Positions 1 to 64,000 of a DNA stretch of 64,000 nucleotides are shown here, one piece after another. The stretch is from Methanosarcina horonobensis HB-1 = JCM 15518. GTDB lineage: Archaea; Halobacteriota; Methanosarcinia; Methanosarcinales; Methanosarcinaceae. Position 1 is the first letter of the stretch; every line of letters begins with the position of its first letter. Position numbers and translations under genes: made by a program. The notes below the pieces were generated by a model that searched no databases, was not told where the DNA came from, and saw only the letters and a list, made by a program, of their open reading frames with translations. Location: the NCBI RefSeq assembly GCF_000970285.1, contig NZ_CP009516.1, positions 2,955,036 to 3,019,035 of the forward strand, given 5' to 3'.

Positions 1-1
1 T

Positions 2-1507
2 GGTTCTTCAGCTGCTACCGCCATGGACGATAGCAATCAGTCCGACTCTATTACAATTATGATTTCTGGCACGATGAATCCGGAAGACGCCAGCCCGATA
101 GAATCCAGTACGGAAATGTGCCTTTATGAAATGGTATACGAACCGCTGGTTAAATACGGAAATGGTGGCGTGATTGAACCGGGGCTTGCTGAGAGATGGG
201 AAATCAACGATAATGGAACACAGTATACTTTCTATTTACGTGAAGATGTCAAATTTTCAGATGGTACCATCTTTAACGCGGACAGCGTGGTAAGCAGTGC
301 AAAGCACTGGGAACCCACGAAATTTTCCACGCCGCTTACAAATGTTGAGAAATTAGACGATTACACGGTCAGGATGACATTTAAGGAAAACTGCTACCCT
401 GTATTAATCGAACTGACCTATCCCCGGCCTTTCCGCATTGCGTCTGAGAATTCATTTGATACAAACGGCAACTTTGTAAAAATGATTGGCACGGGTGAGT
501 GGATGGTGAAGAGCTATATCCCCGAGGAAGAGGTGGTCATGGCGCCTAACCCGTATTACTACGGAACAAAACCGAGTATTAAAAAGATAACCATCAGAAA
601 AGTTACTGACGGCGGATCAAGAATTATGGCGCTTCAGAGCGGAGAAGCTGACCTTTCTCTTGCAGATCTTCCCTCCGAAGGCAAATCGATTATCGAGTCA
701 TCAAAAGATCTTGCCGTTAAAAACGCTGAAGGTACAATGGGATTTTTCCTAATGCTAAATCAAGAAAATAAAATACTGCAGGATAAAAATGTTCGTCTTG
801 CGTTAAATTATGCAATAGACAAAGACAGCATCGTGGATTATATACTCGGAGGCGACGGAGTTGTCGCGAAAGGTATTTTGCCCGACACGGTACCGTACGT
901 TACTGACGAAAACAGCGAAGGCTACTCTTATAACCCGGAAAAAGCTAAAGAACTGCTGGCTGAATCGGGATATACGGACACTGATGGAGATGGGATCGTT
1001 GATAAGAACGGCGTGCCGCTGTCCCTTAAGCTTGTTTTTCAGTCTGAGGAATATTCAAGCTGGAAACCTATGTGCGAATACTTGCAGGCGGCTGGCAAAG
1101 AGGTCGGAATTGATATTCGGCTTGAGCAACGGGACACTTCGGCCTACTATGACGCGATCTGGAAAAACCGTAATTTTGACATGATTATTTACCGCACATA
1201 TGAGGACTCATGGAATCCTCACGGATTTTTGCGCTCCATGTTTTATCAGGCCGAGGGCGGCATGTCCGTGTGCTGGTATGACCCGCAGTTAAATAAATAT
1301 CTTGACGAGGTCATTAAGACACAGGACGAGTCAACGCGTCAGGCAAAGTATGACCAGATATTCAGACTGATCAATGACGGGGCGCTTATTGTTCCTCTGT
1401 GCAATCCCGATAAACAATATGCATATAATACCCGCTTGCAAAACGTGACAGTTGCACCGACGACCTATGAAGGCATAGAGTGGCAGACAATCACTATAGC
1501 AAAGTAA
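2..1507 (+). CDS. Nickel/peptide-type ABC transporter solute-binding lipoprotein (5' end outside window)
   Basis: An SBP_bac_5 family extracellular binding protein, the family of NikA, OppA and DppA, which captures nickel chelates or oligopeptides for an ABC importer. The open frame runs into the window edge: the first visible codons read GSSAATAMDDSN, a Ser/Ala-rich stretch typical of the segment just after a lipoprotein cysteine, and the codon split by the edge ends in t, which would fit TGT. The first internal ATG is at position 23. The body shows the family pattern: 'PLVKYGNGGVIEPGLAERWE' near the N-terminus, 'VKFSDGTIFNADSV', and 'NVRLALNYAIDKDSIV' in the middle. A methyltransferase gene starts 11 bases after the stop, so the two are probably co-transcribed. 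NikA-like specificity is an inference; peptide binding is equally compatible with the sequence. Confidence 0.85.
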   Translation, partial: GSSAATAMDDSNQSDSITIMISGTMNPEDASPIESSTEMCLYEMVYEPLVKYGNGGVIEPGLAERWEINDNGTQYTFYLREDVKFSDGTIFNADSVVSSAKHWEPTKFSTPLTNVEKLDDYTVRMTFKENCYPVLIELTYPRPFRIASENSFDTNGNFVKMIGTGEWMVKSYIPEEEVVMAPNPYYYGTKPSIKKITIRKVTDGGSRIMALQSGEADLSLADLPSEGKSIIESSKDLAVKNAEGTMGFFLMLNQENKILQDKNVRLALNYAIDKDSIVDYILGGDGVVAKGILPDTVPYVTDENSEGYSYNPEKAKELLAESGYTDTDGDGIVDKNGVPLSLKLVFQSEEYSSWKPMCEYLQAAGKEVGIDIRLEQRDTSAYYDAIWKNRNFDMIIYRTYEDSWNPHGFLRSMFYQAEGGMSVCWYDPQLNKYLDEVIKTQDESTRQAKYDQIFRLINDGALIVPLCNPDKQYAYNTRLQNVTVAPTTYEGIEWQTITIAK

Positions 1508-1518
1508 AAGGTCTAAGC

Positions 1519-2277
1519 ATGTCGGAAACTGTGTTTGAACAGATTGAAACAGCCTGGTCTGCCGATGCCGGAAGTTATGACCAGGTAATTCAAAAACAGC
1601 TAAGTAATAAAAAAGACGTAAAACATTGGCAGGACGAACTTTGTCTGGTGCTTGGTGAGGAACCATTGAATGTACTTGATGTCGGGTGCGGACCCGGATT
1701 TTTTACAATTATGCTTGCCAGGCTAAAACATAATGTGACATCTGTTGACGGTGCTGAGGGAATGGTAGAGCGCGTCAGAATCAATATCAAAAAAGAGGCA
1801 TTAAATGCAAAAGTGTATAAAGGTGACGCAGTGCTTCTGGATAAAGAGAAGGAAAACAGCTTTGATGCCATAGTGTCACGTGATGTTGTTTGGACTCTCT
1901 ATGACCCGGAGAAAGCTTTCATGAGGTGGAAAAATCTGCTGAAACCAGGTGGTAAAATCGTCATTTATGATGGAAATTACAGGCGGGATCAGTCGTCTTT
2001 GCGTTACTATGTATTGAAACTTACCTCAGACCTGATTAATCTCTTCACAGAGGGGAAATATCGGAAAAAGCAGCAGCACAGTTCCGCAGGCATCGGATTC
2101 GAGCAACTGCCGATGATCCGGCATAGGCGACCTCAATATGATCGAGAACTGTTGCTAAAGGCAGGTTTTTCAAAAGTTGAGGTGACAAAGGATCGTTTCC
2201 GCAACAGTCCTTTGCGTCTTGAATTCTGGAGATATGGGTATCAGGGGGAAAAGTTCCGTGTAATTGCCTACAAGTAG
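1519..2277 (+). CDS. Class I SAM-dependent methyltransferase
   Basis: About 252 residues with a Rossmann-fold methyltransferase core. Motif I is VLDVGCGPGFFTIMLA, followed by the acidic residue in SVDGAEGM and the post-motif DAIVSRDVVWTLYDP, then 'LLKPGGKIVIYDG'. An in-frame ATG at 1480 lies inside the preceding gene; the ATG at 1519, just downstream of that gene's stop, is the likelier start. Tight coupling to a nickel/peptide-type binding protein suggests a role in making or modifying a transported chelator or ligand, but that is context only. The substrate cannot be read from the sequence. Confidence 0.8.
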   Translation: MSETVFEQIETAWSADAGSYDQVIQKQLSNKKDVKHWQDELCLVLGEEPLNVLDVGCGPGFFTIMLARLKHNVTSVDGAEGMVERVRINIKKEALNAKVYKGDAVLLDKEKENSFDAIVSRDVVWTLYDPEKAFMRWKNLLKPGGKIVIYDGNYRRDQSSLRYYVLKLTSDLINLFTEGKYRKKQQHSSAGIGFEQLPMIRHRRPQYDRELLLKAGFSKVEVTKDRFRNSPLRLEFWRYGYQGEKFRVIAYK

Positions 2278-2380
2278 ATGAACCGATAATACGACTTACG
2301 CGGTGAATCGTTTTTCTGAAAATCTGGGATAAGTTCGCCTATGAAGTAGTTCACCATAGACTATGATTTTGAAAAATTAA

Positions 2381-2416
2381 AGGTTCCGGAGGGTGCCGGG
2401 CTCACCCTCCCGAAGA
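2381..2416 (+). other. Strong GC-rich hairpin downstream of methyltransferase
   Basis: The inverted arms GGAGGGTG and CACCCTCC are separated by a short CCGGGCT loop. The hairpin lies about 110 bases after the methyltransferase stop, between it and the decayed methyltransferase relic. It is not followed by a clear T-run, so it may be a transcript-end structure or part of a lost element. Confidence 0.45.
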
Positions 2417-2439
2417 GGCTAAACACCTGGATCAGTGAA

Positions 2440-2690
2440 CCAGGGAGTTCTTCGCCGCCAATCCGGTTTCGACTGTGTTGCACTTGGGCTGTGGGCTGGA
2501 CAGCTTCGTGTTACGGATAGATCCTCCGACTACAGTCCGCGCTGGTACGATGTCGGCAGGCCTGATGTGATCAAGCTGTGAAGGTGCCTGTACTCAGAGC
2601 ATCATAACTACACGATGATCGGCTCTTTGGTCACCTACTTGCAATGGTTAGACTATATACCGGCAGACAGGCCTGTGCTCGTGGGTCGCC
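2440..2690 (+). pseudogene. Relic of a leucine-carboxyl-methyltransferase (PPM/TcmP-like) family gene
   Basis: Conceptual translation across frames gives 'PVSTVLHLGCGLDSFVLRID', then after a +1 shift 'RWYDVGRPDVIKL', a stop (TGA where CGA is expected), then 'EHHNYTMIGSLVTYLQWLD'. This is the recognisable order of the leucine carboxyl methyltransferase family: glycine-rich SAM motif, the WYDVD-PDVI strand, and the 'GSSVTDLQWLD' region. Only the central SAM-binding part remains; both ends are missing. The 3' end is fused without a gap to a piece of a different, membrane methyltransferase. Confidence 0.6.
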
Positions 2691-2947
2691 GAGATATTGT
2701 TATTATCATCCTTATTATTCCCTCATTTGACCACCGTTTCGGGTGGTCGGATGTTCCCTTTTATTATTATTGTGGGGACATTCTTGTAGCTCTGGGATTT
2801 TTCCTCATTTTTCTGGTGTTCAGAGAAAACCCCTTTGCCGCTGTGACCATTCAAGTATTTGCAGACCAGAAAGTAATAACCACAGGGCCTTATAGTAAAG
2901 AATACCGTCAAAAAGTTTGTTACAAACTGGTTCCGTTATTGTGGTAA
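2691..2947 (+). pseudogene. Relic of an isoprenylcysteine-carboxyl-methyltransferase-like membrane protein
   Basis: This part of an open frame beginning near 2615 encodes 'FLIFLVFRENPFAAVTIQVF' and then 'ADQKVITTGPYS', the conserved cytosolic segment of ICMT/phospholipid methyltransferase-like proteins between two membrane helices. It is preceded by hydrophobic residues (a VIIILIIP stretch). The usual continuation after TGPY (histidine-proline, SAM binding) is absent: after 'TGPYSKEYRQK' the frame runs into unrelated sequence and stops. The upstream end joins the leucine-carboxyl-methyltransferase relic in the same frame, so this is a deletion or recombination junction between two decayed genes. 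Confidence 0.55.
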
Positions 2948-3094
2948 GAACAGATTATTCTCGTTTAAAGCAAAACATGTGAAATCAAGGCTAATTTCTC
3001 CATTTGTCATGCTTGATTAAATAACATAAAAAGGATAATATAAAATCTGGATATAAAATCCAAATACTTCCTATTTTTCAAAGGTGTATTTAAC

Positions 3095-5863
3095 ATGAAC
3101 GTTTATGTGATGCACTTTAATGAAGTCGATAGAACGAATTTGCCTGAAGTTGGGGGAAAAGGCGCTAATCTGGGAGAAATGAGCAGGGCGGGCTTTCCTA
3201 TCCCTCCGGGGTTTTGCATTACAACATCAGGCTACCGTGACTTTATTGCAGAAAGCCATGAGATGGGCGAATTGCTGGATTTGCTTGACCGGTTAAAACC
3301 CGGTCAACCGGATGAAATTAGCAGGCTGGGAAAGCGGATCAGGGATCACTTACTAGCTGTTCCAATACCCCGGAAAATTAAATCGTCCATTATTGATGCA
3401 TGGAAAATGGTGGGAGAAGAACATTCATATGCCGTTCGGTCAAGCGCCACAGCCGAAGATTTGCCGACTGCCTCTTTTGCCGGCCAGCAGGAGACTTATT
3501 TGAACGTAAAAGGAGCAGACCAGTTGCTGCAGGCTGTGCAGAAATGCTGGAGTTCCTTATTCACCGACAGGGCAATTATTTACCGTATTAAAAACGGATT
3601 TGATCACCGTTCTGTGTATTTGTCCGTAGTGGTGCAGCAAATGGTGTTTCCGGAAGTCTCAGGGCTTATGTTTACTGCTGATCCTGTCACAGGACATAGA
3701 AATATCATTTCCATTGATGCCAGTTTTGGGCTGGGCGAGGCATTGGTTTCGGGAATTGTTTCCGCAGACTCCTATAAGGTCCGCAGGGGTCAGATTATTA
3801 AAAAGCAAATTGCGGAAAAGAAGAAAGCTGTTTATCCGACTGCAGAAGGGGGAACCGAGATTCGGGAACTTGCTCCTGAACTGCAGAACAAACAGGCCCT
3901 CTCTGACGACAAAATTTTAGAGCTGGCCCAAATAGGTCAAAGAATAGAAGATCATTACTGCTCGAAGCTGGGTGTTGAACAGCTTTCGGAAAATGGCATT
4001 GAGAGGTGTCCTGAGCAGGATATTGAACGGAGTCCTGAACAGGATATTGAATGGTGTCCTGAACAGGATATTGAATGGTGTCTGGTAGGTGACAGGTTCT
4101 ATATTTTACAAAGCCGTCCTATTACCTCGCTTTATCCAGTTCCTGAAGTGTACGATAACAAATTTCATGTTTTTTTATCTATTGCGCACATGCAAATGAT
4201 GACGGATGCCATGAGACCTATGGGGGTTTCTATCTTCCAGGGTATGCTTCCTTATGGGAAGGACCCCGGGCTTTCTCCCAATTCAGTGATGGTGGAAGCG
4301 GGAGGAAGGCTTTTTTTTGACGTTACCCCTTTTTTGCATAATAAACTTCTTCGTCGATTTTTTATCTGGAGAACCAGGATTCTTGATGAATTAATGGGAG
4401 ATGCTCTGGAAAAAATACTGACAAGTGAGACCTTTCAACAGGAAATTGAAGCAAACCAGGGCACCATGAAGCAGGTGTTTGAATTTTTCAAACCAGTACT
4501 TCCACTCTATTTAAAGGGTATTCCCGTTATTATTAACAATTTATTCTTCCTGGACCCTTCAGGAATTATTGAGCGAGCTACAACTCCTGTAGAACCGGTT
4601 ATTTATAAGCATGAGCACTACATTATGCAGGCATCAGGGACAGAACGGATTATAAGAGTCCGTGAGAGTATGGGGAAATTATTAGATGAAATAATTACCA
4701 GCATGATGTACGTACCCTTGCCATTCATTGTCCTGCCCATGGCAAGCAGCCTGACCAGACGATGGTTGGGTGAGGACCTTGATATTGACATGCTGAGTAA
4801 ATCCCCGCCTGGAAACGTGACCGGTGAGATGGGGTTAATGATTGGAGATCTGGCTGAAACAGCAAGAAAATATCCTGAAGTGGTAGATTATCTGGAAAAA
4901 GCAAAAGACAACACTTTTTATCAGGGGTTCAGTGAAGTAAAAGGTGGAGATGTATTCAGGGCTGAGCTGGACAGGTTCATGGAGCTATACGGTATGCGCT
5001 GTCCTGGAGAAATCGATATATCAAACACCCGGTGGCGGGAAGCCCCTACCATGCTTGTTCCATCCATCATAAACCACATGAAAAGCAATTCTCCGGGGGA
5101 ACATCGAAATCATTTCAGAGAGGGCAGGAAGGAAGCTCAGGAAGCTGTACAGAAACTTCTTGAGCATATTAGCAATGTCCCTGCCGGAAGCCTCAAAGCA
5201 AGAATTATGTCCAGACTTCTTTCAATTTATCGAAATTCTATAGGTTTACGCGAATTTCCCAAGTATATCATTATTCGATTTTTCGGCATCTATAGGCAGG
5301 CTATCCTTGCAGAGGCACGGGTTTTACACCAGAGAGGAATTCTGGAAAGAGAAGAAGATGTGTTCTACCTGTATCTCGATGAATTGATCTCGTTGTTAGA
5401 AAACCGTTTTAGTGAAGATTCAAGGCATCTTATAGACTCCCGTAAAAGAGCCTACGAACTGTATAAAAAGATGACTCCTCCCAGGGTTATGACCAGTGAA
5501 GGGGAAGTTATTACGGGTGTGAGGAGCGATGTCGAAGCCCCGAAAGGCGCTTTAATTGGCACTCCTGTCTCCGCCGGCGTTGCGGAAGGGTACGTAAAGG
5601 TTGTCCTCAAACCCGAAGAAGCGAAGCTGAACAAAGGAGACATTTTAGTGGCGCCATTTACCGATCCGGGTTGGACTCCCCTGTTTTATTCCGCTCAAGC
5701 TCTGGTGGTGGAGATTGGCGGTATGATGACACACGGCTCGGTTATTGCGCGGGAGTACGGTATTCCTGCCGTTGTCGGCATAGAAAACGTAACCAAAATA
5801 TTAAAAGACGGCCAGTATGTCCGTGTTGACGGTACAAGGGGCTTTGTACAGGTTCTGGAGTGA
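3095..5863 (+). CDS. PEP-synthase / rifampin-phosphotransferase-like dikinase
   Basis: A 922-residue protein with the two-module layout of phosphoenolpyruvate synthase and rifampin phosphotransferases. The N-terminal PEP/pyruvate-binding ATP-grasp domain begins VGGKGANLGEMSRAGFPIPP and ends ILQSRPIT near residue 350. A long helical middle follows, and then the C-terminal mobile domain, whose phosphohistidine is in GGMMTHGSVIAREYGIPAVV (His880). Members transfer phosphate from ATP through that histidine to pyruvate or to a small molecule such as rifampicin. The roughly 450-residue middle and the absence of a C-terminal PEP-binding barrel favour the Rph-like type over true PpsA. An in-frame 24-bp tandem repeat (3998-4093) multiplies the 'PEQDIEWC' strand. 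The gene stands alone, with about 150 bases of AT-rich leader. Confidence 0.8.
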   Translation: MNVYVMHFNEVDRTNLPEVGGKGANLGEMSRAGFPIPPGFCITTSGYRDFIAESHEMGELLDLLDRLKPGQPDEISRLGKRIRDHLLAVPIPRKIKSSIIDAWKMVGEEHSYAVRSSATAEDLPTASFAGQQETYLNVKGADQLLQAVQKCWSSLFTDRAIIYRIKNGFDHRSVYLSVVVQQMVFPEVSGLMFTADPVTGHRNIISIDASFGLGEALVSGIVSADSYKVRRGQIIKKQIAEKKKAVYPTAEGGTEIRELAPELQNKQALSDDKILELAQIGQRIEDHYCSKLGVEQLSENGIERCPEQDIERSPEQDIEWCPEQDIEWCLVGDRFYILQSRPITSLYPVPEVYDNKFHVFLSIAHMQMMTDAMRPMGVSIFQGMLPYGKDPGLSPNSVMVEAGGRLFFDVTPFLHNKLLRRFFIWRTRILDELMGDALEKILTSETFQQEIEANQGTMKQVFEFFKPVLPLYLKGIPVIINNLFFLDPSGIIERATTPVEPVIYKHEHYIMQASGTERIIRVRESMGKLLDEIITSMMYVPLPFIVLPMASSLTRRWLGEDLDIDMLSKSPPGNVTGEMGLMIGDLAETARKYPEVVDYLEKAKDNTFYQGFSEVKGGDVFRAELDRFMELYGMRCPGEIDISNTRWREAPTMLVPSIINHMKSNSPGEHRNHFREGRKEAQEAVQKLLEHISNVPAGSLKARIMSRLLSIYRNSIGLREFPKYIIIRFFGIYRQAILAEARVLHQRGILEREEDVFYLYLDELISLLENRFSEDSRHLIDSRKRAYELYKKMTPPRVMTSEGEVITGVRSDVEAPKGALIGTPVSAGVAEGYVKVVLKPEEAKLNKGDILVAPFTDPGWTPLFYSAQALVVEIGGMMTHGSVIAREYGIPAVVGIENVTKILKDGQYVRVDGTRGFVQVLE
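3998..4093 (+). repeat. 24-bp in-frame tandem repeat inside the dikinase gene
   Basis: Three 24-bp units start at 3998, 4022 and 4046, with a partial fourth at 4070. They encode IERCPEQD, IERSPEQD, IEWCPEQD and then IEWC. In this family the strand before the 'ILQSRPIT' end of the ATP-grasp domain normally reads like PxDIEW once; here it is iterated. Units 2 and 3 differ at only a few bases. Confidence 0.85.
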
Positions 5864-6012
5864 GATATTTATTAATTAAAAAAGGGAATCATTTTTAGAT
5901 CCGATCTTCCTTCTAAATAGGAAAAATTGGGTGGCATTTACGGGGCTGCCTGAATAGTTACAATTTTGCAAAGTAATAACTCTATATTTAATTAAAATTT
6001 TATTATCTTTTA

Positions 6013-6249
6013 TTATCTCTGGTTTTTATCTTTAAGTTTATGAAGTAAAGACGATACTCTTTCTTCAGCAGTTTCTGTCTCCTTAGCATCCCTATTAACG
6101 CTTATATTCAAAATATCCCTCTCTTTACTTTCCGGAGGCAATAAAAAAAGAGGGATATTAATTTTTATTGACTCATCATCCCTTAAAAGCAGAACCGCGA
6201 TATTGCCCTCTATTCTATCGATAGTAACTTTGAAGCTTCCCATCTTCAT
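6013..6249 (-). CDS. DUF3006 family small protein
   Basis: A 78-residue protein with the DUF3006 pattern: an N-terminal 'KVTIDRIEGNIAVLLLRDD', a central proline-containing strand 'INIPLFLLPPESKERDIL', and a charged C-terminus. DUF3006 proteins are small beta-rich proteins of unknown function often encoded next to ComEC-like metallo-beta-lactamase proteins, as here. Its start codon overlaps the stop of the upstream MBL gene by four bases, so the two are translationally coupled. Confidence 0.75.
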   Translation of the reverse strand: MKMGSFKVTIDRIEGNIAVLLLRDDESIKINIPLFLLPPESKERDILNISVNRDAKETETAEERVSSLLHKLKDKNQR

Positions 6250-7691
6250 CTCTCCAGTGAAGCGACCAGATTTCCACTTTCATCATAGAGATATGCTGTG
6301 TCTCCATCGTTATTCCAGATTGGGCTGCCTGATCCCCAGTACAGCTCGGTTGCCGTGTTCGTTCCCTCTCCGGTATACAGAGTTACAGTAGCCTGAGAAT
6401 CCAGCGTACAGGAAGGAAAAACATAGGTGTGCTTGCTTCCTTCATCCTCGATTTTCCAGCCAACCAATGAAACAGAAGAAGAGCCTTCGTTTGTGATCTC
6501 CACCCATTCTTCCTGCAGGTTAAGGTCGCTAACATAGACCTCTGGTTCTGCAGAACTTGTTATCTCACTTGCTTCGGACTCAGTCTCTTCTAACTTAACG
6601 TTTTCTGACTCCATTTCTTCAGGTTCGGTTTCTTCAGCTGTTATTGAAGCCGAAGAGCTGTCAGTTCCATTCACAGAAGTTCCGGCTTTGACCACTTCCT
6701 CTCCATACCCGGTCTTTTGAGTAGTTACCGTATAAGCAGATCCGTCTGTTGTAACTACGATCGAGCTGTCAAGATCGGTCCTGTAGACCCTGGAAGCTTT
6801 CTGCAGCCTTTCAAGGACTTCGGCATGGGGGTGTCCGTAGTCGTTACCTGCTCCAACTTCGATTACGCTTACTTCGGGGCTTACGGCTGAAATAAAAGCT
6901 TCTCCGCTGCCGGACCGGCTGGCATGGTGCCCGACTTTGAGAATATCAGAATTCAGGTCATACCCGGTACCCATGAGTTTTTCTTCGGTTCCAAGCCCTG
7001 CATCGCCCATAAGCAGGAACGAAACTTCTCCGTAGCTTACTTTAAGGACAACTGAGTTTTCGTTCAGATCATCGGAGTATTCGGATCCCGGGTTCAAGAC
7101 TTCAATCTCAACAGCAGGGTCAAACTCGATTTCTTCTCCTGTTTTTATTATCTCAAAAGGAATATTTTTTTCATCAATTGTAGTCAGCATATTCTCATAA
7201 GTCTTTGAGGTATGAGGGAAACCGCTGTCAATGAAATGTTCAACCTGAAAGCCGTTCAGTACATCCTCCATGCCACCGATATGATCCGAATGAGGGTGGG
7301 TTGCAATAACGTAATCAATGCCTGAGACGTCCTGTTCGTAAAGGTATGCTGAAACTTCTGAGCCCTGATCCCGTTCCCCTGCATCTACGAGCATAGTTTT
7401 TCCATTATATTTCAGGAGAATTGAATCTCCCTGACCTACATCAAGAAAATGAACTGTCAGGTTTTCGTCAGCCGGATTTTCACCGGCAGCAGGACTATCA
7501 GCCTGAACCTGAGCCTCAGCCAGATCTGTTTCTCCTGTCTGCTGTGCGGCCTGCTCGGGTTCTTCAGCAACCTGATCATCTTTTATTCCTGCATTTATCC
7601 CAGCAATGATTATTACAACAAATATGAAACCGAAAATCCAGCGTAATGAGCTGCTTCCGGAAGTTTTTCCTGCCTTTCCCAATCTGATCAC
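6246..7691 (-). CDS. Membrane-anchored metallo-beta-lactamase protein with C-terminal lamin-tail domain
   Basis: 481 residues. One membrane segment at about 19-35 (WIFGFIFVVIIIAGI) is followed by an acidic linker. A ComEC/Rec2-type metallo-beta-lactamase domain runs from about 78 to 320: 'HFLDVGQGDSILL', the metal motif THPHSDHIGG (His132, His134, Asp136, His137), 'LLMGDAG' and 'LKVGHHASRSGSG'. A Ser/Glu-rich linker precedes a lamin-tail (LTD) domain from about 385, with 'EEWVEITNEGSSSVSLVGW' and 'IWNNDGDTAYLYD'. The channel-forming ComEC membrane domain is absent. The arrangement fits a cell-surface hydrolase, possibly acting on nucleic acid or a phosphoester; the substrate is unknown. It is coupled to the DUF3006 gene. 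Confidence 0.8.
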   Translation of the reverse strand: MIRLGKAGKTSGSSSLRWIFGFIFVVIIIAGINAGIKDDQVAEEPEQAAQQTGETDLAEAQVQADSPAAGENPADENLTVHFLDVGQGDSILLKYNGKTMLVDAGERDQGSEVSAYLYEQDVSGIDYVIATHPHSDHIGGMEDVLNGFQVEHFIDSGFPHTSKTYENMLTTIDEKNIPFEIIKTGEEIEFDPAVEIEVLNPGSEYSDDLNENSVVLKVSYGEVSFLLMGDAGLGTEEKLMGTGYDLNSDILKVGHHASRSGSGEAFISAVSPEVSVIEVGAGNDYGHPHAEVLERLQKASRVYRTDLDSSIVVTTDGSAYTVTTQKTGYGEEVVKAGTSVNGTDSSSASITAEETEPEEMESENVKLEETESEASEITSSAEPEVYVSDLNLQEEWVEITNEGSSSVSLVGWKIEDEGSKHTYVFPSCTLDSQATVTLYTGEGTNTATELYWGSGSPIWNNDGDTAYLYDESGNLVASLER

Positions 7692-8005
7692 ATCTTATTC
7701 TTAGGTAAACAATATAAATGGGTTTTATATTAAACTGCCTTTTCATGTTCCCTGAAAGCTTTAATGTGAGGTAATCGCCAGAAGAATGCAATAATCTACA
7801 ATAATTCGTCTCAGAAAATTCTATCGCGGGAAAGTCTGCAGGATAAATATAAGCAATATCGAGCACAAATACGCATATGAATGATTTATCTTCTTTTCCG
7901 GAAGCGATATTTATTTTTGATGTGATTACTTTTTAACCAGAAAATTACTTTTTAACTCATGAAAAATGATGGAAAGCTGTCTAAAAGAATATTGGGGGAG
8001 ATTTA
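7692..8005. other. Intergenic region between divergent genes
   Basis: This AT-rich spacer separates the leftward MBL gene from the rightward amine oxidase gene and must hold both promoters. An A/T-rich stretch lies near 7905-7950 upstream of the oxidase. No gene or clear repeat is seen. Confidence 0.5.
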
Positions 8006-8008
8006 ATT
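7994..8008 (+). promoter_or_regulatory. Ribosome-binding site that points to an ATT start codon
   Basis: GGGGGAG (7994-8000) is complementary to the 3' end of 16S rRNA and sits at normal distance from ATT at 8006. No ATG, GTG or TTG is in frame at a suitable spacing. The next in-frame GTG (8036) lacks a Shine-Dalgarno sequence and would truncate the FAD fold. Confidence 0.5.
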
Positions 8009-9592
8009 CCTGACATCGTCAATTTTGATACAGTCGTGGTTGGAGGAGGTATCACAGGTCTTTATACATGTTATAAATTAAAACAGTTAAAAGGCGCTAA
8101 CCACACAATTTCTCTTTTTGAATGTACGGATCGATTTGGAGGTAGAATTGAAACAGTGGAAATGGGTGGATTTTTAGCTGAGTATGGCCCAATGCGGTTT
8201 GAGAAAATGGCACAGCCTCTTCTTATGGATCTCATAGCTGAACTTGGTCTGGAGACAAGGCACTTTGTCCCCTACACAGCAGCAAATGATCCTGACTCTC
8301 TTTTTGATTTAACCTTTGATGAATCGGGGGGCGAGCGCCATGGGAATAAATTGACAACACTCGATCTTTTAAAACTGGGTATTCTGCGCCTCTTAAATGC
8401 AAGTGGCGGAGACATGAACGACCCGGATGATCCCAGGCACCGGGAATGGTGGGCTGCTCTTGACGAGGAATACTATAGTCATGTGCGTAATGAGGCTGCC
8501 TATGATGGTAAGTATCTCTACCAGATGGGTTTCTGGAATGCTCTCAGCCTTGTCCTCAGCCACCGTGCAGTGAGTAAGATTATCCACTACGGGACATTTT
8601 ATCATGTCATTCATTTTAACCCGAATGCAGCAGAATGGATTATTTTCTGGCTGCGCGGGTTGCATCCGTATGATGAACTTGTGGGTATAGGGCAGGGTAC
8701 GGAGTCCCTTGTCCGCGAGTTAGTTTCCAGGTTGAACTCTACACCGGAACTTTCAGTCTCGTTACATCTTAATAACATGTTAACAGCCCTTTCCCCCCAC
8801 CCGGACGGAAGAGTTTTGCTGGAGTTCAAGACCGATCATAGGACCGATAACAGGACCGATCATGCTGCTGCTGATAATTCTGCTGCTGACCATAGTTCAA
8901 CTGACCATACTACCGTTAAAGTACTTGCAAGGCATGTTGTGCTGGCATTGCCCCGCTCTCCTTTAATGAAGCTTCTTCCCATGTTCCCTGGATACATAGG
9001 AGAACTGGTAAATTCCGTGATACCTGTTCCGTTAGTAAAATGTTTTTTCGTTAATGAAAACCCCTGGTGGGACGGATTTACATTGCCGCAAACGCGCGCC
9101 TCCTCCCTGCCGGCAAGGGAAATCCATTATACTTTCAGGAAGGAAGGTGATAGTAAACGCGGAATGGTCATGGTCTACGGTGACCAGCCCAGCATGAATT
9201 ACTGGACACCGTTTGTACAGCAAAGAGAACACAAAAAAGCAGAGATGAATCTCGATAAACGCCTTGTTGAAGGGTACCTCCGGTATTTAAGAGCAAATCC
9301 CGATAACAATGACATTAAAGAAATAGAAGCAGAGGCTAAACTGATAAGCTGTTTCGGCATAAGGGACTGGAGCCGGGAACCCTTTGAGGCTGGTTGCCAC
9401 ATCTGGAAAGCCGGAGTCCGTGTTGAAGAGGCAATAAAAGAGTTAACAGCATTTTCGCTGGATGGTTCAACACTCCCAAATAAGAACATCCACATATGCG
9501 GAGAGGCTTATTCGGATTTCCAGGGTTTTATCGAAGGAGGGTTACGGACAGCTTTAGAGGTTGTAAAATGTATTGATCGAGATAGGGGGTGA
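8006..9592 (+). CDS. Flavin-containing amine oxidase family protein (probable ATT start)
   Basis: A FAD-dependent amine oxidase-like protein of about 528 residues. The N-terminal dinucleotide-binding fold is 'VVGGGITGLYTCYKLK', followed by 'FECTDRFGGRIETVE' and 'FLAEYGPMRF' (the GG doublet and substrate-side glycine). The C-terminal FAD motif is 'HICGEAYSDFQGFIEGGLRT'. The first conventional codon is GTG at 8036, but starting there would delete the first beta strand of the FAD fold. The in-frame ATT at 8006 lies six bases after a strong GGGGGAG at 7994-8000 and restores the N-terminus PDIVNFDTVVVGGG. A low-complexity Asp/Thr/Ala segment (about 8826-8925) interrupts the substrate domain. The substrate is not known. 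Confidence 0.75.
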   Translation: MPDIVNFDTVVVGGGITGLYTCYKLKQLKGANHTISLFECTDRFGGRIETVEMGGFLAEYGPMRFEKMAQPLLMDLIAELGLETRHFVPYTAANDPDSLFDLTFDESGGERHGNKLTTLDLLKLGILRLLNASGGDMNDPDDPRHREWWAALDEEYYSHVRNEAAYDGKYLYQMGFWNALSLVLSHRAVSKIIHYGTFYHVIHFNPNAAEWIIFWLRGLHPYDELVGIGQGTESLVRELVSRLNSTPELSVSLHLNNMLTALSPHPDGRVLLEFKTDHRTDNRTDHAAADNSAADHSSTDHTTVKVLARHVVLALPRSPLMKLLPMFPGYIGELVNSVIPVPLVKCFFVNENPWWDGFTLPQTRASSLPAREIHYTFRKEGDSKRGMVMVYGDQPSMNYWTPFVQQREHKKAEMNLDKRLVEGYLRYLRANPDNNDIKEIEAEAKLISCFGIRDWSREPFEAGCHIWKAGVRVEEAIKELTAFSLDGSTLPNKNIHICGEAYSDFQGFIEGGLRTALEVVKCIDRDRG

Positions 9593-10008
9593 AGACTGTG
9601 AGTGATGAGGCACGTAAAAGAGGTGATCTTCTCCAGCTCGATTTTCATTGAAATATCTGCATCAATATCAAATGATGGATACACGGATTAATTCTATTCA
9701 ATTAATTTTATCCCGTCATCTTTTTAGGTTTCTTTTCTCATGAGGTTATTTTTCAGACTTTTTAATATCAGTTTGTTATCGACCTAAACCAATTTGTTTG
9801 TTAAGCCTTTGAGTTGGTGCTTTTTGAAAAAACAATTTTGTGTAAATTTGTTATTCATAATTTTAAATAAAAAAGTTTATAATGATTAACAGGAATTTAT
9901 TTTAAAAACTTTTAATATGACGCGTATGATGAACAGTATTGAAATTAACTACTTTTAATTGTTTTAATAATGCAAAAAATGCCAGCATGATTTGAAAAGG
10001 GGGAGCTT
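9593..10008. other. AT-rich intergenic region with a possible 17-codon remnant
   Basis: Directly after the oxidase stop, GGGGGTGA followed by a GTG at 9598 opens a 17-codon frame (SDEARKRGDLLQLDFH, then stop at 9651). This looks like the start of a downstream gene that has been lost. The rest is AT-rich, and a promoter for the deaminase is expected near 9860-9960. Confidence 0.35.
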
Positions 10009-10599
10009 ATGAAACACTTCATTACAAAAGAGACGCCCGTTACGGAAGAGGCGCTTAATGTCATCGTCCATTTGGCCACGAAAAGTCTTCCTGCGATAAT
10101 TGAAGATGAATTCTTCCTTAAACTGAGCGACCGCAATATTATGCGTATAGCAGTTTTACTTGCTCAAAAAAGCTATGAAGAAGGTGGCTGCCCAATCGGG
10201 GGCGTCATTATCGATAACAGTACTCGCCGGATTGTCGGCAAAGGACATAATACGCTTGTGCAGGATAACGACCCTTACAACCACGGTGAAACTTCTGCCA
10301 TACGAGATGCAGGACGGCAGGACTTCAGCGATACCACGATTTTCACGACTCTCAGCCCCTGCGACATTTGCGCCACGTTGATATATATGCGCCAGTTCGA
10401 CCGCGTGGTAGTCGGCGATGTTACTAACGCCTCGGGCAATGAACAGATGCTACGAGAGAAGGGAGTCAAAGTCGATATTCTTGAAGACCCCATGGGAATA
10501 GCATTGTATGCGAAGTATCGGGCTGAAAAACCGGAGCTCGATATGGAAGACTGGAAAGGGTTGGCTGCTGTTCGCAAAGCCCGAAAGGACTGGGCTTGA
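10009..10599 (+). CDS. Cytidine/cytosine deaminase-like zinc enzyme
   Basis: 196 residues. Residues from about 45 carry the CDA/dCMP-deaminase fold with zinc motifs NHGETSA (His92, catalytic Glu94) and LSPCDICATL (Cys118, Cys121). The layout, with 'GGCPIGGVIID' before the HGE motif and the C-terminal acidic helix 'LYAKYRAEKPELDMEDW', resembles yeast-type cytosine deaminase and related guanine/nucleobase deaminases. The N-terminal 45 residues are an extra helical segment. Translation starts at ATG 10009 after GGGGGAGCTT. It most likely acts in pyrimidine or purine salvage by hydrolytic deamination. Confidence 0.8.
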   Translation: MKHFITKETPVTEEALNVIVHLATKSLPAIIEDEFFLKLSDRNIMRIAVLLAQKSYEEGGCPIGGVIIDNSTRRIVGKGHNTLVQDNDPYNHGETSAIRDAGRQDFSDTTIFTTLSPCDICATLIYMRQFDRVVVGDVTNASGNEQMLREKGVKVDILEDPMGIALYAKYRAEKPELDMEDWKGLAAVRKARKDWA

Positions 10600-10895
10600 T
10601 ATAGGCATTATCCCGTAGCATGACAGGGATTGAAGCTCTAAATTGATTAATACTTTTTATGTATCTATTATTTTTTATTTGTTTTTATATTTGTACAAAT
10701 TTGATTTTTTTCATTAACTGTTTTATCATAAATTTTAATAACATGACTAAATTTAGAAGAATAGATATATGAATGGCTGTTTTTCTAGAACCTTGTCTGA
10801 ACCAGGATATCAGAATGTAATATTATACCGCTATAATCGTGACTCTCTGAAAAGGGAAAATGCAAGAACATCGAATCGAAAATGAGGCAATACCA
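10600..10895. other. Leader of the frh operon
   Basis: AT-rich sequence with candidate archaeal TATA-like elements (TTTTTATATTTGT around 10679-10693 and TTTTATCATAAATT around 10721-10735). A GAGG lies just upstream of the TTG start of frhA. An alternative in-frame ATG at 10860 is preceded by AAGGGA. Confidence 0.4.
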
Positions 10896-12266
10896 TTGAC
10901 AAAAGTCGTAGAGATCTCTCCAACCACGAGACATGAAGGCCATTCCAAGCTCACTCTGAAGGTGAATGACCAGGGTATCGTCGAGCGAGGAGACTGGCTC
11001 TCCATCACCCCGGTCAGGGGTATTGAGAAGCTCGCTATAGGTAAGACGATGGACCAGGTTCCGAAGATTGCCTCTCGGGTCTGCGGTGTCTGTCCTATCG
11101 CCCACACCCTGGCGGGTATCGAAGCCATGGAGGCCTCGATCGGCTGTGAGATCCCCAAGGATGCAAAGCTCCTGCGGGTCATTCTCCATGCAGCGAACCG
11201 CCTCCACAGCCACGCCCTGCACAATATCCTGATCCTTCCGGACTTTTACGTCCCTGGTACGGAGACGAAGTTCAACCCTTTCGCCAAAGAGCAGCCTTTC
11301 AGGAGCGTTGCGGTGAGAATCTTCCGCATCCGCGAGATCGCACAAACTATTGGAGCCGTCGCAGGCGGCGAGGCGATCCACCCCTCCAACCCGAGGGTCG
11401 GCGGGATGTACCGCAATGTGAGTCCCAAGGCAAAGCAGAAGATGGCTGACCTGGCGAAGGAAGGCCTCGTCCTTGCCCACGAGCAGATGGAGTTCATGCT
11501 CGAGGTCATCAGGAACATGCAGAACCGGGAGTTCACCGAGGTTGCGGGCAAGCAGATCCCGATTCCCAGGACACTTGGGTACCACAACCAGGGGGTCATG
11601 GCCACAGCCCCGATGTACGGCTCATCCAGTCTGGACGAGAAGCCCATGTGGGACATCACCCGGTGGAGGGAGACCCGGCCATGGGATTGGTACATGGGTG
11701 AGGTTACCATCGATCTTGAGGACCCAAGCTACCCAATCGGCGGCACCACGAAGGCCGGCACCAAAGCCAACCCCCGGATAGAGGCCTGCAACACTGTTCC
11801 GACCTACGACGGCCAGCCAGTTGAGGTCGGCCCTAGGGCAAGGCTCGCTAATTTCAAGAACTTCACCGAGAAGGGCACCTTCGCCCAGCACATCGCCAGG
11901 CAGATGGAGTATCCCGACTGCTGCTACACTATCCTCAAGTGCCTTGACAATCTGGATACCTCTGGCAAGGTCCTTGCCGACCACATTCCCCAGGGAGACG
12001 GGTCCATGGGTTGGGCTGCAAACGAGGCCCCGCGTGGAACCGACGTCCACCTCACACGGGTGAAGGACGGGCGTGTGCTGTATTATGAGATGCTTGTGCC
12101 CACCACCTGGAACCTCCCGACCTGCAGCCGCGGGCTGACGGGAGCACCCTGGCAGATCGCCGAGATGGTCATCCGGGCTTATGACCCGTGCGTCTCGTGC
12201 GCAACTCACATGATCGTAACGGACGAGAAGAACAGGATGGTCGCCCAGAAGCTCATTCAGTGGTGA
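10896..12266 (+). CDS. frhA: F420-reducing [NiFe] hydrogenase, large (alpha) subunit
   Basis: The catalytic subunit of the F420-reducing hydrogenase, which splits H2 and sends electrons via FrhG to FrhB for F420 reduction in methanogenesis. The Ni-binding motifs are intact: RVCGVCPIAHT near the N-terminus (Cys63, Cys66 counting from the TTG) and DPCVSCATHM at the C-terminus (Cys432, Cys435, His438). An 18-residue tail follows the histidine and is the usual propeptide removed by FrhD. I prefer the TTG at 10896: it has a GAGG about eight bases upstream, yields MTKVVEISPTTRHEGHSK and gives 456 residues, the normal length. An ATG at 10860 would add 12 non-conserved residues. The operon is clearly more GC-rich than the flanking DNA. 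Confidence 0.95.
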   Translation: MTKVVEISPTTRHEGHSKLTLKVNDQGIVERGDWLSITPVRGIEKLAIGKTMDQVPKIASRVCGVCPIAHTLAGIEAMEASIGCEIPKDAKLLRVILHAANRLHSHALHNILILPDFYVPGTETKFNPFAKEQPFRSVAVRIFRIREIAQTIGAVAGGEAIHPSNPRVGGMYRNVSPKAKQKMADLAKEGLVLAHEQMEFMLEVIRNMQNREFTEVAGKQIPIPRTLGYHNQGVMATAPMYGSSSLDEKPMWDITRWRETRPWDWYMGEVTIDLEDPSYPIGGTTKAGTKANPRIEACNTVPTYDGQPVEVGPRARLANFKNFTEKGTFAQHIARQMEYPDCCYTILKCLDNLDTSGKVLADHIPQGDGSMGWAANEAPRGTDVHLTRVKDGRVLYYEMLVPTTWNLPTCSRGLTGAPWQIAEMVIRAYDPCVSCATHMIVTDEKNRMVAQKLIQW

Positions 12267-12271
12267 AGAGA

Positions 12272-12751
12272 ATGGAAACGCCGTATTCCAGGATCGTGGT
12301 GGCAGGCTGCGGCAACCCGCTCTATGCGGACGACGGGTTTGGGCCCGCAGTTGTGGAGAGTCTCAAGGGTTTCGAGCTCCCCGAAAACGTTACGGTCGTT
12401 GACGCGGGGCTCGGAGGCCCACATTTCGTCTTTACCCTCCTCAATCCTGAGTCCACGAAGACTCTTATCATCGTGGACATTGCAGACTTCGGAGGGGAAC
12501 CTGGCGAGCTCAGATGGCTTGCCGTTGAAGAGCTCCCTGTGGGGAGCTACCGGGACATCCACTCCTGGGATCTGACCGAGCCGCTCCAGTACATCAAGGA
12601 CGATATCCGGGTCCGGGTCCTCGCATGCCAGAAGAAGTACGTTTCTGCCCCAGAGATGGTCATCGGGATTACGGACGAGGTACAGAGAGCCATTCCAGAC
12701 GCTGTATCCGAGATACTGAAGGAAATCTGGATGGACTATGGAACTGCTTAA
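12272..12751 (+). CDS. frhD: Hydrogenase maturation protease for FrhA
   Basis: 159 residues of the HycI/HoxM-type endopeptidase family, which trims the C-terminal tail of the large subunit after nickel insertion. Visible signatures are the N-terminal 'VAGCGNPLYADDGFGPAVV' with the acidic Ni-sensing residues, 'IIVDIADFGGEPGE', and the histidine in 'DIHSWDL'. The ATG at 12272 follows the frhA stop by five bases and is preceded by GAAGAG; an upstream in-frame ATG inside frhA is unlikely to be used. The gene position between frhA and frhG is the standard frhADGB order. Confidence 0.92.
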   Translation: METPYSRIVVAGCGNPLYADDGFGPAVVESLKGFELPENVTVVDAGLGGPHFVFTLLNPESTKTLIIVDIADFGGEPGELRWLAVEELPVGSYRDIHSWDLTEPLQYIKDDIRVRVLACQKKYVSAPEMVIGITDEVQRAIPDAVSEILKEIWMDYGTA

Positions 12752-12782
12752 GAAGATGAAAACTACAAAGGAGGCGAAACCA

Positions 12783-13544
12783 GTGGCAAATAAGATCAAG
12801 ATCGGGCATGTACACTTGAGCGGCTGTACCGGCGACCTTGTGTCCATAGCCGACAACTACCTGGGATTCATCAAGATCCTGGATGACTACGCCGACCTCG
12901 TCTACGGCCTAACGCTCGTTGACGTCCGGCATATCCCGGAGATGGACGTAGCGCTTGTCGAGGGATCGGTCTGCATAGAGGACCGTGAATCAGTGGAGGA
13001 GATCAGGGAAACGCGGAAGAAGTCCAAGATGGTGGTGGCCCTCGGCTCCTGCGCATGCTATGGGAATATCACCCGGTTCTGCCGCGGCGGGCAGCACAAC
13101 CAGCCCCAGCACGAATCCTTCCTCCCCATAGGGGACCTCATCGATGTGGATGTCTACATCCCCGGATGTCCCCCGAGCCCGGAGCTCATAAGGAACGTTA
13201 CTATCATGGCGTACCTGCTCCTGCAAGGGAATGAGGACCAGAAGGTCCTTGCAGACAAGTACTTAAAGCCCCTTATGGCCCTTGCGAAGCGCGGCACGAC
13301 CGGAAGCTTCGGCGACCTGATGTACGACGTGATCAACCAGGGTCTTTGCATAGCTTGCGGAATTTGCGCTGCATCCTGCCCTGTGCGGGCGATTACCCTC
13401 GAGTTCGGAAAGCCGCAGGGTCAGCGTGACCTCTGCATCAAGTGCGGCTCCTGCTACGGCGCCTGCCCGAGGTCGTTCTTCAACTTCGACGTGATTCCTG
13501 AATTCGAGGCTATCAGCGAGCTAATCGCAGACGTGCTTAAGTGA
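12783..13544 (+). CDS. frhG: F420-reducing hydrogenase, small (gamma) subunit
   Basis: 253 residues. It carries the iron-sulfur clusters that relay electrons from the Ni-Fe site to FrhB. The N-terminal module has SGCTGDL, 'GSCACYGN' and 'DVYIPGCPPSP' for the proximal cluster. The C-terminal ferredoxin domain has two motifs, CIACGICAASCP and CIKCGSCYGACP. The GTG at 12783 is the likely start because AAAGGAGG lies at 12767-12774 and the protein then begins ANKIKIGHVHLSGCTG. An ATG at 12738 lies inside frhD and would add 15 residues. Confidence 0.94.
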   Translation: MANKIKIGHVHLSGCTGDLVSIADNYLGFIKILDDYADLVYGLTLVDVRHIPEMDVALVEGSVCIEDRESVEEIRETRKKSKMVVALGSCACYGNITRFCRGGQHNQPQHESFLPIGDLIDVDVYIPGCPPSPELIRNVTIMAYLLLQGNEDQKVLADKYLKPLMALAKRGTTGSFGDLMYDVINQGLCIACGICAASCPVRAITLEFGKPQGQRDLCIKCGSCYGACPRSFFNFDVIPEFEAISELIADVLK

Positions 13545-13554
13545 GGTGAGAAAG

Positions 13555-14430
13555 ATGGTTTCAGATCCGTATCTCGGCAAATACATGACCTGCGTCTCGG
13601 CACGGAGCACGGACAAGGAGATTCTGAAGAAGGCACAGGACGGCGGCATTGCCACCACCCTCATGGTCTATGCCCTCGAGCAGGGGATAATCGATGGGGC
13701 TATTGTGGCAGGCGAGGGCGACCGACCATGGCAGCCCAGGCCATTCGTCGCGATGAGCCGCAAGGACATCCTCAAGGCACAAGGGGCGAAGTATAATATC
13801 AGTCCCCAGATCTCCTGGCTCAAGGAGGCGACCCGGTCCTTCGGCCTCGACAGGGTCGGGGTCACCGGCGTCTGTTGCCAGATGCAGGCAGTCAGGAAGG
13901 CTCAGCTCTATCCTATCAACATGCGGGATGTCCCGGACAAGATCGCCCTTGCAGTAGGGCTCTTCTGCATGGTGAACTTCCCATACGATTCCATACAGGC
14001 CCTTGTCGAGGACCACGCAAACCAGAGCCTCAGCTCCGTGAAGAAAATGGAGATCGGGAAGGGCAAGTTTTGGGTCCACACAGAGCGTGGGAACGTGGCC
14101 ACCGTGCCGCTCAAAGATACCCATAAATATGAGCAGCCCGGCTGCCACGTCTGCCTCGATTACGTTTCCAACCTTGGCGACATCTCAACCGGCTCTGTCG
14201 GGAGCCCGGACGGCTGGTCCACGGTTTTCATCCGCACAAAAGTGGGGAACGACATCTGGTCCAAAGCAATCGATGCAGACCTGTTCGAAACAAAGCCCAT
14301 CGAGGAGGTCAAGCCCGGCCTTGAGCTCGTCACGAAGCTCGCGAAGGAGAAGATAGACAAGAACCGGAAGACCCTCGAAGAGCGCAGGAATTTCGGCGTA
14401 AACAAGGCGTTAAGGGATCCTTATGCCTGA
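13555..14430 (+). CDS. frhB: F420-reducing hydrogenase, beta subunit (F420 binding)
   Basis: 291 residues. The iron-sulfur flavoprotein that passes electrons to coenzyme F420. Features include the N-terminal 'KAQDGGIATTLMVYALEQG', 'GVTGVCCQMQAVRKA', and a cysteine pair in 'PGCHVCLDY' near residue 200. Translation starts at ATG 13555 after GAGGTGAG; the gene follows frhG after ten bases. The last 31 codons and the downstream hairpin region are duplicated in degraded form elsewhere in this window (19990-20031 and 25634-25726). Confidence 0.95.
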   Translation: MVSDPYLGKYMTCVSARSTDKEILKKAQDGGIATTLMVYALEQGIIDGAIVAGEGDRPWQPRPFVAMSRKDILKAQGAKYNISPQISWLKEATRSFGLDRVGVTGVCCQMQAVRKAQLYPINMRDVPDKIALAVGLFCMVNFPYDSIQALVEDHANQSLSSVKKMEIGKGKFWVHTERGNVATVPLKDTHKYEQPGCHVCLDYVSNLGDISTGSVGSPDGWSTVFIRTKVGNDIWSKAIDADLFETKPIEEVKPGLELVTKLAKEKIDKNRKTLEERRNFGVNKALRDPYA

Positions 14431-14515
14431 AACTTATCTTTTTTGTCGTAGAAATTATTCGTGATATTACACGAGTGTGGGGAGTGGGATAAGTTCTCAT
14501 CCCCAAGTTATGATT
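14431..14515 (+). terminator. Probable frh operon transcript end
   Basis: A T-run (CTTTTTTG) is followed by a small stem CGTG/CACG and a larger stem formed by TGGGGA (about 14477) and TCCCCA (about 14499). Related sequence with changed bases follows both frhB 3' remnants, and the copy at 25.7 kb keeps its own GGGGA/TCCCC pair. Confidence 0.45.
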
Positions 14516-14707
14516 TTATTTCTGTTATTTACCCCTCGCTATCGTAACTGAGGGGGTTCAAGATAAGACTGTATGTGTAGGGTAACTGAACTTAGAAATC
14601 TAGGCACTAGGCAGACGCTTTTTCTGGAAAAAGGGGAAATAATTCGATCATTTAAAATAATTAAACAAGAAAATCACTAGATAACGGAATAATAATCACT
14701 TAACTTA

Positions 14708-15164
14708 GTGAAAAAAATGGGAACTATCTTTGGAAAATTTGGGTCAAACAAATATAGTAATGAGGCAGCGGTAAATCAAAACTTTATTGTACCTTTATTA
14801 ACAGACTTTCTAGGTTATTCACTTGCAGAGATAATACCAGAGAAAAATTTTACCATATTTGATGTTCCATGTAATCGGTACAAGAAAGTAAGATCAGACG
14901 AGTTACCAAAAAACCAAAGACCAGATTTTGTAGTATGTCTTGAGAGTCCTCAAAACCCAAAATTTGTCGTGGAGAGTAAAGCATCAAATGAAGATTTAGT
15001 AAAACATAAGCCACAATCACTGGCTTATGTAATTGGAACAGGAGTTAATTTCATAGTCTCGACTAATGGAACTGAATTTAGGATATACTACGCAAACGAC
15101 TTAGTATTCGAAGCAAAAAACATTGAAGAATTAGATCTAAATTTCGATATCCTAAAAGATATCT
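14708..15164 (+). pseudogene. 5' part of an IS-interrupted STAND NTPase gene: restriction-endonuclease-like domain
   Basis: This encodes the N-terminal 152 residues of a protein split by the IS256-family element. The segment resembles the type I restriction enzyme R-subunit N-terminal (PD-(D/E)xK nuclease) domain: 'AAVNQNFIVPLLTDFLGYS', then 'QRPDFVVCLESPQNPKFVVE' and ESKAS, giving the PD...ExK catalytic pattern, then 'AYVIGTGVNFIVSTNGTEFR'. The frame starts at GTG 14708 or ATG 14717 with no obvious ribosome-binding site. After the insertion the frame reads only three codons of IS sequence before a stop. Joining 15164 to 16441 restores reading into the NACHT part. As it stands the nuclease-like domain would be made as a free fragment. 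Confidence 0.75.
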
Positions 15165-16432
15165 GGCAGTGTGCCTGAATTTCTGTAAAATTCTCTATAC
15201 CTTTTTCCTCTTCTTTTTTGATTACTGTTCCATTATTAAATACTTATTTCCTGTAATCCACTCTTCATTAATATCAATCAGTATTGAGACTCCGAGTCTC
15301 AATACTGATTCCTGACTCGGGAATGCCCCTACTACCTTAGTTCTTCTTTTTATCTCCTTGTTAGTTCTCTCCATGATATTTGTTGTCCTTATTCTTCTCC
15401 AATGACTCTGTGGAAACTGCATATAATTCATTACATCATACTGGAAACTTTCAAGTGTATCAGCTGCGCTTTTATATCCCATTTTATCCAGTTCTCTAAT
15501 CAATTCCTGTAACTTCTGACGGTCTACCAATGCTTCTTTTATTTTATCTGCTACTTCTTTTTGCTTCTTTTTTGGAACCTTTTTTAGGGCTTGTCTTATC
15601 AGATGGACATGACACATTTGCCAGCTTGATCCAACAAAGGACTCTCTAACTGCTTTTTGTATTCCTTTATGACCATCAGAAACAATTAACTTGACACCTC
15701 TTAACCCTCTTACTTTAAGGTCTTCGAATAGATCTTGCCAGAATAGAGAGTCTTCACTGTCTGCTAATCTTGCTCCAAGAATCTCACGATAACCGTCGTC
15801 CCTGACTCCGGCAACTATGAAAAGAGCTTTATTTTCATAGTGAAGTCCATCTCTCACTTTGAGATAAGTCGCATCGATAAACAGATAAGGAATTTCGTGT
15901 TCTATTGGCTTTGATAAGAACTCTTCAACCTTTTGATCAAGTTCTTTAGTAATCCTGGAAACAGAAGAGGCTGAGATTCCCTCTACTCCTAAAGCAGTCA
16001 TGATCTTATCCACCCTTCGGGTGGAAACACCTTGGAGATAAGATTCACTCACGGCAGCTAAAATGGCCTTTTCAACTCTTGAATACTTCTCAAAAACCTC
16101 TGTTTCAAAGGGAAACTCACGGAACTGAGGTTTTAATAATTCAAGTTCTCCATACTTGGTCAGGAGAGTACGGGGTTTGTAACCGTTTCTACTGGCTTTG
16201 CGAGAATCAGTCCTCTCATAACGTTTTGCACCAGATTGGAGGAGGGCTTCCTCCTCCATTACAAGGTTTAAAAACCAGGTAATTAACTGGCGAATTCCAT
16301 CTTCCTGATCGAAAAGATAATCTTTTATAAATGAGACGACATTAACCATTGACTCTGCATCCTGTTTTTTTTGTGGTGAAAGGAAAAGGATATAGAGTCA
16401 ATCATATTTTACAGAACTTTCGGTACACTGCC
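15165..16432 (-). mobile_element. IS256-family insertion sequence, complete
   Basis: A 1,268-bp element. The left end reads GGCAGTGTGCCTGAATTTCT. The right end, read on the opposite strand, begins GGCAGTGTACCGAAAGTTCT and both continue GTAAAAT, so these are imperfect terminal inverted repeats of about 27 bp. The element is bounded by an 8-bp target duplication AGATATCT at 15157-15164 and 16433-16440, as expected for IS256 transposition. It carries one transposase gene on the minus strand. Confidence 0.92.
15222..16349 (-). CDS. IS256-family transposase
   Basis: A 375-residue mutator-type DDE transposase. The catalytic acids are visible in 'LFIDATYLKVRDG' (first Asp), 'VKLIVSDGHKGI' (second Asp) and the family signature 'MERTNKEIKRRTKVVGAFPS' (Glu). 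The length is typical and no stop or frameshift is seen, so the element may still be active. Confidence 0.93.
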   Translation of the reverse strand: MVNVVSFIKDYLFDQEDGIRQLITWFLNLVMEEEALLQSGAKRYERTDSRKASRNGYKPRTLLTKYGELELLKPQFREFPFETEVFEKYSRVEKAILAAVSESYLQGVSTRRVDKIMTALGVEGISASSVSRITKELDQKVEEFLSKPIEHEIPYLFIDATYLKVRDGLHYENKALFIVAGVRDDGYREILGARLADSEDSLFWQDLFEDLKVRGLRGVKLIVSDGHKGIQKAVRESFVGSSWQMCHVHLIRQALKKVPKKKQKEVADKIKEALVDRQKLQELIRELDKMGYKSAADTLESFQYDVMNYMQFPQSHWRRIRTTNIMERTNKEIKRRTKVVGAFPSQESVLRLGVSILIDINEEWITGNKYLIMEQ

Positions 16433-16440
16433 AGATATCT

Positions 16441-19400
16441 TGTCAAGAGATGCTCATATAAAATATTCTCCACAGGAAATATTCCAAAGAATTGATTTGA
16501 AAAAATCTCTTAGCAAAACTGCTGCACAAGAAAATGATGAGGAATTAACTCGAAAAAGGATAAAAATATCTGATTTCACATTCTATTTGAAGAATGTTCG
16601 TGATACATTTCAAAATTGGCAAATTCCTAGTGAGTTCCATTTAGGAGACGATTTTGATTTTCAGCAGTATCCACCTGATAAATTGTTAAGATTTCAAAAT
16701 TATGATCCAAACGATAACTCTTTCTCGAATATAAAAGATCGCAAAATACATTCATTGACAGATATTTTTCAACAGTATCCGCCTGATAAATTGTTAAGAT
16801 TTCAAAATTATGATCCAAATGATAACTCTTTCTCGAATATAAAAGATCGAGAAATATATTCATTGTCAGATATTGAAGAGAAAGTAAAGTCCAAAAACAA
16901 GATATTTATTGGAAATTCGGGGATTGGAAAAACAACTCTTCTAAAATATTTAACTTGGATTAAGAGTAATGAATGCCTAAAATACCAAAATACTTTAATT
17001 CCCGTGTATATCCAGCTGAAAAATTTTGGCTTAAATAACTCTCTTCAAAGTCTTATACTCTATTCTTTTGCCGAGAAAGGTCTAAATATTTCTGAAGTGC
17101 AATTTCGTGATTACCTTAGCAAAAATGAGTTTATCTTTCTTTTTGATGCATATGATGAAGTTCAAGAAGAATACATTGAAGACCTACAACATGAAATGGT
17201 GCAATTTTTTGATATTTGTAAACAAAAAAGCCATAAAATTATAATCACCTCCCGTAATATCCGAATCCCACGTCTCTCCTCATCTTCTCGATTTTATGTA
17301 TGCCCTTTAGATGAGTCTCAAATTCAGGAATTATCCAGGCAATATCTCGATAATGATTATTCTAAATTTTGTTACCAAATACAAATAAAAGGTTTACAAA
17401 AGGAATCTCAAAACACACTACTTCTTACATTGATGATTATCATTTACAAAAAATATGATCTTATACCTACCTTAAGAACTAAAATCATAAAAAAAGTAGT
17501 TGAAAATATTGAAAATTGGGAACTAAATAAACCCCAAAGATTCAAACCTGTTCTTTCTTGGGAAATAAAAATAGATATTTTGAGTGAGTTAGCGCTTGAA
17601 TCTGCAAAAAAACATGAGACCCTCTCTTTAACAAAAGAAGAAACAAATGAAATAATGTTTCCAATAATCGAACATTATGAACGGAGTAGAGAAATTCCTT
17701 CTAGAATTGAGAGGAAAAGCTTGATAAATAATTTAATTAGTACAGGCTTTATTTATGAAAATATTAATGGAATATCTTTTTGGCATACAGCTTTTCTTGA
17801 ATATTTCGCCTCTAAATCACTAGCTGAAAAATATGTTGAGAACCCAGCTATCATAGAAGAAATTAAAGCAAGGTTATGGTGGAAATTTATTATTATTGGA
17901 GCTGCTGGATTTCTGAAAGACTCAACTACATATATTGAAAGTGTTTTGAAGACAAATTTATATCTTGCTTCGTCTTGTCTGCTTGAATCGAAATTTGTAG
18001 ACTGCGACTTAGTAAATAAAATAAAGTCAGAATTAACAGCAAACTGTGAATCTTCCATATATGAAGTTAGACAGCGTGGGATTTATTTCCTTTCAAAAAT
18101 TGAGGAAGAGTATCCATCTGGTCTTCTTTTTAAGATATTAGATAAGAATCCTTATTCTGATATTAAACAGATAGCTTTGGAAGAGGTTGCGAAAAATAAA
18201 ACTGAGAAAGCAAAAAAGATCGTTTGTAGTTTTATTGATTGGAAAGAGAAAGTAACATTTGTTGAACAAACAACTACACAAGGAAGTGTTGCAAAAGCTC
18301 TGTCAAATTTTGGTGAAGATGAACATCTAATGATTATTGATATTTGGAAAAAGAATACGGATATATTCACTTCTTCCGCATGCAGAGAAGCTTTTATTGA
18401 CATTGTAAGAAGAAATCAATTAACTGAGAAAGTAAAAGAAAAATTGTATAATTTTTATCTGGAACCACGTGAACAACCTTTTTTAGTTGATAAAAGTGAT
18501 CTTGCTAAAGTGATAATTGAGATTGGTAACGTAACTTTTGTTCCAAAATTGATCCAAAATCTAAAACATATTACCGATGAAGAAAAAGAATATGAATTCC
18601 TCTGGGAATCTGAAGGGATATTAGCAAGCTTTGAATCCAACGATGTAATAGAACAGTTAATCTCATATGCCATTGACAAAAACCAGTCAAACATTCTGAG
18701 AGGATACTGCACTGGAGCATTGAGTAAAAGCAAGGGTAAGGTGGATATTCTTATTTTCAAAACCTTAGCTGAGGATGATAATCTACTTGTCAGGAGAAAT
18801 GCTATACATGGTCTAAGAAAATATCCCGCCTTAGAAGTAAAAGAGATTTTATTTAGACACATAAACGACGAAGACGGCTGGATTCAACATGAGATTATTG
18901 AGATCTTAGGAGAAAAAGGACTACTAATTGAACTAGTTGAAAATAATCGGCTTCCTATTAAATTCTATAATATTACTGTAGAAGCATACTTAAAACAAAT
19001 TATGAAATATTCTCTATATAAGCTAATACCTACACTCAATGAGTTAAGCAGTATTGTCAAAGATAATAACAGATTGCAAATACAAATTGCAGAAACATAT
19101 TGCTACCTCTCTGAAGAAGGTAAGGCAAAAAAGATTATAGAGAATTTTTATGATGGGGACAAATTCATCGCTGACGATAATATCTTGTATGACATGATAA
19201 ATATTGCACCTAGCTTTGATTTACCCTATTCTCTCGAATTAATCAACCAGGTTTTAAAATCGGTTAATACCCTTGAGAAAAAGTATACATACGAATACTG
19301 GTGTAGTGAAGCTCTAGGCAAAATTGGTGGCATTGATTCTGTTGAGTATTTAAAGAAAATTGTTGAAAAATATGGATCTGAAAAAGACGGAATATTAATT

Positions 19401-19685
19401 GAACGTGTATTTAGATCTCTAAATCCTCTTGTATCTACTAAAGACGAAGATTGGTATATTAATTTCCTTAAATTGCACACCGATATTAGTGACACTGATC
19501 TTAATAGAGTGATCGAGGGGTTAGGTGGAATCGGTACTGATAAATCCATTAAGATAATTAGAGAAATTGCGCAATCATATAAGGATAATAAATATATACT
19601 GAATGTTTGTTTTAGAAGTTATGAAAACATTATGTTTTCTTCTGGAAAATTCACAAATGTTAAAGATGAAGATCTATTTTTATAA
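16441..19685 (+). pseudogene. 3' part of the interrupted gene: NACHT (STAND) NTPase with C-terminal HEAT-like repeats
   Basis: About 1,081 residues continue the frame broken at 15164. A NACHT ATPase has its Walker A in FIGNSGIGKTTLLKYL (about residue 157 of this part), Walker B 'FIFLFDAYDEVQEE' (about 231) and 'KIIITSRN'. After a winged-helix-like stretch, about 600 residues of alpha-helical repeats follow, with HEAT-like units such as 'LLVRRNAIHGLRKYPALEVK'. In such proteins the repeats sense a ligand and the NTPase oligomerises to activate the N-terminal effector. The layout nuclease-like / NACHT / repeat matches Avs and bNACHT anti-phage proteins. A TTG spanning the junction (16440-16442) could allow some independent translation, but no ribosome-binding site is seen. 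A 108-bp internal tandem duplication precedes the NACHT domain. Confidence 0.78.
16662..16874 (+). repeat. 108-bp in-frame tandem duplication in the NACHT protein
   Basis: The 36-codon unit beginning QQYPPDKLLRFQNYDP at 16662 is repeated starting at 16770, with only a handful of base differences. The second copy runs on into the segment before Walker A. The high identity implies a recent duplication. Confidence 0.9.
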
Positions 19686-19890
19686 TCTGATACAACTCGA
19701 AAGGTTCAAAATTCGGCGGCAGACATAACTTGAGCAACCGCAGGAACTAAAAGAGTTTCAGCAAATTAGCTCAAAAATAGGATTGTACTTCTACATAGCA
19801 CGAACTATAACTTTGATATTTCTCTCTTTTTCTATTCTAAATTACGTGAGTTCGTATAAACTGATATTGATGATCCAATAATCAAGTTTT

Positions 19891-19963
19891 CTTCTTTTTT
19901 TCCAGCGACCGCCCGATATCTCTCACTTCGCGAACATGTGGGCATGGAGGGAAGTTTTAAGAT
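19891..19963 (+). repeat. Stem-loop repeat A, copy 1
   Basis: The first of eight co-oriented copies of a roughly 70-bp repeat. Each has a T-rich head (CTTCTTTTTT), CCAGcGaCCGC, a hairpin, and the tail GGAGGGAAGTTTTAAGAT. This copy has outer arms CCGC and GTGG (one G-T pair). A short frhB 3' remnant follows 26 bases later. Confidence 0.8.
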
Positions 19964-19989
19964 AGTAAATTAAGAAGAGATTTGATAAC

Positions 19990-20115
19990 TTCTTCAGAGT
20001 CAACAAGGCGCTTCGGGATCTTTACACCTAAAACTCTCCTATTTTTCACCGTTGAGATAATTAGCGTTATCTACACCGAATATGGGGTGGAGTAGAGTTC
20101 ATCCCAGGATAATGG
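19990..20115 (+). pseudogene. Remnant of an frhB 3' end and its downstream region
   Basis: Codons 19990-20031 read FFRVNKALRDLYT then stop, matching the frhB C-terminus (FGVNKALRDPYA). The following 80 bases align loosely with the region after the intact frhB (T-run, TTAGCG/TCTACACCG, GGGGTGGAGTAGAGTTCATCCC). Only the last codons survive. Confidence 0.6.
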
Positions 20116-20500
20116 GTCTTAAAGCGAAATAATTTTAGGATTGAACAAATGCTCTTTTTAATAATATACTTAAAAAATAATATCCATGGATAGTTAGAAT
20201 ATCACCCGTTGTAAGGCAGGATCATTTACTCTTTCCTATCCCTCGCCATCAGGCGGAATGCTAGTTTTTTCCAATACTAGCAAAAACACTAAAGTTTGCC
20301 ACGGCGCCAGCTAATTTTCAAAGCTAATTAGCAAAAGCCTAATGCTATATTATATTTACGTCTTTATATAATTATCTTGAACGTATATTAAGTTCAAATC
20401 GGTTCTACAAATGGGCAATTGGTTTTCTCCATGTGGTCCCCCAACCGACATTCTACTGATATTGATTATGTATTTCTTCTTTTCCCCTGAGATACATTCC
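20116..20500. other. AT-rich intergenic region with small inverted repeats
   Basis: No gene is seen. Two small inverted repeats occur near 20260-20340: CTAGT/ACTAG and AGCTAATT/AATTAGCT-like arms. They may mark the transcript end of the leftward reductase gene. Confidence 0.35.
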
Positions 20501-21097
20501 TCAAAACGATCCCGTCTTAACATCGCCTGCACGTTCATAACTGGCGATAATGACTCCGCTCGTCGACACCTTACTATCGATTAACTTGAAAGCCGCTGGG
20601 ATCGTTCCTTCGGCAAATAAGCGCTTTCCCGAGCCGAGTGTTATGGGAAATATTTTAAGCCATAATTCATCGACAAGATCGTGTTTTAAAAGCGTTTGGA
20701 CGAGATTGCCGCTGCCGTAAACCTGTAAGTCAGGTCCATCCTGTGCCTTAAGTTTTTTTATTGCCTCGATCACATCACCTTGCAACAAAACCGATTTATC
20801 CCATGTAAATCGCATATCCCCATGTGAAGCGACATATTTTGTTGCTTTGTTAATCCCAGGCCACTCGTCTGTATGATGCGGCCAATAGGAAGCGAATATC
20901 TCATACGTTTTTCTGCCAAGTAGCAAGTCAAACGGCTTGTTCATCTGCTCGTCCATGATCTTACCTAAAAACTCATCAAAATAAGGAACAGTCCAACCCC
21001 CATATCTGAAACCTCCCGAAGTATCTTCTTCGGGTCCGCCGGGAGCCTGCATAATACCATCGAGTGTTATAAAAGTTAGAACAACGATTTTTCTCAT
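20501..21097 (-). CDS. Dihydrofolate-reductase-like protein (RibD C-terminal family)
   Basis: 198 residues of the RibD_C/DHFR-like fold, as in YyaP/YwjB-type proteins. Signatures are 'KIVVLTFITLDGIMQAPGGP' at the N-terminus, 'LLLGRKTYEIFASYWP' (NADPH-binding arginine) and 'LQVYGSGNLVQTLLKHDLVD' followed by 'PITLGSGKRLF'. These proteins are NADPH-dependent reductases of uncertain substrate. The gene stands alone on the minus strand. Such genes are common in bacteria and this one may have been acquired by transfer. Confidence 0.85.
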   Translation of the reverse strand: MRKIVVLTFITLDGIMQAPGGPEEDTSGGFRYGGWTVPYFDEFLGKIMDEQMNKPFDLLLGRKTYEIFASYWPHHTDEWPGINKATKYVASHGDMRFTWDKSVLLQGDVIEAIKKLKAQDGPDLQVYGSGNLVQTLLKHDLVDELWLKIFPITLGSGKRLFAEGTIPAAFKLIDSKVSTSGVIIASYERAGDVKTGSF

Positions 21098-21635
21098 ATT
21101 CTTATTTCCCCCTTTGTCATTAAATGTAATATACTCATATCATCTCTTTTATTTTGAATAACACAGTATTCAGGCGCTTGGATTTTACTCTGTCATTTCC
21201 TTGATTTATTTAACAAATTCGCCGTTGTGTAACTCGTTGCGCTTCTATTAATTCTGCTTCACTTAACATAAATAGGGTGTTTCTAAATTAAAAGGCTGGC
21301 TTAGAGCCTATCCGAAAAGTCCTACCGCTCTAAATATTGTTATGCGGAAGTGAGCATAGAAGTATATTTTACGTCACGGGTTAAGGAGTTTTCTTGCTAT
21401 GGGTCTGGATTTCAACGAAAAAAATCAAGCTCAACAGAGCTCTTAAACTGAAACCGATATTTAATTATGGCTTGCACAATATCAATGAATAATTTGATAT
21501 CTTTACGAAAATTGACGTAATTGATAACGATTTTTCGGTAACCATGACCAATGGATTAATACTGAATTCTTATCGAGCTTCTGATGCTGCTGAGATATGC
21601 CAGTCTTTACCGCGTTTATCATTACTGCTACGTTT
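21098..21635. other. Intergenic region with a decayed coding-like stretch
   Basis: The reductase promoter lies at the left. From about 21404 to 21612 one frame is open apart from a single stop and reads IKLNRALKLKPIFNYG then, after the stop, 'DNDFSVTMTNGLILNSYRAS'. It looks like old coding sequence, but I do not recognise the family. The motif TTAGAGCCTATCC at about 21300 recurs in related form at 22998, 37617 and 48768. Confidence 0.3.
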
Positions 21636-21708
21636 TCTTCTTTTTTGCCAGCGACCGCCCGATTTCTGCTCACTTCGTGAGCATGCGGGCGTGGAGGGAG
21701 TTTCAGAT
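21636..21708 (+). repeat. Stem-loop repeat A, copy 2
   Basis: The best-preserved inner hairpin of the family: TGCTCAC-TTC-GTGAGCA is a perfect 7-bp stem. The outer arms are CCGC and GCGG. The tail is shortened by a base or two (GTGGAGGGAGTTTCAG). Confidence 0.82.
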
Positions 21709-21796
21709 TAATTTAATTTATTCACATGAACTTGAAATCTCCATTTGAAATATACTTTAGTAAATCGGAGAAAAATTTAAGCTTCCGATTAAATAA

Positions 21797-21870
21797 GGTT
21801 ATACGGCATTAAGACTAATTGATATTTATGGAATCAACAGCAGAAATCGAGAAGCGGCTTATCGAACTCG
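21797..21870 (+). repeat. Duplicated promoter/N-terminus segment, copy 1
   Basis: This segment (from AAGGTTATACGGCATTAAG through the first roughly 14 codons beginning ATGGAATCAACAGCAGA) is almost identical to 26538-26612, where it drives a different gene. It includes the leader, the start codon and the 5' coding part. Confidence 0.8.
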
Positions 21871-22031
21871 ATAGGGAAATTCATTCCATCCTCAACATGG
21901 TTAGAAAAAAAGAAGGAAGAAGCTCAAAGGAAATTGTAGAATCGGCCTGTGGTGCATGGGGTTACGATGTCGAGAGCGAAGAGTTTGTTGACCAGTTGCG
22001 AAAATCTTCACGTCTGGACTGGATAGAATGA
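21828..22031 (+). CDS. VapB-like antitoxin
   Basis: 67 residues, mostly charged helices ('IEKRLIELDREIHSILNMVR'), overlapping the PIN toxin gene by four bases (ATGA at 22028-22031). Position and overlap identify it as the antitoxin; the DNA-binding family is not obvious. The ATG at 21828 is preferred over an upstream in-frame TTG. Its first codons and leader also occur in front of an unrelated membrane protein at 26571, suggesting recombination at the 5' end. Confidence 0.7.
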   Translation: MESTAEIEKRLIELDREIHSILNMVRKKEGRSSKEIVESACGAWGYDVESEEFVDQLRKSSRLDWIE

Positions 22032-22453
22032 AATTTTTTGTAGACACATCGATATTCGTTGATTGCCTTCGAAAAGAGGTCATTCCGTCTTCCAGAAGCT
22101 TTCTAGAACGCATCGGAAATGAATATTCAGGCTATACATCATCAATTACCGCTGCCGAACTGAGTGTTGGCGCTCACCTTTCAAGATCCCAAGATGCTCT
22201 TGAAAAAACACTTGAACTACTTAATATTGTAGAAGTAATAGCTCTTGATTCGAGAATAGCAATAGATGCAGGAAAAATTTATGCTGATCTCATCAGAAGC
22301 GGAAAAAGAATTGAGTTAAATGACTGCCTGATTGCAGCAACAGCCCTTTCTCTGGGCATAAATAGAATAGTAACCAGAAACAAAAAATATTTCATTCGAA
22401 TAGAAGATATTGAAGCGGTAACTCCTGAAGAGACCGGAGTCGACCTTGATTAA
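22028..22453 (+). CDS. vapC: VapC-type PIN-domain toxin ribonuclease
   Basis: 141 residues with the PIN fold. The conserved acids are visible in MKFFVDTSIFVD (Asp6), 'SSITAAELSVG' (Glu), and 'ELNDCLIAATALSLG' (Asp), followed by 'IVTRNKKYF'. VapC toxins cleave tRNA or rRNA and are neutralised by the co-encoded antitoxin, whose gene overlaps the start. The frame is intact, so the pair is likely functional. Confidence 0.85.
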   Translation: MKFFVDTSIFVDCLRKEVIPSSRSFLERIGNEYSGYTSSITAAELSVGAHLSRSQDALEKTLELLNIVEVIALDSRIAIDAGKIYADLIRSGKRIELNDCLIAATALSLGINRIVTRNKKYFIRIEDIEAVTPEETGVDLD

Positions 22454-22549
22454 TCAATTGAAAAACTTAATTCCAAGACTTTTTACTGTTTTCTGTTTTT
22501 CGATTTTCTTTCGAGTTCATGCTAAACAGTACCTGATACAACTGGTAAT

Positions 22550-22765
22550 TTAGACATTGGAAACTTCCACTAGAGTCAGGTAAGGTTTGGAAACTTGTTG
22601 CGAAAGGTCTTCAGTCCCGAATCTCTCAATGTACAATTCTATAGCTTCTTTAATATTTTCTTCGGCTTCTTCAAGGGTTTCACCCTGAGAAGTCACATTG
22701 AGCTCAGGACATCTTGCAATAAAGAAGTTATCTTCTTTTGTTATAGCTACAAGAAATTGTCGCAT
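22550..22765 (-). CDS. HicB-like antitoxin, no HicA partner seen
   Basis: 71 residues of the partial RNase H-like HicB fold: 'QFLVAITKEDNFFIARCPEL' followed by 'VTSQGETLEEAEENIKEAIE'. HicB proteins neutralise HicA RNases. The ATG at 22765 has GGAG at ideal spacing; an upstream GTG two codons earlier is less likely. No HicA-like double-stranded-RNA-binding toxin gene is found on either side, and no C-terminal DNA-binding domain is evident, so this is a short orphan form. Confidence 0.75.
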   Translation of the reverse strand: MRQFLVAITKEDNFFIARCPELNVTSQGETLEEAEENIKEAIELYIERFGTEDLSQQVSKPYLTLVEVSNV

Positions 22766-22908
22766 GATCACTCCAGGCCGGGTTTTTTTACACGTTTTTC
22801 ATCTAATATTTGTTACAATTCTATTTTATATTAGCGTAGAAAACTGTCCAGTCAGGTAGTGTGTCTAGTTTGTAAAATTTTACGGTTGTTGTGTTTTTGG
22901 GTTCTGTT

Positions 22909-22980
22909 CTTCTTTTTGCCAGTGGCCGCACGATAACTGCTTACTTTGCGAGCATGCGGCCGTAAAGGGAAGTTTTAAGA
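22909..22980 (+). repeat. Stem-loop repeat A, copy 3
   Basis: A copy with GGCCGC and GCGGCC arms, i.e. a longer outer stem than the others, and an inner stem TGCTT/GAGCA with one T-G pair. The tail is CGTAAAGGGAAGTTTTAAGA. It is followed by AACTAAAAGCCTATC. Confidence 0.8.
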
Positions 22981-23138
22981 TGAATATTAAAAGAAATCTG
23001 GCAACTAAAAGCCTATCAGAAAAATAGGTTCTCTGTAGTCTCTAGGGGATAAGAATTCTTTCCAGTTACTACCGAGATTACAAATGTCCATCCTTCAAGA
23101 ATACATAGTACCATTAATCAAAATAAAAAAAACATATT

Positions 23139-23498
23139 TTAATCTCTTTTCAATGGCCTTATTCTGATTCTACTCTCTTCAATAACTGCAAAATGTCCTT
23201 CCCAATCATCACGCGACTCTATAACTTTTACAAGGGCTTTCGCTATGTAAGCTGAAGAGATCATAGGTATGCGAAAAAGAATTATTCCAAGTGCCGGTGG
23301 TTTCTTCGTGGAGAAAGCCAGTTCTCCAAAATCTTTGTTGAAAGTGATAAGAATACGTTTTTCCCTATGACCCAGTTCCATAACTTCTATATCAGTGATA
23401 CCCGGCGATTTTTCTCATATCCACAGGACATCATGTCCACAGGCTTGGAGAGCTTCCACGGCACTCAGAGGAATGTTTTCATTTGCCAGCAGGCGCAT
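23139..23498 (-). pseudogene. DUF5615 PIN-like toxin (VapC45 type) with in-frame stop
   Basis: Translated from ATG at 23498 it reads MRLLANENIPLSAVEALQAC then GHDVLWI, a TGA stop (23417-23415), and continues in the same frame as EKSPGITDIEVMELGHREKR through 'ILITFNKDFGELAFSTKKPP'. The whole is a normal-length DUF5615 protein of about 119 codons, with the conserved N-terminal ANENIP motif and the 'ITFNKDFGELAF' motif. Only the TGA breaks it, most simply a C-to-T change of an arginine codon. The ATG shares a base with the antitoxin stop. A second, 3'-only copy lies at about 30296-30440. Confidence 0.8.
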
Positions 23499-23743
23499 CA
23501 GTCTACTTCCTGAGAAATCTCAGCAGGATAAACCCTTTCTGTCCTGAGTAAATCGCTCACATACATCAGGCACGCTTGAATATCTTCATGAGCCAGGCCG
23601 GGGTAGCTCCGAAGGATTTCTGACTCAGTCCAGTCATGAGCCAGAAGGTCGATAATGAACTCTACTGCAAGGCGTGTACCTTTTATAATGGGCTTGCCTG
23701 TAAGGACTGAGGGGTCAATAACAATACGTTCTCTCCAGTTCAT
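23498..23743 (-). CDS. DUF433 antitoxin (VapB45 type)
   Basis: 81 residues of the DUF433 family: 'ERIVIDPSVLTGKPIIKGTR' (the hallmark GKPxIxGTR) and 'LLAHDWTESEILRSYPGLAH'. DUF433 proteins are helix-turn-helix antitoxins paired with DUF5615 toxins, and that gene follows directly. ATG at 23743 has AGGTG at good spacing; a GTG three codons upstream is possible. With the toxin gene broken by a stop codon, this antitoxin is probably a leftover. Confidence 0.85.
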   Translation of the reverse strand: MNWRERIVIDPSVLTGKPIIKGTRLAVEFIIDLLAHDWTESEILRSYPGLAHEDIQACLMYVSDLLRTERVYPAEISQEVD

Positions 23744-23984
23744 AGATCGCACCTAGTGTTTTTTTGATGCACAAACCGAACCAATCGCTAATTTTCAAAT
23801 GACGAGGTAAGGTTAATTGATATCGATATTTGTTGTTTTTCTATCAATTCATTATCGTTTTTCTATATCAATTTGATATTGTTTTTCTTCAATTTAATAT
23901 TGTTCTGCAACACACTTTTTTGCTTTTTTGATATACAAATTGAATGAATTGCGAATTTTTCAAACTGCAAACTCCATTTTTTTT
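23744..23984. other. AT-rich leader with short iterated motif
   Basis: Around 23818-23905 the phrase TTGATATYG-TTTTTCT recurs about four times (for example at 23818, 23850 and 23873), a degenerate short direct repeat upstream of the leftward antitoxin gene. It could be an operator region for autoregulation by the antitoxin or simple slippage. Confidence 0.4.
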
Positions 23985-24057
23985 CTTCTTTTTTGCCAGC
24001 GGTCGCCCGATTTCTGCTCACTTCGCGAGCATGCGGGCGTGGAAGGAAGTTTTAAAA
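23985..24057 (+). repeat. Stem-loop repeat A, copy 4
   Basis: A near-consensus copy with inner stem TGCTC/GAGCA and outer CGCCCG/CGGGCG. It lies 256 bases upstream of the MFS gene. The remaining spacer (24058-24313) shows no gene. Confidence 0.82.
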
Positions 24058-24313
24058 TGAATTTATTAGAAAGAACATCACAAGTTATTATTTTCTTTTC
24101 TGCAACTCATCTATCTGGCTACTCAACCGAAGAGTGCGCGGTATTTTTAAGGATTCACTTTCAACTCGAAAATGGATCAGGTATGAAATGACGAAAGCAG
24201 ATGTGGATTTTATCATCGGATTATACTGTAATTTGTGTGATTGAGGGAAAATAAAAAAATAAATAAGATGCTTGATCGTTGTAAATCGCACTACACGTCA
24301 GAAGAAATAAACC

Positions 24314-25507
24314 ATGATTCAAAAAAACGGCACTCTTCAGGCTGGAAATGTCTCTGAGCCAGGCAAAGGGCTTGTCTTCGCTATGGCCTGTGCATGCGGA
24401 ATCGCGGTGGCCAATATCTACTATAACCAGCCAATGCTGGGAGTTATCGCACGCTCTTTTCCCGGTGAATTAGCTCCCAGCCTTATTCCTACTGCTACCC
24501 AATTCGGTTATGCAACCGGTTTGCTGCTTCTGGTGCCCCTGGGAGATCTGATGGAACGCAGCCGGCTCATTGTGTCGCAGTTCCTTGTTCTGGCTTTATC
24601 ATTGCTTTTTGCAGCAATTGCATCTACCGGTTGGGCCCTCCTGGGTGCCTCACTTCTCATTGGCTTCAGCGCCTCAGTTACGCAGCAGATAATACCGGCT
24701 GCCGCATCGCTGGCTTCTGATAACCACAGGGGTTCAGCCGTCGGCAGCGTTATGAGCGGATTGCTGAGCGGCATGCTTTTGAGCCGGATTCTGGCAGGTT
24801 CCATCGCTACTAATTACGGCTGGAGAGCCATGTTCTGGCTTGCCATTCCCCTGGTTCTTATCGGCGCGACAGCAATGGCACTTGTATTGCCGTTAAATCG
24901 GCCCGCGACTTCAATGAAGTACGGGTCGCTGCTTCGTTCACTCCTGCAACTCTGGCGCAGTGAGCCCGGACTACGTCGAGCTACCTTCATACAGGGATTG
25001 CTCTTCGCCGTGTTCAGCGCCTTCTGGACGATCCTCGCGCTGCATCTCGAACAGCCTCCTTTCCACTATGGCGCCGATGTCGCAGGACTTTTTGGTATTA
25101 TCGGGGTGGTTGGAGTGCTTGCCGCTCCCGTAGCCGGACGCCTGGCCGACCGCCGGGGCCCAGGCCAGGTTGTTTCTACAGGTGCGTTTGCCACTTTGCT
25201 AGCCTGGCTGGTACTTGCAGGCTGGAATTCCCTTGCCGGACTGGTCTTTGGGGTCATGCTTCTGGATTTCGGGATGCAGAGCGCCATAGTTGCCAACCCG
25301 AAGGTAATTTACGGGCTCAAGCCGCAAGCACGCAACCGGGTGAATAGTTTGTTCACGGTAGGGATGTTTATCGGCGGCAGCCTGGGGTCAGGAGGTGCAA
25401 TGCTTGCCTGGAAGGTAGCAGGCTGGCAGGGGGTTGCCATTTCTGCCATTGCTGTAGCACTTACAGCCTCCCTGGCGTCACTTTTGCTTCAGCATAACGA
25501 TTCGTGA
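24314..25507 (+). CDS. Major facilitator superfamily transporter, bacterial-type
   Basis: 397 residues with about twelve membrane helices. The loop after helix 2 carries 'LVPLGDLMERSRLIV', an MFS motif-A variant, and the second half has 'GRLADRRGPGQVVS'. The start ATG (24314) is weakly supported by its leader. The family resembles YgaY/sugar-efflux-like bacterial drug exporters; 'NIYYNQPMLGVIA' near helix 1 is characteristic of that group. The gene is noticeably richer in G+C than the neighbouring toxin-antitoxin DNA, suggesting acquisition from bacteria. Substrate unknown. Confidence 0.85.
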   Translation: MIQKNGTLQAGNVSEPGKGLVFAMACACGIAVANIYYNQPMLGVIARSFPGELAPSLIPTATQFGYATGLLLLVPLGDLMERSRLIVSQFLVLALSLLFAAIASTGWALLGASLLIGFSASVTQQIIPAAASLASDNHRGSAVGSVMSGLLSGMLLSRILAGSIATNYGWRAMFWLAIPLVLIGATAMALVLPLNRPATSMKYGSLLRSLLQLWRSEPGLRRATFIQGLLFAVFSAFWTILALHLEQPPFHYGADVAGLFGIIGVVGVLAAPVAGRLADRRGPGQVVSTGAFATLLAWLVLAGWNSLAGLVFGVMLLDFGMQSAIVANPKVIYGLKPQARNRVNSLFTVGMFIGGSLGSGGAMLAWKVAGWQGVAISAIAVALTASLASLLLQHNDS

Positions 25508-25633
25508 AAACGTCTCAGAACTGGATAGCTTACTGATATTGTTTTCTACTTAATCAGTAAAGTTTAATGAAAAGTATTTTTCTACAGGAGCAGGGACAGG
25601 AACACTAGAAAATATTCGCAACATTAGAAAATA

Positions 25634-25815
25634 TTCGCGAAGGAGAAGATCGATAAGAACCGGAAGATGCTTGAGGAGCGCAGGAATTTCGGCGTTAATA
25701 AAGCATTGCGGAATCCCTATGTCTAAAACTCTCTTTTTTGTCGTCGAAATTATTAGCATTTTCTACGCTGAGCACGGGGATGGAATAGATTCTCGTCCCC
25801 AAGATGGTTTCACTG
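25634..25815 (+). pseudogene. Remnant of an frhB 3' end with its downstream hairpin
   Basis: Codons 25634-25726 encode FAKEKIDKNRKMLEERRNFG then VNKALRNPYV and stop, nearly the last 31 codons of frhB (14338-14430). The homology continues past the stop: CTCTTTTTTGTCGTCGAAATTATT followed by a GGGGA/TCCCC stem, as after the intact operon. Base differences are spread through it, so it derives from a diverged homologue (for example a lost second hydrogenase operon) rather than a fresh copy. Confidence 0.85.
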
Positions 25816-26092
25816 AAGGTGTATCGAAATTACTGAAAAATTTCGATTGATTTTGTAGTCTTTTTTGTAATGGTATCTCAGGTAGTTAAGTAAATTCGCT
25901 GTATTCGCTGTAAATTTAAATACATAGTCGTAAATATTCGGTGAACCTCTGGTAAAATACAAAAACTTTGTGAGTAAGATTAATAATTCATAGTATTATT
26001 TTCGTATATTCTTTGAAATATATGATAAAACTGTCTCTTTGAAGCAGCTGAAATTTACGATTTTCAATGATAAGAAAGCATGAGGCCAATCA
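25816..26092. other. AT-rich leader
   Basis: No gene is seen. A short direct repetition (AAATTCGCTGTATTCGCTGTAAATTTAAA-like, around 25890-25920) is present, and a promoter for the SHOCT protein is expected here. Confidence 0.3.
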
Positions 26093-26470
26093 ATGATAGG
26101 CTCAACAGAAGTTATCCTGTTTGGAAGGCTTATTTTCCGGATTCTAGTAATTGCAACAGCATTTATATTAATCAAAGATTATGTTAATCGGAACAAGACT
26201 GGCAGTGAAGGGAAATCTGCGCTGGATATCTTAAAAGAAAAATATGCTAGAGGTGAAATCACAAAAGATAAATTCGAAGAAACAAAAAAGAAGATGAGAT
26301 CAATTACTTTACTATGCTACTCAGTTTTAATTGCTTTCTTGCTATGTTTAACATATTTATTTTTTAATGGGCTTATTGGCACAAGTGAAGCGGACCTCTT
26401 TAAAGATATTATTCTAGTACTAATTGTGCTTGTTAATTATTTAGGTCGTGGATTATTAAATGATGGGTAA
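26093..26470 (+). CDS. SHOCT-domain membrane protein
   Basis: 125 residues: an N-terminal membrane segment (LIFRILVIATAFILI), a SHOCT motif 'LDILKEKYARGEITKDKFEE', then two membrane segments ('LLCYSVLIAFLLCLTYLFF' and 'IILVLIVLVNYLG'). SHOCT is a short conserved helix-turn unit found at the ends of many small membrane proteins, thought to mediate oligomerisation. Function unknown. Confidence 0.65.
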   Translation: MIGSTEVILFGRLIFRILVIATAFILIKDYVNRNKTGSEGKSALDILKEKYARGEITKDKFEETKKKMRSITLLCYSVLIAFLLCLTYLFFNGLIGTSEADLFKDIILVLIVLVNYLGRGLLNDG

Positions 26471-26537
26471 AAGTGCTTTATAGAATAAAAACAGGATTAA
26501 ACCCTGACTTTACAAAATATATTCCCGTCTTCAAGAT

Positions 26538-26612
26538 AAGGTTATACAGCATTAAGACTAATTGAAATTTATGGAATCAACAGCAGACATCGAGAAGCGA
26601 TTTATCGAACTC
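26538..26612 (+). repeat. Duplicated promoter/N-terminus segment, copy 2
   Basis: Nearly identical to 21797-21870: the leader ATAAGGTTATACAGCATTAA, the start ATG and the first codons (MESTADIEKRFIEL versus MESTAEIEKRLIEL). Similarity stops abruptly inside the coding sequence. Confidence 0.8.
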
Positions 26613-26783
26613 AAAAACATATGGTTCGTGATTGCCTCGTTGAGTTATATTGCAGCAATTGGTTTTATTATTGCATATTTTATCGGTGGATACTCTCCCT
26701 ATGTAGCTATAGCTGTGATGTGGGCATGTATAGGAGGTCTGGACGTGATACTTGGTATACATAGCAGGAGAAAAGGAAAATAA
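26571..26783 (+). CDS. Small two-helix membrane protein with a borrowed N-terminus
   Basis: 70 residues. The first 14 (MESTADIEKRFIEL) copy the antitoxin start at 21828; the rest is two membrane helices ('WFVIASLSYIAAIGFIIAYF' and 'YVAIAVMWACIGGLDVILG') and a basic tail. No family is recognised. It may be a chimera created when a promoter/N-terminus segment was placed before a membrane protein. Confidence 0.5.
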   Translation: MESTADIEKRFIELKNIWFVIASLSYIAAIGFIIAYFIGGYSPYVAIAVMWACIGGLDVILGIHSRRKGK

Positions 26784-26873
26784 TAGATAAATTTCAATTT
26801 GTGTAGTACCATGCAGTATACTTCCTCTATGCTAGTGAGTATATTTTATGCAAAAAAAGAAAATGAATAATGA

Positions 26874-27422
26874 TTACTTCTTTTCAAGAAATTCTATGAA
26901 AGAATCTAAGTTATGCTCTTTCATTTGAATACAAAAATCATTATTTTTGTCTATGTTTTTATACTGTTCGTACAAGGCATTTAATTGATTATACATTGTT
27001 GAGTTTACCGATTTATACCACTGTGCATAATCTTGAACTATGTTAACAGACATCGGACACAATAACAGCGTTAAACCGAACCCTGCTTCCGCATCAGGAA
27101 AAATTACAAAAGGAAAATTTCTACATGCTTGCGGCCTATTATCGTATATTCTGCATTTTAAGTTTATCAATAACGGGCACTGCCCGACTATTGCTTTATA
27201 ACATCCTTCCAACTCTGATTTTATCGCATTCGATTTTAAAATATTCGCACTTTCTTTATCTATATTTTTTAAGATTTTCTCATACTCTTTTCTATGAAAA
27301 TCAATAATATGATTTTTGCAGCAACTCGCATTACATAATTCAGGACAGCTATAATGTTTAAGTATGCTTTGAGTTTTTGAGCTTAACCAGTCATATTTTT
27401 CAGAACGTTGTCTTTTATCCAT
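26874..27422 (-). CDS. YkgJ-type cysteine-cluster (Fe-S/Zn) protein
   Basis: 182 residues of the CxxCxxxCC family: 'YSCPELCNASCCKNH' near the N-terminus, 'GQCPLLINLKCRIYDNRPQA' with 'CRNFPF', and 'LLLCPMSVN'. This cysteine layout (YkgJ/UPF0153) is thought to bind a zinc or iron-sulfur centre; no enzymatic role is established. The ATG at 27422 follows GGGTGA at good spacing; the longer frame to 27476 begins within a hydrophobic stretch and is less likely. Confidence 0.75.
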   Translation of the reverse strand: MDKRQRSEKYDWLSSKTQSILKHYSCPELCNASCCKNHIIDFHRKEYEKILKNIDKESANILKSNAIKSELEGCYKAIVGQCPLLINLKCRIYDNRPQACRNFPFVIFPDAEAGFGLTLLLCPMSVNIVQDYAQWYKSVNSTMYNQLNALYEQYKNIDKNNDFCIQMKEHNLDSFIEFLEKK

Positions 27423-27565
27423 AGCATTCACCCAATTGAAAGAAAAAAGAGATGTTAAGTATATAATAGCTATCAATTGCCCTATTTTATGAGAACTTAA
27501 TATACTGATAAAAACTTATTTGTCCCAAAATTATTTCTCATTTCCTATTTTGATTGTAATCCCTT

Positions 27566-27639
27566 CTTCTTTTTTCCCAGTGGCCGCCCGATATCTGCTT
27601 CCTTCGTGAGCATGCGGACGTGGAGAGAAGTTTTAAGAG
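27566..27639 (+). repeat. Stem-loop repeat A, copy 5
   Basis: The arms CCGC and GCGG are intact; the inner stem is TGCTTCC-TTC-GTGAGCA with one T-G pair and one mismatch. The tail is GTGGAGAGAAGTTTTAAGA. It lies between the divergent YkgJ-like and nagA genes. Confidence 0.8.
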
Positions 27640-27741
27640 AAGTTTATTGTCAATTTTCAGGTGAGATGAGAACTTTAAAAAAGTTGAAATACCATTAAAA
27701 AGACTATTGAAAAAATGTTTAATTTTATTAAGTGGTAAACG

Positions 27742-28902
27742 ATGAAGTATGCGCTAGTAAACTGTAATATTTACACTGGAAATGAAATAATTTGTAATGA
27801 AGCAATCATAATTGAAAATAACTATATTAAGAGTTTAGTCGATGTATCAAAAGTTCCATCTGATATAGATTTTATTGATCTGGGCGGACTTTCAGTTGCA
27901 CCGGGATTCATAGACTTGCAAGTAAACGGTGGTGGCGGTTATTTTTTTACTGACAATCCTACCGAAGAAGCAGTTTCCGCTATTTTTGAAGCACACAAAG
28001 AGTTCGGGACTACAAATTTTTTACCTACAATAATTTCCACGTCCTATGAAAATATTGTAAAAGCAATCGATACTGTTGGAAAATGTTTATCTAACAATAA
28101 GTATGGGATATTAGGATTACATATTGAAGGACCTTACTTAAATGATACGAAAGCAGGCGTGCACAATAAAAAGTTAATCAGGTCAATCCGGGACGAAGAA
28201 TTCTATAATTTGATAGAAAAAGGAACTAACATTATCAAACTCATAACATTGGCACCTGAAAATGTGGATAAGAGATATATACGGATGTGTATTAACTCCG
28301 GAATTCGTATTTCAGCCGGACATTCTGATTCTACATATGAACAGGCAAGTGAGGCATTTAAAATCGGTGTGTCTTCAGTAACGCATATATTTAATGCTAT
28401 GTCTCAACTGGGAAGTAGAGAACCAGGTCTCGTTGGGGCTGCTTTAGAAAACGATGATGTATGGGCGAGTGTTATCGTTGATGGTGTTCACGTACATTTT
28501 TCATCTGTAAAGATTTGTAAAAGGGTTAAGCCTTTGAATAAACTGTTTCTTATTACTGATGCAATGCCACCTGTCGGTAAACCTGAAGATACTTTCAAAG
28601 TCGGGGATTTAGAGATTTTCTGTAAAGAAGGGAAATGTATTACTAAAGATGGAATCCTTGCGGGCTCATCCCTGGATATGGCAACAGCTGTTCGCAATTG
28701 CGTTCAGAGGATTGGAATTCCAATTGATGAGGCACTTAGAATGGCCTCTACATATCCTGCAGAATTTCTAGGTATCAATAATTTACTTGGCAGAATTAAA
28801 CCAAACTTTATTGCAAATCTGACAATTTTTGATAACCAATTGCATGTGCGTGGAACCGTTGTTAACGGGAAATACGAGGCCACAATACGGGTTAAAGCAT
28901 AA
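27742..28902 (+). CDS. nagA: N-acetylglucosamine-6-phosphate deacetylase
   Basis: A 386-residue amidohydrolase that removes acetate from GlcNAc-6-phosphate. Residues match the NagA active site: FIDLQVNGGGGYFF, with Gln-x-Asn replacing the usual HxH (Q60, N62), GLHIEGPYLN (metal Glu129), SAGHSDSTYE (His194), VTHIFNAMSQ (His215) and the catalytic Asp273 in LITDAMPP. Nearby are a ROK sugar kinase and, further on, a polysaccharide deacetylase and a GH130-like enzyme. No GlcN6P deaminase (nagB) or PTS is present, so the role could be amino-sugar recycling rather than growth on chitin. Confidence 0.92.
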   Translation: MKYALVNCNIYTGNEIICNEAIIIENNYIKSLVDVSKVPSDIDFIDLGGLSVAPGFIDLQVNGGGGYFFTDNPTEEAVSAIFEAHKEFGTTNFLPTIISTSYENIVKAIDTVGKCLSNNKYGILGLHIEGPYLNDTKAGVHNKKLIRSIRDEEFYNLIEKGTNIIKLITLAPENVDKRYIRMCINSGIRISAGHSDSTYEQASEAFKIGVSSVTHIFNAMSQLGSREPGLVGAALENDDVWASVIVDGVHVHFSSVKICKRVKPLNKLFLITDAMPPVGKPEDTFKVGDLEIFCKEGKCITKDGILAGSSLDMATAVRNCVQRIGIPIDEALRMASTYPAEFLGINNLLGRIKPNFIANLTIFDNQLHVRGTVVNGKYEATIRVKA

Positions 28903-29016
28903 GCTAAATTAATAGACAGTTAATTGCTATTTTTATATATTCAAAGTTATCACGAAATTATCACGAGATAAACAATATTTTGGAAAATCTCTCAAAAAGA
29001 GAAAGGGGGAATAGTG

Positions 29017-29979
29017 ATGAACTACGCCACGAAGGAATCGAAGCAAAAGTCACAAAAGACTATAGAAAAATTTGGAAACAATAATGGGAAGCTATATGGA
29101 GGGATTGAGGCAGGAGGTACAAAATTTGTCTGTGGCATAGGCACAGGACCGGATGATCTGAAGGCCGAGAGCTTTCCAACTACAACGCCCACCGAGACAT
29201 TAAACCATGCAATTGAATTCTTTAGAGAGTATTCAGATAGACAACAGCTCACAGCTATAGGTATTGCTTCTTTTGGATTTTTAGATCTAAACACATCCTC
29301 TTCGACTTTTGGCTGCATAACCTTAACAACTAAACCTGGATGGTCAAATACGGATATTTTGGGAATAATCCGGCGTGCATTAAATGTGCCGGTTGCAATT
29401 GATACAGATGTGAATGGAGCTGCACTGGGCGAATATCGCTTTGGTAACGCTAAAGATAAGGATAATTTTATCTACTTGACTATCGGCACAGGAATTGGTG
29501 GTGGAGGTATGATAAATGGCAAACTAATGCATGGATTAATTCATCCTGAAATGGGACATATCCGTATTCCACATGATAGAGAAAAGGATCCGTATCATGG
29601 TTTATGCCAATATCATAACGATTGTTTTGAAGGACTAGCCTCCGGACCAGCTATTTCTAAAAGATGGGGAAAACCTGCAGAGGAATTGCCTGACAATCAT
29701 CCAGCCTGGGAATTGGAAGCACATTATATAGCACTTGCATTAACTAACTACATCTGCATATTATCGCCAGAACGCATTATTTTAGGTGGTGGAGTTATGG
29801 AAAAATCTGTAATGCTTCCACTAATACGAGAAGAAGTGAAAAAGCTATTGAAAGATTTTCTCAGGAAACCAGAGATTACAGAAAATATAGATAATTATAT
29901 TGTTACGCCAAAATTAGGCAAATATGCCGGCGTCCTGGGAGCAATTGCACTAACTGAAGAAAAGGTAAAAACGATTTAA
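29017..29979 (+). CDS. ROK-family sugar kinase (fructokinase/mannokinase type)
   Basis: 320 residues. The ATP-binding start is 'LYGGIEAGGTKFVCGIGTG', the catalytic aspartate is in AIDTDVNGAALGEYR, and the ROK zinc site appears as GLCQYHNDCFEGLASGPAIS with the histidine in HPEMGHIRIP. The CxxHxxC arrangement is the fructokinase/mannokinase (ScrK/YdhR) version rather than the CxCGxxGC of NagK/NanK. Translation starts at ATG 29017 (GTG at 29014 is also possible) after GGGGGAA. An unconserved 20-residue Lys/Gln-rich lead precedes the domain. It sits 114 bases after nagA on the same strand. Confidence 0.85.
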   Translation: MNYATKESKQKSQKTIEKFGNNNGKLYGGIEAGGTKFVCGIGTGPDDLKAESFPTTTPTETLNHAIEFFREYSDRQQLTAIGIASFGFLDLNTSSSTFGCITLTTKPGWSNTDILGIIRRALNVPVAIDTDVNGAALGEYRFGNAKDKDNFIYLTIGTGIGGGGMINGKLMHGLIHPEMGHIRIPHDREKDPYHGLCQYHNDCFEGLASGPAISKRWGKPAEELPDNHPAWELEAHYIALALTNYICILSPERIILGGGVMEKSVMLPLIREEVKKLLKDFLRKPEITENIDNYIVTPKLGKYAGVLGAIALTEEKVKTI

Positions 29980-30295
29980 CCTTCAACATCAGTTAATTCA
30001 CATTTATTTTAATGTAACCTATAAGTCAAATTACTAACTGATCAAGGCTGATAAAATAGGCTTTTTTCATCCAGAAACCAGTAATACTCTCTTAGTGGAT
30101 TTTAGAGATTATTTTTAAGTCAATAGTTTTTGCTTAAACCAGAAAAGATTTTAAATCAAAGATCGCAAGATTTTCGGATAATCTCTGGTTCAAACTGGCT
30201 CTCATAAATGCTGCTAACAATGTTCAATCTACAACATGCTTTTTATGGTAGATGCCGATTCTTAAAATACCTGTCTAGCTAACATAAAAGCATTT
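29980..30295. other. AT-rich intergenic region
   Basis: No gene is recognised between the ROK kinase and the toxin remnant. Only short AT-rich sequence is seen. Confidence 0.4.
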
Positions 30296-30440
30296 TAATC
30301 TCTTTCAAAGGCCTTATTCTGATTCTACTCTCTTCAATAAGTGCGAAATATCCTTCCCAATCATCACGCGACTCTATAACTTTTACAAGAGCTTTCGTTA
30401 TGTAAGCTGAAGAGATCATAGGTATGCGAAAACCAATCGG
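30296..30440 (-). pseudogene. 3' fragment of a second DUF5615 toxin gene
   Basis: About 140 bases match the end of the DUF5615 gene at 23139-23285 with few changes, including the phrase for the SRDDWEG and RIRPLK segments. It keeps the 3' region only; at about 30440 homology breaks into unrelated sequence. Confidence 0.8.
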
Positions 30441-30540
30441 CTCGGCAGATCTGCATCAAGTATTTTCCATATGCCTTCGGTGGATCCGAATCTATAATAA
30501 AGGTAAATGGTACTGTATTCACAAGGCGATGGCTAATTTG

Positions 30541-30695
30541 AAGAAGGGCTGAAGATATCCGCGCACATCCCCCGGTCCAGGACCGGGTGGACCCAACTCG
30601 CCCGAACTTAAGATAAAAGCTATCTAAAACTCGGTCATAGCCTTAGAGCCTGGGGACGTCGGGAAAACCTATCCGATAAGCGAAATGACGCACGG
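30541..30695 (+). other. GC-rich structured segment left of the GyrI-like gene
   Basis: Contains a strong hairpin (CCCGGT at 30571-30576 with ACCGGG at 30582-30587) and, near 30678-30693, AAGCGAAATGACGCAC, which is inverted-repeat related to 31299-31314 on the other side of the gene. Composition is unlike the surrounding AT-rich DNA. A cassette boundary, a group II intron relic or another structured RNA are all possible. Confidence 0.4.
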
Positions 30696-30802
30696 CGAAA
30701 AATATTGGAACTATACTTAAAAAACTGCAATGAATTTGGCTTATCAATTAAAATTGAAATAGATTTCAAATAATTAATTAACATACGGGAAGGAGCCAAT
30801 AA

Positions 30803-31294
30803 ATGGAGCCAAGAATTGAAATATTACCTGAAAAAAATTTAATAGGTAAGAGAATGAAAATGACATTCTCGAACAATAAAACAGGAGAATTATGGAAATC
30901 ATTTATGCAAAGACGAAAAGAAATTAAAAATAATCTAACTACAGTGTTATATTCGCTGCAAGTGTATGACAAATCATTTGATTTTCAAAAATTTGATCCA
31001 TATATATCTTTTGAGAAGTGGGCTGCAGTCGAAGTTTTAAATTTTGAGGAGATTCCGTATGAAATGGAATTCTTTATAGTGCCAAGTGGTCTTTATGCGG
31101 TTTTTGTTCATAAGGGAGCTGCCAGCACTGCTCCAAAAACATTCGAGTACATTTTTAGAACTTGGTTGCCAAATTCTGAATACTCATTGGACAATAGGCC
31201 CCACTTTGAAATATTGGGAGAGAAATACAAAAATGAAGACACCAGTTCAGAAGAAGAAGTATGGATTCCAATTAAGCTAAGAAAGAAACTTTAG
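30803..31294 (+). CDS. GyrI-like / integron-associated effector-binding domain protein
   Basis: 163 residues with the AraC-effector-binding (GyrI-like, SOUL-like) fold. The strand-helix pattern includes 'IEILPEKNLIGKRMKMTFSN', 'KWAAVEVLNFEEIPYEMEFF', 'IVPSGLYAVFVHKGAAS', and 'YIFRTWLPNSEYSLDNRPHF'. 'FEILGEKY' and a C-terminal acidic strand complete the domain. Family members bind small hydrophobic or cationic molecules; versions carried on integron cassettes (Cass2) are known. AGGAG lies eight bases before ATG 30803. GC-rich inverted sequences on both sides set the gene apart from its neighbours. Confidence 0.7.
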   Translation: MEPRIEILPEKNLIGKRMKMTFSNNKTGELWKSFMQRRKEIKNNLTTVLYSLQVYDKSFDFQKFDPYISFEKWAAVEVLNFEEIPYEMEFFIVPSGLYAVFVHKGAASTAPKTFEYIFRTWLPNSEYSLDNRPHFEILGEKYKNEDTSSEEEVWIPIKLRKKL

Positions 31295-31735
31295 TCGGAT
31301 GCGTCACTTCGCCTAACATTGTTTTCTCGCAAGGGCACGAGTAGCGGTTCTCAAGGGCGTGTGCGCCCCATCTCCCGACCTAACCGCGGAAGTGGCCGGC
31401 TCGTCCGGGCCTAAGTTAATAACTTTAAGTTATTTATAATTTAACATTACTTATTTTATAATTATCTATATTGTGTTACTTATTATGCAATACATAGGAA
31501 ATTAATTCTAAAAAATTTAAACTAATATCATGAATTTATCTCCCAATATATAAGAGCATTCGCTAACCGATAATACATTTTTGTATAAATATCTTTCTAA
31601 AAAAAATAATTATCTGGGTACTATATACTGGTTATGAATATGCTGAATTGTCATATCTAGAATTTATCCTATAAGCGGCCAAAAATCAGACATAATAAGG
31701 CTGTAAATCCGGAAGGAAAAAAGGAGGAAACAGTG
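31295..31735. other. GC-rich structured segment, then AT-rich leader of the Ntn hydrolase
   Basis: 31299-31314 holds the right inverted-repeat arm; GCCTAAC follows at 31311. A hairpin GGGCG/CGCCC lies at 31355-31368, and ACCTAAC recurs near 31379. From about 31420 the sequence turns AT-rich and ends with AAGGAGGAAACAG before the next start codon. Confidence 0.45.
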
Positions 31736-32875
31736 ATGAAATTAACGACCGCACATTATCTGAACCATTCAGGTACAAATTACGAAATTGGACAGCATCT
31801 AGGGAGATGGATTTTAGCGACGCCAGAAGCAGCAAGGAGACTGCAAGCGCCGCCAGGTATATTTCCCGTTAGAACACAGGAAAAAATCGCCGCAATGTTT
31901 GAAATGTTTGATCAGTATTGTCCCGGTGTCAATAAAGAGATAAAGGGTTTTGCCGATACGGTCGGCGTTGACCCGGTACAGGTGTTGTTTTATTCCATAA
32001 GCTTCTTTGCGCACGGATGTAATGTGATGGCGCTGAGGTCAGAGAAAAACCTGGAAGGACATACTATTCTGGCTTATACCTACGATTTTACCGATATATT
32101 GGAGGAGATGTGCCTGGCGACTACTTCCGTTACCGGTAAATATAGCCATATCGGTTCTCAGTGCAATATATTCGGGCGGGCCAATGGCGTGAATGAACAT
32201 GGATTAGCTCTCTGTCAATCGTCCAATGGTATACCCGTAACGCCTATTGAAGGTTTAGGGTTGGATCCTCAACTTACTGGCCTGAATTTCTGGTGCGTTA
32301 TCCGTGCTTTGCTGGAAAACTGTAAAAATATCTCCGAAGCTTTGGAATACCTGGAAAAGATACCTATTTCCTATAATATGAATTTGATGATGGGAGATGC
32401 ATCCGGTGACATTGCACTATTTGAGAATCTCCACGGATTTAAGGCATATAAGATTATAACTGCCTCAGATCCCGAGGGATTTCTCTGTGCCAGTAATCAT
32501 GCCGTTTTACCCGAAATGTTAGCACGGGAAAATGGTCGCTGGAAGGGTTCGATAAAACGTTTTGGGGTAATCCGGAACACTTTTACTGCCAAACAGAAAA
32601 TCTCCAGGGAAGATATCAGGCAACTGATTTCAACCAGCTATCCCCAAGGCTTGTGCACCCACTTTTATGATCCGCAGAATATGTTTGGAATGTTATATGG
32701 AGGCATCTTTGACATCGAGGAAAAGGCCATAGACATTACTTTTGGCACGCCACAGCATAATCCGTGGAGAAAGTTTGACGTGGGAGTAAAGGATAAAGAT
32801 CAGGTTTTCAAGGTTTCCTTACCTTATGAGCAACCGCCAAAGGACTTTTTTGAGATGACGGAAGAGATCGTCTGA
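31736..32875 (+). CDS. C45-type Ntn hydrolase (acyl-CoA:6-APA acyltransferase / choloylglycine hydrolase-like)
   Basis: 379 residues of the Ntn-hydrolase superfamily. The probable nucleophile is the cysteine in SFFAHGCNVMALRS (Cys95), followed by 'HTILAYTYDF', 'NGVNEHGLALCQSSNG' and 'MNLMMGDASGDIALFE', typical of the penicillin N-acyltransferase (peptidase C45) group. Such enzymes self-cleave before the cysteine and hydrolyse or transfer amide-linked acyl groups. The start is ATG 31736 (a GTG precedes it directly), after a strong AAGGAGG. The natural substrate is unknown. Confidence 0.78.
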   Translation: MKLTTAHYLNHSGTNYEIGQHLGRWILATPEAARRLQAPPGIFPVRTQEKIAAMFEMFDQYCPGVNKEIKGFADTVGVDPVQVLFYSISFFAHGCNVMALRSEKNLEGHTILAYTYDFTDILEEMCLATTSVTGKYSHIGSQCNIFGRANGVNEHGLALCQSSNGIPVTPIEGLGLDPQLTGLNFWCVIRALLENCKNISEALEYLEKIPISYNMNLMMGDASGDIALFENLHGFKAYKIITASDPEGFLCASNHAVLPEMLARENGRWKGSIKRFGVIRNTFTAKQKISREDIRQLISTSYPQGLCTHFYDPQNMFGMLYGGIFDIEEKAIDITFGTPQHNPWRKFDVGVKDKDQVFKVSLPYEQPPKDFFEMTEEIV

Positions 32876-33150
32876 ATAGTTAAACCGGAACCTTACCACC
32901 TTTGAAAGCTTTAATAGTGGTAAGGTTTCGGCAGGCAAGACGTATAATAATTATGCAAAGGGAAGGTATTATCAAATATGCGGATTTAGGGCGTTTTTGC
33001 ATATCCCGCCAAACACATCGAACCATATTGCTCTTTGTACTTCGACCAGATTATGATGGGAGTTATGCCAGGATTCCAAGGATTACTCCATATAAGACAT
33101 ATTGTAACAACCATCTCCCGAAGACTTTACATTACCATGCTTTGACCACA

Positions 33151-34242
33151 TCATCTATTGACCAGGGCCGGATAGTCCGTGTAGCCTTTCGCACCGCCCA
33201 CGTAGAAGGTGGCCACGTCCGGCTCGTTAAGCGGCGCATTCCGCCTGAAGCGCTCTGGCAGGTCAGGATTGGCCAGGAATGGCACTCCGAAGGCGATAAG
33301 GTCGGCCTCGCCGCTGGCAATCGCTTCGTTCCCGCTGTTGAGGTCATAGCCACCGTTCAATATGAACGTCCTTTCAAAAATTCTGCGCAGGGTAGGCCCA
33401 AGCCGTGCCTTGGGTGGCACGAACTCCGCCCTGCCTCCGATGGGCTCGATTAAATGAAGGTAGCCCAGACCGATTTTGTTCAGCTCTCCGGTGAAATAGG
33501 AAAAGGTCTCCCTGGGATTTGCGTCCGACATGGAATGTGCGGTATTGTGCGGAGAGATGCGGTAGCCGACACGGTCGCCGCCCCATACATCGATGACGGA
33601 TTTCGTGACCTCAAGCGGTAAACGAGCCCGGTTCTCAAGGCTGCCGCCGTACTTATCGGTTCGTTTGTTGGCCCCGCTCCGCAGGAATTGATCCAGCAGG
33701 TAGGTGTTAGCGCCATGGATTTCTACACCATCGAAGCCAGCAGTTTTTGCGTTCTCAGCCGCCTGCCGGAATTGCTTGACGATGTCCGGCACCTCGTCGG
33801 TCTCGAGAGCCCTAGGCACCGGAATTGGCTTTTTTCCAACGGGTGTGTGGACAAAGCCTTCGACGGGTAGCGCGGATGGCGCGACCGGCAGAGTGCCACC
33901 CAGCAAGTCGGGATGAGAGATCCGCCCTACGTGCCAGAGCTGGATGAAAATCCTGCCGCCAGCCCGATGGACAGAGTCTGTTATCTTCTTCCAGCCGGCG
34001 ACCTGTGCCGCAGAGTAGATGCCCGGTGTATGTATGTAGCCTACCCCCTGCGGGCTAACCTGCGAGCCTTCGGAGATAACCATCCCGGCAGAAGCTCGCT
34101 GCACATAATAAGTGACCATCAGTGGGATCGGGACGTCGGCATTCCCTGCGCGGTTGCGAGTCATCGGTGCCATCACTATGCGATTTGACAGCGTGAGATC
34201 GCCCATCCGATATTGTGAAAAAAGGTCTGGATCTTCTGCCAT
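33151..34242 (-). CDS. Old Yellow Enzyme family FMN-dependent alkene reductase
   Basis: A 363-residue NADH:flavin oxidoreductase of the NemA/OYE type. It shows 'NRIVMAPMTRNRAGNADVPI', 'IFIQLWHVGRISHPD', the substrate-binding pair in FDGVEIHGANTYLLDQFLRS (HxxN), and 'YGGSLENRARLPLEV'. These enzymes reduce activated C=C bonds such as N-ethylmaleimide or nitro compounds. ATG 34242 is a likely start; three extra codons to 34251 are possible. The gene is GC-rich compared with flanking DNA and has a strongly bacterial character, suggesting lateral acquisition. Confidence 0.9.
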   Translation of the reverse strand: MAEDPDLFSQYRMGDLTLSNRIVMAPMTRNRAGNADVPIPLMVTYYVQRASAGMVISEGSQVSPQGVGYIHTPGIYSAAQVAGWKKITDSVHRAGGRIFIQLWHVGRISHPDLLGGTLPVAPSALPVEGFVHTPVGKKPIPVPRALETDEVPDIVKQFRQAAENAKTAGFDGVEIHGANTYLLDQFLRSGANKRTDKYGGSLENRARLPLEVTKSVIDVWGGDRVGYRISPHNTAHSMSDANPRETFSYFTGELNKIGLGYLHLIEPIGGRAEFVPPKARLGPTLRRIFERTFILNGGYDLNSGNEAIASGEADLIAFGVPFLANPDLPERFRRNAPLNEPDVATFYVGGAKGYTDYPALVNR

Positions 34243-34670
34243 GATGACCATCTCGTTAAGCCTGCAAAATCAGTAGCTACCTTTGTAGCTGGATTCTTAG
34301 AATGTCATTGATCTCTTCAATGCTCCCCAATCATTAAACTGATTATTGTCTCAGCGCCTGGCACCATCCCCATTGTGCAATGCTTACATTATAACCAATT
34401 ACTAAATATGAGCTCCGGGTAAAAACTTATAAGATAATTATTATGGATTTTTTATTTAAATATTCGTAGCTTGCCTGATAAATTATCGGGTATTTTAACC
34501 ACCAAATCACATTTTGAAAAGTCAAAGATAACGTTTTGTAAAAGTCATGGTAAATCTATAATGTAGAGTACTGTCTGGTACTGCGTAGTTTACAGGGCAG
34601 AAATTCTTTCCAGTTACAGTCAAGCTTTTAATTGTCCATCCTTTTGACCAATATATAGCTTAAAGACATT
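34243..34670. other. AT-rich intergenic region
   Basis: No gene is seen. Around 34580-34645 the sequence resembles 23035-23100 (shared ATTCTTTCCAGTTAC and TGTCCATCC), indicating a second dispersed segment of the accessory region. Confidence 0.4.
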
Positions 34671-35045
34671 ATGAATGAATTAAAGTGGGAAAGTAAGGAC
34701 AGAGCAGATCAAGCGTTACGAGCTACCTTACATACACTCAGGGACAGGCTTACGATAGAAGAAATAGTTCAGCTTGCTGCACAGCTGCCTCTTCCAATTA
34801 AAGGAATGTATTATGACGGCTGGATACCTAGGATAGGCCAGTGCTATTTGAAAACGTGGAATTCGCAAGAAGAGTTCATGAACAATTTCAGTATGGTCCA
34901 AATATGAACCCAGCCGAGGTAATACGGGCTGTCCTGCGGGTTATGTACAGGCACATGGAGGAAGGTGAACTTAGGGATATAAGATCCAATATGCCAAAAA
35001 GATATTCAGGAATGGTTCCCAGAAGAGGTTGCGCCAAAAGGATAA
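34671..35045 (+). pseudogene. DUF2267 family gene with two frameshifts
   Basis: The first frame reads 'RADQALRATLHTLRDRLTIE' then 'LAAQLPLPIKGMYYDGW', the hallmark of DUF2267. Near 34890 the homology moves to another frame: 'NMNPAEVIRAVLRVMYRHME' and EGELRDIRSNMPK. At the A-run around 34994-35000 a second shift leads to DIQEWFPEEVAPKG and a stop at 35043-35045. Reassembled, this is a normal-length protein of about 125 residues. The frameshifts are short indels, so loss looks recent. Confidence 0.75.
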
Positions 35046-35239
35046 ATTATGTTATTTAATCAGGATACGTTTCTACTAATTGTTTTTAATTTTTCTTTCG
35101 TGTTACTGATTTGGCAGTGTACTGAGAGCTCTGCAAATTTAGATTGACTTCATACCTTTTCGGTAAGCTGATCTAGCTCTTCACTACTTCTTGTTTCATA
35201 AGTAATAACACGCTTTATATGGTAGCGGCCTGCTCTCCT

Positions 35240-35310
35240 TTTCTTTTTTTTCCAGTGGCCACCCGATATCTGCTCACAAGTGAACATGTGGGCATGGAGG
35301 AAGTTTTGAA
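35240..35310 (+). repeat. Stem-loop repeat A, copy 6
   Basis: The outer arms have changed together, CCAC and GTGG instead of CCGC and GCGG. The inner stem is rebuilt as TCAC-AA-GTGA. The tail is GGAGGAAGTTTTGAAT. It precedes the aRF1-like gene by 110 bases. Confidence 0.82.
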
Positions 35311-35420
35311 TGGAAATTCAAAAAATGTTTTTAAAGAATAAACCATAAATGAATATTGTAGTTTCATGTCATTTTTTAGGTTCCCTCAACTGTTTTATAT
35401 GAGAGAAGGAGGAAGCTGGA

Positions 35421-36668
35421 ATGGCCGAATACTGTACATATGAAAAATATGTATTTAAAAAGAAGCTTGAAACTCTAAGAAATAAAAGTGGGAGGAGCAT
35501 GGAATTAATTTCCCTTTATATTCCTTCCGATAAACAGATTTCAGATGTTACAAATCATCTAAGAGAAGAACACGAGCAGGCTTCGAACATTGAGTCTAAA
35601 CTTACCAGAAATAACGTACAGGGAGCACTTGACTCTTTGCTGGCAAAGTTAAGATATCTTAACAGAATACCGGAAAATGGAATAGTTTATTTTGCAGGAA
35701 TTGTCGATACCGGAGCTAACAGGACAAGCATGGAAAACGAAGTTCTCATTCCTCCGGAACCTGTTGTACATTACATATACCACTCTGATTCCATTTTTTA
35801 TCTTGAGCCTCTTGAGGAAATGCTTAGAGAATGCAGTACTTATGGGCTTATACTTCTTGATCAAAGAGAAGCTACTATCGGAATGCTTGTGGGTAAGCAA
35901 ACTGAAGTTATTAAACATCTCCATTCTACTGTCCCTGGCAAACAAAGAAAAGGAGGTCAGAGTGCACATCGTTTTGAACAGCTCAGACGCATTGCCATTC
36001 ATGATTTCTACAAAAGAATAGGGGATGCTGCAAGTGAGGCATTCCTTGAAGTAGAGCCGGCTGAACTTAAAGGCATTCTGATAGGAGGGCATTCTCCAGC
36101 TAAAGAAGAGTTCAATGAAGGTGGATTTCTACATTACGAGCTTCAGAAAAAGGTCCTTGGATTGTTTGATACAGGGTATACGGATGAATCAGGTTTTTCT
36201 GAGTTAATAAATGCAGCAGAACATACGCTCCAGGGTATTGACTTAATTAAACAAAAAAAAGATATGGAAATGTTTTTTAAAGAAATGGGCACTGAATCCG
36301 GTAAAGTGTCCTATGGAGAAGACAATGTACGGGAGAATCTTGAAATAAAGGCAGTTGATGTGCTTCTACTTTCTGAAGACCTGCGATCTGAAAGAGTAAC
36401 TCTCAAATGCAGTGTTTGTGGATATGAAAATAAATGGACACGAAAATGGAAACCCAATGAAACTGTTCCTGTGGCAGGAAATTGTCCTGAATGTGGTTAT
36501 GCACTTGAATTCACGGATGTTATTGATATCGTTGGTGAATTCTCAGAACTTGCTGATAAAGGCAGTGCAAGGATTGCTTTTATATCAACAGATTTCGATG
36601 AAGGCTCTCAACTTATGATAGCCTTTGGCGGAATTGCTGCAATCCTTAGATATAACACAGGGGTGTAG
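35421..36668 (+). CDS. Divergent archaeal peptide-chain release factor 1 (aRF1) paralogue
   Basis: 415 residues, full aRF1 length, with all three domains. Domain 2 keeps the catalytic GGQ in KQRKGGQSAHRFEQLR (178-180). The two stop-codon recognition motifs in domain 1 are altered: the invariant NIKS is NIES (56-59, lysine to glutamate) and YxCxxxF is YHSDSIF (120-126, cysteine to serine). Domain 3 carries a four-cysteine knuckle, CSVCGYENKW and GNCPECGYALEF. The start has GGAGG at good spacing. It is therefore unlikely to be the housekeeping factor. It may have altered stop-codon specificity, relevant to an organism group that reassigns UAG to pyrrolysine, or act in rescue or regulation. Confidence 0.88.
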   Translation: MAEYCTYEKYVFKKKLETLRNKSGRSMELISLYIPSDKQISDVTNHLREEHEQASNIESKLTRNNVQGALDSLLAKLRYLNRIPENGIVYFAGIVDTGANRTSMENEVLIPPEPVVHYIYHSDSIFYLEPLEEMLRECSTYGLILLDQREATIGMLVGKQTEVIKHLHSTVPGKQRKGGQSAHRFEQLRRIAIHDFYKRIGDAASEAFLEVEPAELKGILIGGHSPAKEEFNEGGFLHYELQKKVLGLFDTGYTDESGFSELINAAEHTLQGIDLIKQKKDMEMFFKEMGTESGKVSYGEDNVRENLEIKAVDVLLLSEDLRSERVTLKCSVCGYENKWTRKWKPNETVPVAGNCPECGYALEFTDVIDIVGEFSELADKGSARIAFISTDFDEGSQLMIAFGGIAAILRYNTGV

Positions 36669-36774
36669 TTTAATTCATGAGTTTATCAGTTAATGAATTT
36701 GTTAGTTTATGAGTTTATTAATTAATGAATTTACATAAATTATACAAAATTCCTTACTGTCAAAAATCTCTTTT

Positions 36775-37497
36775 TCAATCCTGAATAACATAATTTCCAG
36801 TCGCTAATAAGTCATCTACTGTTACAAAATTAAATCTCTTTTGCTGTAATTCCGGGATCGCTCTGTCTAAAGCCGATACGATCCCGAAATTTGCATCATA
36901 CTTTCCACTATGGCCGTCATGGCATAAAATAATTGATCCATTTTCAATATTTCTCATTATGTTGCTGTAAATGTCTACAGGTCCATATTTGTATTTGAGA
37001 GATCCGCCAAGAATAATAGCAGGTTCGGTGGAACTATCTGCCGAGCGGCAGTTCCATAAAACAATTTTGAGATCAAGCGCTTTTGCTATGTTGTTTACTC
37101 TATCGTCAATGCTGCCATAGGGAGGACGAAAGTACACAGGGGTTTTTCCGATCAAATTAGTGATTATTTTTTTGGTTCTGGACAATTCATTATTAAGAAT
37201 TTCTTCATCAGTAAGTCCGGTAAGATCTCGATGATCATGAGAGTGAATGGCTATGAGATGGCCTTCATCATTTGCGCGTTTGACAATTTCATTGCCCGTT
37301 ATGTATCTGCCTGTATTATCTTGAGCAGCAATGTTTTTGTCAATACAGCAGCCAAGACAAAAAAATGTAGCTTTAACTCCATACTTTCGAAGCACATCAA
37401 GAATGTATGGGGTTATTCTGCCCGGACCATCATCAAAGGTCAGAGCAATATTAGGGATGTTAGGGTTGCCTTTTACAATTATCTCATCTGACATCAT
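36775..37497 (-). CDS. Polysaccharide deacetylase (NodB-homology)
   Basis: 240 residues, almost entirely a NodB domain. Motif 1 is IALTFDDGPGRITP (catalytic Asp22, metal Asp23), motif 2 is HSHDH (His85, His89), motif 3 'VYFRPPYGSIDDRV', and a late histidine in IILCHDGHSG. The usual WxxDxxDW strand reads LWNCRSADSS. Carbohydrate esterase family 4 enzymes remove N- or O-acetyl groups from glycans. There is no signal peptide, so it acts in the cytoplasm or on precursors. It begins at the ATG at 37497 (or the next one at 37494). Confidence 0.85.
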   Translation of the reverse strand: MMSDEIIVKGNPNIPNIALTFDDGPGRITPYILDVLRKYGVKATFFCLGCCIDKNIAAQDNTGRYITGNEIVKRANDEGHLIAIHSHDHRDLTGLTDEEILNNELSRTKKIITNLIGKTPVYFRPPYGSIDDRVNNIAKALDLKIVLWNCRSADSSTEPAIILGGSLKYKYGPVDIYSNIMRNIENGSIILCHDGHSGKYDANFGIVSALDRAIPELQQKRFNFVTVDDLLATGNYVIQD

Positions 37498-37519
37498 AAG
37501 TACCTGTGTAAGTTTTTGC

Positions 37520-37592
37520 TTGTTTTTTTGTCACTGACTGCCCAATGTCTACTCGCTCCGTGAAAATGCAGGCATGGAGGGAAGTTTTCAGA
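37520..37592 (+). repeat. Stem-loop repeat A, copy 7
   Basis: A diverged copy that keeps the stem by paired change: CTGC and GCAG in place of CCGC and GCGG. The tail is GGCATGGAGGGAAGTTTTCAGA. It lies just 5' of the leftward deacetylase gene. At about 37645 the codons for INKTLLNI resemble the frhB tail (VNKALRNP), a weak fourth trace. Confidence 0.78.
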
Positions 37593-38145
37593 GGAGTTGA
37601 TTAAAAAATTTGATAACTAAGAGCCTACAAGGAAAATCCGTAAGAACATTAATAAAACACTGCTTAACATCAAGTGTTTACTCCAATTGTTGTATATTGT
37701 CCATTATACAAATAAATAAGCTGTATTGCACCGAACAGTATTCGCTGTGAAGCCTTCGGTGAGTTATGCCCATTAATCTCGAACTTCTTCTACTAACTGA
37801 TATTGTAGTTTAACATATTTTTTAATCAGTCATTAAGAAACTCATTTAGCCCTTTTTAGCCTCGAATAGCATTTCCTGGGTTTGAATACACTTTTTGGAA
37901 AATCTCGATGTTACAGGAGATTACATATTTCGATACATTTTTAATTAGTTTCAATAGACTGAAAAAATATAGAAATAAATATATAATGTCATCCAATACA
38001 AATATTGGAACTTCTTTATTCTGAAGACTTCTACAGAGCCCAAATAAGTCCTTCAGTATAGCGTCCAGCCCAAAGTAAGTGACTGGGTTCTGCAAAAGAA
38101 AAAGAGCTTGCTACTAGCAAATCAGACAAAATGAGGTAGATAAAC
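37593..38145. other. AT-rich intergenic region
   Basis: No convincing gene. Leader of the GH130-like gene at the right, with GAGGT about ten bases before its ATG. A leftward 79-codon frame at 37856-38095 has no recognisable domain or ribosome-binding site. Confidence 0.4.
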
Positions 38146-39186
38146 ATGATTTGGAAAGACCATGGAGAGCTATTTCAGAGGAGCAAGAAAAACCCTATAC
38201 TTACCGTTGATGATTGGCCATATCAAGCCAATTCGGTATTCAACCCTGCAGCAGCTATAGTTGACGGCAAAACACTCCTGCTGGTGCGTGTCGAAGACCA
38301 CAGGGGCTTTTCTCACCTTACAGTAGCCAGAAGTAAGAACGGAATTGACGGCTGGGAAATTGACCCAGAGCCAACCTTAGTGCCGGACCCTGTAAATTAT
38401 CCTGAAGAAATATACGGCATTGAAGACCCGCGTATAACTTATATAGACGAGCTGGGAAAATGGGCTGTAGCATATACGGCTTTTTCTGACTCGGGACCCT
38501 TACCCGCTCTTGCTTTTACTGAGGATTTCCGTAATTTTGATCGAGTAGGAGCTACTCTGCCACCTGAAAACAAAGATGCTGCTCTTTTTCCTGTAAGATT
38601 TAATGGCATGTGGGCAATGATACACAGGCCCGTATCTGGTATGGGAGGTGGGAAAGCAAATATCTGGATTTCCTTTTCTCCGGATATGAAATATTGGGGA
38701 GAACACGAAGTTCTTCTATATGCCCGGGAAGGCGGATGGTGGGACGCCCGAAAAATCGGTTTATCCCCGCAGCCACTACATACACCTGACGGATGGTTAA
38801 TTATGTATCACGGAGTACGCCAGACATCGTCAAAAATAAGTTATAAGCTTGGGCTGGCGCTTCTCGACCTTGAAGATCCAAGGAAAGTACTCCACAGGTC
38901 AGAGGGATGGGTTTTTGGGCCTCGCGAGATGTACGAACGTAGCGGTGATGTTAATGACGTTGTTTTCCCCTGTGGATGGGTTTTAGTGGACGATGAAATC
39001 CGTATTTATTATGGAAGCGCGGATACTTCTGTGTCATTAGCTACTGCAAAAATGAGCGATGTCCTGGCGTATATACATGAATGCCCGGAAACTCAATGCC
39101 CCGAGGAGTACTGTAGATGGTTTGAAGAAAACAGCGGTTTTTCAAGTGATGCAAAAAAAGGTGATATTAAAATAAAAGGAGATTAA
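38146..39186 (+). CDS. Glycoside hydrolase family 130-like phosphorylase/hydrolase
   Basis: 346 residues of five-bladed propeller sequence. Signatures are 'NSVFNPAAAIVDGKTLLLVR', 'VEDHRGFSHLTVARS', 'EIYGIEDPRITYID' with the GxEDPR strand that holds the general-acid aspartate, and 'LGLALLDLEDPRKVLHRSEG'. GH130 enzymes phosphorolyse or hydrolyse beta-mannosides (for example mannosyl-GlcNAc). Together with nagA and the ROK kinase upstream this suggests turnover of mannose- and GlcNAc-containing oligosaccharides. The gene is followed by a clear terminator hairpin. Confidence 0.85.
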   Translation: MIWKDHGELFQRSKKNPILTVDDWPYQANSVFNPAAAIVDGKTLLLVRVEDHRGFSHLTVARSKNGIDGWEIDPEPTLVPDPVNYPEEIYGIEDPRITYIDELGKWAVAYTAFSDSGPLPALAFTEDFRNFDRVGATLPPENKDAALFPVRFNGMWAMIHRPVSGMGGGKANIWISFSPDMKYWGEHEVLLYAREGGWWDARKIGLSPQPLHTPDGWLIMYHGVRQTSSKISYKLGLALLDLEDPRKVLHRSEGWVFGPREMYERSGDVNDVVFPCGWVLVDDEIRIYYGSADTSVSLATAKMSDVLAYIHECPETQCPEEYCRWFEENSGFSSDAKKGDIKIKGD

Positions 39187-39249
39187 AACAAAATTAGTTT
39201 ATAGAAATTATAAAACCTAAGTGATAAATACATTATAAAATCAAATTGA

Positions 39250-39293
39250 GGGCGGCCACCCAAACTTAAATGATACGCTTCGGGCCGCCCTTT
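39250..39293 (+). terminator. Hairpin terminator after the GH130-like gene
   Basis: GGGCGGCC (39250-39257) and GGCCGCCC (39283-39290) form an 8-bp GC stem followed by TTT. The preceding AAATCAAATTGAGGGCGGCC recurs at about 46897, where the context is different. Confidence 0.7.
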
Positions 39294-39315
39294 ATGACAG
39301 CTGCCGATTCTATTT

Positions 39316-39391
39316 TTCTTATCTCTTGCCAGTGGTCGTCCGATATCTGCTTACTTCATGAGCATTAGGGAGTGGAGGGAAGTTTTCAGAT
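39316..39391 (+). repeat. Stem-loop repeat A, copy 8
   Basis: The most degraded copy. The inner arms TGCTTAC/ATGAGCA remain but the outer stem is largely lost. The tail GTGGAGGGAAGTTTTCAGAT is preserved. Confidence 0.7.
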
Positions 39392-39695
39392 GAATTTTGT
39401 GTACATTGCCTATTATTAGATATAGAGGGGACAACACTTTTCGGAAAGATTCTTAGTTGATTTTCTCAAAAAATTACATTGAATTTTGGATTTATATTCT
39501 AATTAAGGTTTCGAGAAACTTTACATTCTATTGAAGGGGGTTTAAAATCTTCTTCTGGTGATTTCTGCCTAAAATTGCTGTTTTTTAGTGTATTTCTAGT
39601 GAGAAAAAAATGTAATTTATGTCATCAGGAAAAAAGAGCAGTTACAGGCCTTTTATGAATAAAGAAATAGAAATAGTAGAAATTGTTAAATAATA

Positions 39696-39730
39696 ATGAA
39701 TATCATTTAGTAATGGATATCATGTATATC
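39696..39730 (+). promoter_or_regulatory. Possible operator: direct repeat upstream of the Fur-family gene
   Basis: ATGAATATCAT and ATGGATATCAT occur as a near-perfect direct repeat spaced by about 17 bases, just upstream of the regulator gene. AT-rich imperfect palindromes of this kind are plausible Fur/PerR boxes, and autoregulation is common in the family. Confidence 0.3.
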
Positions 39731-39770
39731 TGAGTAAGCCTGCTTTCACAGGTAATTTAGGTGGACGACT

Positions 39771-40184
39771 ATGAAGCCCACAGAGAAAACTGACATGAAA
39801 TACACAAACCAGAGAGTAGAAATACTTGCTTTCCTGCGCGAACACGACGGTCATCCCACTGTAGACGAAGTTTATGATGGGGTTAGAAAAAAACTGACGC
39901 GTATAAGCAAGGCTACCGTATATAAAAATCTCAAATTCCTTACGGAGAAAGGTTTACTGGAGGAGGTGAATGTAAAAGGGGTCTCAAGATTTGAAGCGAA
40001 TTTCATTCCGCATCACCATCTCATCTGCAGGGAGTGTGGAAAGATGGAGGATTTTAATTCGGAACAATTGCTGGATTACTCAATGAAGATAGCTGAGGAT
40101 ATAGAAGGATTTACTATTGTTTCAACGAGCACCAACTTCTATGGCATCTGTAAGAAGTGCAAGGGGTATAAGGAGGAAACATAA
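39771..40184 (+). CDS. Fur/PerR-family metalloregulator
   Basis: 137 residues. A winged helix ('YTNQRVEILAFLREHDGHPT' followed by 'RISKATVYKNLKFLTEKGLL') precedes a metal-binding dimerisation domain with 'PHHHLICRECGKMEDFN' and a second CxxC in 'GICKKCKGY'. The short C-terminal domain and the N-terminal arrangement resemble PerR/Fur regulators that sense Fe/Mn and peroxide. It lies ahead of a ferritin-like remnant and the cydAB operon on the same strand, which suggests control of oxygen-defence genes. Confidence 0.88.
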   Translation: MKPTEKTDMKYTNQRVEILAFLREHDGHPTVDEVYDGVRKKLTRISKATVYKNLKFLTEKGLLEEVNVKGVSRFEANFIPHHHLICRECGKMEDFNSEQLLDYSMKIAEDIEGFTIVSTSTNFYGICKKCKGYKEET

Positions 40185-40185
40185 C

Positions 40186-40383
40186 TTGAGCAGAGCATCA
40201 AAGGGGAACGGTGTGTTATCCAGGTGTACAATTGTATATCCTTCAGATGGTCAAAGAGAAAGATCCGGTGAAACACAACATTGTGCTTCAGATTCTCACT
40301 GATGAGATTGAGCATGAAGATGATCTGCAAGTCGTGACGGAAGACATCGGCTTGCTTCAGCGCAAAAAAACGAGGGATAACGA
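40186..40383 (+). pseudogene. 3' remnant of a ferritin/Dps-like gene
   Basis: In one frame the sequence reads 'VQLYILQMVKEKDPVKHNIV' and LQILTDEIEHEDDLQVV, then TEDIGLLQRKK. The pattern KDPxxxxxxLxILxDEIEHEDDLQ is the metal-binding helix and following region of ferritin-like/Dps proteins. The upstream three helices are missing and the frame runs on into cydA, so the end has been lost too. It is probably a deleted gene once part of the same oxidative-stress group. Confidence 0.6.
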
Positions 40384-41700
40384 ATGGTTGAGTTACTTTT
40401 ATTAAGCCGGCTTCAGTTTGCCATAACAGTTGCGTTCCATTTCCTGTTCGTTCCACTAACACTGGGACTCGCACTGTTAGTAGCGGGCATGGAAACAATA
40501 TACTACAAAAATAAAGATGAAACCTGGCGAAGGATGGCCGATTTCTGGGGTAGGGTATTCAAGATAAACTTCGCAATAGGTCTGGTAACAGGTCTTGCAA
40601 TGACTTTCCAGTTTGGTACGAACTGGGGTGCATATGCGGAATTCATGGGAGATGTCTTTGGACCGCCTTTAGCCGTGGAAGCATTACTGGCTTTCTTCCT
40701 TGAAGGTACTTTCTTTGGCGCATGGATATTCCTGGACCGCTCCCGTCAGAAACTAAAGGCATTTTCCATGTGGATGGTCGCTCTGGGTACTAACATATCT
40801 TCATTATGGATTATCACTGCTAACGGTTTTATGCAGAATCCCGTTGGCTACGAAATGGCTGCTGATGGGAGCAAGGTGGTTATGACCGATTTTTTTGCCC
40901 TGCTTACAAACAGCTATGTGTGGTACATGCTGATACACACTCTGCTTTCAGCTTACCTCTTGACCGCATTCCTGATCATGGGGATCTGTGCTTATCATTT
41001 CCTTAAAAGGAACAACAATGAGGTGTTCAGGAAGTCTTTCAGGATAGCAGTTGCCATAGCACTCATTACTGCAGTCCTGCTTCCGGTTCTTGGTCACGGT
41101 TATGCGCAATATGTTGCCGAGCTTCAGCCCGCCAAAGGAGCGGCAATGGATGCGGTATGGGAAACAGGTTCCAGAGTGCCCATGTATCTGATACAGGTAC
41201 CTGATTCAAGCACTGGTTCCAACAGTGTTCAGTTGCTGGAAATTCCAGGTCTTGCAAGTTTCCTGTATACAGGAAGTTTCAACGGAACAATAACAGGACT
41301 TAACCAGTTAGCTCAGGATGAACTACCGCCTGTAGGAATGGTGTTCTGGAGCTTCAGGCTGATGACAATTCTGGGATCCCTGTTTATCATAGAGGCTCTT
41401 TTGGGCTTATACCTTCAAAAGTCAGGCAAGCTGTACACATCGGATAAGTATCTGAAGCTACTGATGTGGTCTATTCCTCTTCCGTATATCGCCATCACTG
41501 CGGGCTGGATTGTAGCCGAGGTAGGAAGGCAGCCGTGGATAGTATACGGTTTATTAAAAACAGCTAATGGCATATCATCGGTTCCCATCTCGGATGTGTT
41601 ATTAAGTATTGTCCTTATAAGCGCATTCTATCTTATCCTTATGGTCTTTGAGATATACCTCATAAAGAAAACCGTAGTCAATGCTACAGGAGCTGAGTGA
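40384..41700 (+). CDS. cydA: Cytochrome bd oxidase subunit I, short Q-loop type
   Basis: 438 residues with about nine membrane helices. Haem ligands and conserved acids are at the expected places: His19 in AFHFLFVPLT, the glutamates 99 and 107 in LAVEALLAFFLEGTFFGAW, and His185 in WYMLIHTLLS; the GRQPW motif is intact ('EVGRQPWIVYG'). The protein is about 80 residues shorter than the E. coli subunit because the quinol-binding loop is short, as in CioA-type enzymes. In methanogens such an oxidase is thought to scavenge oxygen. GAGGGATAACG precedes the ATG. It overlaps cydB's upstream region. Confidence 0.93.
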   Translation: MVELLLLSRLQFAITVAFHFLFVPLTLGLALLVAGMETIYYKNKDETWRRMADFWGRVFKINFAIGLVTGLAMTFQFGTNWGAYAEFMGDVFGPPLAVEALLAFFLEGTFFGAWIFLDRSRQKLKAFSMWMVALGTNISSLWIITANGFMQNPVGYEMAADGSKVVMTDFFALLTNSYVWYMLIHTLLSAYLLTAFLIMGICAYHFLKRNNNEVFRKSFRIAVAIALITAVLLPVLGHGYAQYVAELQPAKGAAMDAVWETGSRVPMYLIQVPDSSTGSNSVQLLEIPGLASFLYTGSFNGTITGLNQLAQDELPPVGMVFWSFRLMTILGSLFIIEALLGLYLQKSGKLYTSDKYLKLLMWSIPLPYIAITAGWIVAEVGRQPWIVYGLLKTANGISSVPISDVLLSIVLISAFYLILMVFEIYLIKKTVVNATGAE

Positions 41701-41702
41701 AG

Positions 41703-42746
41703 ATGTTCGATTTCCTTACCCATGATATGCTTACTGTTATCTGGTTCTTCCTGTGGTGTGTGATATGGGGAGTTTACTTCATTGTAGACTCATTTTCCCT
41801 TGGAGCAGGTCTTCTGGCACCCTTTATTGCCACAGATAAGGTGCAGATGATACAAATCCAGAGATCTGTGGGTCCTTTCTGGGGTGGTAATGAGGTATGG
41901 TTAATACTGGCTGCAGGCGGAACATTTGCTGCATTCCCTCTGGTATTCTCGAAGATGTTTACTTTCCTGTATCTTCCTATGATGTTGCTGCTCATAGGCC
42001 TGATCGCAAGGGGCATTTCCGTAGAATATCTCCACAAGGATGAGAGTCCCCGGATACAGAAAGCCCTTACGTGGGGATGGTTCGTCGGAAGCCTGTTGAT
42101 CTCTTTGGTCCTGGGAGTCGCATTTGCGAACTTCTTTAAGGGGCTCGAAATCGCTTCAGGAGGAGTTTACATGGGTACCCTTCTCGGACTTTTCAGCCCG
42201 TATGCATTGATAGGCAGTATCCTGTTCGTGCTTATGAATGTTACTTCAGGTGCGCTCTGGATCAGTATCAAGACCGAAGGTGCCATAGCCGCAAAAGCGG
42301 GTGATCTGGCAAAGAAGAGCACTCTTACTGTACTTGTACTCGCTCTGGTCTATCTGGCATACTCATTTGTGGGTATAGATGGTTTTACAATCAACTATTC
42401 AGCTACACCGGCTCTGTACTTATTGCCAATTCTTGCGGTAATGACAACTGCCCTTGCTGTGTTCTTTGCAAAAAAGGACAGGGAATTTCCGGCCTTTTGC
42501 AGCAATCTCCTGGCGCTTCTTTTCGTAGTTCAAAGCGGGCTTGCAAGTATCTATCCTTACATGCTTAAGTCCTCTGTTTCTCCTGAATACGGAATAGATA
42601 TCTTTGAGGCAGCATCAAGCCATATGACCCTGAGCATCATGCTGGGAGGAGCACTGGTATTCGTGCCCATAGTAATTATCTACCAGCTGTGGGCGTATAC
42701 TCTGTTCAGGGAAAAGATAACAGAAATAGAACAGGTCGGTTACTGA
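41703..42746 (+). CDS. cydB: Cytochrome bd oxidase subunit II
   Basis: 347 residues with eight or nine membrane helices. The N-terminus 'IWFFLWCVIWGVYFIVDSFS' with LGAGLLAPF is characteristic of CydB, followed by 'RSVGPFWGGNEVWLILAAGG'. It pairs with CydA to form the membrane oxidase. The ATG at 41703 lies two bases after the cydA stop; a GTG two codons earlier would overlap it. No cydX or cydCD genes are seen in the window. Confidence 0.93.
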   Translation: MFDFLTHDMLTVIWFFLWCVIWGVYFIVDSFSLGAGLLAPFIATDKVQMIQIQRSVGPFWGGNEVWLILAAGGTFAAFPLVFSKMFTFLYLPMMLLLIGLIARGISVEYLHKDESPRIQKALTWGWFVGSLLISLVLGVAFANFFKGLEIASGGVYMGTLLGLFSPYALIGSILFVLMNVTSGALWISIKTEGAIAAKAGDLAKKSTLTVLVLALVYLAYSFVGIDGFTINYSATPALYLLPILAVMTTALAVFFAKKDREFPAFCSNLLALLFVVQSGLASIYPYMLKSSVSPEYGIDIFEAASSHMTLSIMLGGALVFVPIVIIYQLWAYTLFREKITEIEQVGY

Positions 42747-42861
42747 CCTGTTTTCTCTTATTTTTTTACTTCTTCTGTCACTTCATCTACGAAGCATAGA
42801 TAACCGTAGACAGATACCATAATTAAAACACCACACATGTCAAATGTTTCTGGCTTCTTCC

Positions 42862-42948
42862 AACTCATACAGAGCCTCTACACCTGGTTAAAAAGCAGCT
42901 TTCTTACCTCTTTTATTATGAAATAGTGCAAATATACCCTCGACAGCA
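42862..42948. repeat. Imperfect direct repeat, left copy, flanking the PocR histidine kinase
   Basis: Matches 46714-46804 with scattered changes: shared landmarks CCTCTACAC, AAAAACAGCTT or AAAAGCAGCTT, CTTACCTC, TTTATTATGAAA, and TCGACAGC in the same order. The two copies lie about 3.85 kb apart with the whole kinase gene between them. Confidence 0.75.
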
Positions 42949-42990
42949 ATAGAAAACTTATGTTTTACTTGTGTTTTATTAATTCTCTTT

Positions 42991-45900
42991 TTATTCTGCG
43001 CCGAAGCTAATTACAAATTCAGTACCATTATCTCTTTTAAGTTCAACCTGACCGTCTAACTGTTCTACCAGGATATTTACAAGCTGCACACCAAGAGTCT
43101 CCGTATTCTCTAAGTTTATTTCCTTGGGAATACCAATCCCATTATCTGAAATAATTAAGGTATATCTTTTACCTTTTTTGAAAAGCTCCCCTCTGGTATC
43201 CGGCTCACTGATAGCTTCTTCACTAAAGAGTTTAATCTGGATTTCTCCTGTTCTTTTATCTGGAAATGCATACTTTAAGGAATTGGAAACAAGTTCGTTA
43301 ATAATCATTCCTAACGGAACTGCAATATCCGTATCAAAGAAGATGTTTTCTTCAACATCCAAATTTAAGCTGATATCGAGATTGCCAAGTTTGTAAGTCT
43401 GGAAAAGGTTTTCAACAAGCCTTTTCAGGTATGGTGAGAAATTTAGTTTATCGGTTCCTCTACCTTCGTGCAGCTCTTTGTGGATAAACGCAATTGACAT
43501 TACTCTATCCTGACTCTCCCTGAAAGCGTTAAGAACTTCCAGATCCTCAGCAGATCCTCTGCTTCTGAACTTTTCAGCCTGTAAGTCAAGAAGCGAAGAG
43601 ATCACTTGGAGATTATTTTTGATTCTGTGATGTATTTCTTTTTTTCTGGCTTCTTCGGCTTTTGCCAGTAGTCTTTCCGCATTTATTTGCTCAGTAATAT
43701 CTCTTGCAATAGCTGAGATAGCCATTAGCTTTCCAGAAGCGTCAAAAACCGGAGAATAAGTTATTGAAACATTTATTATTGTGCCATCCTTTTTTTGCCG
43801 TAAAGTTTTGTAATGCTGGATTTTTTCTCCCTGTTTTACTCGCTCAATTATCTTATTTATTTCTCCTTTAACACTTTCTGGTTCAAGGATTGAGACATTT
43901 TTCCCCAGAGTTTCTTCAGCTGAATAACCGTAAATATCCTCTGCCGTTTTATTCCAGCTGGTAATATTACCATCGAGAGACTCTGTTACAATAGCATCAT
44001 TTGACGATTCCACAGCATCCGCTAATATCCTAATTTTCTCTTCTGCTTTCTTACGCTCAGTTATGTCCTGCGTTGTTCCTTTTATTCTAATAGGAGTATT
44101 TTTATCATCAATGACAACCTCTGCCTGTACGTGGATTACGCGGTTTTCCCCATTGTCTAAAACAATCCTATTATCAATGCTGTAAGATTTCCCGTTTAAA
44201 GCTTGTTTAACCGACTCATCCACATAGCATCGATCTTCAGGATGTATGTAATTTAAAAATTCGCCATAAGCTGGAGGTAACTCTTGAGGGTTTAGTCCAA
44301 AAATTCTATAAAGCTCATTAGACCACCATATTTTACCGGTTATAAGATTCCAATCCCAATTTCCAATATGAGCGATTTTTTGGGCTTCAGAAAGACTTTT
44401 TTCACTTTCCTTCAATGAGTTGTATGATTTCTCAAGTTCTGCTGTACGCTCTTCGACTAGTTTTTCTAAACTATCATGTGCTTTTTTTAGAGCTTCTTCT
44501 GCCTGTCTGCGCTCGGTGATGTCCCTCGCTGCTCCTATCAATCCTATGATGTTGCCCTGTCCATCATAGTACGGTGCTTTTACGGTCTGGAGGATGCGCC
44601 ATCCATGTGATGTAAATATTCTCTCCTCTAAGGTTGTCCCTTTTCCAGCCTCCATGACTCGTTTGTCACCCTCTGCTAGCTTCCTGGCTATCTCAGGAGG
44701 GTGAAAATCGGCAACGGTCTTATTGAGGACCTCTTCAGGGGATTTGCCAATAAGCCTATAGTAAGCGGGGTTTGCCAGGATCATCCGGGCTTCTCTATCC
44801 TTGACGAAGATGGCGTCTGAGACGTTCTCCATGATGTCTCGGAGAAAAGCCTCGCTCTCCCGGACCTCGTTCTCGATGCGACGCAGCTTCATAATCTTGT
44901 GAAGCTCATTAGCCACCAGTTGGAGCTGCATGACATCGCGGTCGTCGTACTCATCCACCTTGTTGCCCACACCGAAGATGATCCTCACCTTGCCGTTCTC
45001 TATGACCGGCACGCTCATGAATCGCTTCACTGCAGCGTGTCCGGCCGGCAGCCCTTTTTGGTTCGGTGAGGAAGGAAAGTCATTGTAGACCACCGGCCGC
45101 TTTAGCCGGACGCAATCGACCCAGTTACCTGCCTTTTCAATAGGGTAGTGCCCTTCGTTCCCTGCCGTGCATGATCTCAATGCTTCCTGGTTCCAGGTGG
45201 TGAGGATGATCTCTTTCTCGTCTTCGGAGACGAGGTGGAAGAAGCCGATCATGCTATCAGTTACCTTGACGGCTTGATTGAGTGCGAAATCGTAGAGTTC
45301 GCGGTCTGATAGGTTCGATGATCGGGTATAGAGCTCGTATAAGCCGGTAGCTCGCGCCAGTTCGTTGCTTAGCTGGTGCTCCGCCTGCCTGCGCTCAGTT
45401 ATATCCTGGGTTATACCAAAACCGTTTACGACAGCTCCATCTTTGTCAAGCTCAAGATATGCTTTTTCACGTACCCACTTGATCTTACCGTCTACGATAA
45501 TGCGGTGCTCGATGTCGTATGGCTTACCCTTTAGCCCTTCCTCCCATTCTTTATTGACATATTCCCTATCATCTGGATGAACTGTTGAAAGAAAAGTCTC
45601 ATAGGTCAAAGGAGTACCCTTTGGAATGCCGAAGATACGATGATTTTCATCGGACCATGTTAATTCGTTTTTATGCGCATTCAGACGCCAGCTTCCTACA
45701 TTTCCCACGGCCTGGGCACGGTCTAAATCATCAACCAGAGTATTGCGTTCCTCCAGGGACTGGGCTAACTTGATATTACTGTGGCTTAGCTGTGAGAGCA
45801 TATTGGCAAGTTTCATGAAGAAGGACATGCTATTTTCGACAGTTTCTCTGCTCAGCCGTGGAACTTTTTCCAGAGCTGCTATGTACTTTTCCTCATTAAA

Positions 45901-46503
45901 TCCATATTTTCTAGCCTGTGTTCGGAAGAGTTCATAGTCCACAGGCTCGTCGTCAAAAAAGAACTGACCTGAGAAGATATTGCCGATGTGATGGCCATCA
46001 ACAATGATAGGGGTTACTATGTCCCACATGTTGTTTTTGCACCTGTAGAGCTTAAACTCTCCAGGAGGAACGCCTGCGGACAGCTTTGTATCACTTTCCA
46101 CACAGTGCTTGCAGGTTTCGGGGTGAACCCTATGGAACTTTGTGCAGATATCCTGCCATCCAACACCTATCAGAACATTGCCTTTGAGATCAAGTAAGGC
46201 CATGGTAATGTGAGCAAATTTATAAAAGTCATCTATGATGGACTGGACTGCCTGAATATCAATGATCTCTGCCAGCTCAAGGTTTTCTGCCTTCCTGGAA
46301 GTTGAGAGGTTATTCTCCAGCTTCAGCCCAAAATGTTGCTCATTCTGGCCCGATTCTTCCTCAGCCCTTTTGTGCTTGGTGATATCCCGGTTCAGTGCCA
46401 TATTCTCGGCACGCAAGTCTTGATTAGCCTTTTCCAATTCAGCGATCCGTTTTTGCATTTGGATCTCCAGTTCATCCTTCTCTGGAAGGTTAGAAGCTCC
46501 CAT
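42991..46503 (-). CDS. PocR/PAS/GAF multi-sensor histidine kinase
   Basis: 1,170 residues, soluble. Order: an N-terminal coiled coil (to about 60); a PocR-type ligand domain (about 75-250, with CxxC-like 'HPETCKHCVESD' and 'HIGNIFSGQFFFDD'); PAS (260-380); GAF (395-545); PAS (550-670, ending 'IGAARDITERRQAEEALKKA'); coiled coil; two more PAS domains; a HisKA_2-type dimerisation helix with phosphoacceptor in EIHHRIKNNLQVISSLLD; and a HATPase domain ('LIISDNGIGIPKEINLENTE'). It probably signals to a separate response regulator. Bases 44515-45400 (GAF and following PAS) are clearly more GC-rich than the rest, suggesting domain shuffling. GGGGAATT precedes the ATG. Direct repeats flank it. Confidence 0.9.
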   Translation of the reverse strand: MGASNLPEKDELEIQMQKRIAELEKANQDLRAENMALNRDITKHKRAEEESGQNEQHFGLKLENNLSTSRKAENLELAEIIDIQAVQSIIDDFYKFAHITMALLDLKGNVLIGVGWQDICTKFHRVHPETCKHCVESDTKLSAGVPPGEFKLYRCKNNMWDIVTPIIVDGHHIGNIFSGQFFFDDEPVDYELFRTQARKYGFNEEKYIAALEKVPRLSRETVENSMSFFMKLANMLSQLSHSNIKLAQSLEERNTLVDDLDRAQAVGNVGSWRLNAHKNELTWSDENHRIFGIPKGTPLTYETFLSTVHPDDREYVNKEWEEGLKGKPYDIEHRIIVDGKIKWVREKAYLELDKDGAVVNGFGITQDITERRQAEHQLSNELARATGLYELYTRSSNLSDRELYDFALNQAVKVTDSMIGFFHLVSEDEKEIILTTWNQEALRSCTAGNEGHYPIEKAGNWVDCVRLKRPVVYNDFPSSPNQKGLPAGHAAVKRFMSVPVIENGKVRIIFGVGNKVDEYDDRDVMQLQLVANELHKIMKLRRIENEVRESEAFLRDIMENVSDAIFVKDREARMILANPAYYRLIGKSPEEVLNKTVADFHPPEIARKLAEGDKRVMEAGKGTTLEERIFTSHGWRILQTVKAPYYDGQGNIIGLIGAARDITERRQAEEALKKAHDSLEKLVEERTAELEKSYNSLKESEKSLSEAQKIAHIGNWDWNLITGKIWWSNELYRIFGLNPQELPPAYGEFLNYIHPEDRCYVDESVKQALNGKSYSIDNRIVLDNGENRVIHVQAEVVIDDKNTPIRIKGTTQDITERKKAEEKIRILADAVESSNDAIVTESLDGNITSWNKTAEDIYGYSAEETLGKNVSILEPESVKGEINKIIERVKQGEKIQHYKTLRQKKDGTIINVSITYSPVFDASGKLMAISAIARDITEQINAERLLAKAEEARKKEIHHRIKNNLQVISSLLDLQAEKFRSRGSAEDLEVLNAFRESQDRVMSIAFIHKELHEGRGTDKLNFSPYLKRLVENLFQTYKLGNLDISLNLDVEENIFFDTDIAVPLGMIINELVSNSLKYAFPDKRTGEIQIKLFSEEAISEPDTRGELFKKGKRYTLIISDNGIGIPKEINLENTETLGVQLVNILVEQLDGQVELKRDNGTEFVISFGAE

Positions 46504-46713
46504 AATTCCCCGATCCCTCTTTTAAAGCAGACATTAATACTTCCATTAAACATCTTTTTATCTGATCCTTTTGTTTAATAGAATTTGACATAAATGTGGT
46601 CTCAAGCAGATCTCTAATAATATCTTGCAAAGAGTTAATTCTTTACCTATTATTTATAAAATTGCTCTATAATATTATTTTACATCCTAAGAAGCCATCT
46701 GGATACGATTTTA
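46504..46713. other. Leader of the kinase gene
   Basis: AT-rich region upstream of the leftward kinase containing its promoter. No gene is seen. Confidence 0.4.
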
Positions 46714-46804
46714 AACTCACGTGAAACCTCTACACTCAATGAAAAACAGCTTCCTTACCTCTTTATTATGAAAAATTCAAGGCTTCACAGAGTCTTCGAC
46801 AGCG
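46714..46804. repeat. Imperfect direct repeat, right copy, flanking the PocR histidine kinase
   Basis: The partner of 42862-42948, in the same orientation. Confidence 0.75.
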
Positions 46805-46896
46805 TCGGTATTGAATGCAGGCATCTCTACAGGCAATCTAACGTCCAAATTAACGCTAACTGCCTATCGAAAAATGTCCGCAAATATCCTGAAGAA

Positions 46897-46975
46897 ATCA
46901 AATTAAGGGCGGCCACCCCATCCAAAAGGAGGGGTATTCTTCAGGCCTCCCGCCCGGTTAATCGGGAATAGTTCA
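46897..46975 (+). other. GC-rich hairpin region, possible IS605-type right-end relic
   Basis: AAATCAAATTAAGGGCGGCC starts like the terminator at 39238. CACCCC/GGGGT and CCCG/CGGG arms follow, and the segment ends GGGAATAGTTCATGAT. The last part resembles the right end after tnpB (GGCGGGTGGTTCAC at about 62296) and a similar relic at 54490. The identification is tentative. Confidence 0.35.
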
Positions 46976-47142
46976 TGATATCCTTTCACAAGGTTTTCAA
47001 AAAGAGGCAAGGGTTCACTTTATCCCCTACTTTAAGGGCTGGGTATTCGTACCTTTCTGCGCTCCCCTAGTAATAAAATAGCTTAATAGTTTAACAGTAT
47101 AGCTTTTTTTGTTGTTTTAAGCTTTCTGCCAACATCTCCGGC

Positions 47143-47535
47143 TTACCAGGGTTTGTGCCTCCATTCCCGCAATTCTATGGCCAGGCCATCAGGATCGGTA
47201 ATCTCGGCACGAATGGACACACCCAGATCTATCGGCCCCCAGGTAACGTAGACACCATGATCACGCAAGTAGTTGATAGCATCTTCCATCGATTTGACTT
47301 CCAGGGCCATCGCACGATAACCCACGGTCATCGAGGAGGGTGTAGGGGTGGGATTTTCCATATGCAGTAATTCAATGACGGTGTCGCCCAGTTGCAGGTA
47401 GGCGATCTCTTTCAGCGGTCCGGCCTTCACTGGCATCCTCGACACCAGCCGAAACTCCAGTATATCCTGGTAGAAAGCCATTGATCTGTCGAAATCACTC
47501 GGTAGAATCTCTACATGGTCAATACGTGTAAACAT
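47143..47535 (-). CDS. VOC (glyoxalase/dioxygenase superfamily) protein
   Basis: 130 residues with two beta-alpha-beta-beta-beta units. 'RIDHVEILPSDFDRSMAFYQ' opens the first, with the metal histidine in DHVE; 'MTVGYRAMALEVKSMEDAIN' opens the second; 'AEITDPDGLAIELREWRH' closes it with the metal Glu. Members are glyoxalase I, methylmalonyl-CoA epimerase, extradiol dioxygenases or resistance proteins; this one cannot be assigned further. ATG 47535 is preceded by GGAGG-like sequence. Confidence 0.85.
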   Translation of the reverse strand: MFTRIDHVEILPSDFDRSMAFYQDILEFRLVSRMPVKAGPLKEIAYLQLGDTVIELLHMENPTPTPSSMTVGYRAMALEVKSMEDAINYLRDHGVYVTWGPIDLGVSIRAEITDPDGLAIELREWRHKPW

Positions 47536-47799
47536 TGCTTATTCCTCCATTTTATTCTTCTTTATTCTTCTAAGACTGACAGGTACCCTGGCAACGATTA
47601 TCATCCAGCATCTGTCCGAAATGAATTGTTAGCGAGTGCATTACTAAGTTATAGTAACTAGTGCTTAATGAAACCCAATTTAATAAGAAAACACCTGGGA
47701 TTATGTTATCTTTTTGAAGGTAAGAGAATTAGCCCATTACCTCATAAGTAAAAAGGAGAAACTGGATTTTGTTAAGCCTGAACATGAGATCGAGAGCAA

Positions 47800-48188
47800 G
47801 ATGAGAACAATGAATTTGAAGTCCTGTGCATGGGCCCGCTCGAAGTATTGCCTTCATATAAAAAAAAGGGATTGGCTCTTTACTAATGAACTGTTCCATT
47901 GAAAAAGCAAGGCAATTGGGATATAAAGCCATATTTCTTTTTGGTAATCCGGAATATTATAAAAGGTTCGGTTTTAGAAATACCAGAGAATATAACATTC
48001 AAACACCTTCCGGTGAAAACTTCGATGCTTTTATGGCATTAGAACTCTACAACGGGAGTCTAAAACAGGTATCCGGAAAATTTTTCGCATCAAGTTCTTT
48101 TGAGGTCACTGAGGAAGAACTTAAGAATTTTGAAAAGGAGTTTCCTCATAAAACCAAACATGTTACAGACACTCAATTATTTCATTGA
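47800..48188 (+). pseudogene. GNAT N-acetyltransferase, frameshifted
   Basis: Around 47815-47880 the frame reads EVLCMGPLEVLPSYKKKGLA, the acetyl-CoA-binding beta4-alpha3 of a GNAT protein. One base shift near 47882 then leads into 47886-48188: SIEKARQLGYKAIFLFGNPE, then 'YYKRFGFRNTREYNI' and a C-terminal extension ending KHVTDTQLFH. The N-terminal half before 47800 is unrecognisable. The last 100 codons are intact but lack the acyl-CoA loop if translated alone. Confidence 0.75.
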
Positions 48189-49043
48189 ATGTTCTCCTTG
48201 CTCTATTTATTTTGAATCTAACTCCTGAAGGGTTGGAGATATTGGGATAAAACACAAGAGTGCTTTGGCTTATCTGGAGAATAAGGCAAAGGAAAGAGGC
48301 TTGAGTTTTTAAGCTAGAAGTATAAGGAAAATAAGAGTTTTCCGAATTAATTAGTTGGTTTTATTTAATCTACTATAGATAGCAAGACACATATTTTAAG
48401 TGTTTTTATTCAGTTTTGTACAAAAATTGTTTTTTCGTTTCTTTCTCTTCATTCTTGAATATGATCTACACGGAAACTTTAAACTTTTTATTCATTAAAC
48501 CCCACAGCACCCAAAACTTTAATATAATATCACAAAAAGAAGGCGTATTAAGTCTCCTTTTCCAATGCTTCAATTTTCATCTCTTTTCTGAAATCACCAT
48601 CAGGGCACCCAATCCGTAACAAACTGGGCGAAATATGACATAACCTCTACAAAAGCGTACACTTTTTCACGTTACCTAATAACTAAAAACTTTGATGTGA
48701 GGGAGTGGGATTAGAAAATATAAATGTCTTTGTAAACTGATTAAATCCATCCTACGGCTAAGAGCCTATCATACAATCAAGCAGGACATAAGGCTGAATG
48801 TAGAAAATTGCAATTATAGGTTTGATATCAGCTGAAAAAACACTCAAAAAGTCTACAGATCTTTTTGGAGCAAAAATTTATAGGAGAAAGAAGACGTATT
48901 TAAACATATCAAACTATCAAAAAGAAGATTTTCTTATCTTTTGAAAAAGCTTGATAATTTCTAACAGGAGTTTTAATTCCAAAAAAGTTGGTTTGAGGTC
49001 TACTTTAGCTAAATACAGGAAATTTTGCCCTATTTGAGATTAT
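48189..49043. other. Long non-coding region with a short coding remnant
   Basis: A short open stretch at about 48242-48312 reads DIGIKHKSALAYLENKAKER and GLSF then stop, probably the 3' end of a lost gene of unknown family. TAAGAGCCTATC at 48768 matches similar phrases at 21303, 22998 and 37617. Nothing else is recognised in the rest. Confidence 0.35.
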
Positions 49044-49079
49044 TTTATTAAGTTTATTAAGTTTATTAAGTTTATTAAA
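49044..49079 (+). repeat. 9-bp tandem repeat upstream of a small gene
   Basis: TTTATTAAG occurs three times in tandem with a fourth unit TTTATTAAA. It ends 17 bases before the ATG of the next gene, overlapping where the core promoter or leader should be. Confidence 0.9.
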
Positions 49080-49096
49080 TCGTTGTGGGTGAAAAG

Positions 49097-49369
49097 ATGA
49101 CAAAAAAACAATTCGCAATCGCTTGTACCTTCTTACTCATAATAGCCCATATATTCAGGCGATGGAAACGTACGCAAAAATCTCTTATCTGGAAGGGATT
49201 TTTAAGCGAATCAATGTGGATAGAAGGTTATAGAGATCTATCGCTTTTCGAGAAATTGGTTTTTTGGGTGAATTATCCTTTCTCTTATGCTAGATTTTTG
49301 TCTGATGTTGTATGGTATCGTATTGATATATTGTATTTTATATATTCGAGAGCAAGATCCACTAAGTAA
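49097..49369 (+). CDS. Small membrane-associated protein of unknown function
   Basis: 90 residues, with an N-terminal hydrophobic segment (FAIACTFLLIIAHIF) followed by an aromatic and basic rest ('LFEKLVFWVNYPFSYARFLS'). No family is recognised. ATG 49097 has GGGTGA at good distance; a GTG at 49085 would add four codons. Directly upstream lies the 9-bp tandem repeat. Confidence 0.45.
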   Translation: MTKKQFAIACTFLLIIAHIFRRWKRTQKSLIWKGFLSESMWIEGYRDLSLFEKLVFWVNYPFSYARFLSDVVWYRIDILYFIYSRARSTK

Positions 49370-49411
49370 GGATTGAATTCCAAAAGATTTGAACTTCTCA
49401 AAGTATAATGT

Positions 49412-49441
49412 GCTTAGGGGGTTAAAGTCCCCTCAGTTTTT
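49412..49441 (+). terminator. Probable terminator after the small membrane-protein gene
   Basis: GGGG (49417-49420) and CCCC (49429-49432) form a short stem followed by TCAGTTTTT. The remaining spacer up to the NUDIX gene (49442-49725) shows no gene. Confidence 0.45.
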
Positions 49442-49725
49442 GCGGTGGTTGGACATGAGCAAAATCGATAAAAAAGATTTTCGATAAAAAAGATTTGATG
49501 GAGAAGATACTGTTTATTTAAAATATATTTTGAAGTTTTGATTTCCCAGGTTCCAGTAATTATTCCCTGCCTGCATTTCGCTATACATACTAAGTTGACC
49601 GCTTTTAACATCAGTATAATAAATTGTATACTTATACAGCTTCTTCTTTCATTTATATTCTGAAAACGTCTACGATAATTATAGTCTTATAAGTTTTCTC
49701 TCCAGACATCAAACTTTGTCGTCGT

Positions 49726-50244
49726 TTAAAACAGTGTAGTCTGCCTGTACCTTTTTTCCTTACCTGAGTCCTTTTCCTTCTGAGGGTAATTTAGAATACC
49801 TATGAGTCTATCAATAAAACCGATTTGTCCTTTTCGTATTTTCTTCTTAGCCAGCTCGATATCGAACCAGCCTGCTCTGTCGACCTCTGGATACTTCCGT
49901 ATTTTCCCGGAGTTTTTTGGCCACTTAAGCGTAAAGGTATTACTCACAATATTTGTTACATCCAGGTCTTTTTCAAGAGCCCATACGTGCACTATCTTGT
50001 TGCTGGATTGATTTAACTCTCCCAGATCAATAAAATTGCCATCAACCTCAAAACCTGTTTCTTCTTTAAATTCTCTTTTTGCTGTGTCCAGGGGGTTTTC
50101 ATGCTCTTCGGGTAGCCCTTTAGGTATTGACCATACTCCATAGTCTTTTTTTGACCAGACTGGTCCACCTGGATGAACCAGCATTACTTCGAGTTTTTCA
50201 TTCCTGAACCTGAATAAAAGAATGCCATTGCTATAAATACTCAT
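49726..50244 (-). CDS. NUDIX hydrolase
   Basis: 172 residues with a complete Nudix box spanning GLPEEHENPLDTAKREFKEE and TGFE (Gx5Ex7REUxEExGU). Other features are 'GILLFRFRNEKLEVMLVHPG' at the N-terminus and 'GVWSIPKG' just before the box. The closest layout is the group of single-domain hydrolases acting on (d)NTPs, Ap4A or ADP-ribose-like substrates; 'LVHPGGPVWSKKD' is characteristic of the Ap4A/AmpG-like branch. ATG 50244 follows GGGAGTGG. The substrate is not fixed. Confidence 0.87.
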   Translation of the reverse strand: MSIYSNGILLFRFRNEKLEVMLVHPGGPVWSKKDYGVWSIPKGLPEEHENPLDTAKREFKEETGFEVDGNFIDLGELNQSSNKIVHVWALEKDLDVTNIVSNTFTLKWPKNSGKIRKYPEVDRAGWFDIELAKKKIRKGQIGFIDRLIGILNYPQKEKDSGKEKRYRQTTLF

Positions 50245-50351
50245 TTTTCCACTCCCTCACCAAACTGCTCTGATCTTCCGGTTTCATAATAAACTTATAG
50301 GCGCTACTTTCTAAATGAAGCAGAACAGCCATTTAATAAGTTGTAAATAAC

Positions 50352-51104
50352 TTATTGCTGCCTGTGTTTTACAATATGAACTGCTCCAAGCACTGCTGCA
50401 AGCATCCAGAAAGAGCTCACGAAAGGAGCACTTTTTGATTCCGGAATAGAAGTTGAATTTTCTTCTTGTTTACTTGCCGCTTCTATATTGTCTAATATTC
50501 CGGTATTGTTTGTCTTATCATTTGTTTGGTTAATTGTACTCAATAATTCTTCTAGAGTAGTATTTTCGGCGGGTGTTGTCGCTTTCCCATCATCGGTTAG
50601 TGTATATTTGCCGCGATAAAAATCTGTAACTATGAAATGTTCGTGACCGATATCCTTTGTATTCGGATTAGTATCTTTTCTCAGATAGAGCAAAACTTTT
50701 TCACTGGCATTGAAGCTTGGATCGGCGTCTGTAGTCATGCTAAAATCTCCAATCGTCCCACCGGTGACTCTTACAATAAGCTCTCTGGATGATAACGGAT
50801 TTTTCAGGTATTCATCAACACTTATAACGATGTCAGTGTAAATAATGTCGTCAGGATATTCAATACTATAAAGTAATTTATGAGGTCGTTTTCCGTCTTC
50901 TGTATTCCATCTGGGTGGAAGTATTTCTTTAACTGTACCAATTACAATCGTATCAGAGTTATCTCTTATCTCCTCATGAGTGTATGGCACGAAGTCTATA
51001 CATATGTTAATGCCAATGGGTTCATTGTTACTGCTTAAAGCATTTAATGTCAGCAAAGAAAGAGCCAAAACCAAAAAAATGCCATATTTTGTAATGTTTC
51101 TCAT
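50352..51104 (-). CDS. Secreted, C-terminally anchored protein of unknown function
   Basis: 250 residues. There is an N-terminal signal peptide (FLVLALSLLTLNALSS), a beta-rich middle ('SDTIVIGTVKEILPPRWNTE', 'DIVISVDEYLKNPL', 'LIVRVTGGTIGDFSM') and a Ser/Glu/Asn-rich linker before a C-terminal membrane helix (FWMLAAVLGAVHIV) with a basic end. The layout is that of a Methanosarcina surface protein. The middle resembles proteins that monitor or bind cell-wall material, but no specific function is claimed. ATG 51104 is preceded by GAGGTGG. Confidence 0.6.
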   Translation of the reverse strand: MRNITKYGIFLVLALSLLTLNALSSNNEPIGINICIDFVPYTHEEIRDNSDTIVIGTVKEILPPRWNTEDGKRPHKLLYSIEYPDDIIYTDIVISVDEYLKNPLSSRELIVRVTGGTIGDFSMTTDADPSFNASEKVLLYLRKDTNPNTKDIGHEHFIVTDFYRGKYTLTDDGKATTPAENTTLEELLSTINQTNDKTNNTGILDNIEAASKQEENSTSIPESKSAPFVSSFWMLAAVLGAVHIVKHRQQ

Positions 51105-51528
51105 CGTACCACCTCGGGTATGGAGTCAAAATCAGGTTTGACTTCACACATTTGAAATTTTTAACTAACTTTAATAAATCTTTTCAAATCTTTACAATCT
51201 ATTCCTCAAATTGACTTTCTCATTTATTTTAAAAATTGATAATTATTCTTGAATCTTTGATTGTTTGAGACTCTGGACAGAAAGACTATATAGGAGCGTA
51301 TTTTCGCAAGTATAGTTCCATAATATGTCTAAAAATGAAGTATTAATGCAAACTAAATGCCAGTTAAATGCAGTAGAATTTGCAGCAAACTTGTGTCTTT
51401 TAGTAATAAAGAGTTATTGACTAATATCAAATATGTTTATTAAATCAGTGTATCATCTCAAGTAATGTAAAAAATAAGACTACCAGAACGAAAGCAGTGG
51501 GAATTGGATTCAAGGAGAGAGACCAAAT
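51105..51528. other. Divergent promoter region
   Basis: AT-rich spacer between the leftward secreted-protein gene and the rightward methyltransferase gene. Possible TATA-like elements occur, but no gene or repeat is seen. Confidence 0.4.
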
Positions 51529-52338
51529 ATGTCAGAAGTAAATTTTAACTCCAAGGCTTTTACGTATGCAAAAAACTCATTGGTTCAAAAGTCAGCTTCC
51601 GAAATCCTTCTGAACCTATTATCAATTCAACCGGGAGAAGATGTCCTCGATCTGGGCTGTGGTCCAGGTCATATCACGAAGAAAATCGCACAGATTACAG
51701 ACGGAAATGTAATGGGCATCGATATTTCTCCGGGCATGATAGAACAGGCGGTAAGCTCAAGTCAAGAGTTTACAAATTTAACCTATTCTGTGATGGATGC
51801 TGAAAATTTTGAGCTGCCTGTCAACTTTGATGTTATCGTCTGTAACTCGACTCTCCAGTGGTTTCAAAAGCCGGAAAAGGTACTAACTCGTTGTTTTAAT
51901 GCACTTAAGCCAGGTGGTAGAATAGGGGTACAGGCTCCAGCTACACAGTTGTATTGTCCGAACTTTGTTGAAGCGATAGAGAAAATCCGTATGCATCCAT
52001 ATACACGAGAGATATTTAAACATTTTGAAAACCCATGGTTTTTCCTCGAGAGCAGAGAGGAATATGAACAGCTATTCAGGAACTGTGGGTTTGATATCAT
52101 TTATAGTGAACTTCGAGACGAATCAAATCTCTTCTCTCTTGAACAGGTGTACAAGATTTATCAATCCGGAGCCGAAAACGGTTATTTAAATCAATCTTTT
52201 TACAAAGTAACTTTGACAGACGACTATATAAATATATTTCGTGAATTGGTCAAAGAGGCTATTAAAGAACAATCTGATAATTCGGGCATGATTGATTTAA
52301 AATTCAAAAGAATTTATATAACGGCTAAAAAACAATGA
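51529..52338 (+). CDS. Class I SAM methyltransferase, trans-aconitate-methyltransferase-like
   Basis: 269 residues. Motif I is VLDLGCGPGHITKKIA, followed by GIDISPGMIEQAVS (acidic ligand) and 'VIVCNSTLQWFQKPEKVLTR', the motif with the conserved tryptophan typical of the Tam/BioC-like group, then 'LKPGGRIGVQAPATQLYC'. GGAG lies at normal spacing before the ATG. The biological substrate is not known. Confidence 0.85.
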   Translation: MSEVNFNSKAFTYAKNSLVQKSASEILLNLLSIQPGEDVLDLGCGPGHITKKIAQITDGNVMGIDISPGMIEQAVSSSQEFTNLTYSVMDAENFELPVNFDVIVCNSTLQWFQKPEKVLTRCFNALKPGGRIGVQAPATQLYCPNFVEAIEKIRMHPYTREIFKHFENPWFFLESREEYEQLFRNCGFDIIYSELRDESNLFSLEQVYKIYQSGAENGYLNQSFYKVTLTDDYINIFRELVKEAIKEQSDNSGMIDLKFKRIYITAKKQ

Positions 52339-52613
52339 ATGCTAAAAAATGATGAATGCTAAAAATGAAAAATGTTAGAAGCAATAAATTCGATCAACCC
52401 TCTAGCCTCCAATATATAGGACTTATGCAGCTGAGATGAGAGGTCAGTAAAATTAAAACTTCTAGTTTCTAAATATAAATTAGCCGCAATATTTATTGTG
52501 CATTATTTTATATCTAAAATGTGCAAGTCTGTGAGTATTACTCCGAAATGCTGGACTCCGAAATGCTGGCGCAAACATATTTTGTTGCTTGCAACGTGCG
52601 TGCAATAAAAGTT
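52339..52613. other. Spacer with short direct repeats
   Basis: Just after the methyltransferase stop, AATGCTAAAAAATGATGAATG iterates ATGAATGCTAAAAA-like units. At 52548-52570, CCGAAATGCTGG occurs twice in tandem. No gene is seen. Confidence 0.5.
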
Positions 52614-53291
52614 TCAGCAGATTTTTAGCATCATGTTTCCACCCTTCTGGAACTCGTATGCCACCTTTACTTCAGTCACATCTAGCTTTTTCATCCTTAA
52701 GATATCGATCACGCGGTCAACGTACGGTGATCGGTTAGCGTTTACGTCCACCAGCGGAAATATTCTGACCTCTTTTGAAACTCTACACAACTCACCCAGC
52801 GATCTTAGATGAAACTCCAGCGATAGATTATCCGTATAGAGGAACAGCAAATGAGAGCACAGTGCAAGGTCGAACTCCTTTTTATCGAAAGGGAGCAAAG
52901 GCAGTTCACCCGGTATGTATCTTTTCTGCATCACGCCTTCCGGGAAATCTTCAAGAAATTTCGCCATAGCTGACATCCTGATCCTTCCAAGTTCCTCAAT
53001 TGAGCCGATTTCTTGCCAAACAAACTTATCCCGGTTTTCTCGGGTCTGTCTAATTATGTCATCATAAGTTTCACCGATTTTCTGCTTGATCTGGTCAGTA
53101 CTGAAACGGTAGACAGGATCGATAGATATGACATTTCCACCTCGCCCCGTAAGCTCTGCATTAAAGCTTGCCGGGCCGTCCCCGCAGCCCAGAATCTTTC
53201 GCTTGAGATCGGCAGGGGTCAGGCTGAACATCCTGACGTATTCGTCAAAAGACCTTCCCCAAGGTTTGATATCATGATATTCAATTGTCAT
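52614..53291 (-). CDS. SAM-dependent methyltransferase-like protein
   Basis: 225 residues. SAM-binding loop 'ILGCGDGPASFNAELTGRGG', then VISIDPVYRF, an acidic motif in 'FDLALCSHLLFLYTDNLSLE', and a C-terminal sheet 'EVRIFPLVDVNANRSPYVD'. ATG 53291 has AAGGT upstream; seven more codons to 53312 are possible. It is the end of a leftward run of three genes (methyltransferase, methyltransferase, terpene-synthase-like), although the spacers of about 170 and 350 bases argue against one tight operon. Confidence 0.75.
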   Translation of the reverse strand: MTIEYHDIKPWGRSFDEYVRMFSLTPADLKRKILGCGDGPASFNAELTGRGGNVISIDPVYRFSTDQIKQKIGETYDDIIRQTRENRDKFVWQEIGSIEELGRIRMSAMAKFLEDFPEGVMQKRYIPGELPLLPFDKKEFDLALCSHLLFLYTDNLSLEFHLRSLGELCRVSKEVRIFPLVDVNANRSPYVDRVIDILRMKKLDVTEVKVAYEFQKGGNMMLKIC

Positions 53292-53463
53292 GTTATGTAC
53301 CTTATAGCACATAATTGTGCAGCGTATATATAAACCGTTTTATTCGATACCCAAATAAAATTAGTCATTAGTGTTTTGTTGAATTTTGAATTATTCAACA
53401 AAGCGTTTACCGTCTAACTTCGAGCCCGCCGGTAAAGCCAGGCACGTACAGGCTACAACAAGA

Positions 53464-54261
53464 TTATTTAATAGCTGTGCCTTTGAAAAAGGTATAACAA
53501 AATGTACCTTCTTGTCCGGCCGTCCGGTGGAGGTCACTAATACCTTTATTCCACGTTCTTTCGTCGATCATCTTTAATTCCAGCGCCTGCTCCCTGACAC
53601 CTTCTACCATCGCGTTGAAAGTATTTTTCGTAAATCCTTCTACCAGGTCGGGTTTACTCGAATCGACATACACCATTCTTGGGGAGACACTCACATTTTT
53701 AAAACCAGCTCGATTCAATAGCGGATAGATCTCTCTACCTATAAGGGAATTTCCCCCCAAAAGTTCCTGGATGTCGATCAGGCACTTTATTGCTTGCATG
53801 GCTTCATCGCTCCCGGGGTAAAAATAGCTTGAGCCATGATCTCCCTCTATAACAGTTATCGTGCCCCCTTTTTTGAGTACTTTTTTCACCGACAATAAAG
53901 CGTCCAGAGGGTTTTTAAGGTGCTCAAGTACAAAGCATATGAAAACGTGGTCAAAAGTCTCGTCTTCAAAGGGCAGATCGAAGATATTTGCCACCTGAAA
54001 GCTGACATTCGCCAGCCCTTCTTTTTCAGTCAATAATCTAGCTTTTTCGACTGATTCGCCGGAAATATCAATTGATGTGATGCTGGCTTCGGGGCTGTTT
54101 TTTGCTAATATAACTGTCTGTGCGCCCACGCCGCAGCCGGCTTCAAGAACTCTGCTCCCAGGAGGATATATAGTATCGTGATGCAACAGCGTAGTTAGAG
54201 TATTTGCCTGATCACAGAGCCGAGAATTTTCCCTATCCGAATATCCGTGTACGTAATCCAT
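53464..54261 (-). CDS. Class I SAM methyltransferase, UbiE-like
   Basis: 265 residues. 'GSRVLEAGCGVGAQTVILAK' (motif I), 'SITSIDISGESVEKARLLTE', 'FDHVFICFVLEHLKNPLDAL' (the motif with EHL typical of UbiE/sterol C-methyltransferases) and 'LKKGGTITVIEGDHGSSYFY'. The C-terminal half has a hydrophobic cap. ATG 54261 follows GGTGA; six extra codons to 54279 have no ribosome-binding site. It lies next to the terpene-synthase-like gene, on the same strand. Confidence 0.83.
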   Translation of the reverse strand: MDYVHGYSDRENSRLCDQANTLTTLLHHDTIYPPGSRVLEAGCGVGAQTVILAKNSPEASITSIDISGESVEKARLLTEKEGLANVSFQVANIFDLPFEDETFDHVFICFVLEHLKNPLDALLSVKKVLKKGGTITVIEGDHGSSYFYPGSDEAMQAIKCLIDIQELLGGNSLIGREIYPLLNRAGFKNVSVSPRMVYVDSSKPDLVEGFTKNTFNAMVEGVREQALELKMIDERTWNKGISDLHRTAGQEGTFCYTFFKGTAIK

Positions 54262-54453
54262 TTTATTCACCAATTCCATCAGATCATTGCTTTGCTGGTG
54301 CTAATATGTTCCTTGATGTACCTGTGTGTACAAAAATTTAGTGCTATGCAGCTGTAACAAGTCAATTACTCGCACTCGAAGTCGCAGACTTGCAGTTAAC
54401 TCACGTTGCTACGTTTGATTGATAGACAAACCTTTAGCTCAGGGGGATATGTT

Positions 54454-54505
54454 CGAGGGATGAAACAGGAAGCCCATTAAAGCGAGTAGTTCATATGATG
54501 GTTAT
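54454..54505 (+). other. Possible relic of an IS605-type right end
   Basis: GGATGAAACAGGAAGCCC followed, after a degraded stem, by TAGTTCATATGATGG. This parallels GGATGAACCAGGAAGCCT then GGGTGGTTCACG after the truncated tnpB at 62262-62310. No tnpB remnant adjoins it. Confidence 0.45.
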
Positions 54506-54629
54506 GAGAAAGAGCCAGGGAAGAGGACTTAGAAAACTGAAAAAGATCGGTTGAGAGCTGGCACAAAAAATGAGAGTATCACCTGAATAAATGAATTAAT
54601 CTGGTGAAATTAATTTTGAAATCGATACG

Positions 54630-55580
54630 CTAGTTCATAGCATCGGTCTGCCAATATAGGTTCACATAGTTGTTGACAAACTTAGAAGTATCAAAACTCT
54701 TTATCTCGGAATTCTCCGCGAATTCCTTCATTGACAATATGGCCTTGTCCAGTTCATCTTCTATCACTTCTGACACGGGTGATAGTTTCTCTTTCAGATT
54801 TTCTGTGCTTGCCCTCTCGAAATCGCTAAACTTGATAAGCTTCTTTTCAAGAGCTAATGAAATTACTGGACAGCTATAATCTCTCTCGGTTATTTCTCTT
54901 GTCCATGTATTAATCGTATTACTCAGCATTGCTACGATATCCGCCAGTTTGAAAAGGACTATCGCTTTTCCAAGCTCAGAGGTGTCAAAATTTTTGGAAG
55001 ACATCAGGTCGAGCAGGGAATGGGTCTCGATCATTGTAGAGGCAGCCCTGCTACGTACAACATGAGAGAATGGGTATACAATTTTATTCTTGTTCAAAAG
55101 ATAGGAAAACTCCATTGATTCAGCAACGTTACGCATTGCTAGGAGAAATTCACCTCTGAAGTCACAGTATCTTGGAAGCGACGCTATTTGATTTCTAACT
55201 AAGTCTGAATAAATCCCAATAGTAGTTTTTATATACATATTGTTAGTTAAATGGGCATCTAATAATATATAATCTCCAGATTCAATTTTATCCGTATTAT
55301 ATAGCATGCTTAAAATCTCATAGCTGAATTTATCTCCACCGTTTTTTTCTCTTAGAAGCGCATAATCGCATGAATCGTCAACAGCTACACCGATCATGGA
55401 CAGACATGTCTTGAGATCGGTTAGTCTGGAAACTAGAGACGGATCCACACAAGAAAGGTACAGACATCTATAACTGTTATATAACCAGTCGAAGAGAGCT
55501 GGCTTTCTGAGAGGGCTTGCAACATTTCTGAAGTTTAAAAAGTATTTTTCCCACAAAGTTTTATGTTCGTTCATTATCAT
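54630..55580 (-). CDS. Putative class I terpene synthase
   Basis: 316 residues, mainly helical. Counting from ATG 55580 (AGGTGAT upstream), an aspartate-rich AVDDSCDYALL provides DDxxD at 68-72. 'SHVVRSRAASTMIETHSLLD' supplies a candidate pyrophosphate-sensor arginine (176) about 45 residues before NTINTWTRE, which matches the NSE-type Mg-binding triad (Asn221, Thr225, Glu229). Motif order and spacing are those of bacterial class I terpene cyclases, not of prenyl elongases, which have two DDxxD motifs. Terpene cyclases ionise C10-C20 prenyl diphosphates. Two methyltransferase genes follow on the same strand. This identification rests on motifs alone; cyclase activity and product are inferred. 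Confidence 0.6.
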   Translation of the reverse strand: MIMNEHKTLWEKYFLNFRNVASPLRKPALFDWLYNSYRCLYLSCVDPSLVSRLTDLKTCLSMIGVAVDDSCDYALLREKNGGDKFSYEILSMLYNTDKIESGDYILLDAHLTNNMYIKTTIGIYSDLVRNQIASLPRYCDFRGEFLLAMRNVAESMEFSYLLNKNKIVYPFSHVVRSRAASTMIETHSLLDLMSSKNFDTSELGKAIVLFKLADIVAMLSNTINTWTREITERDYSCPVISLALEKKLIKFSDFERASTENLKEKLSPVSEVIEDELDKAILSMKEFAENSEIKSFDTSKFVNNYVNLYWQTDAMN

Positions 55581-55841
55581 AGTTATCACCTACTTTGACC
55601 GGGATCGTGTTCTGAGTTATTGATCAACCTGGCAAAGCGGGCATATCTGCTCAGTTCGCGCAAATTTTTAAAAACTACCCCTTTGCTTCCTGCTTTCAAT
55701 TACTTATCCCCGCGACCCCGATAGTGATTATATTTTTAAATATTATTCATTGTGCACACAGATTAAACGATCATAAATCTCGGTAGAGATTTGATTCTCG
55801 ATGCCTGATTTCAGTGAAATGATCTTAGATTTTCCTTAGTT

Positions 55842-57329
55842 CTATGAATCTTTGAACAGTATTTTATATTTCATCCCCGGCCCATTTTCAATTTCGATAC
55901 TACCACCGATTTGATCCACAAGAGTGTTTACAAGTTGTAAGCCTAGCGAACTGATATTTTTAAAGTCAAAGGATTCCGGAAAACCAATTCCGTTATCTCC
56001 AACAGTCAGCTTAAAATAACTGCTGGGGCCGACGTTATTTTGCATACTAAAGTCAGCAGTAGTATTGCTTGACTTTTTATCGTCAAGAGCTTGAAGTTCA
56101 ATGTGAATTTCCCCGCTTCGTCCATCTGGAAATGCATATTTTAAAGAGTTTGAAACCAGTTCATTGACAATGATACCCAAAGGGATTGCGTTGTCCATTT
56201 CAAAAAAGAAATCCTCCACATCCAAGTAAAGTTTGATATCGGAATTTCCTACTTTGTATGACTTGAAGAGATCATCTGTTAATTTTTTAAGATAAGATGC
56301 GAAGTTAATTGTTTCCATGTCTCTGGAGTTATACAATTCCTCGTGAATAACAGACATCGATATGATTCTATTGTGGCTTTCTCGAAATGCTTCAGCAATT
56401 TTTTTGTGATCGGGAGTCCCGGAAAGCAGGTTGTCGCATTCTAAGTCCAGGAGGCTGGAGATTACCTGCAGGTTGTTTTTTATTCTGTGGTGAATTTCTT
56501 TTTTGCGGAGCTTTTCAGCTCTGTCAAGCGATTCCGTTGCAATTTTTCTTTCGGTAATATCCTGTATAAAGCCCTGATAAAGTCTACTTGTCTGATCTAT
56601 ACTGTGTATAACTTGAATAGATTCAAAAATCCATACTCTATTCCCGTTCCTATTTCGCATTCTGTATTCTTGCTCAACTAGATAGTTTGATGCAGTACTC
56701 AAATTTCTTCGATTTTCAAAAAAATTGCTCCGATCTTCAGGATCCACAAGTTGAGCCAACTGGATTTTTCCAGAAAAAAAATCTTTATCTTCGTAGCCAG
56801 TAATTTCCTTTACGGCCCCGTGCAGCAGCACAAAATCAAAGTTGCCGTCTAGCTGGAATCCAATCCCTCTGAAATTCTGCAAATATCTGAGGAGATTTTC
56901 TTCGCTTATCTTAAGTTTTTCCTGATTATGCTCTCTTTCTGTAATATTTTTAAGCAAACCGATGGCTCTATATACACGATTATTTTCATCTTTTAGGAAA
57001 ACACAACTACATTCCACATAAATATAAGTTCTATTCTTTCTTTCAAGTCTGAATTTCTGCTCAAACTTCTCTCCGGTCTTTAGAGAATTCATAAGAGTGT
57101 TCCAGAACATTTCTTGTTCTTCGGGATGGATTAAACTTTTACTGGCTCCCAGATCGACTTTACCGAATTCCTCTGGAGTATAACCAGTAAATTCTTCAAT
57201 TATTCCGTACCATTCAATTTTGCCAGTCTTCGGATCACCATCGAAAATTAGTTGTCCTGTTTGGCCAGCTATAGAAAAAAATCTTTCCGCAATTTTCTCC
57301 AAGTTTTCTTTATGATAGTCCTTTTCCAT
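55842..57329 (-). CDS. PAS-sensor histidine kinase
   Basis: 495 residues from ATG 57329 (a TTG at 57386 would add 19). Two PAS domains: 'GQLIFDGDPKTGKIEWYGII' with 'FRLERKNRTYIYVECSCVFL', then 'LQNFRGIGFQLDGNFDFVLL' with 'RNGNRVWIFESIQVIHSIDQ'. A HisKA_2-type helix follows with the phospho-acceptor in KEIHHRIKNNLQVISSLLDL, and an HATPase domain ending 'LTVGDNGIGFPESFDFKNIS'. No membrane segment. The catalytic half closely resembles that of the PocR kinase at 43 kb, so the two are paralogues. The adjacent secondary-metabolism-like genes are not obviously linked. Confidence 0.88.
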   Translation of the reverse strand: MEKDYHKENLEKIAERFFSIAGQTGQLIFDGDPKTGKIEWYGIIEEFTGYTPEEFGKVDLGASKSLIHPEEQEMFWNTLMNSLKTGEKFEQKFRLERKNRTYIYVECSCVFLKDENNRVYRAIGLLKNITEREHNQEKLKISEENLLRYLQNFRGIGFQLDGNFDFVLLHGAVKEITGYEDKDFFSGKIQLAQLVDPEDRSNFFENRRNLSTASNYLVEQEYRMRNRNGNRVWIFESIQVIHSIDQTSRLYQGFIQDITERKIATESLDRAEKLRKKEIHHRIKNNLQVISSLLDLECDNLLSGTPDHKKIAEAFRESHNRIISMSVIHEELYNSRDMETINFASYLKKLTDDLFKSYKVGNSDIKLYLDVEDFFFEMDNAIPLGIIVNELVSNSLKYAFPDGRSGEIHIELQALDDKKSSNTTADFSMQNNVGPSSYFKLTVGDNGIGFPESFDFKNISSLGLQLVNTLVDQIGGSIEIENGPGMKYKILFKDS

Positions 57330-58141
57330 GATTGTTTCTCTGTTCAATTCTAACTTTTTTCCATACCTATTTTCAAATGAACTCAACTATTTGAGGACAT
57401 AAAGTTTATTGGTTATAATATGTACATTATTTGATTTATTTAATAAAAGGATTTCTACAAATATTATAAAATGATAATTTTTTAAATTCATATATTATAG
57501 AAAATGATAAATGAAAAAAAAAATTGAAAATATGATTTTTAATAGTAATATCTATAATACAATTTCAAGAGTTTATTAATTAATGAACTTATAAGACAGT
57601 AAATACTCAATATTCACATATAACTTGACAATTATCATGGAAAAATTAATTTCTCTTCTTTAATATACTATATCCCATACAATATATTAAAGAAATATTA
57701 ATCATTAAGGTTTATTTCCTTTAACTGTATAAAAGTATTTACATTTATTTTACTTTTTAAGTCAACTGAAGTTTATTTTCGAATAAATAGACTACTAATC
57801 ATTCCAATACTAATTACAGAGATATTTATGCATGAAAAATGGATTTAAGTTATTGTTAGCTAAAATTTTCGCGAAATAACTCTACCATTAACATCGTTTG
57901 AAACGGAGGGACATTGTAGAAATAGCAAAACCTCATCTGCATTACTTTTAAGAAATGCCGTTATCGATTTTTCTGATGAGCTCTTAATCATTTTTCTCTA
58001 ATTTATGATTTTTTTTCAGATCTTACGGTATATGTCAGAAACGATTTATATTTTGTAAATAATATAAATTAATGCAATGGTATGCTGGTATAAAGAAGCT
58101 TGGAATACTTGAACATTTTACACGCATTTTGGGGGATAAAG
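57330..58141. other. Very AT-rich intergenic region
   Basis: No open frame of substance. Long A- and T-runs dominate around 57410-57800. The promoter of the decayed surface-protein gene is expected at its right end. Confidence 0.5.
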
Positions 58142-59569
58142 ATGAATAAAGCTCTATCAATATTTTTAATTTTTCTTTCTTTTTTCGTGTTAGCGACAGT
58201 TGCATCGCTGGAAAAGAAACTCAACTCACGCATGGTGAGCGATTAACATCAGGAATATCATTCTATGGTAACCACGTTTTTTGGACGGAAAGTGCTGGGA
58301 ATGATGTACATGCTTATGATCTGACTACAGGAAAGCGAACAAATATTAATGGTCATCTCTCATGTGGCCAGACTCATGCAGTGTGACATATGTACTCACC
58401 AAACAAGCACAATAACAATTACAAATAGTTCAAGCTACGAGTCCCAGGGACTCGATATCTACGGAAATGCGTAGTATGGATAGAATCAGGCAATCTGTAT
58501 ATGTATGATATTACTGCTCATAAAATAACTCCGGTTACCAATAGTGGAAACGCAACTGACCCTGCAATATATGGCAAACGGATAGTATATACATTAAATC
58601 GTCCCACCTCTTTTGGTATTGGAGATATCTACACGTATAATATGTCTACTGCCAAGACAACCCGCATAACAACCAGCAATAGTGCTTTTAGTCCATTTAT
58701 CTATGAAGATAAAATTGTATATGCAGATAGTCAAGATTCAGAGTCTGGTGATGAAAGAGACATTTATCTATATGACCTCTCGTCAACAGTACAAGATTTG
58801 CCTTTAGCTGAATTTACCGCGAACGTAACTTTGGAACTGCACCTTTAGTTGTGTTATTCACTGAAATCGGCACTGGTGGAGTCTCTACATCCTGGCATTG
58901 GGACACTGGAGACGGTATTTACTCAAAGCATGCCATGAATGCGACACACACTTTTACGAAGCCAGGAAGTTACACAGTTAGTCTTACTGTAGGAAATGCT
59001 ATGGGTAGTAATACATCGACAAAGCCAAATTACATAGTCGTTACCGATCCAAACGCTCCCATTGCAAATTTTAATAGTAACATTATCGAGGGTTATGCTC
59101 CTTTAACAGTACAGTTTAATGACATTTCTCAAAATGCAACGTCAAGGTTATGAGACTTCGATAATGATGGAAAAGTAGACTCAACCGCGGTAAGTCCTGT
59201 TTATATATACAACATCAGGAAACTATACTATTAACCTGACAGTAAGAAATGCTTACGATACTACCTCAAAAGCCGGTACAATAATTGTACTTCCAGAAAT
59301 TAGTTCCTGCAGCGGCACTGAAATCCGGATTACTACCAGCAAATTAGCATTCCATCCTGACATCTATGGTAACAGAATAAATAGTGTGACAAGATTTTCG
59401 CAACGGAAACTACGATATCTATATGTATGATCTATCCACTCCCAAAGAAACTCAAATTACTACCAATGAGTCAAATCAGGAGTCTCCAGCTATCTGTGGT
59501 GATAGGATAGTGTGGCAGGACAGCCGCAACGGAGGCTCGGATATTTACGTTTGCACTATCTCAAAGTAA
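58142..59569 (+). pseudogene. Decayed TolB-propeller/PKD surface protein
   Basis: Starts with an intact signal peptide (MNKALSIFLIFLSFFVLATV) but shifts frame after about 30 codons. Pieces in different frames continue: 'YGNHVFWTESAGNDVHAYDL', then 58501-58848 with beta-propeller repeats ('GKRIVYTLNRPTSFGIGDIY'), a PKD domain at 58851-59153 ('SWHWDTGDGIYSKHAMNATH', 'TFTKPGSYTVSLTVGN'), a second PKD broken by stops, and a last propeller repeat ending 'WQDSRNGGSDIYVCTISK'. Several frameshifts and stops break it. Intact relatives are large S-layer-associated proteins of Methanosarcina. Confidence 0.8.
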
Positions 59570-59592
59570 AAGCAAAAAATAATAAAAGAATT

Positions 59593-60573
59593 TCAGAACA
59601 TGCGGACCTGTCTGCCAAGTCCCTCCCGGACAGCCCTTTCATAAACAAGGTGCGCTGTTGCAACATCCTGAATTGCAAGCCCTGTGGAATCGAATATCGT
59701 AATCTCCTCTTCACTTGTCCTGCCGGGTTTGAGGCCGACCATAACTTCTCCAAGCTGGGCATGGATGTCATTTTCCGAGATATAGTGCTTCGAGAGAGGG
59801 ACGTTCACTTCTCCGGAATGGAGCGCCTGAACCATGTCATCCACAATGATTTTGGAGCGGATAAGGAGTTCGGGGTCAAGTTCTTCTTTTCCCACGGCAT
59901 CCGCACCTATTGCGTTTATGTGGGTGCCTGCTTTAATCCAGCTGGCTTTTACGATTGGTTTTCTTGTAGGGGTTGTGGTAACAAGGATATCGCAGTTGCA
60001 GACCTTTTCAATGCTCTCTTCGTAACGGATTTCGCAGGGCACGAATTCTGCCATTTCACGGATGAATTGCTCACAGCTTTCTTTTGTCCTGGAAGTGATC
60101 TTCACGAGTTCGGGTTCGAAAACTTCACAGAGGGCTTCAAGCTGGGTTTTTGCCTGGTTTCCTGCACCTACGAGCCCGATTACTTTCGAATCTTTCCTTG
60201 CAAGGTATTTTGCAGCAATTCCTCCGGCTGCGCCTGTCCGGACGTCGGTCAGATAAGTTCCGTCCATGATTGCGACAGGAGCTCCGGTCTCAGGGGAAAT
60301 AAGGATAATCAGCGCCATTACTGTAGGAAGGTTGCGCATGGGATTCCCAGGATGGACGTTTACAATCTTTACACCTGTAATGTCCTCTTCTTCAAGGTAT
60401 GCAGGCATTGTCCGCAGGTCGCCGTTGTAAGCGGTATAGTAAAGATAGGATTTAGGCGGCATCTGCACCTTGCCAAGCCCGTGCTGCCTGAAAGCCCTTT
60501 CTACTACCTGCATGTCGGAATGCATGTCCATAACACTCTTTACTTCTTCCTGAGCCAGCCACAATACTTCCAT
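59593..60573 (-). CDS. ala: Alanine dehydrogenase, archaeal (ornithine cyclodeaminase/mu-crystallin) type
   Basis: 326 residues. NAD-binding fold 'IGLVGAGNQAKTQLEALCEV', substrate motifs 'QMPPKSYLYYTAYNGDLRTM', 'GVKIVNVHPGNPMRNLPTVM', 'GTYLTDVRTGAAGGIAAKYL' and 'DSTGLAIQDVATAHLVYERA'. The family includes the characterised archaeal alanine dehydrogenase, which interconverts alanine and pyruvate plus ammonia with NAD; ornithine cyclodeaminase or another imino-acid reductase are alternatives. ATG 60573 follows GGAGGG; eight extra codons to 60597 are unlikely. A TATATATAAC sequence lies upstream (about 60738-60752). Confidence 0.82.
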   Translation of the reverse strand: MEVLWLAQEEVKSVMDMHSDMQVVERAFRQHGLGKVQMPPKSYLYYTAYNGDLRTMPAYLEEEDITGVKIVNVHPGNPMRNLPTVMALIILISPETGAPVAIMDGTYLTDVRTGAAGGIAAKYLARKDSKVIGLVGAGNQAKTQLEALCEVFEPELVKITSRTKESCEQFIREMAEFVPCEIRYEESIEKVCNCDILVTTTPTRKPIVKASWIKAGTHINAIGADAVGKEELDPELLIRSKIIVDDMVQALHSGEVNVPLSKHYISENDIHAQLGEVMVGLKPGRTSEEEITIFDSTGLAIQDVATAHLVYERAVREGLGRQVRMF

Positions 60574-60796
60574 AACGTAACCCTCCACCGGAGCCATAGA
60601 ATTTCCTCACATCCTGAACATAAGCTGGCTTCCGGCTGAAAACCAGGCTTAAACTGAATAAAACCGGAATAAAAACCGGCGGCAAACAGGCGCATTGACT
60701 GCCGTATAGCATGGATTGCCATTTTTATTCGCGTAAATATGTATATATAACATATCTTCACTCATTTAAAGAACTTCCTTCGTGAAAGGAGAAACT

Positions 60797-61498
60797 ATGC
60801 AAGAGAGTTCTGCTACTTTTCCCGAACCCGACATGAAAGAGAAATTACTGAAGCCTGCCCGGGACATCCGGAGTATCCTGCGATGGGGATACCCCAAATT
60901 TGCAACTATCCGTTTCGTGGCTGAGCATTCCCAGCTCAGTGCCGAAGAGCGGAATATCCTCACAAGGGTGATTATGCCCCCTGAGAAGGTGGTTTCCAGA
61001 ATCAGGAAGAAAATAGCCTGTGACGGCATAAGAAATAGGGATCTCCACCTTGACGGGTACAATGTCCTTCTTAGCGTGGACAGCCTTCTGAAAAACGAAC
61101 CCTTGTGGTTCTGTGATGACGGATATATAAGAGATACTCGCTATTATTTCAGCAAAACAAGTCAGGCTGAGGATATAGAGGAGGCCCTTGACTCAGTCCT
61201 TGAGTTTCTCTCCGAAGCCAGCCCGAAGTCAATAACTTTTCTCCTTGATTCTCAGATTAGCCGGAGCGGGGAACTTGCAAGCTTCATCCGCCGCAAACTT
61301 GAAGAATACGGAATCCGAGGAGAGGCACGTACCTCAAAAACTGTGGACTTTGACCTGAAAACGGAAGGCGGAGATCCCAAAAAAAATCTTGTCGTTGCGA
61401 CCTCCGATGGAATTGTAATTGACTCGGTCCTGCAAGTACTTGACATCCCGGCCTGCCTTATGGAAAAAACAGGAATTGAGCCTATAAGGCTGTACTGA
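60797..61498 (+). CDS. DUF434 domain protein
   Basis: 233 residues. The N-terminal 'KPARDIRSILRWGYPKFATI' followed by 'RFVAEHSQLSAEERNILTRV' is the DUF434 pattern. The C-terminal half (LDGYNVLLSVDSLL, then 'ITFLLDSQISRSGELASFIR' and 'KNLVVATSDGIVIDSVLQVL') resembles a PIN/Toprim-like nucleotide-binding fold (DUF5616). It is common in methanogens; function unknown, possibly RNA-related. GGAG is well placed before ATG 60797; a GTG five codons upstream is possible. Confidence 0.75.
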   Translation: MQESSATFPEPDMKEKLLKPARDIRSILRWGYPKFATIRFVAEHSQLSAEERNILTRVIMPPEKVVSRIRKKIACDGIRNRDLHLDGYNVLLSVDSLLKNEPLWFCDDGYIRDTRYYFSKTSQAEDIEEALDSVLEFLSEASPKSITFLLDSQISRSGELASFIRRKLEEYGIRGEARTSKTVDFDLKTEGGDPKKNLVVATSDGIVIDSVLQVLDIPACLMEKTGIEPIRLY

Positions 61499-61588
61499 AC
61501 AGAATTTTACGACAAGCAAAGGCAGAATGCCCGTCACTTTAAACAGAAAATTAAGACTTATGAACAGACTGGAAAATGTATAAATCAT

Positions 61589-62215
61589 ATGGGCTTAGAT
61601 AAGCTTCTTCCTACAAAACAGAAGTATTCTGAATCTACTACAGTGGGTATAGATGTCGGGATTAAGGATTTTGCTGTACTCTCTACAGGCGAAAAGATTG
61701 AGAATCCAAAATACTTGAAAAATTCTCTTAAAAGACTTAAATACCTTCAAAAAAGAGTAAGTAGAAAGGTTAAAGGTTCAAAACGCAGAGAGAAAACGAG
61801 ACAGCTACTTTCTAAAATCCATGAGAAAATAAGCAATCAGAGAAACAATTTCCAGCACCAAATCTCTTCTAAACTTATCCGCGAGAACCAAGCTATTGCA
61901 CTGGAAACTCTGAATGTTAAAGGTATGGTCAAGAATCACCATTTAGCACAGTCTATAAGTGATTCTGCATGGAGTAGTTTTGTAACAAAGTTAGAGTATA
62001 AAGCTGAATGGTTTGGTAAAACTATCCTTAGAATAGGGCAATTTGAACCATCCTCTAAACTTTGTAACGTTTGCGGATACCACAATTCAGAACTAACATT
62101 AAAGGATAGAGAATGGGTCTGCCCCATTTGTAAGACTCCGCATGATAGGGATATTAATGCTGCAATAAATACCAAAAAATTCTCTCTCCTTGACCAAAAT
62201 CTCATAACCACTTGA
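61589..62215 (+). pseudogene. tnpB: 5'-truncated TnpB (IS605/IS1341-type) gene
   Basis: 208 codons representing the C-terminal half of TnpB. The RuvC-like nuclease residues are all visible: GIDVGIKDFAVLS (Asp), 'QAIALETLNVKGM' (Glu) and the last Asp in HDRDINAAINT. The zinc finger is CNVCGYHNSELT and CPICK. The N-terminal REC/wedge region (about 170-190 residues in complete proteins) is missing, so RNA-guided cleavage is probably lost. The start at ATG 61589 is only the first available codon. Homology at the left ends near the preceding gene. Confidence 0.88.
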
Positions 62216-62345
62216 CACCTGCGGAACGCAGGGAAGAGCCTGGGGACTTGCTCTCAAAAGAGAGAGGGATGAACCAGGAAGCCTGCCATTTCAATGGCGG
62301 GTGGTTCACGAACTTGAGACTGACCACAATGAGCAAGGTTCATTA
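62216..62345 (+). other. tnpB right end / probable omega-RNA region
   Basis: Directly after the tnpB stop the sequence has GGAACGCAGGGAAGAGCCTG, GGATGAACCAGGAAGCCT and a terminal hairpin GCCAT/ATGGC (62285-62298) followed by GGGTGGTTCACGAACTTGAG. In IS605-family elements the transposon right end also encodes the guide (omega) RNA; its guide would lie just beyond the hairpin end. The position of the element boundary is estimated. Confidence 0.55.
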
Positions 62346-62350
62346 ATTTA

Positions 62351-63403
62351 TTACCATGTATCCCGTCTGGAATGTTCTGCCTGTCTGTAGATCTCTTCAG
62401 CTTCTGCATACTGCCCTTTCTCTTTCAGCAGGTTTCCATATCCGCAGAGGCTCCCAAAATGTCCGGGATCAAGTTCAAGTGCTTTTTTATACTGGACCTC
62501 AGCCTCGTGCCTGTGTCCGAATCTGGCAAGCAATCCTGCATATTCGCAGTGAGCTTCAACATCTTCAGGATTAATTTTAAGCGCATACCTGAAGTGCACC
62601 CTTGCCCCATGTACAATTCCATGTTCTGCAAGCAGACGAGCGTAAAAAACGTGAAGTTTTGGGCTTTCAGGATCTGCCTTGAGAGCTTCTATGTAATGGG
62701 CTTCGGCTTCAAAGGGCTCCCCTTTTTCTTCAAGAAGACGAGCATAGCGGAAATTTGACTCAACGTGCCCTGGGTCAAGTTCAAGAGCCCGAGTATAATG
62801 GTAATTTGCTTCGGTTTTTTGCCCGCGCCTGTAAAGCAAGATTCCGTACCCACAATGCGCTCCTACATGCCTCGGGTCAAGGAGAAGAGCTTTTTTGTAA
62901 GCTTCTTCTGACTTATCCAGTTGACCGAGCCTGTAAAGCAGGCAGCCATAGTTGCAGAGCGTATCCACATGGTAAGGGTGAAACTCAAAAGCTTTCTCAT
63001 ACTGAACTCTTGCATTATCCAGTTCCCCGATTCCAGCAAGTATGGCTCCATATCCGCAGAGGGCTTCTACATTTCCCGGATTTTCTTTAAGAATTTCTTT
63101 GAATTCTCTGGCAGCAGGGTCCCCTAGCCCGAGCAAAGAAGCCGTTTTCCCTGCCTCCATATGAGCATCTTCCCGCATTTTCCCTGAGAAAAGCAAAGCA
63201 GATGCCCTGGAAATTATGTACTTTTCCCTGTACATCTTATCGTTGCCGAAAATAAAGGAGAGTTTCAGCAGGGTATCCGGCGAAAGCGCGTGTTCACGTG
63301 AAAAAGAAATGACAAACTCAACGACCTCATCGAGATTAGATTTATCTTCTGCAACCTTTTCGATTACATGCAAAACCAGCTTGTCTACGGCATCTATCTC
63401 CAT
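62351..63403 (-). CDS. Tetratricopeptide-repeat protein
   Basis: 350 residues. The first 100 are a helical domain ('VDKLVLHVIEKVAEDKSNLD'); from about residue 110 there are seven 34-residue TPR units with the phrase GYGxLLxxxGxxxxAxxxYxxALxxDPxHV, ending 'LKEKGQYAEAEEIYRQAEH'. TPR arrays mediate protein-protein contacts; no catalytic domain or signal peptide is visible. ATG 63403 follows AGGAGGT at about nine bases; a TTG two codons upstream is possible. Confidence 0.88.
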   Translation of the reverse strand: MEIDAVDKLVLHVIEKVAEDKSNLDEVVEFVISFSREHALSPDTLLKLSFIFGNDKMYREKYIISRASALLFSGKMREDAHMEAGKTASLLGLGDPAAREFKEILKENPGNVEALCGYGAILAGIGELDNARVQYEKAFEFHPYHVDTLCNYGCLLYRLGQLDKSEEAYKKALLLDPRHVGAHCGYGILLYRRGQKTEANYHYTRALELDPGHVESNFRYARLLEEKGEPFEAEAHYIEALKADPESPKLHVFYARLLAEHGIVHGARVHFRYALKINPEDVEAHCEYAGLLARFGHRHEAEVQYKKALELDPGHFGSLCGYGNLLKEKGQYAEAEEIYRQAEHSRRDTW

Positions 63404-63899
63404 GCTCAAAAACCTCCTAAATTTTATAACTACAGTTAATTTATTTGGCTGGCTATAAATAATTAGCTATATTATATTGTCTGAATAAATTAGAAAAGAC
63501 AAAGTTAAAAAAGGCAGAAACCGGAGGAGATCGGAAAAAAGAGAACCGAAAATCAGATAGCTTCCGACCAACGGTTGATATGGCGAATATTATCTAAATA
63601 TTAAGAAAGATGTTTCATGCTTTTTCCCACACCATTAGTGATTACCACAACCTGCCAGCCAGATGATACATTTCTTGACCGCGCAACAGTTTTGAGTCCT
63701 CGAGTTATATAGCGTCTCACCTGCCTCTCTGACGGTGCCCATAAAAAGAGAAGAATAAAGCAGGTTAAACGGAGAACAGTAGTGCAAAAGTAATTAAAAA
63801 ACACAACCGGAATGATATTCGGGACAAATCGAATCGGAACTGAAGAGAAGATAAAAGTTTGAAAATAAAAAAGGATGAACCGAGTATGTGGTTGCCCTG
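63404..63899. other. Intergenic region
   Basis: AT-rich with no convincing gene. A leftward frame at 63601-63804 has no ribosome-binding site or recognisable domain. The promoter for the TPR gene lies at the left. Confidence 0.4.
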
Positions 63900-64000
63900 T
63901 TAGACCCTGTTTACATGCAGACTGTATCTCGGCTCCACATCATACATACCCTCAAGTTCTTCTTCAGTCAGGAAACCTCTGTCTATCAGCTTACTTAGGG
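63900..64000 (-). CDS. C-terminal end of an unidentified protein (runs off window)
   Basis: Reading leftwards from the window edge, one open frame gives LSKLIDRGFLTEEELEGMYD then VEPRYSLHVNRV and stop (63902-63900). The DRGFLTEEEL turn-helix is typical of the tails of many enzymes, so the family cannot be named from 32 residues. Confidence 0.5.
   Translation of the reverse strand, partial: LSKLIDRGFLTEEELEGMYDVEPRYSLHVNRV

Follow-up and report, generated by a model that had tools for sequence, protein, structure and literature searches.

What does the minus-strand gene at 54630–55580 in this part of the Methanosarcina horonobensis genome encode, and which of its neighbors share in its function? 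The sequence-only reading of the window (the whole stretch of 64,000 nucleotides that was analyzed) proposed an archaeal class I terpene synthase, with a methylated terpenoid as a conceivable product. The whole archaeal domain builds its lipids from prenyl diphosphates, and terpenoids as specialized metabolites are, to our knowledge, hardly known from archaea. The features of the locus are as follows.

54630–55580, minus strand: candidate terpene synthase gene (316 amino acids from ATG 55580; 319 amino acids from GTG 55589)
55365–55379, minus strand: DDSCD, a DDxx(D/E) metal-binding motif (residues 71–75; conservation and alignment to DDQCD of bacterial synthases)
54894–54920, minus strand: NTINTWTRE, an NxxxTxx(R/K)E, NSE-type metal-binding motif (residues 224–232; aligned to bacterial NDIISLEKE)
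55047–55055, minus strand: R179-S180-R181, candidate pyrophosphate-sensor region, a few residues ahead of the helix break at residue 186
55842–57386, minus strand: PAS-PAS-HisKA_2-HATPase sensor histidine kinase, a conserved partner directly upstream of the synthase gene (domain search)
53464–54279, minus strand: UbiE-type SAM methyltransferase, a downstream neighbor and no conserved partner (domain search and locus comparison)
52614–53312, minus strand: second methyltransferase-like gene, weakly recognized, not beside the synthase gene in relatives

The Gene and Its Reading Frame

The open frame on the minus strand runs from GTG 55589 to the stop at 54630 and comprises 319 codons; all residue positions (DDSCD, NTINTWTRE, R181, and others) are counted in this 319-residue numbering. 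ATG 55580 is closely preceded by AGGTGA (upstream sequence, AGGTGATAACTATG) and, given this element, is probably the start in preference to GTG 55589; the frame 54630–55580 is as first read, and its start coordinate is this likelier ATG. Among synthase copies of Methanosarcinaceae, dN/dS is 0.09–0.24, which indicates that the gene is under purifying selection.

Other features of the window were seen by eye only. A gene pair at 40384–42746 encodes multi-pass proteins resembling CydA and CydB of cytochrome bd oxidase and, in this methanogen genome, is preceded by a Fur-type regulator gene (39771–40184). In addition, a GC-rich stretch (GC content 0.51–0.58; 10860–14430) resembles an F420-reducing hydrogenase operon with FrhA-, D-, G-, and B-like genes.

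Fold and Profile Comparisons

The AlphaFold2 model of the window protein, built with a 65-row alignment, is all-helical (pLDDT 93.2, pTM 0.91) and contains the α-helical isoprenoid-synthase (α) domain. In this model, DDSCD is located toward the C terminus of the long helix formed by residues 50–75, the NSE-type motif is located on the helix of residues 203–234, and a helix break at residue 186 separates helices 174–185 and 187–196. Class I synthases have a break in helix G, and the break at residue 186 falls there. All 50 PDB matches listed for the model are class I terpene synthases, mostly cyclases; the best of these 50 is hydropyrene synthase (E 8e-4, probability 1.00, TM 0.62–0.67). Structure prediction and comparison, which had been named as a check on the sequence-only reading, thus speak in its favor.

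Several properties are common to the window protein and the bacterial Terpene_syn_C_2 (PF19086) synthases, such as hydropyrene synthase, pentalenene synthase, and VenA: the all-helical α domain (TM about 0.6), two metal motifs on separate helices at similar spacing (DDxx(D/E) toward the end of a long one, NxxxTxx(R/K)E on the other), and a kinked helix before the second motif. Unlike these enzymes, the window protein has a Trp after the triad Thr and scores below the Pfam cut-off, identity being about 13%, and its family has no family-wide sensor Arg, no RY pair that could be seen, and constant signaling neighbors.

When searched singly, the window protein has no match above chance in Pfam, NCBIfam, or PDB sequences and does not reach the PF19086 gathering cut-off (23.7 bits). 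Rag GTPase fragments among the PDB sequences are chance matches only, and HTH_37 and RimP are weak, isolated matches below cut-off; these candidates were rejected. A PF19086 search of the organism's own genome gave no match, and the gene is therefore invisible to standard annotation. Relatives scanned singly reach 17–23 bits against PF19086, just below the cut-off; at E ≤0.1, Terpene_syn_C_2 is matched by 47 of the 65 aligned relatives (best 3e-7), and Terpene_synth_C is matched by 10 of them. The terpene synthase profile search, also named as a check, therefore failed for the window protein itself but succeeded for many of its relatives.

At the level of profiles, the family matches bacterial PF19086 synthases, represented by Chloroflexota members of the NDIISLEKE type, at 95.8% (E 6.8e-9) over 225 columns with both metal motifs in register. 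In the control comparison with prenyl diphosphate synthases (PF00348), the probability is 0.2–0.4%, and membership in that family, in which the second motif is DDxxD and not of NSE type, was rejected. The Methanosarcina subset alone has a weak profile match to the bacterial synthases (11%, E 0.003), matches the rest of the family at 99.8% (E 4.6e-30), and is on a long branch (2.33) in the tree.

Metal-Binding Motifs and the Candidate Sensor Arginine

Of the 47 window frames that stay open for 150 codons or more, just one contains the pattern DDxx[DE]-x(110-180)-Nxxx[ST]xxxE. The occurrence of DDSCD and NTINTWTRE in one frame is not due to chance. Asn224, Thr228, and Glu232 are invariant across 65 divergent relatives, which reach down to about 13–20% identity. 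Trp229 and Asp237 are likewise invariant (65/65), and position 231 is Arg or Lys in all 65. In the first motif, position 71 is Asp in 62 of 64 relatives and Asn in two, position 72 is Asp in 64/64, and position 75 is Asp or Glu in 64/64. The Asp71–Asn224 spacing of 153 residues is inside the family range (mostly 140) and close to the spacing of about 138–145 in Chloroflexota terpene synthases. The two motifs had been described as standing in the order and spacing of bacterial terpene cyclases, and their order is that of class I enzymes.

The sensor arginine suggested along with them is upheld only in part. Arg181 aligns opposite the sensor Arg of bacterial synthases in the profile alignment, and Arg or Lys is retained at this position in 6/6 Methanosarcinaceae rows, but the position is occupied by other residues in other clades and is not conserved family-wide. 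A C-terminal RY pair is typical of canonical bacterial terpene synthases and does not define all class I synthases; in the family alignments, no such pair about 80 residues past the NSE motif is conserved after residue 232.

Distribution of the Family

Roughly one in three Methanosarcina genomes contains a relative, and relatives also occur in two other genera of Methanosarcinaceae. A wider scan with one genome per species yielded 79 loci, which belong to many haloarchaea, Methanosarcina, Thermoplasmata, one Geoglobus MAG, several Patescibacteria, and single MAGs assigned to Gammaproteobacteria, Lysobacteraceae, and Anaerolineae. The 'Lysobacteraceae' MAG is small (0.7 Mb) and may be mis-binned. 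In Patescibacteria the family is present in 3 of 287 genomes and is thus rare, and a search of viral contigs found no relatives. Plasmid-borne copies in haloarchaea are annotated 'hypothetical protein'.

The synthase copy of one genome (G075) is 96% identical to that of the window. Broken copies also exist: in G079 (L140:8538-8735), an internal deletion has removed much the larger part of the synthase gene's interior, with the adjacent kinase gene intact, and the G100 copy is truncated. The G087 copy has an in-frame TAG, which may be a pyrrolysine or a nonsense codon. The same two possibilities apply to an in-frame TAG in Methanosarcina sp. UBA293 (L028:2743-3702), about 82 codons in, where relatives have Glu or Lys.

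As a remark on the literature, the statement that terpene cyclases have very rarely been described from archaea is fair. In genomes, by contrast, the family is common and is present in 40 of 393 from the phylum. Archaeal terpene synthases have already been reported: a 2024-25 preprint claims archaeal terpenoid biosynthesis (Samusevich et al., bioRxiv 10.1101/2024.01.29.577750, cited in PMC12797696), and a 2026 paper used archaeal terpene synthases characterized earlier in yeast (PMC13235557). The enzymes of the preprint were reportedly found by structure-aware prediction and may well include the family of the window protein. A literature search on terpene synthases in Patescibacteria and Halobacteria found nothing relevant.

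Association with Sensor Kinases and Other Signaling Proteins

In 12 of 12 other Methanosarcina-type loci, a PAS-HisKA_2 kinase gene adjoins the synthase gene or its remnant in the same order and on the same strand. Orthologs of this kinase (at least 68% identity) are found only in genomes that have the synthase or its remnant; genomes with neither contain kinase paralogs only (at most 53% identity). The kinase and the synthase are gained and lost together in Methanosarcina, and the constant genomic companion of the synthase is the sensor kinase, not the neighboring methyltransferases.

Across the family, genes around the loci were called with a simple script and neighbors were counted over 91 loci. 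PAS, GAF, kinase, or BAT proteins occupy 51 of 174 directly adjacent positions versus 8 of 403 at positions 4–6; many of the haloarchaeal loci are related, and these counts are not independent. Signaling genes adjoin the synthase gene far above background in haloarchaea, Thermoplasmata, and Patescibacteria. Pfam searches of 38 adjacent signaling proteins identified PAS, GAF, HisKA, HATPase, and BAT with HTH_10, and HalOD1 genes are located at most three genes from the synthase gene in 24 loci. In the Natrialbaceae clade the signaling neighbor is mostly missing. Methanosarcina has a HisKA_2 kinase upstream, many haloarchaea have a divergent BAT-type regulator, and bacteria have a downstream 7TM kinase; as neighbor type and arrangement vary by clade, inherited synteny alone is not sufficient to explain the association.

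In Patescibacteria-type loci, the 7TM kinase gene overlaps or abuts the synthase gene (−4 to 28 nt). A polyprenyl synthetase gene is located beside the family member in seven of these bacterial loci, several Patescibacteria-type genomes have a single polyprenyl synthetase gene, and type I IPP isomerase is encoded at L070 and L087 (above NCBI cut-offs). One operon of candidate division CPR2 (L087:3464-10790) encodes a 7TM kinase, a polyprenyl synthetase, an IPP isomerase, the terpene synthase, and a second 7TM kinase, and is apparently a complete terpenoid-plus-sensor cassette in an ultra-small bacterium.

Fusions to signaling domains also occur. In two haloarchaeal proteins, the synthase domain is preceded by an N-terminal receiver domain (REC in L053:7407-8849; REC-HalX in L090:7341-8855); both retain the phospho-acceptor Asp and belong to separate clades in the tree. 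Among the PDB matches listed for the structure model of a REC–synthase fusion, only the receiver domain is represented, and the synthase half gains no separate support. In a gammaproteobacterial MAG, a PilZ domain is fused to the terpene synthase domain (L066:2485-3852), which is possibly a c-di-GMP-linked terpenoid enzyme; further PilZ fusions or relatives were absent from 369 genomes of the class of this MAG. A gene for a geranylgeranyl-reductase-like flavoprotein directly precedes the PilZ–synthase gene.

Reading of the Locus and Its Alternatives

The predicted fold, the conserved motifs, the profile comparison, and the genes around relatives all agree, and the assignment to class I terpene synthases, as originally proposed, is well supported. 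Computation shows homology to such synthases, their fold, conservation of the metal ligands, purifying selection, and a sensor kinase as the constant partner. On the main reading, which is given a probability of about 0.78, the gene would encode an active class I synthase of a divergent family that ionizes a prenyl diphosphate and forms a module with the kinase. DDSCD and NTINTWTRE would bind three Mg2+ and thereby hold and ionize an all-trans prenyl diphosphate, and the carbocation would then be quenched or cyclized in the helical barrel to give a terpene. GGPP is probably the substrate because, as in archaea generally, the core lipids of the cell are made from it and because the organism's own genome encodes two prenyl diphosphate synthases (polyprenyl synthetase genes); a substrate of near chain length, including C25, may be used instead. 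The kinase and the synthase would work as a single module, with terpenoid output either governed by a signal or acting as one.

The same signaling context could be read in another manner, with a domain of terpene synthase fold having become a non-catalytic ligand-binding or output module of signaling proteins. The receiver and PilZ fusions, the steady association with kinases, and the absence of the sensor Arg from most of the family are consistent with this view, which is nevertheless improbable: essentially every relative, however divergent, retains the full set of metal ligands, which a domain for binding only would not need, and bacterial operons with a family member also contain genes for prenyl diphosphate synthase and IPP isomerase. 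Somewhat less improbable, although still unlikely, is a class I enzyme that uses prenyl diphosphates without being a cyclase, e.g., a prenyl transferase or a producer of linear terpene alcohols or hydrocarbons. What the fold and motifs define is ionization of a prenyl diphosphate, not cyclization, and the effector region is divergent; however, most of the PDB matches listed are cyclases, prenyl diphosphate synthase profiles are unmatched, and an NSE-type motif stands in place of a second DDxxD.

The idea that the two downstream methyltransferases modify the synthase product, making the locus a methylated-terpenoid gene cluster, is the least probable of these alternatives and would be surprising. 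Two methyltransferase genes do follow on the same strand, as first described, and one is of UbiE type, but the second is only weakly recognized. The gaps are large (350 nt from the synthase gene to the UbiE-type gene and 152 nt between the two methyltransferase genes). The UbiE-type gene is beside the synthase gene only in the window and in the 96%-identical genome G075; it is 9 kb away in G102 and absent near the other Methanosarcina-type loci, save for weak, generic methyltransferase matches (28–30%) in two, and the second methyltransferase was found at none of the other Methanosarcina-type loci. A methyltransferase conserved beside the synthase, as in a methylated-product cluster, is thus lacking in Methanosarcina, and the methylated product suggested for this locus is not upheld. 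In favor of the idea, two bacterial relatives (L031, L079) have a methyltransferase gene directly before the synthase gene, abutting or overlapping it; these methyltransferases weakly resemble geranyl diphosphate C-methyltransferase as well as many other families. Terpene clusters with a C-methyltransferase are known for 2-methylisoborneol and sodorifen; L031 and L079 resemble these in having a methyltransferase beside a class I synthase, whereas the Methanosarcina methyltransferases are not conserved neighbors. At L018:8880-11169 of Halobellus limi, the synthase gene is followed by opposite-strand genes for a methyltransferase and a prenyltransferase/squalene-oxidase-repeat protein, an arrangement not seen to recur.

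Implications for Signaling in Archaea and Ultra-Small Bacteria

With an active synthase partnered by a kinase as the preferred reading, the kinase linkage suggests regulated production of a terpenoid, which may be a signal, a membrane modulator, or a defense compound. As read from gene order, the link between synthase and signaling is a genomic association, hinting that related archaea and tiny bacteria may make terpenoids under, or as part of, a signaling circuit. A more specific proposal is tentative: a terpenoid signaling module in methanogens, haloarchaea, and Patescibacteria might use a small diffusible or membrane terpenoid that the adjacent PAS or 7TM kinase either binds as its ligand or regulates as its output, with some synthases switched by phosphorylation (REC fusion) and perhaps by c-di-GMP (PilZ fusion).

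Known parallels are two-component systems whose output domain is an enzyme, and pairs of a signal synthase and a receptor kinase. The family resembles them in its receiver-domain fusions and in its adjacent kinases, of which some have a 7TM sensor; the output or signal-making part would here be a terpene synthase, for which no precedent was found in the literature searched. Nor did any paper found there connect a terpene synthase with a sensor kinase in archaea or Patescibacteria, and the signaling linkage of an archaeal terpene synthase seems to be new. A widespread, mostly unannotated synthase family with sensor-kinase partners would point to a small-molecule trait under regulation in methanogens, haloarchaea, and ultra-small bacteria.
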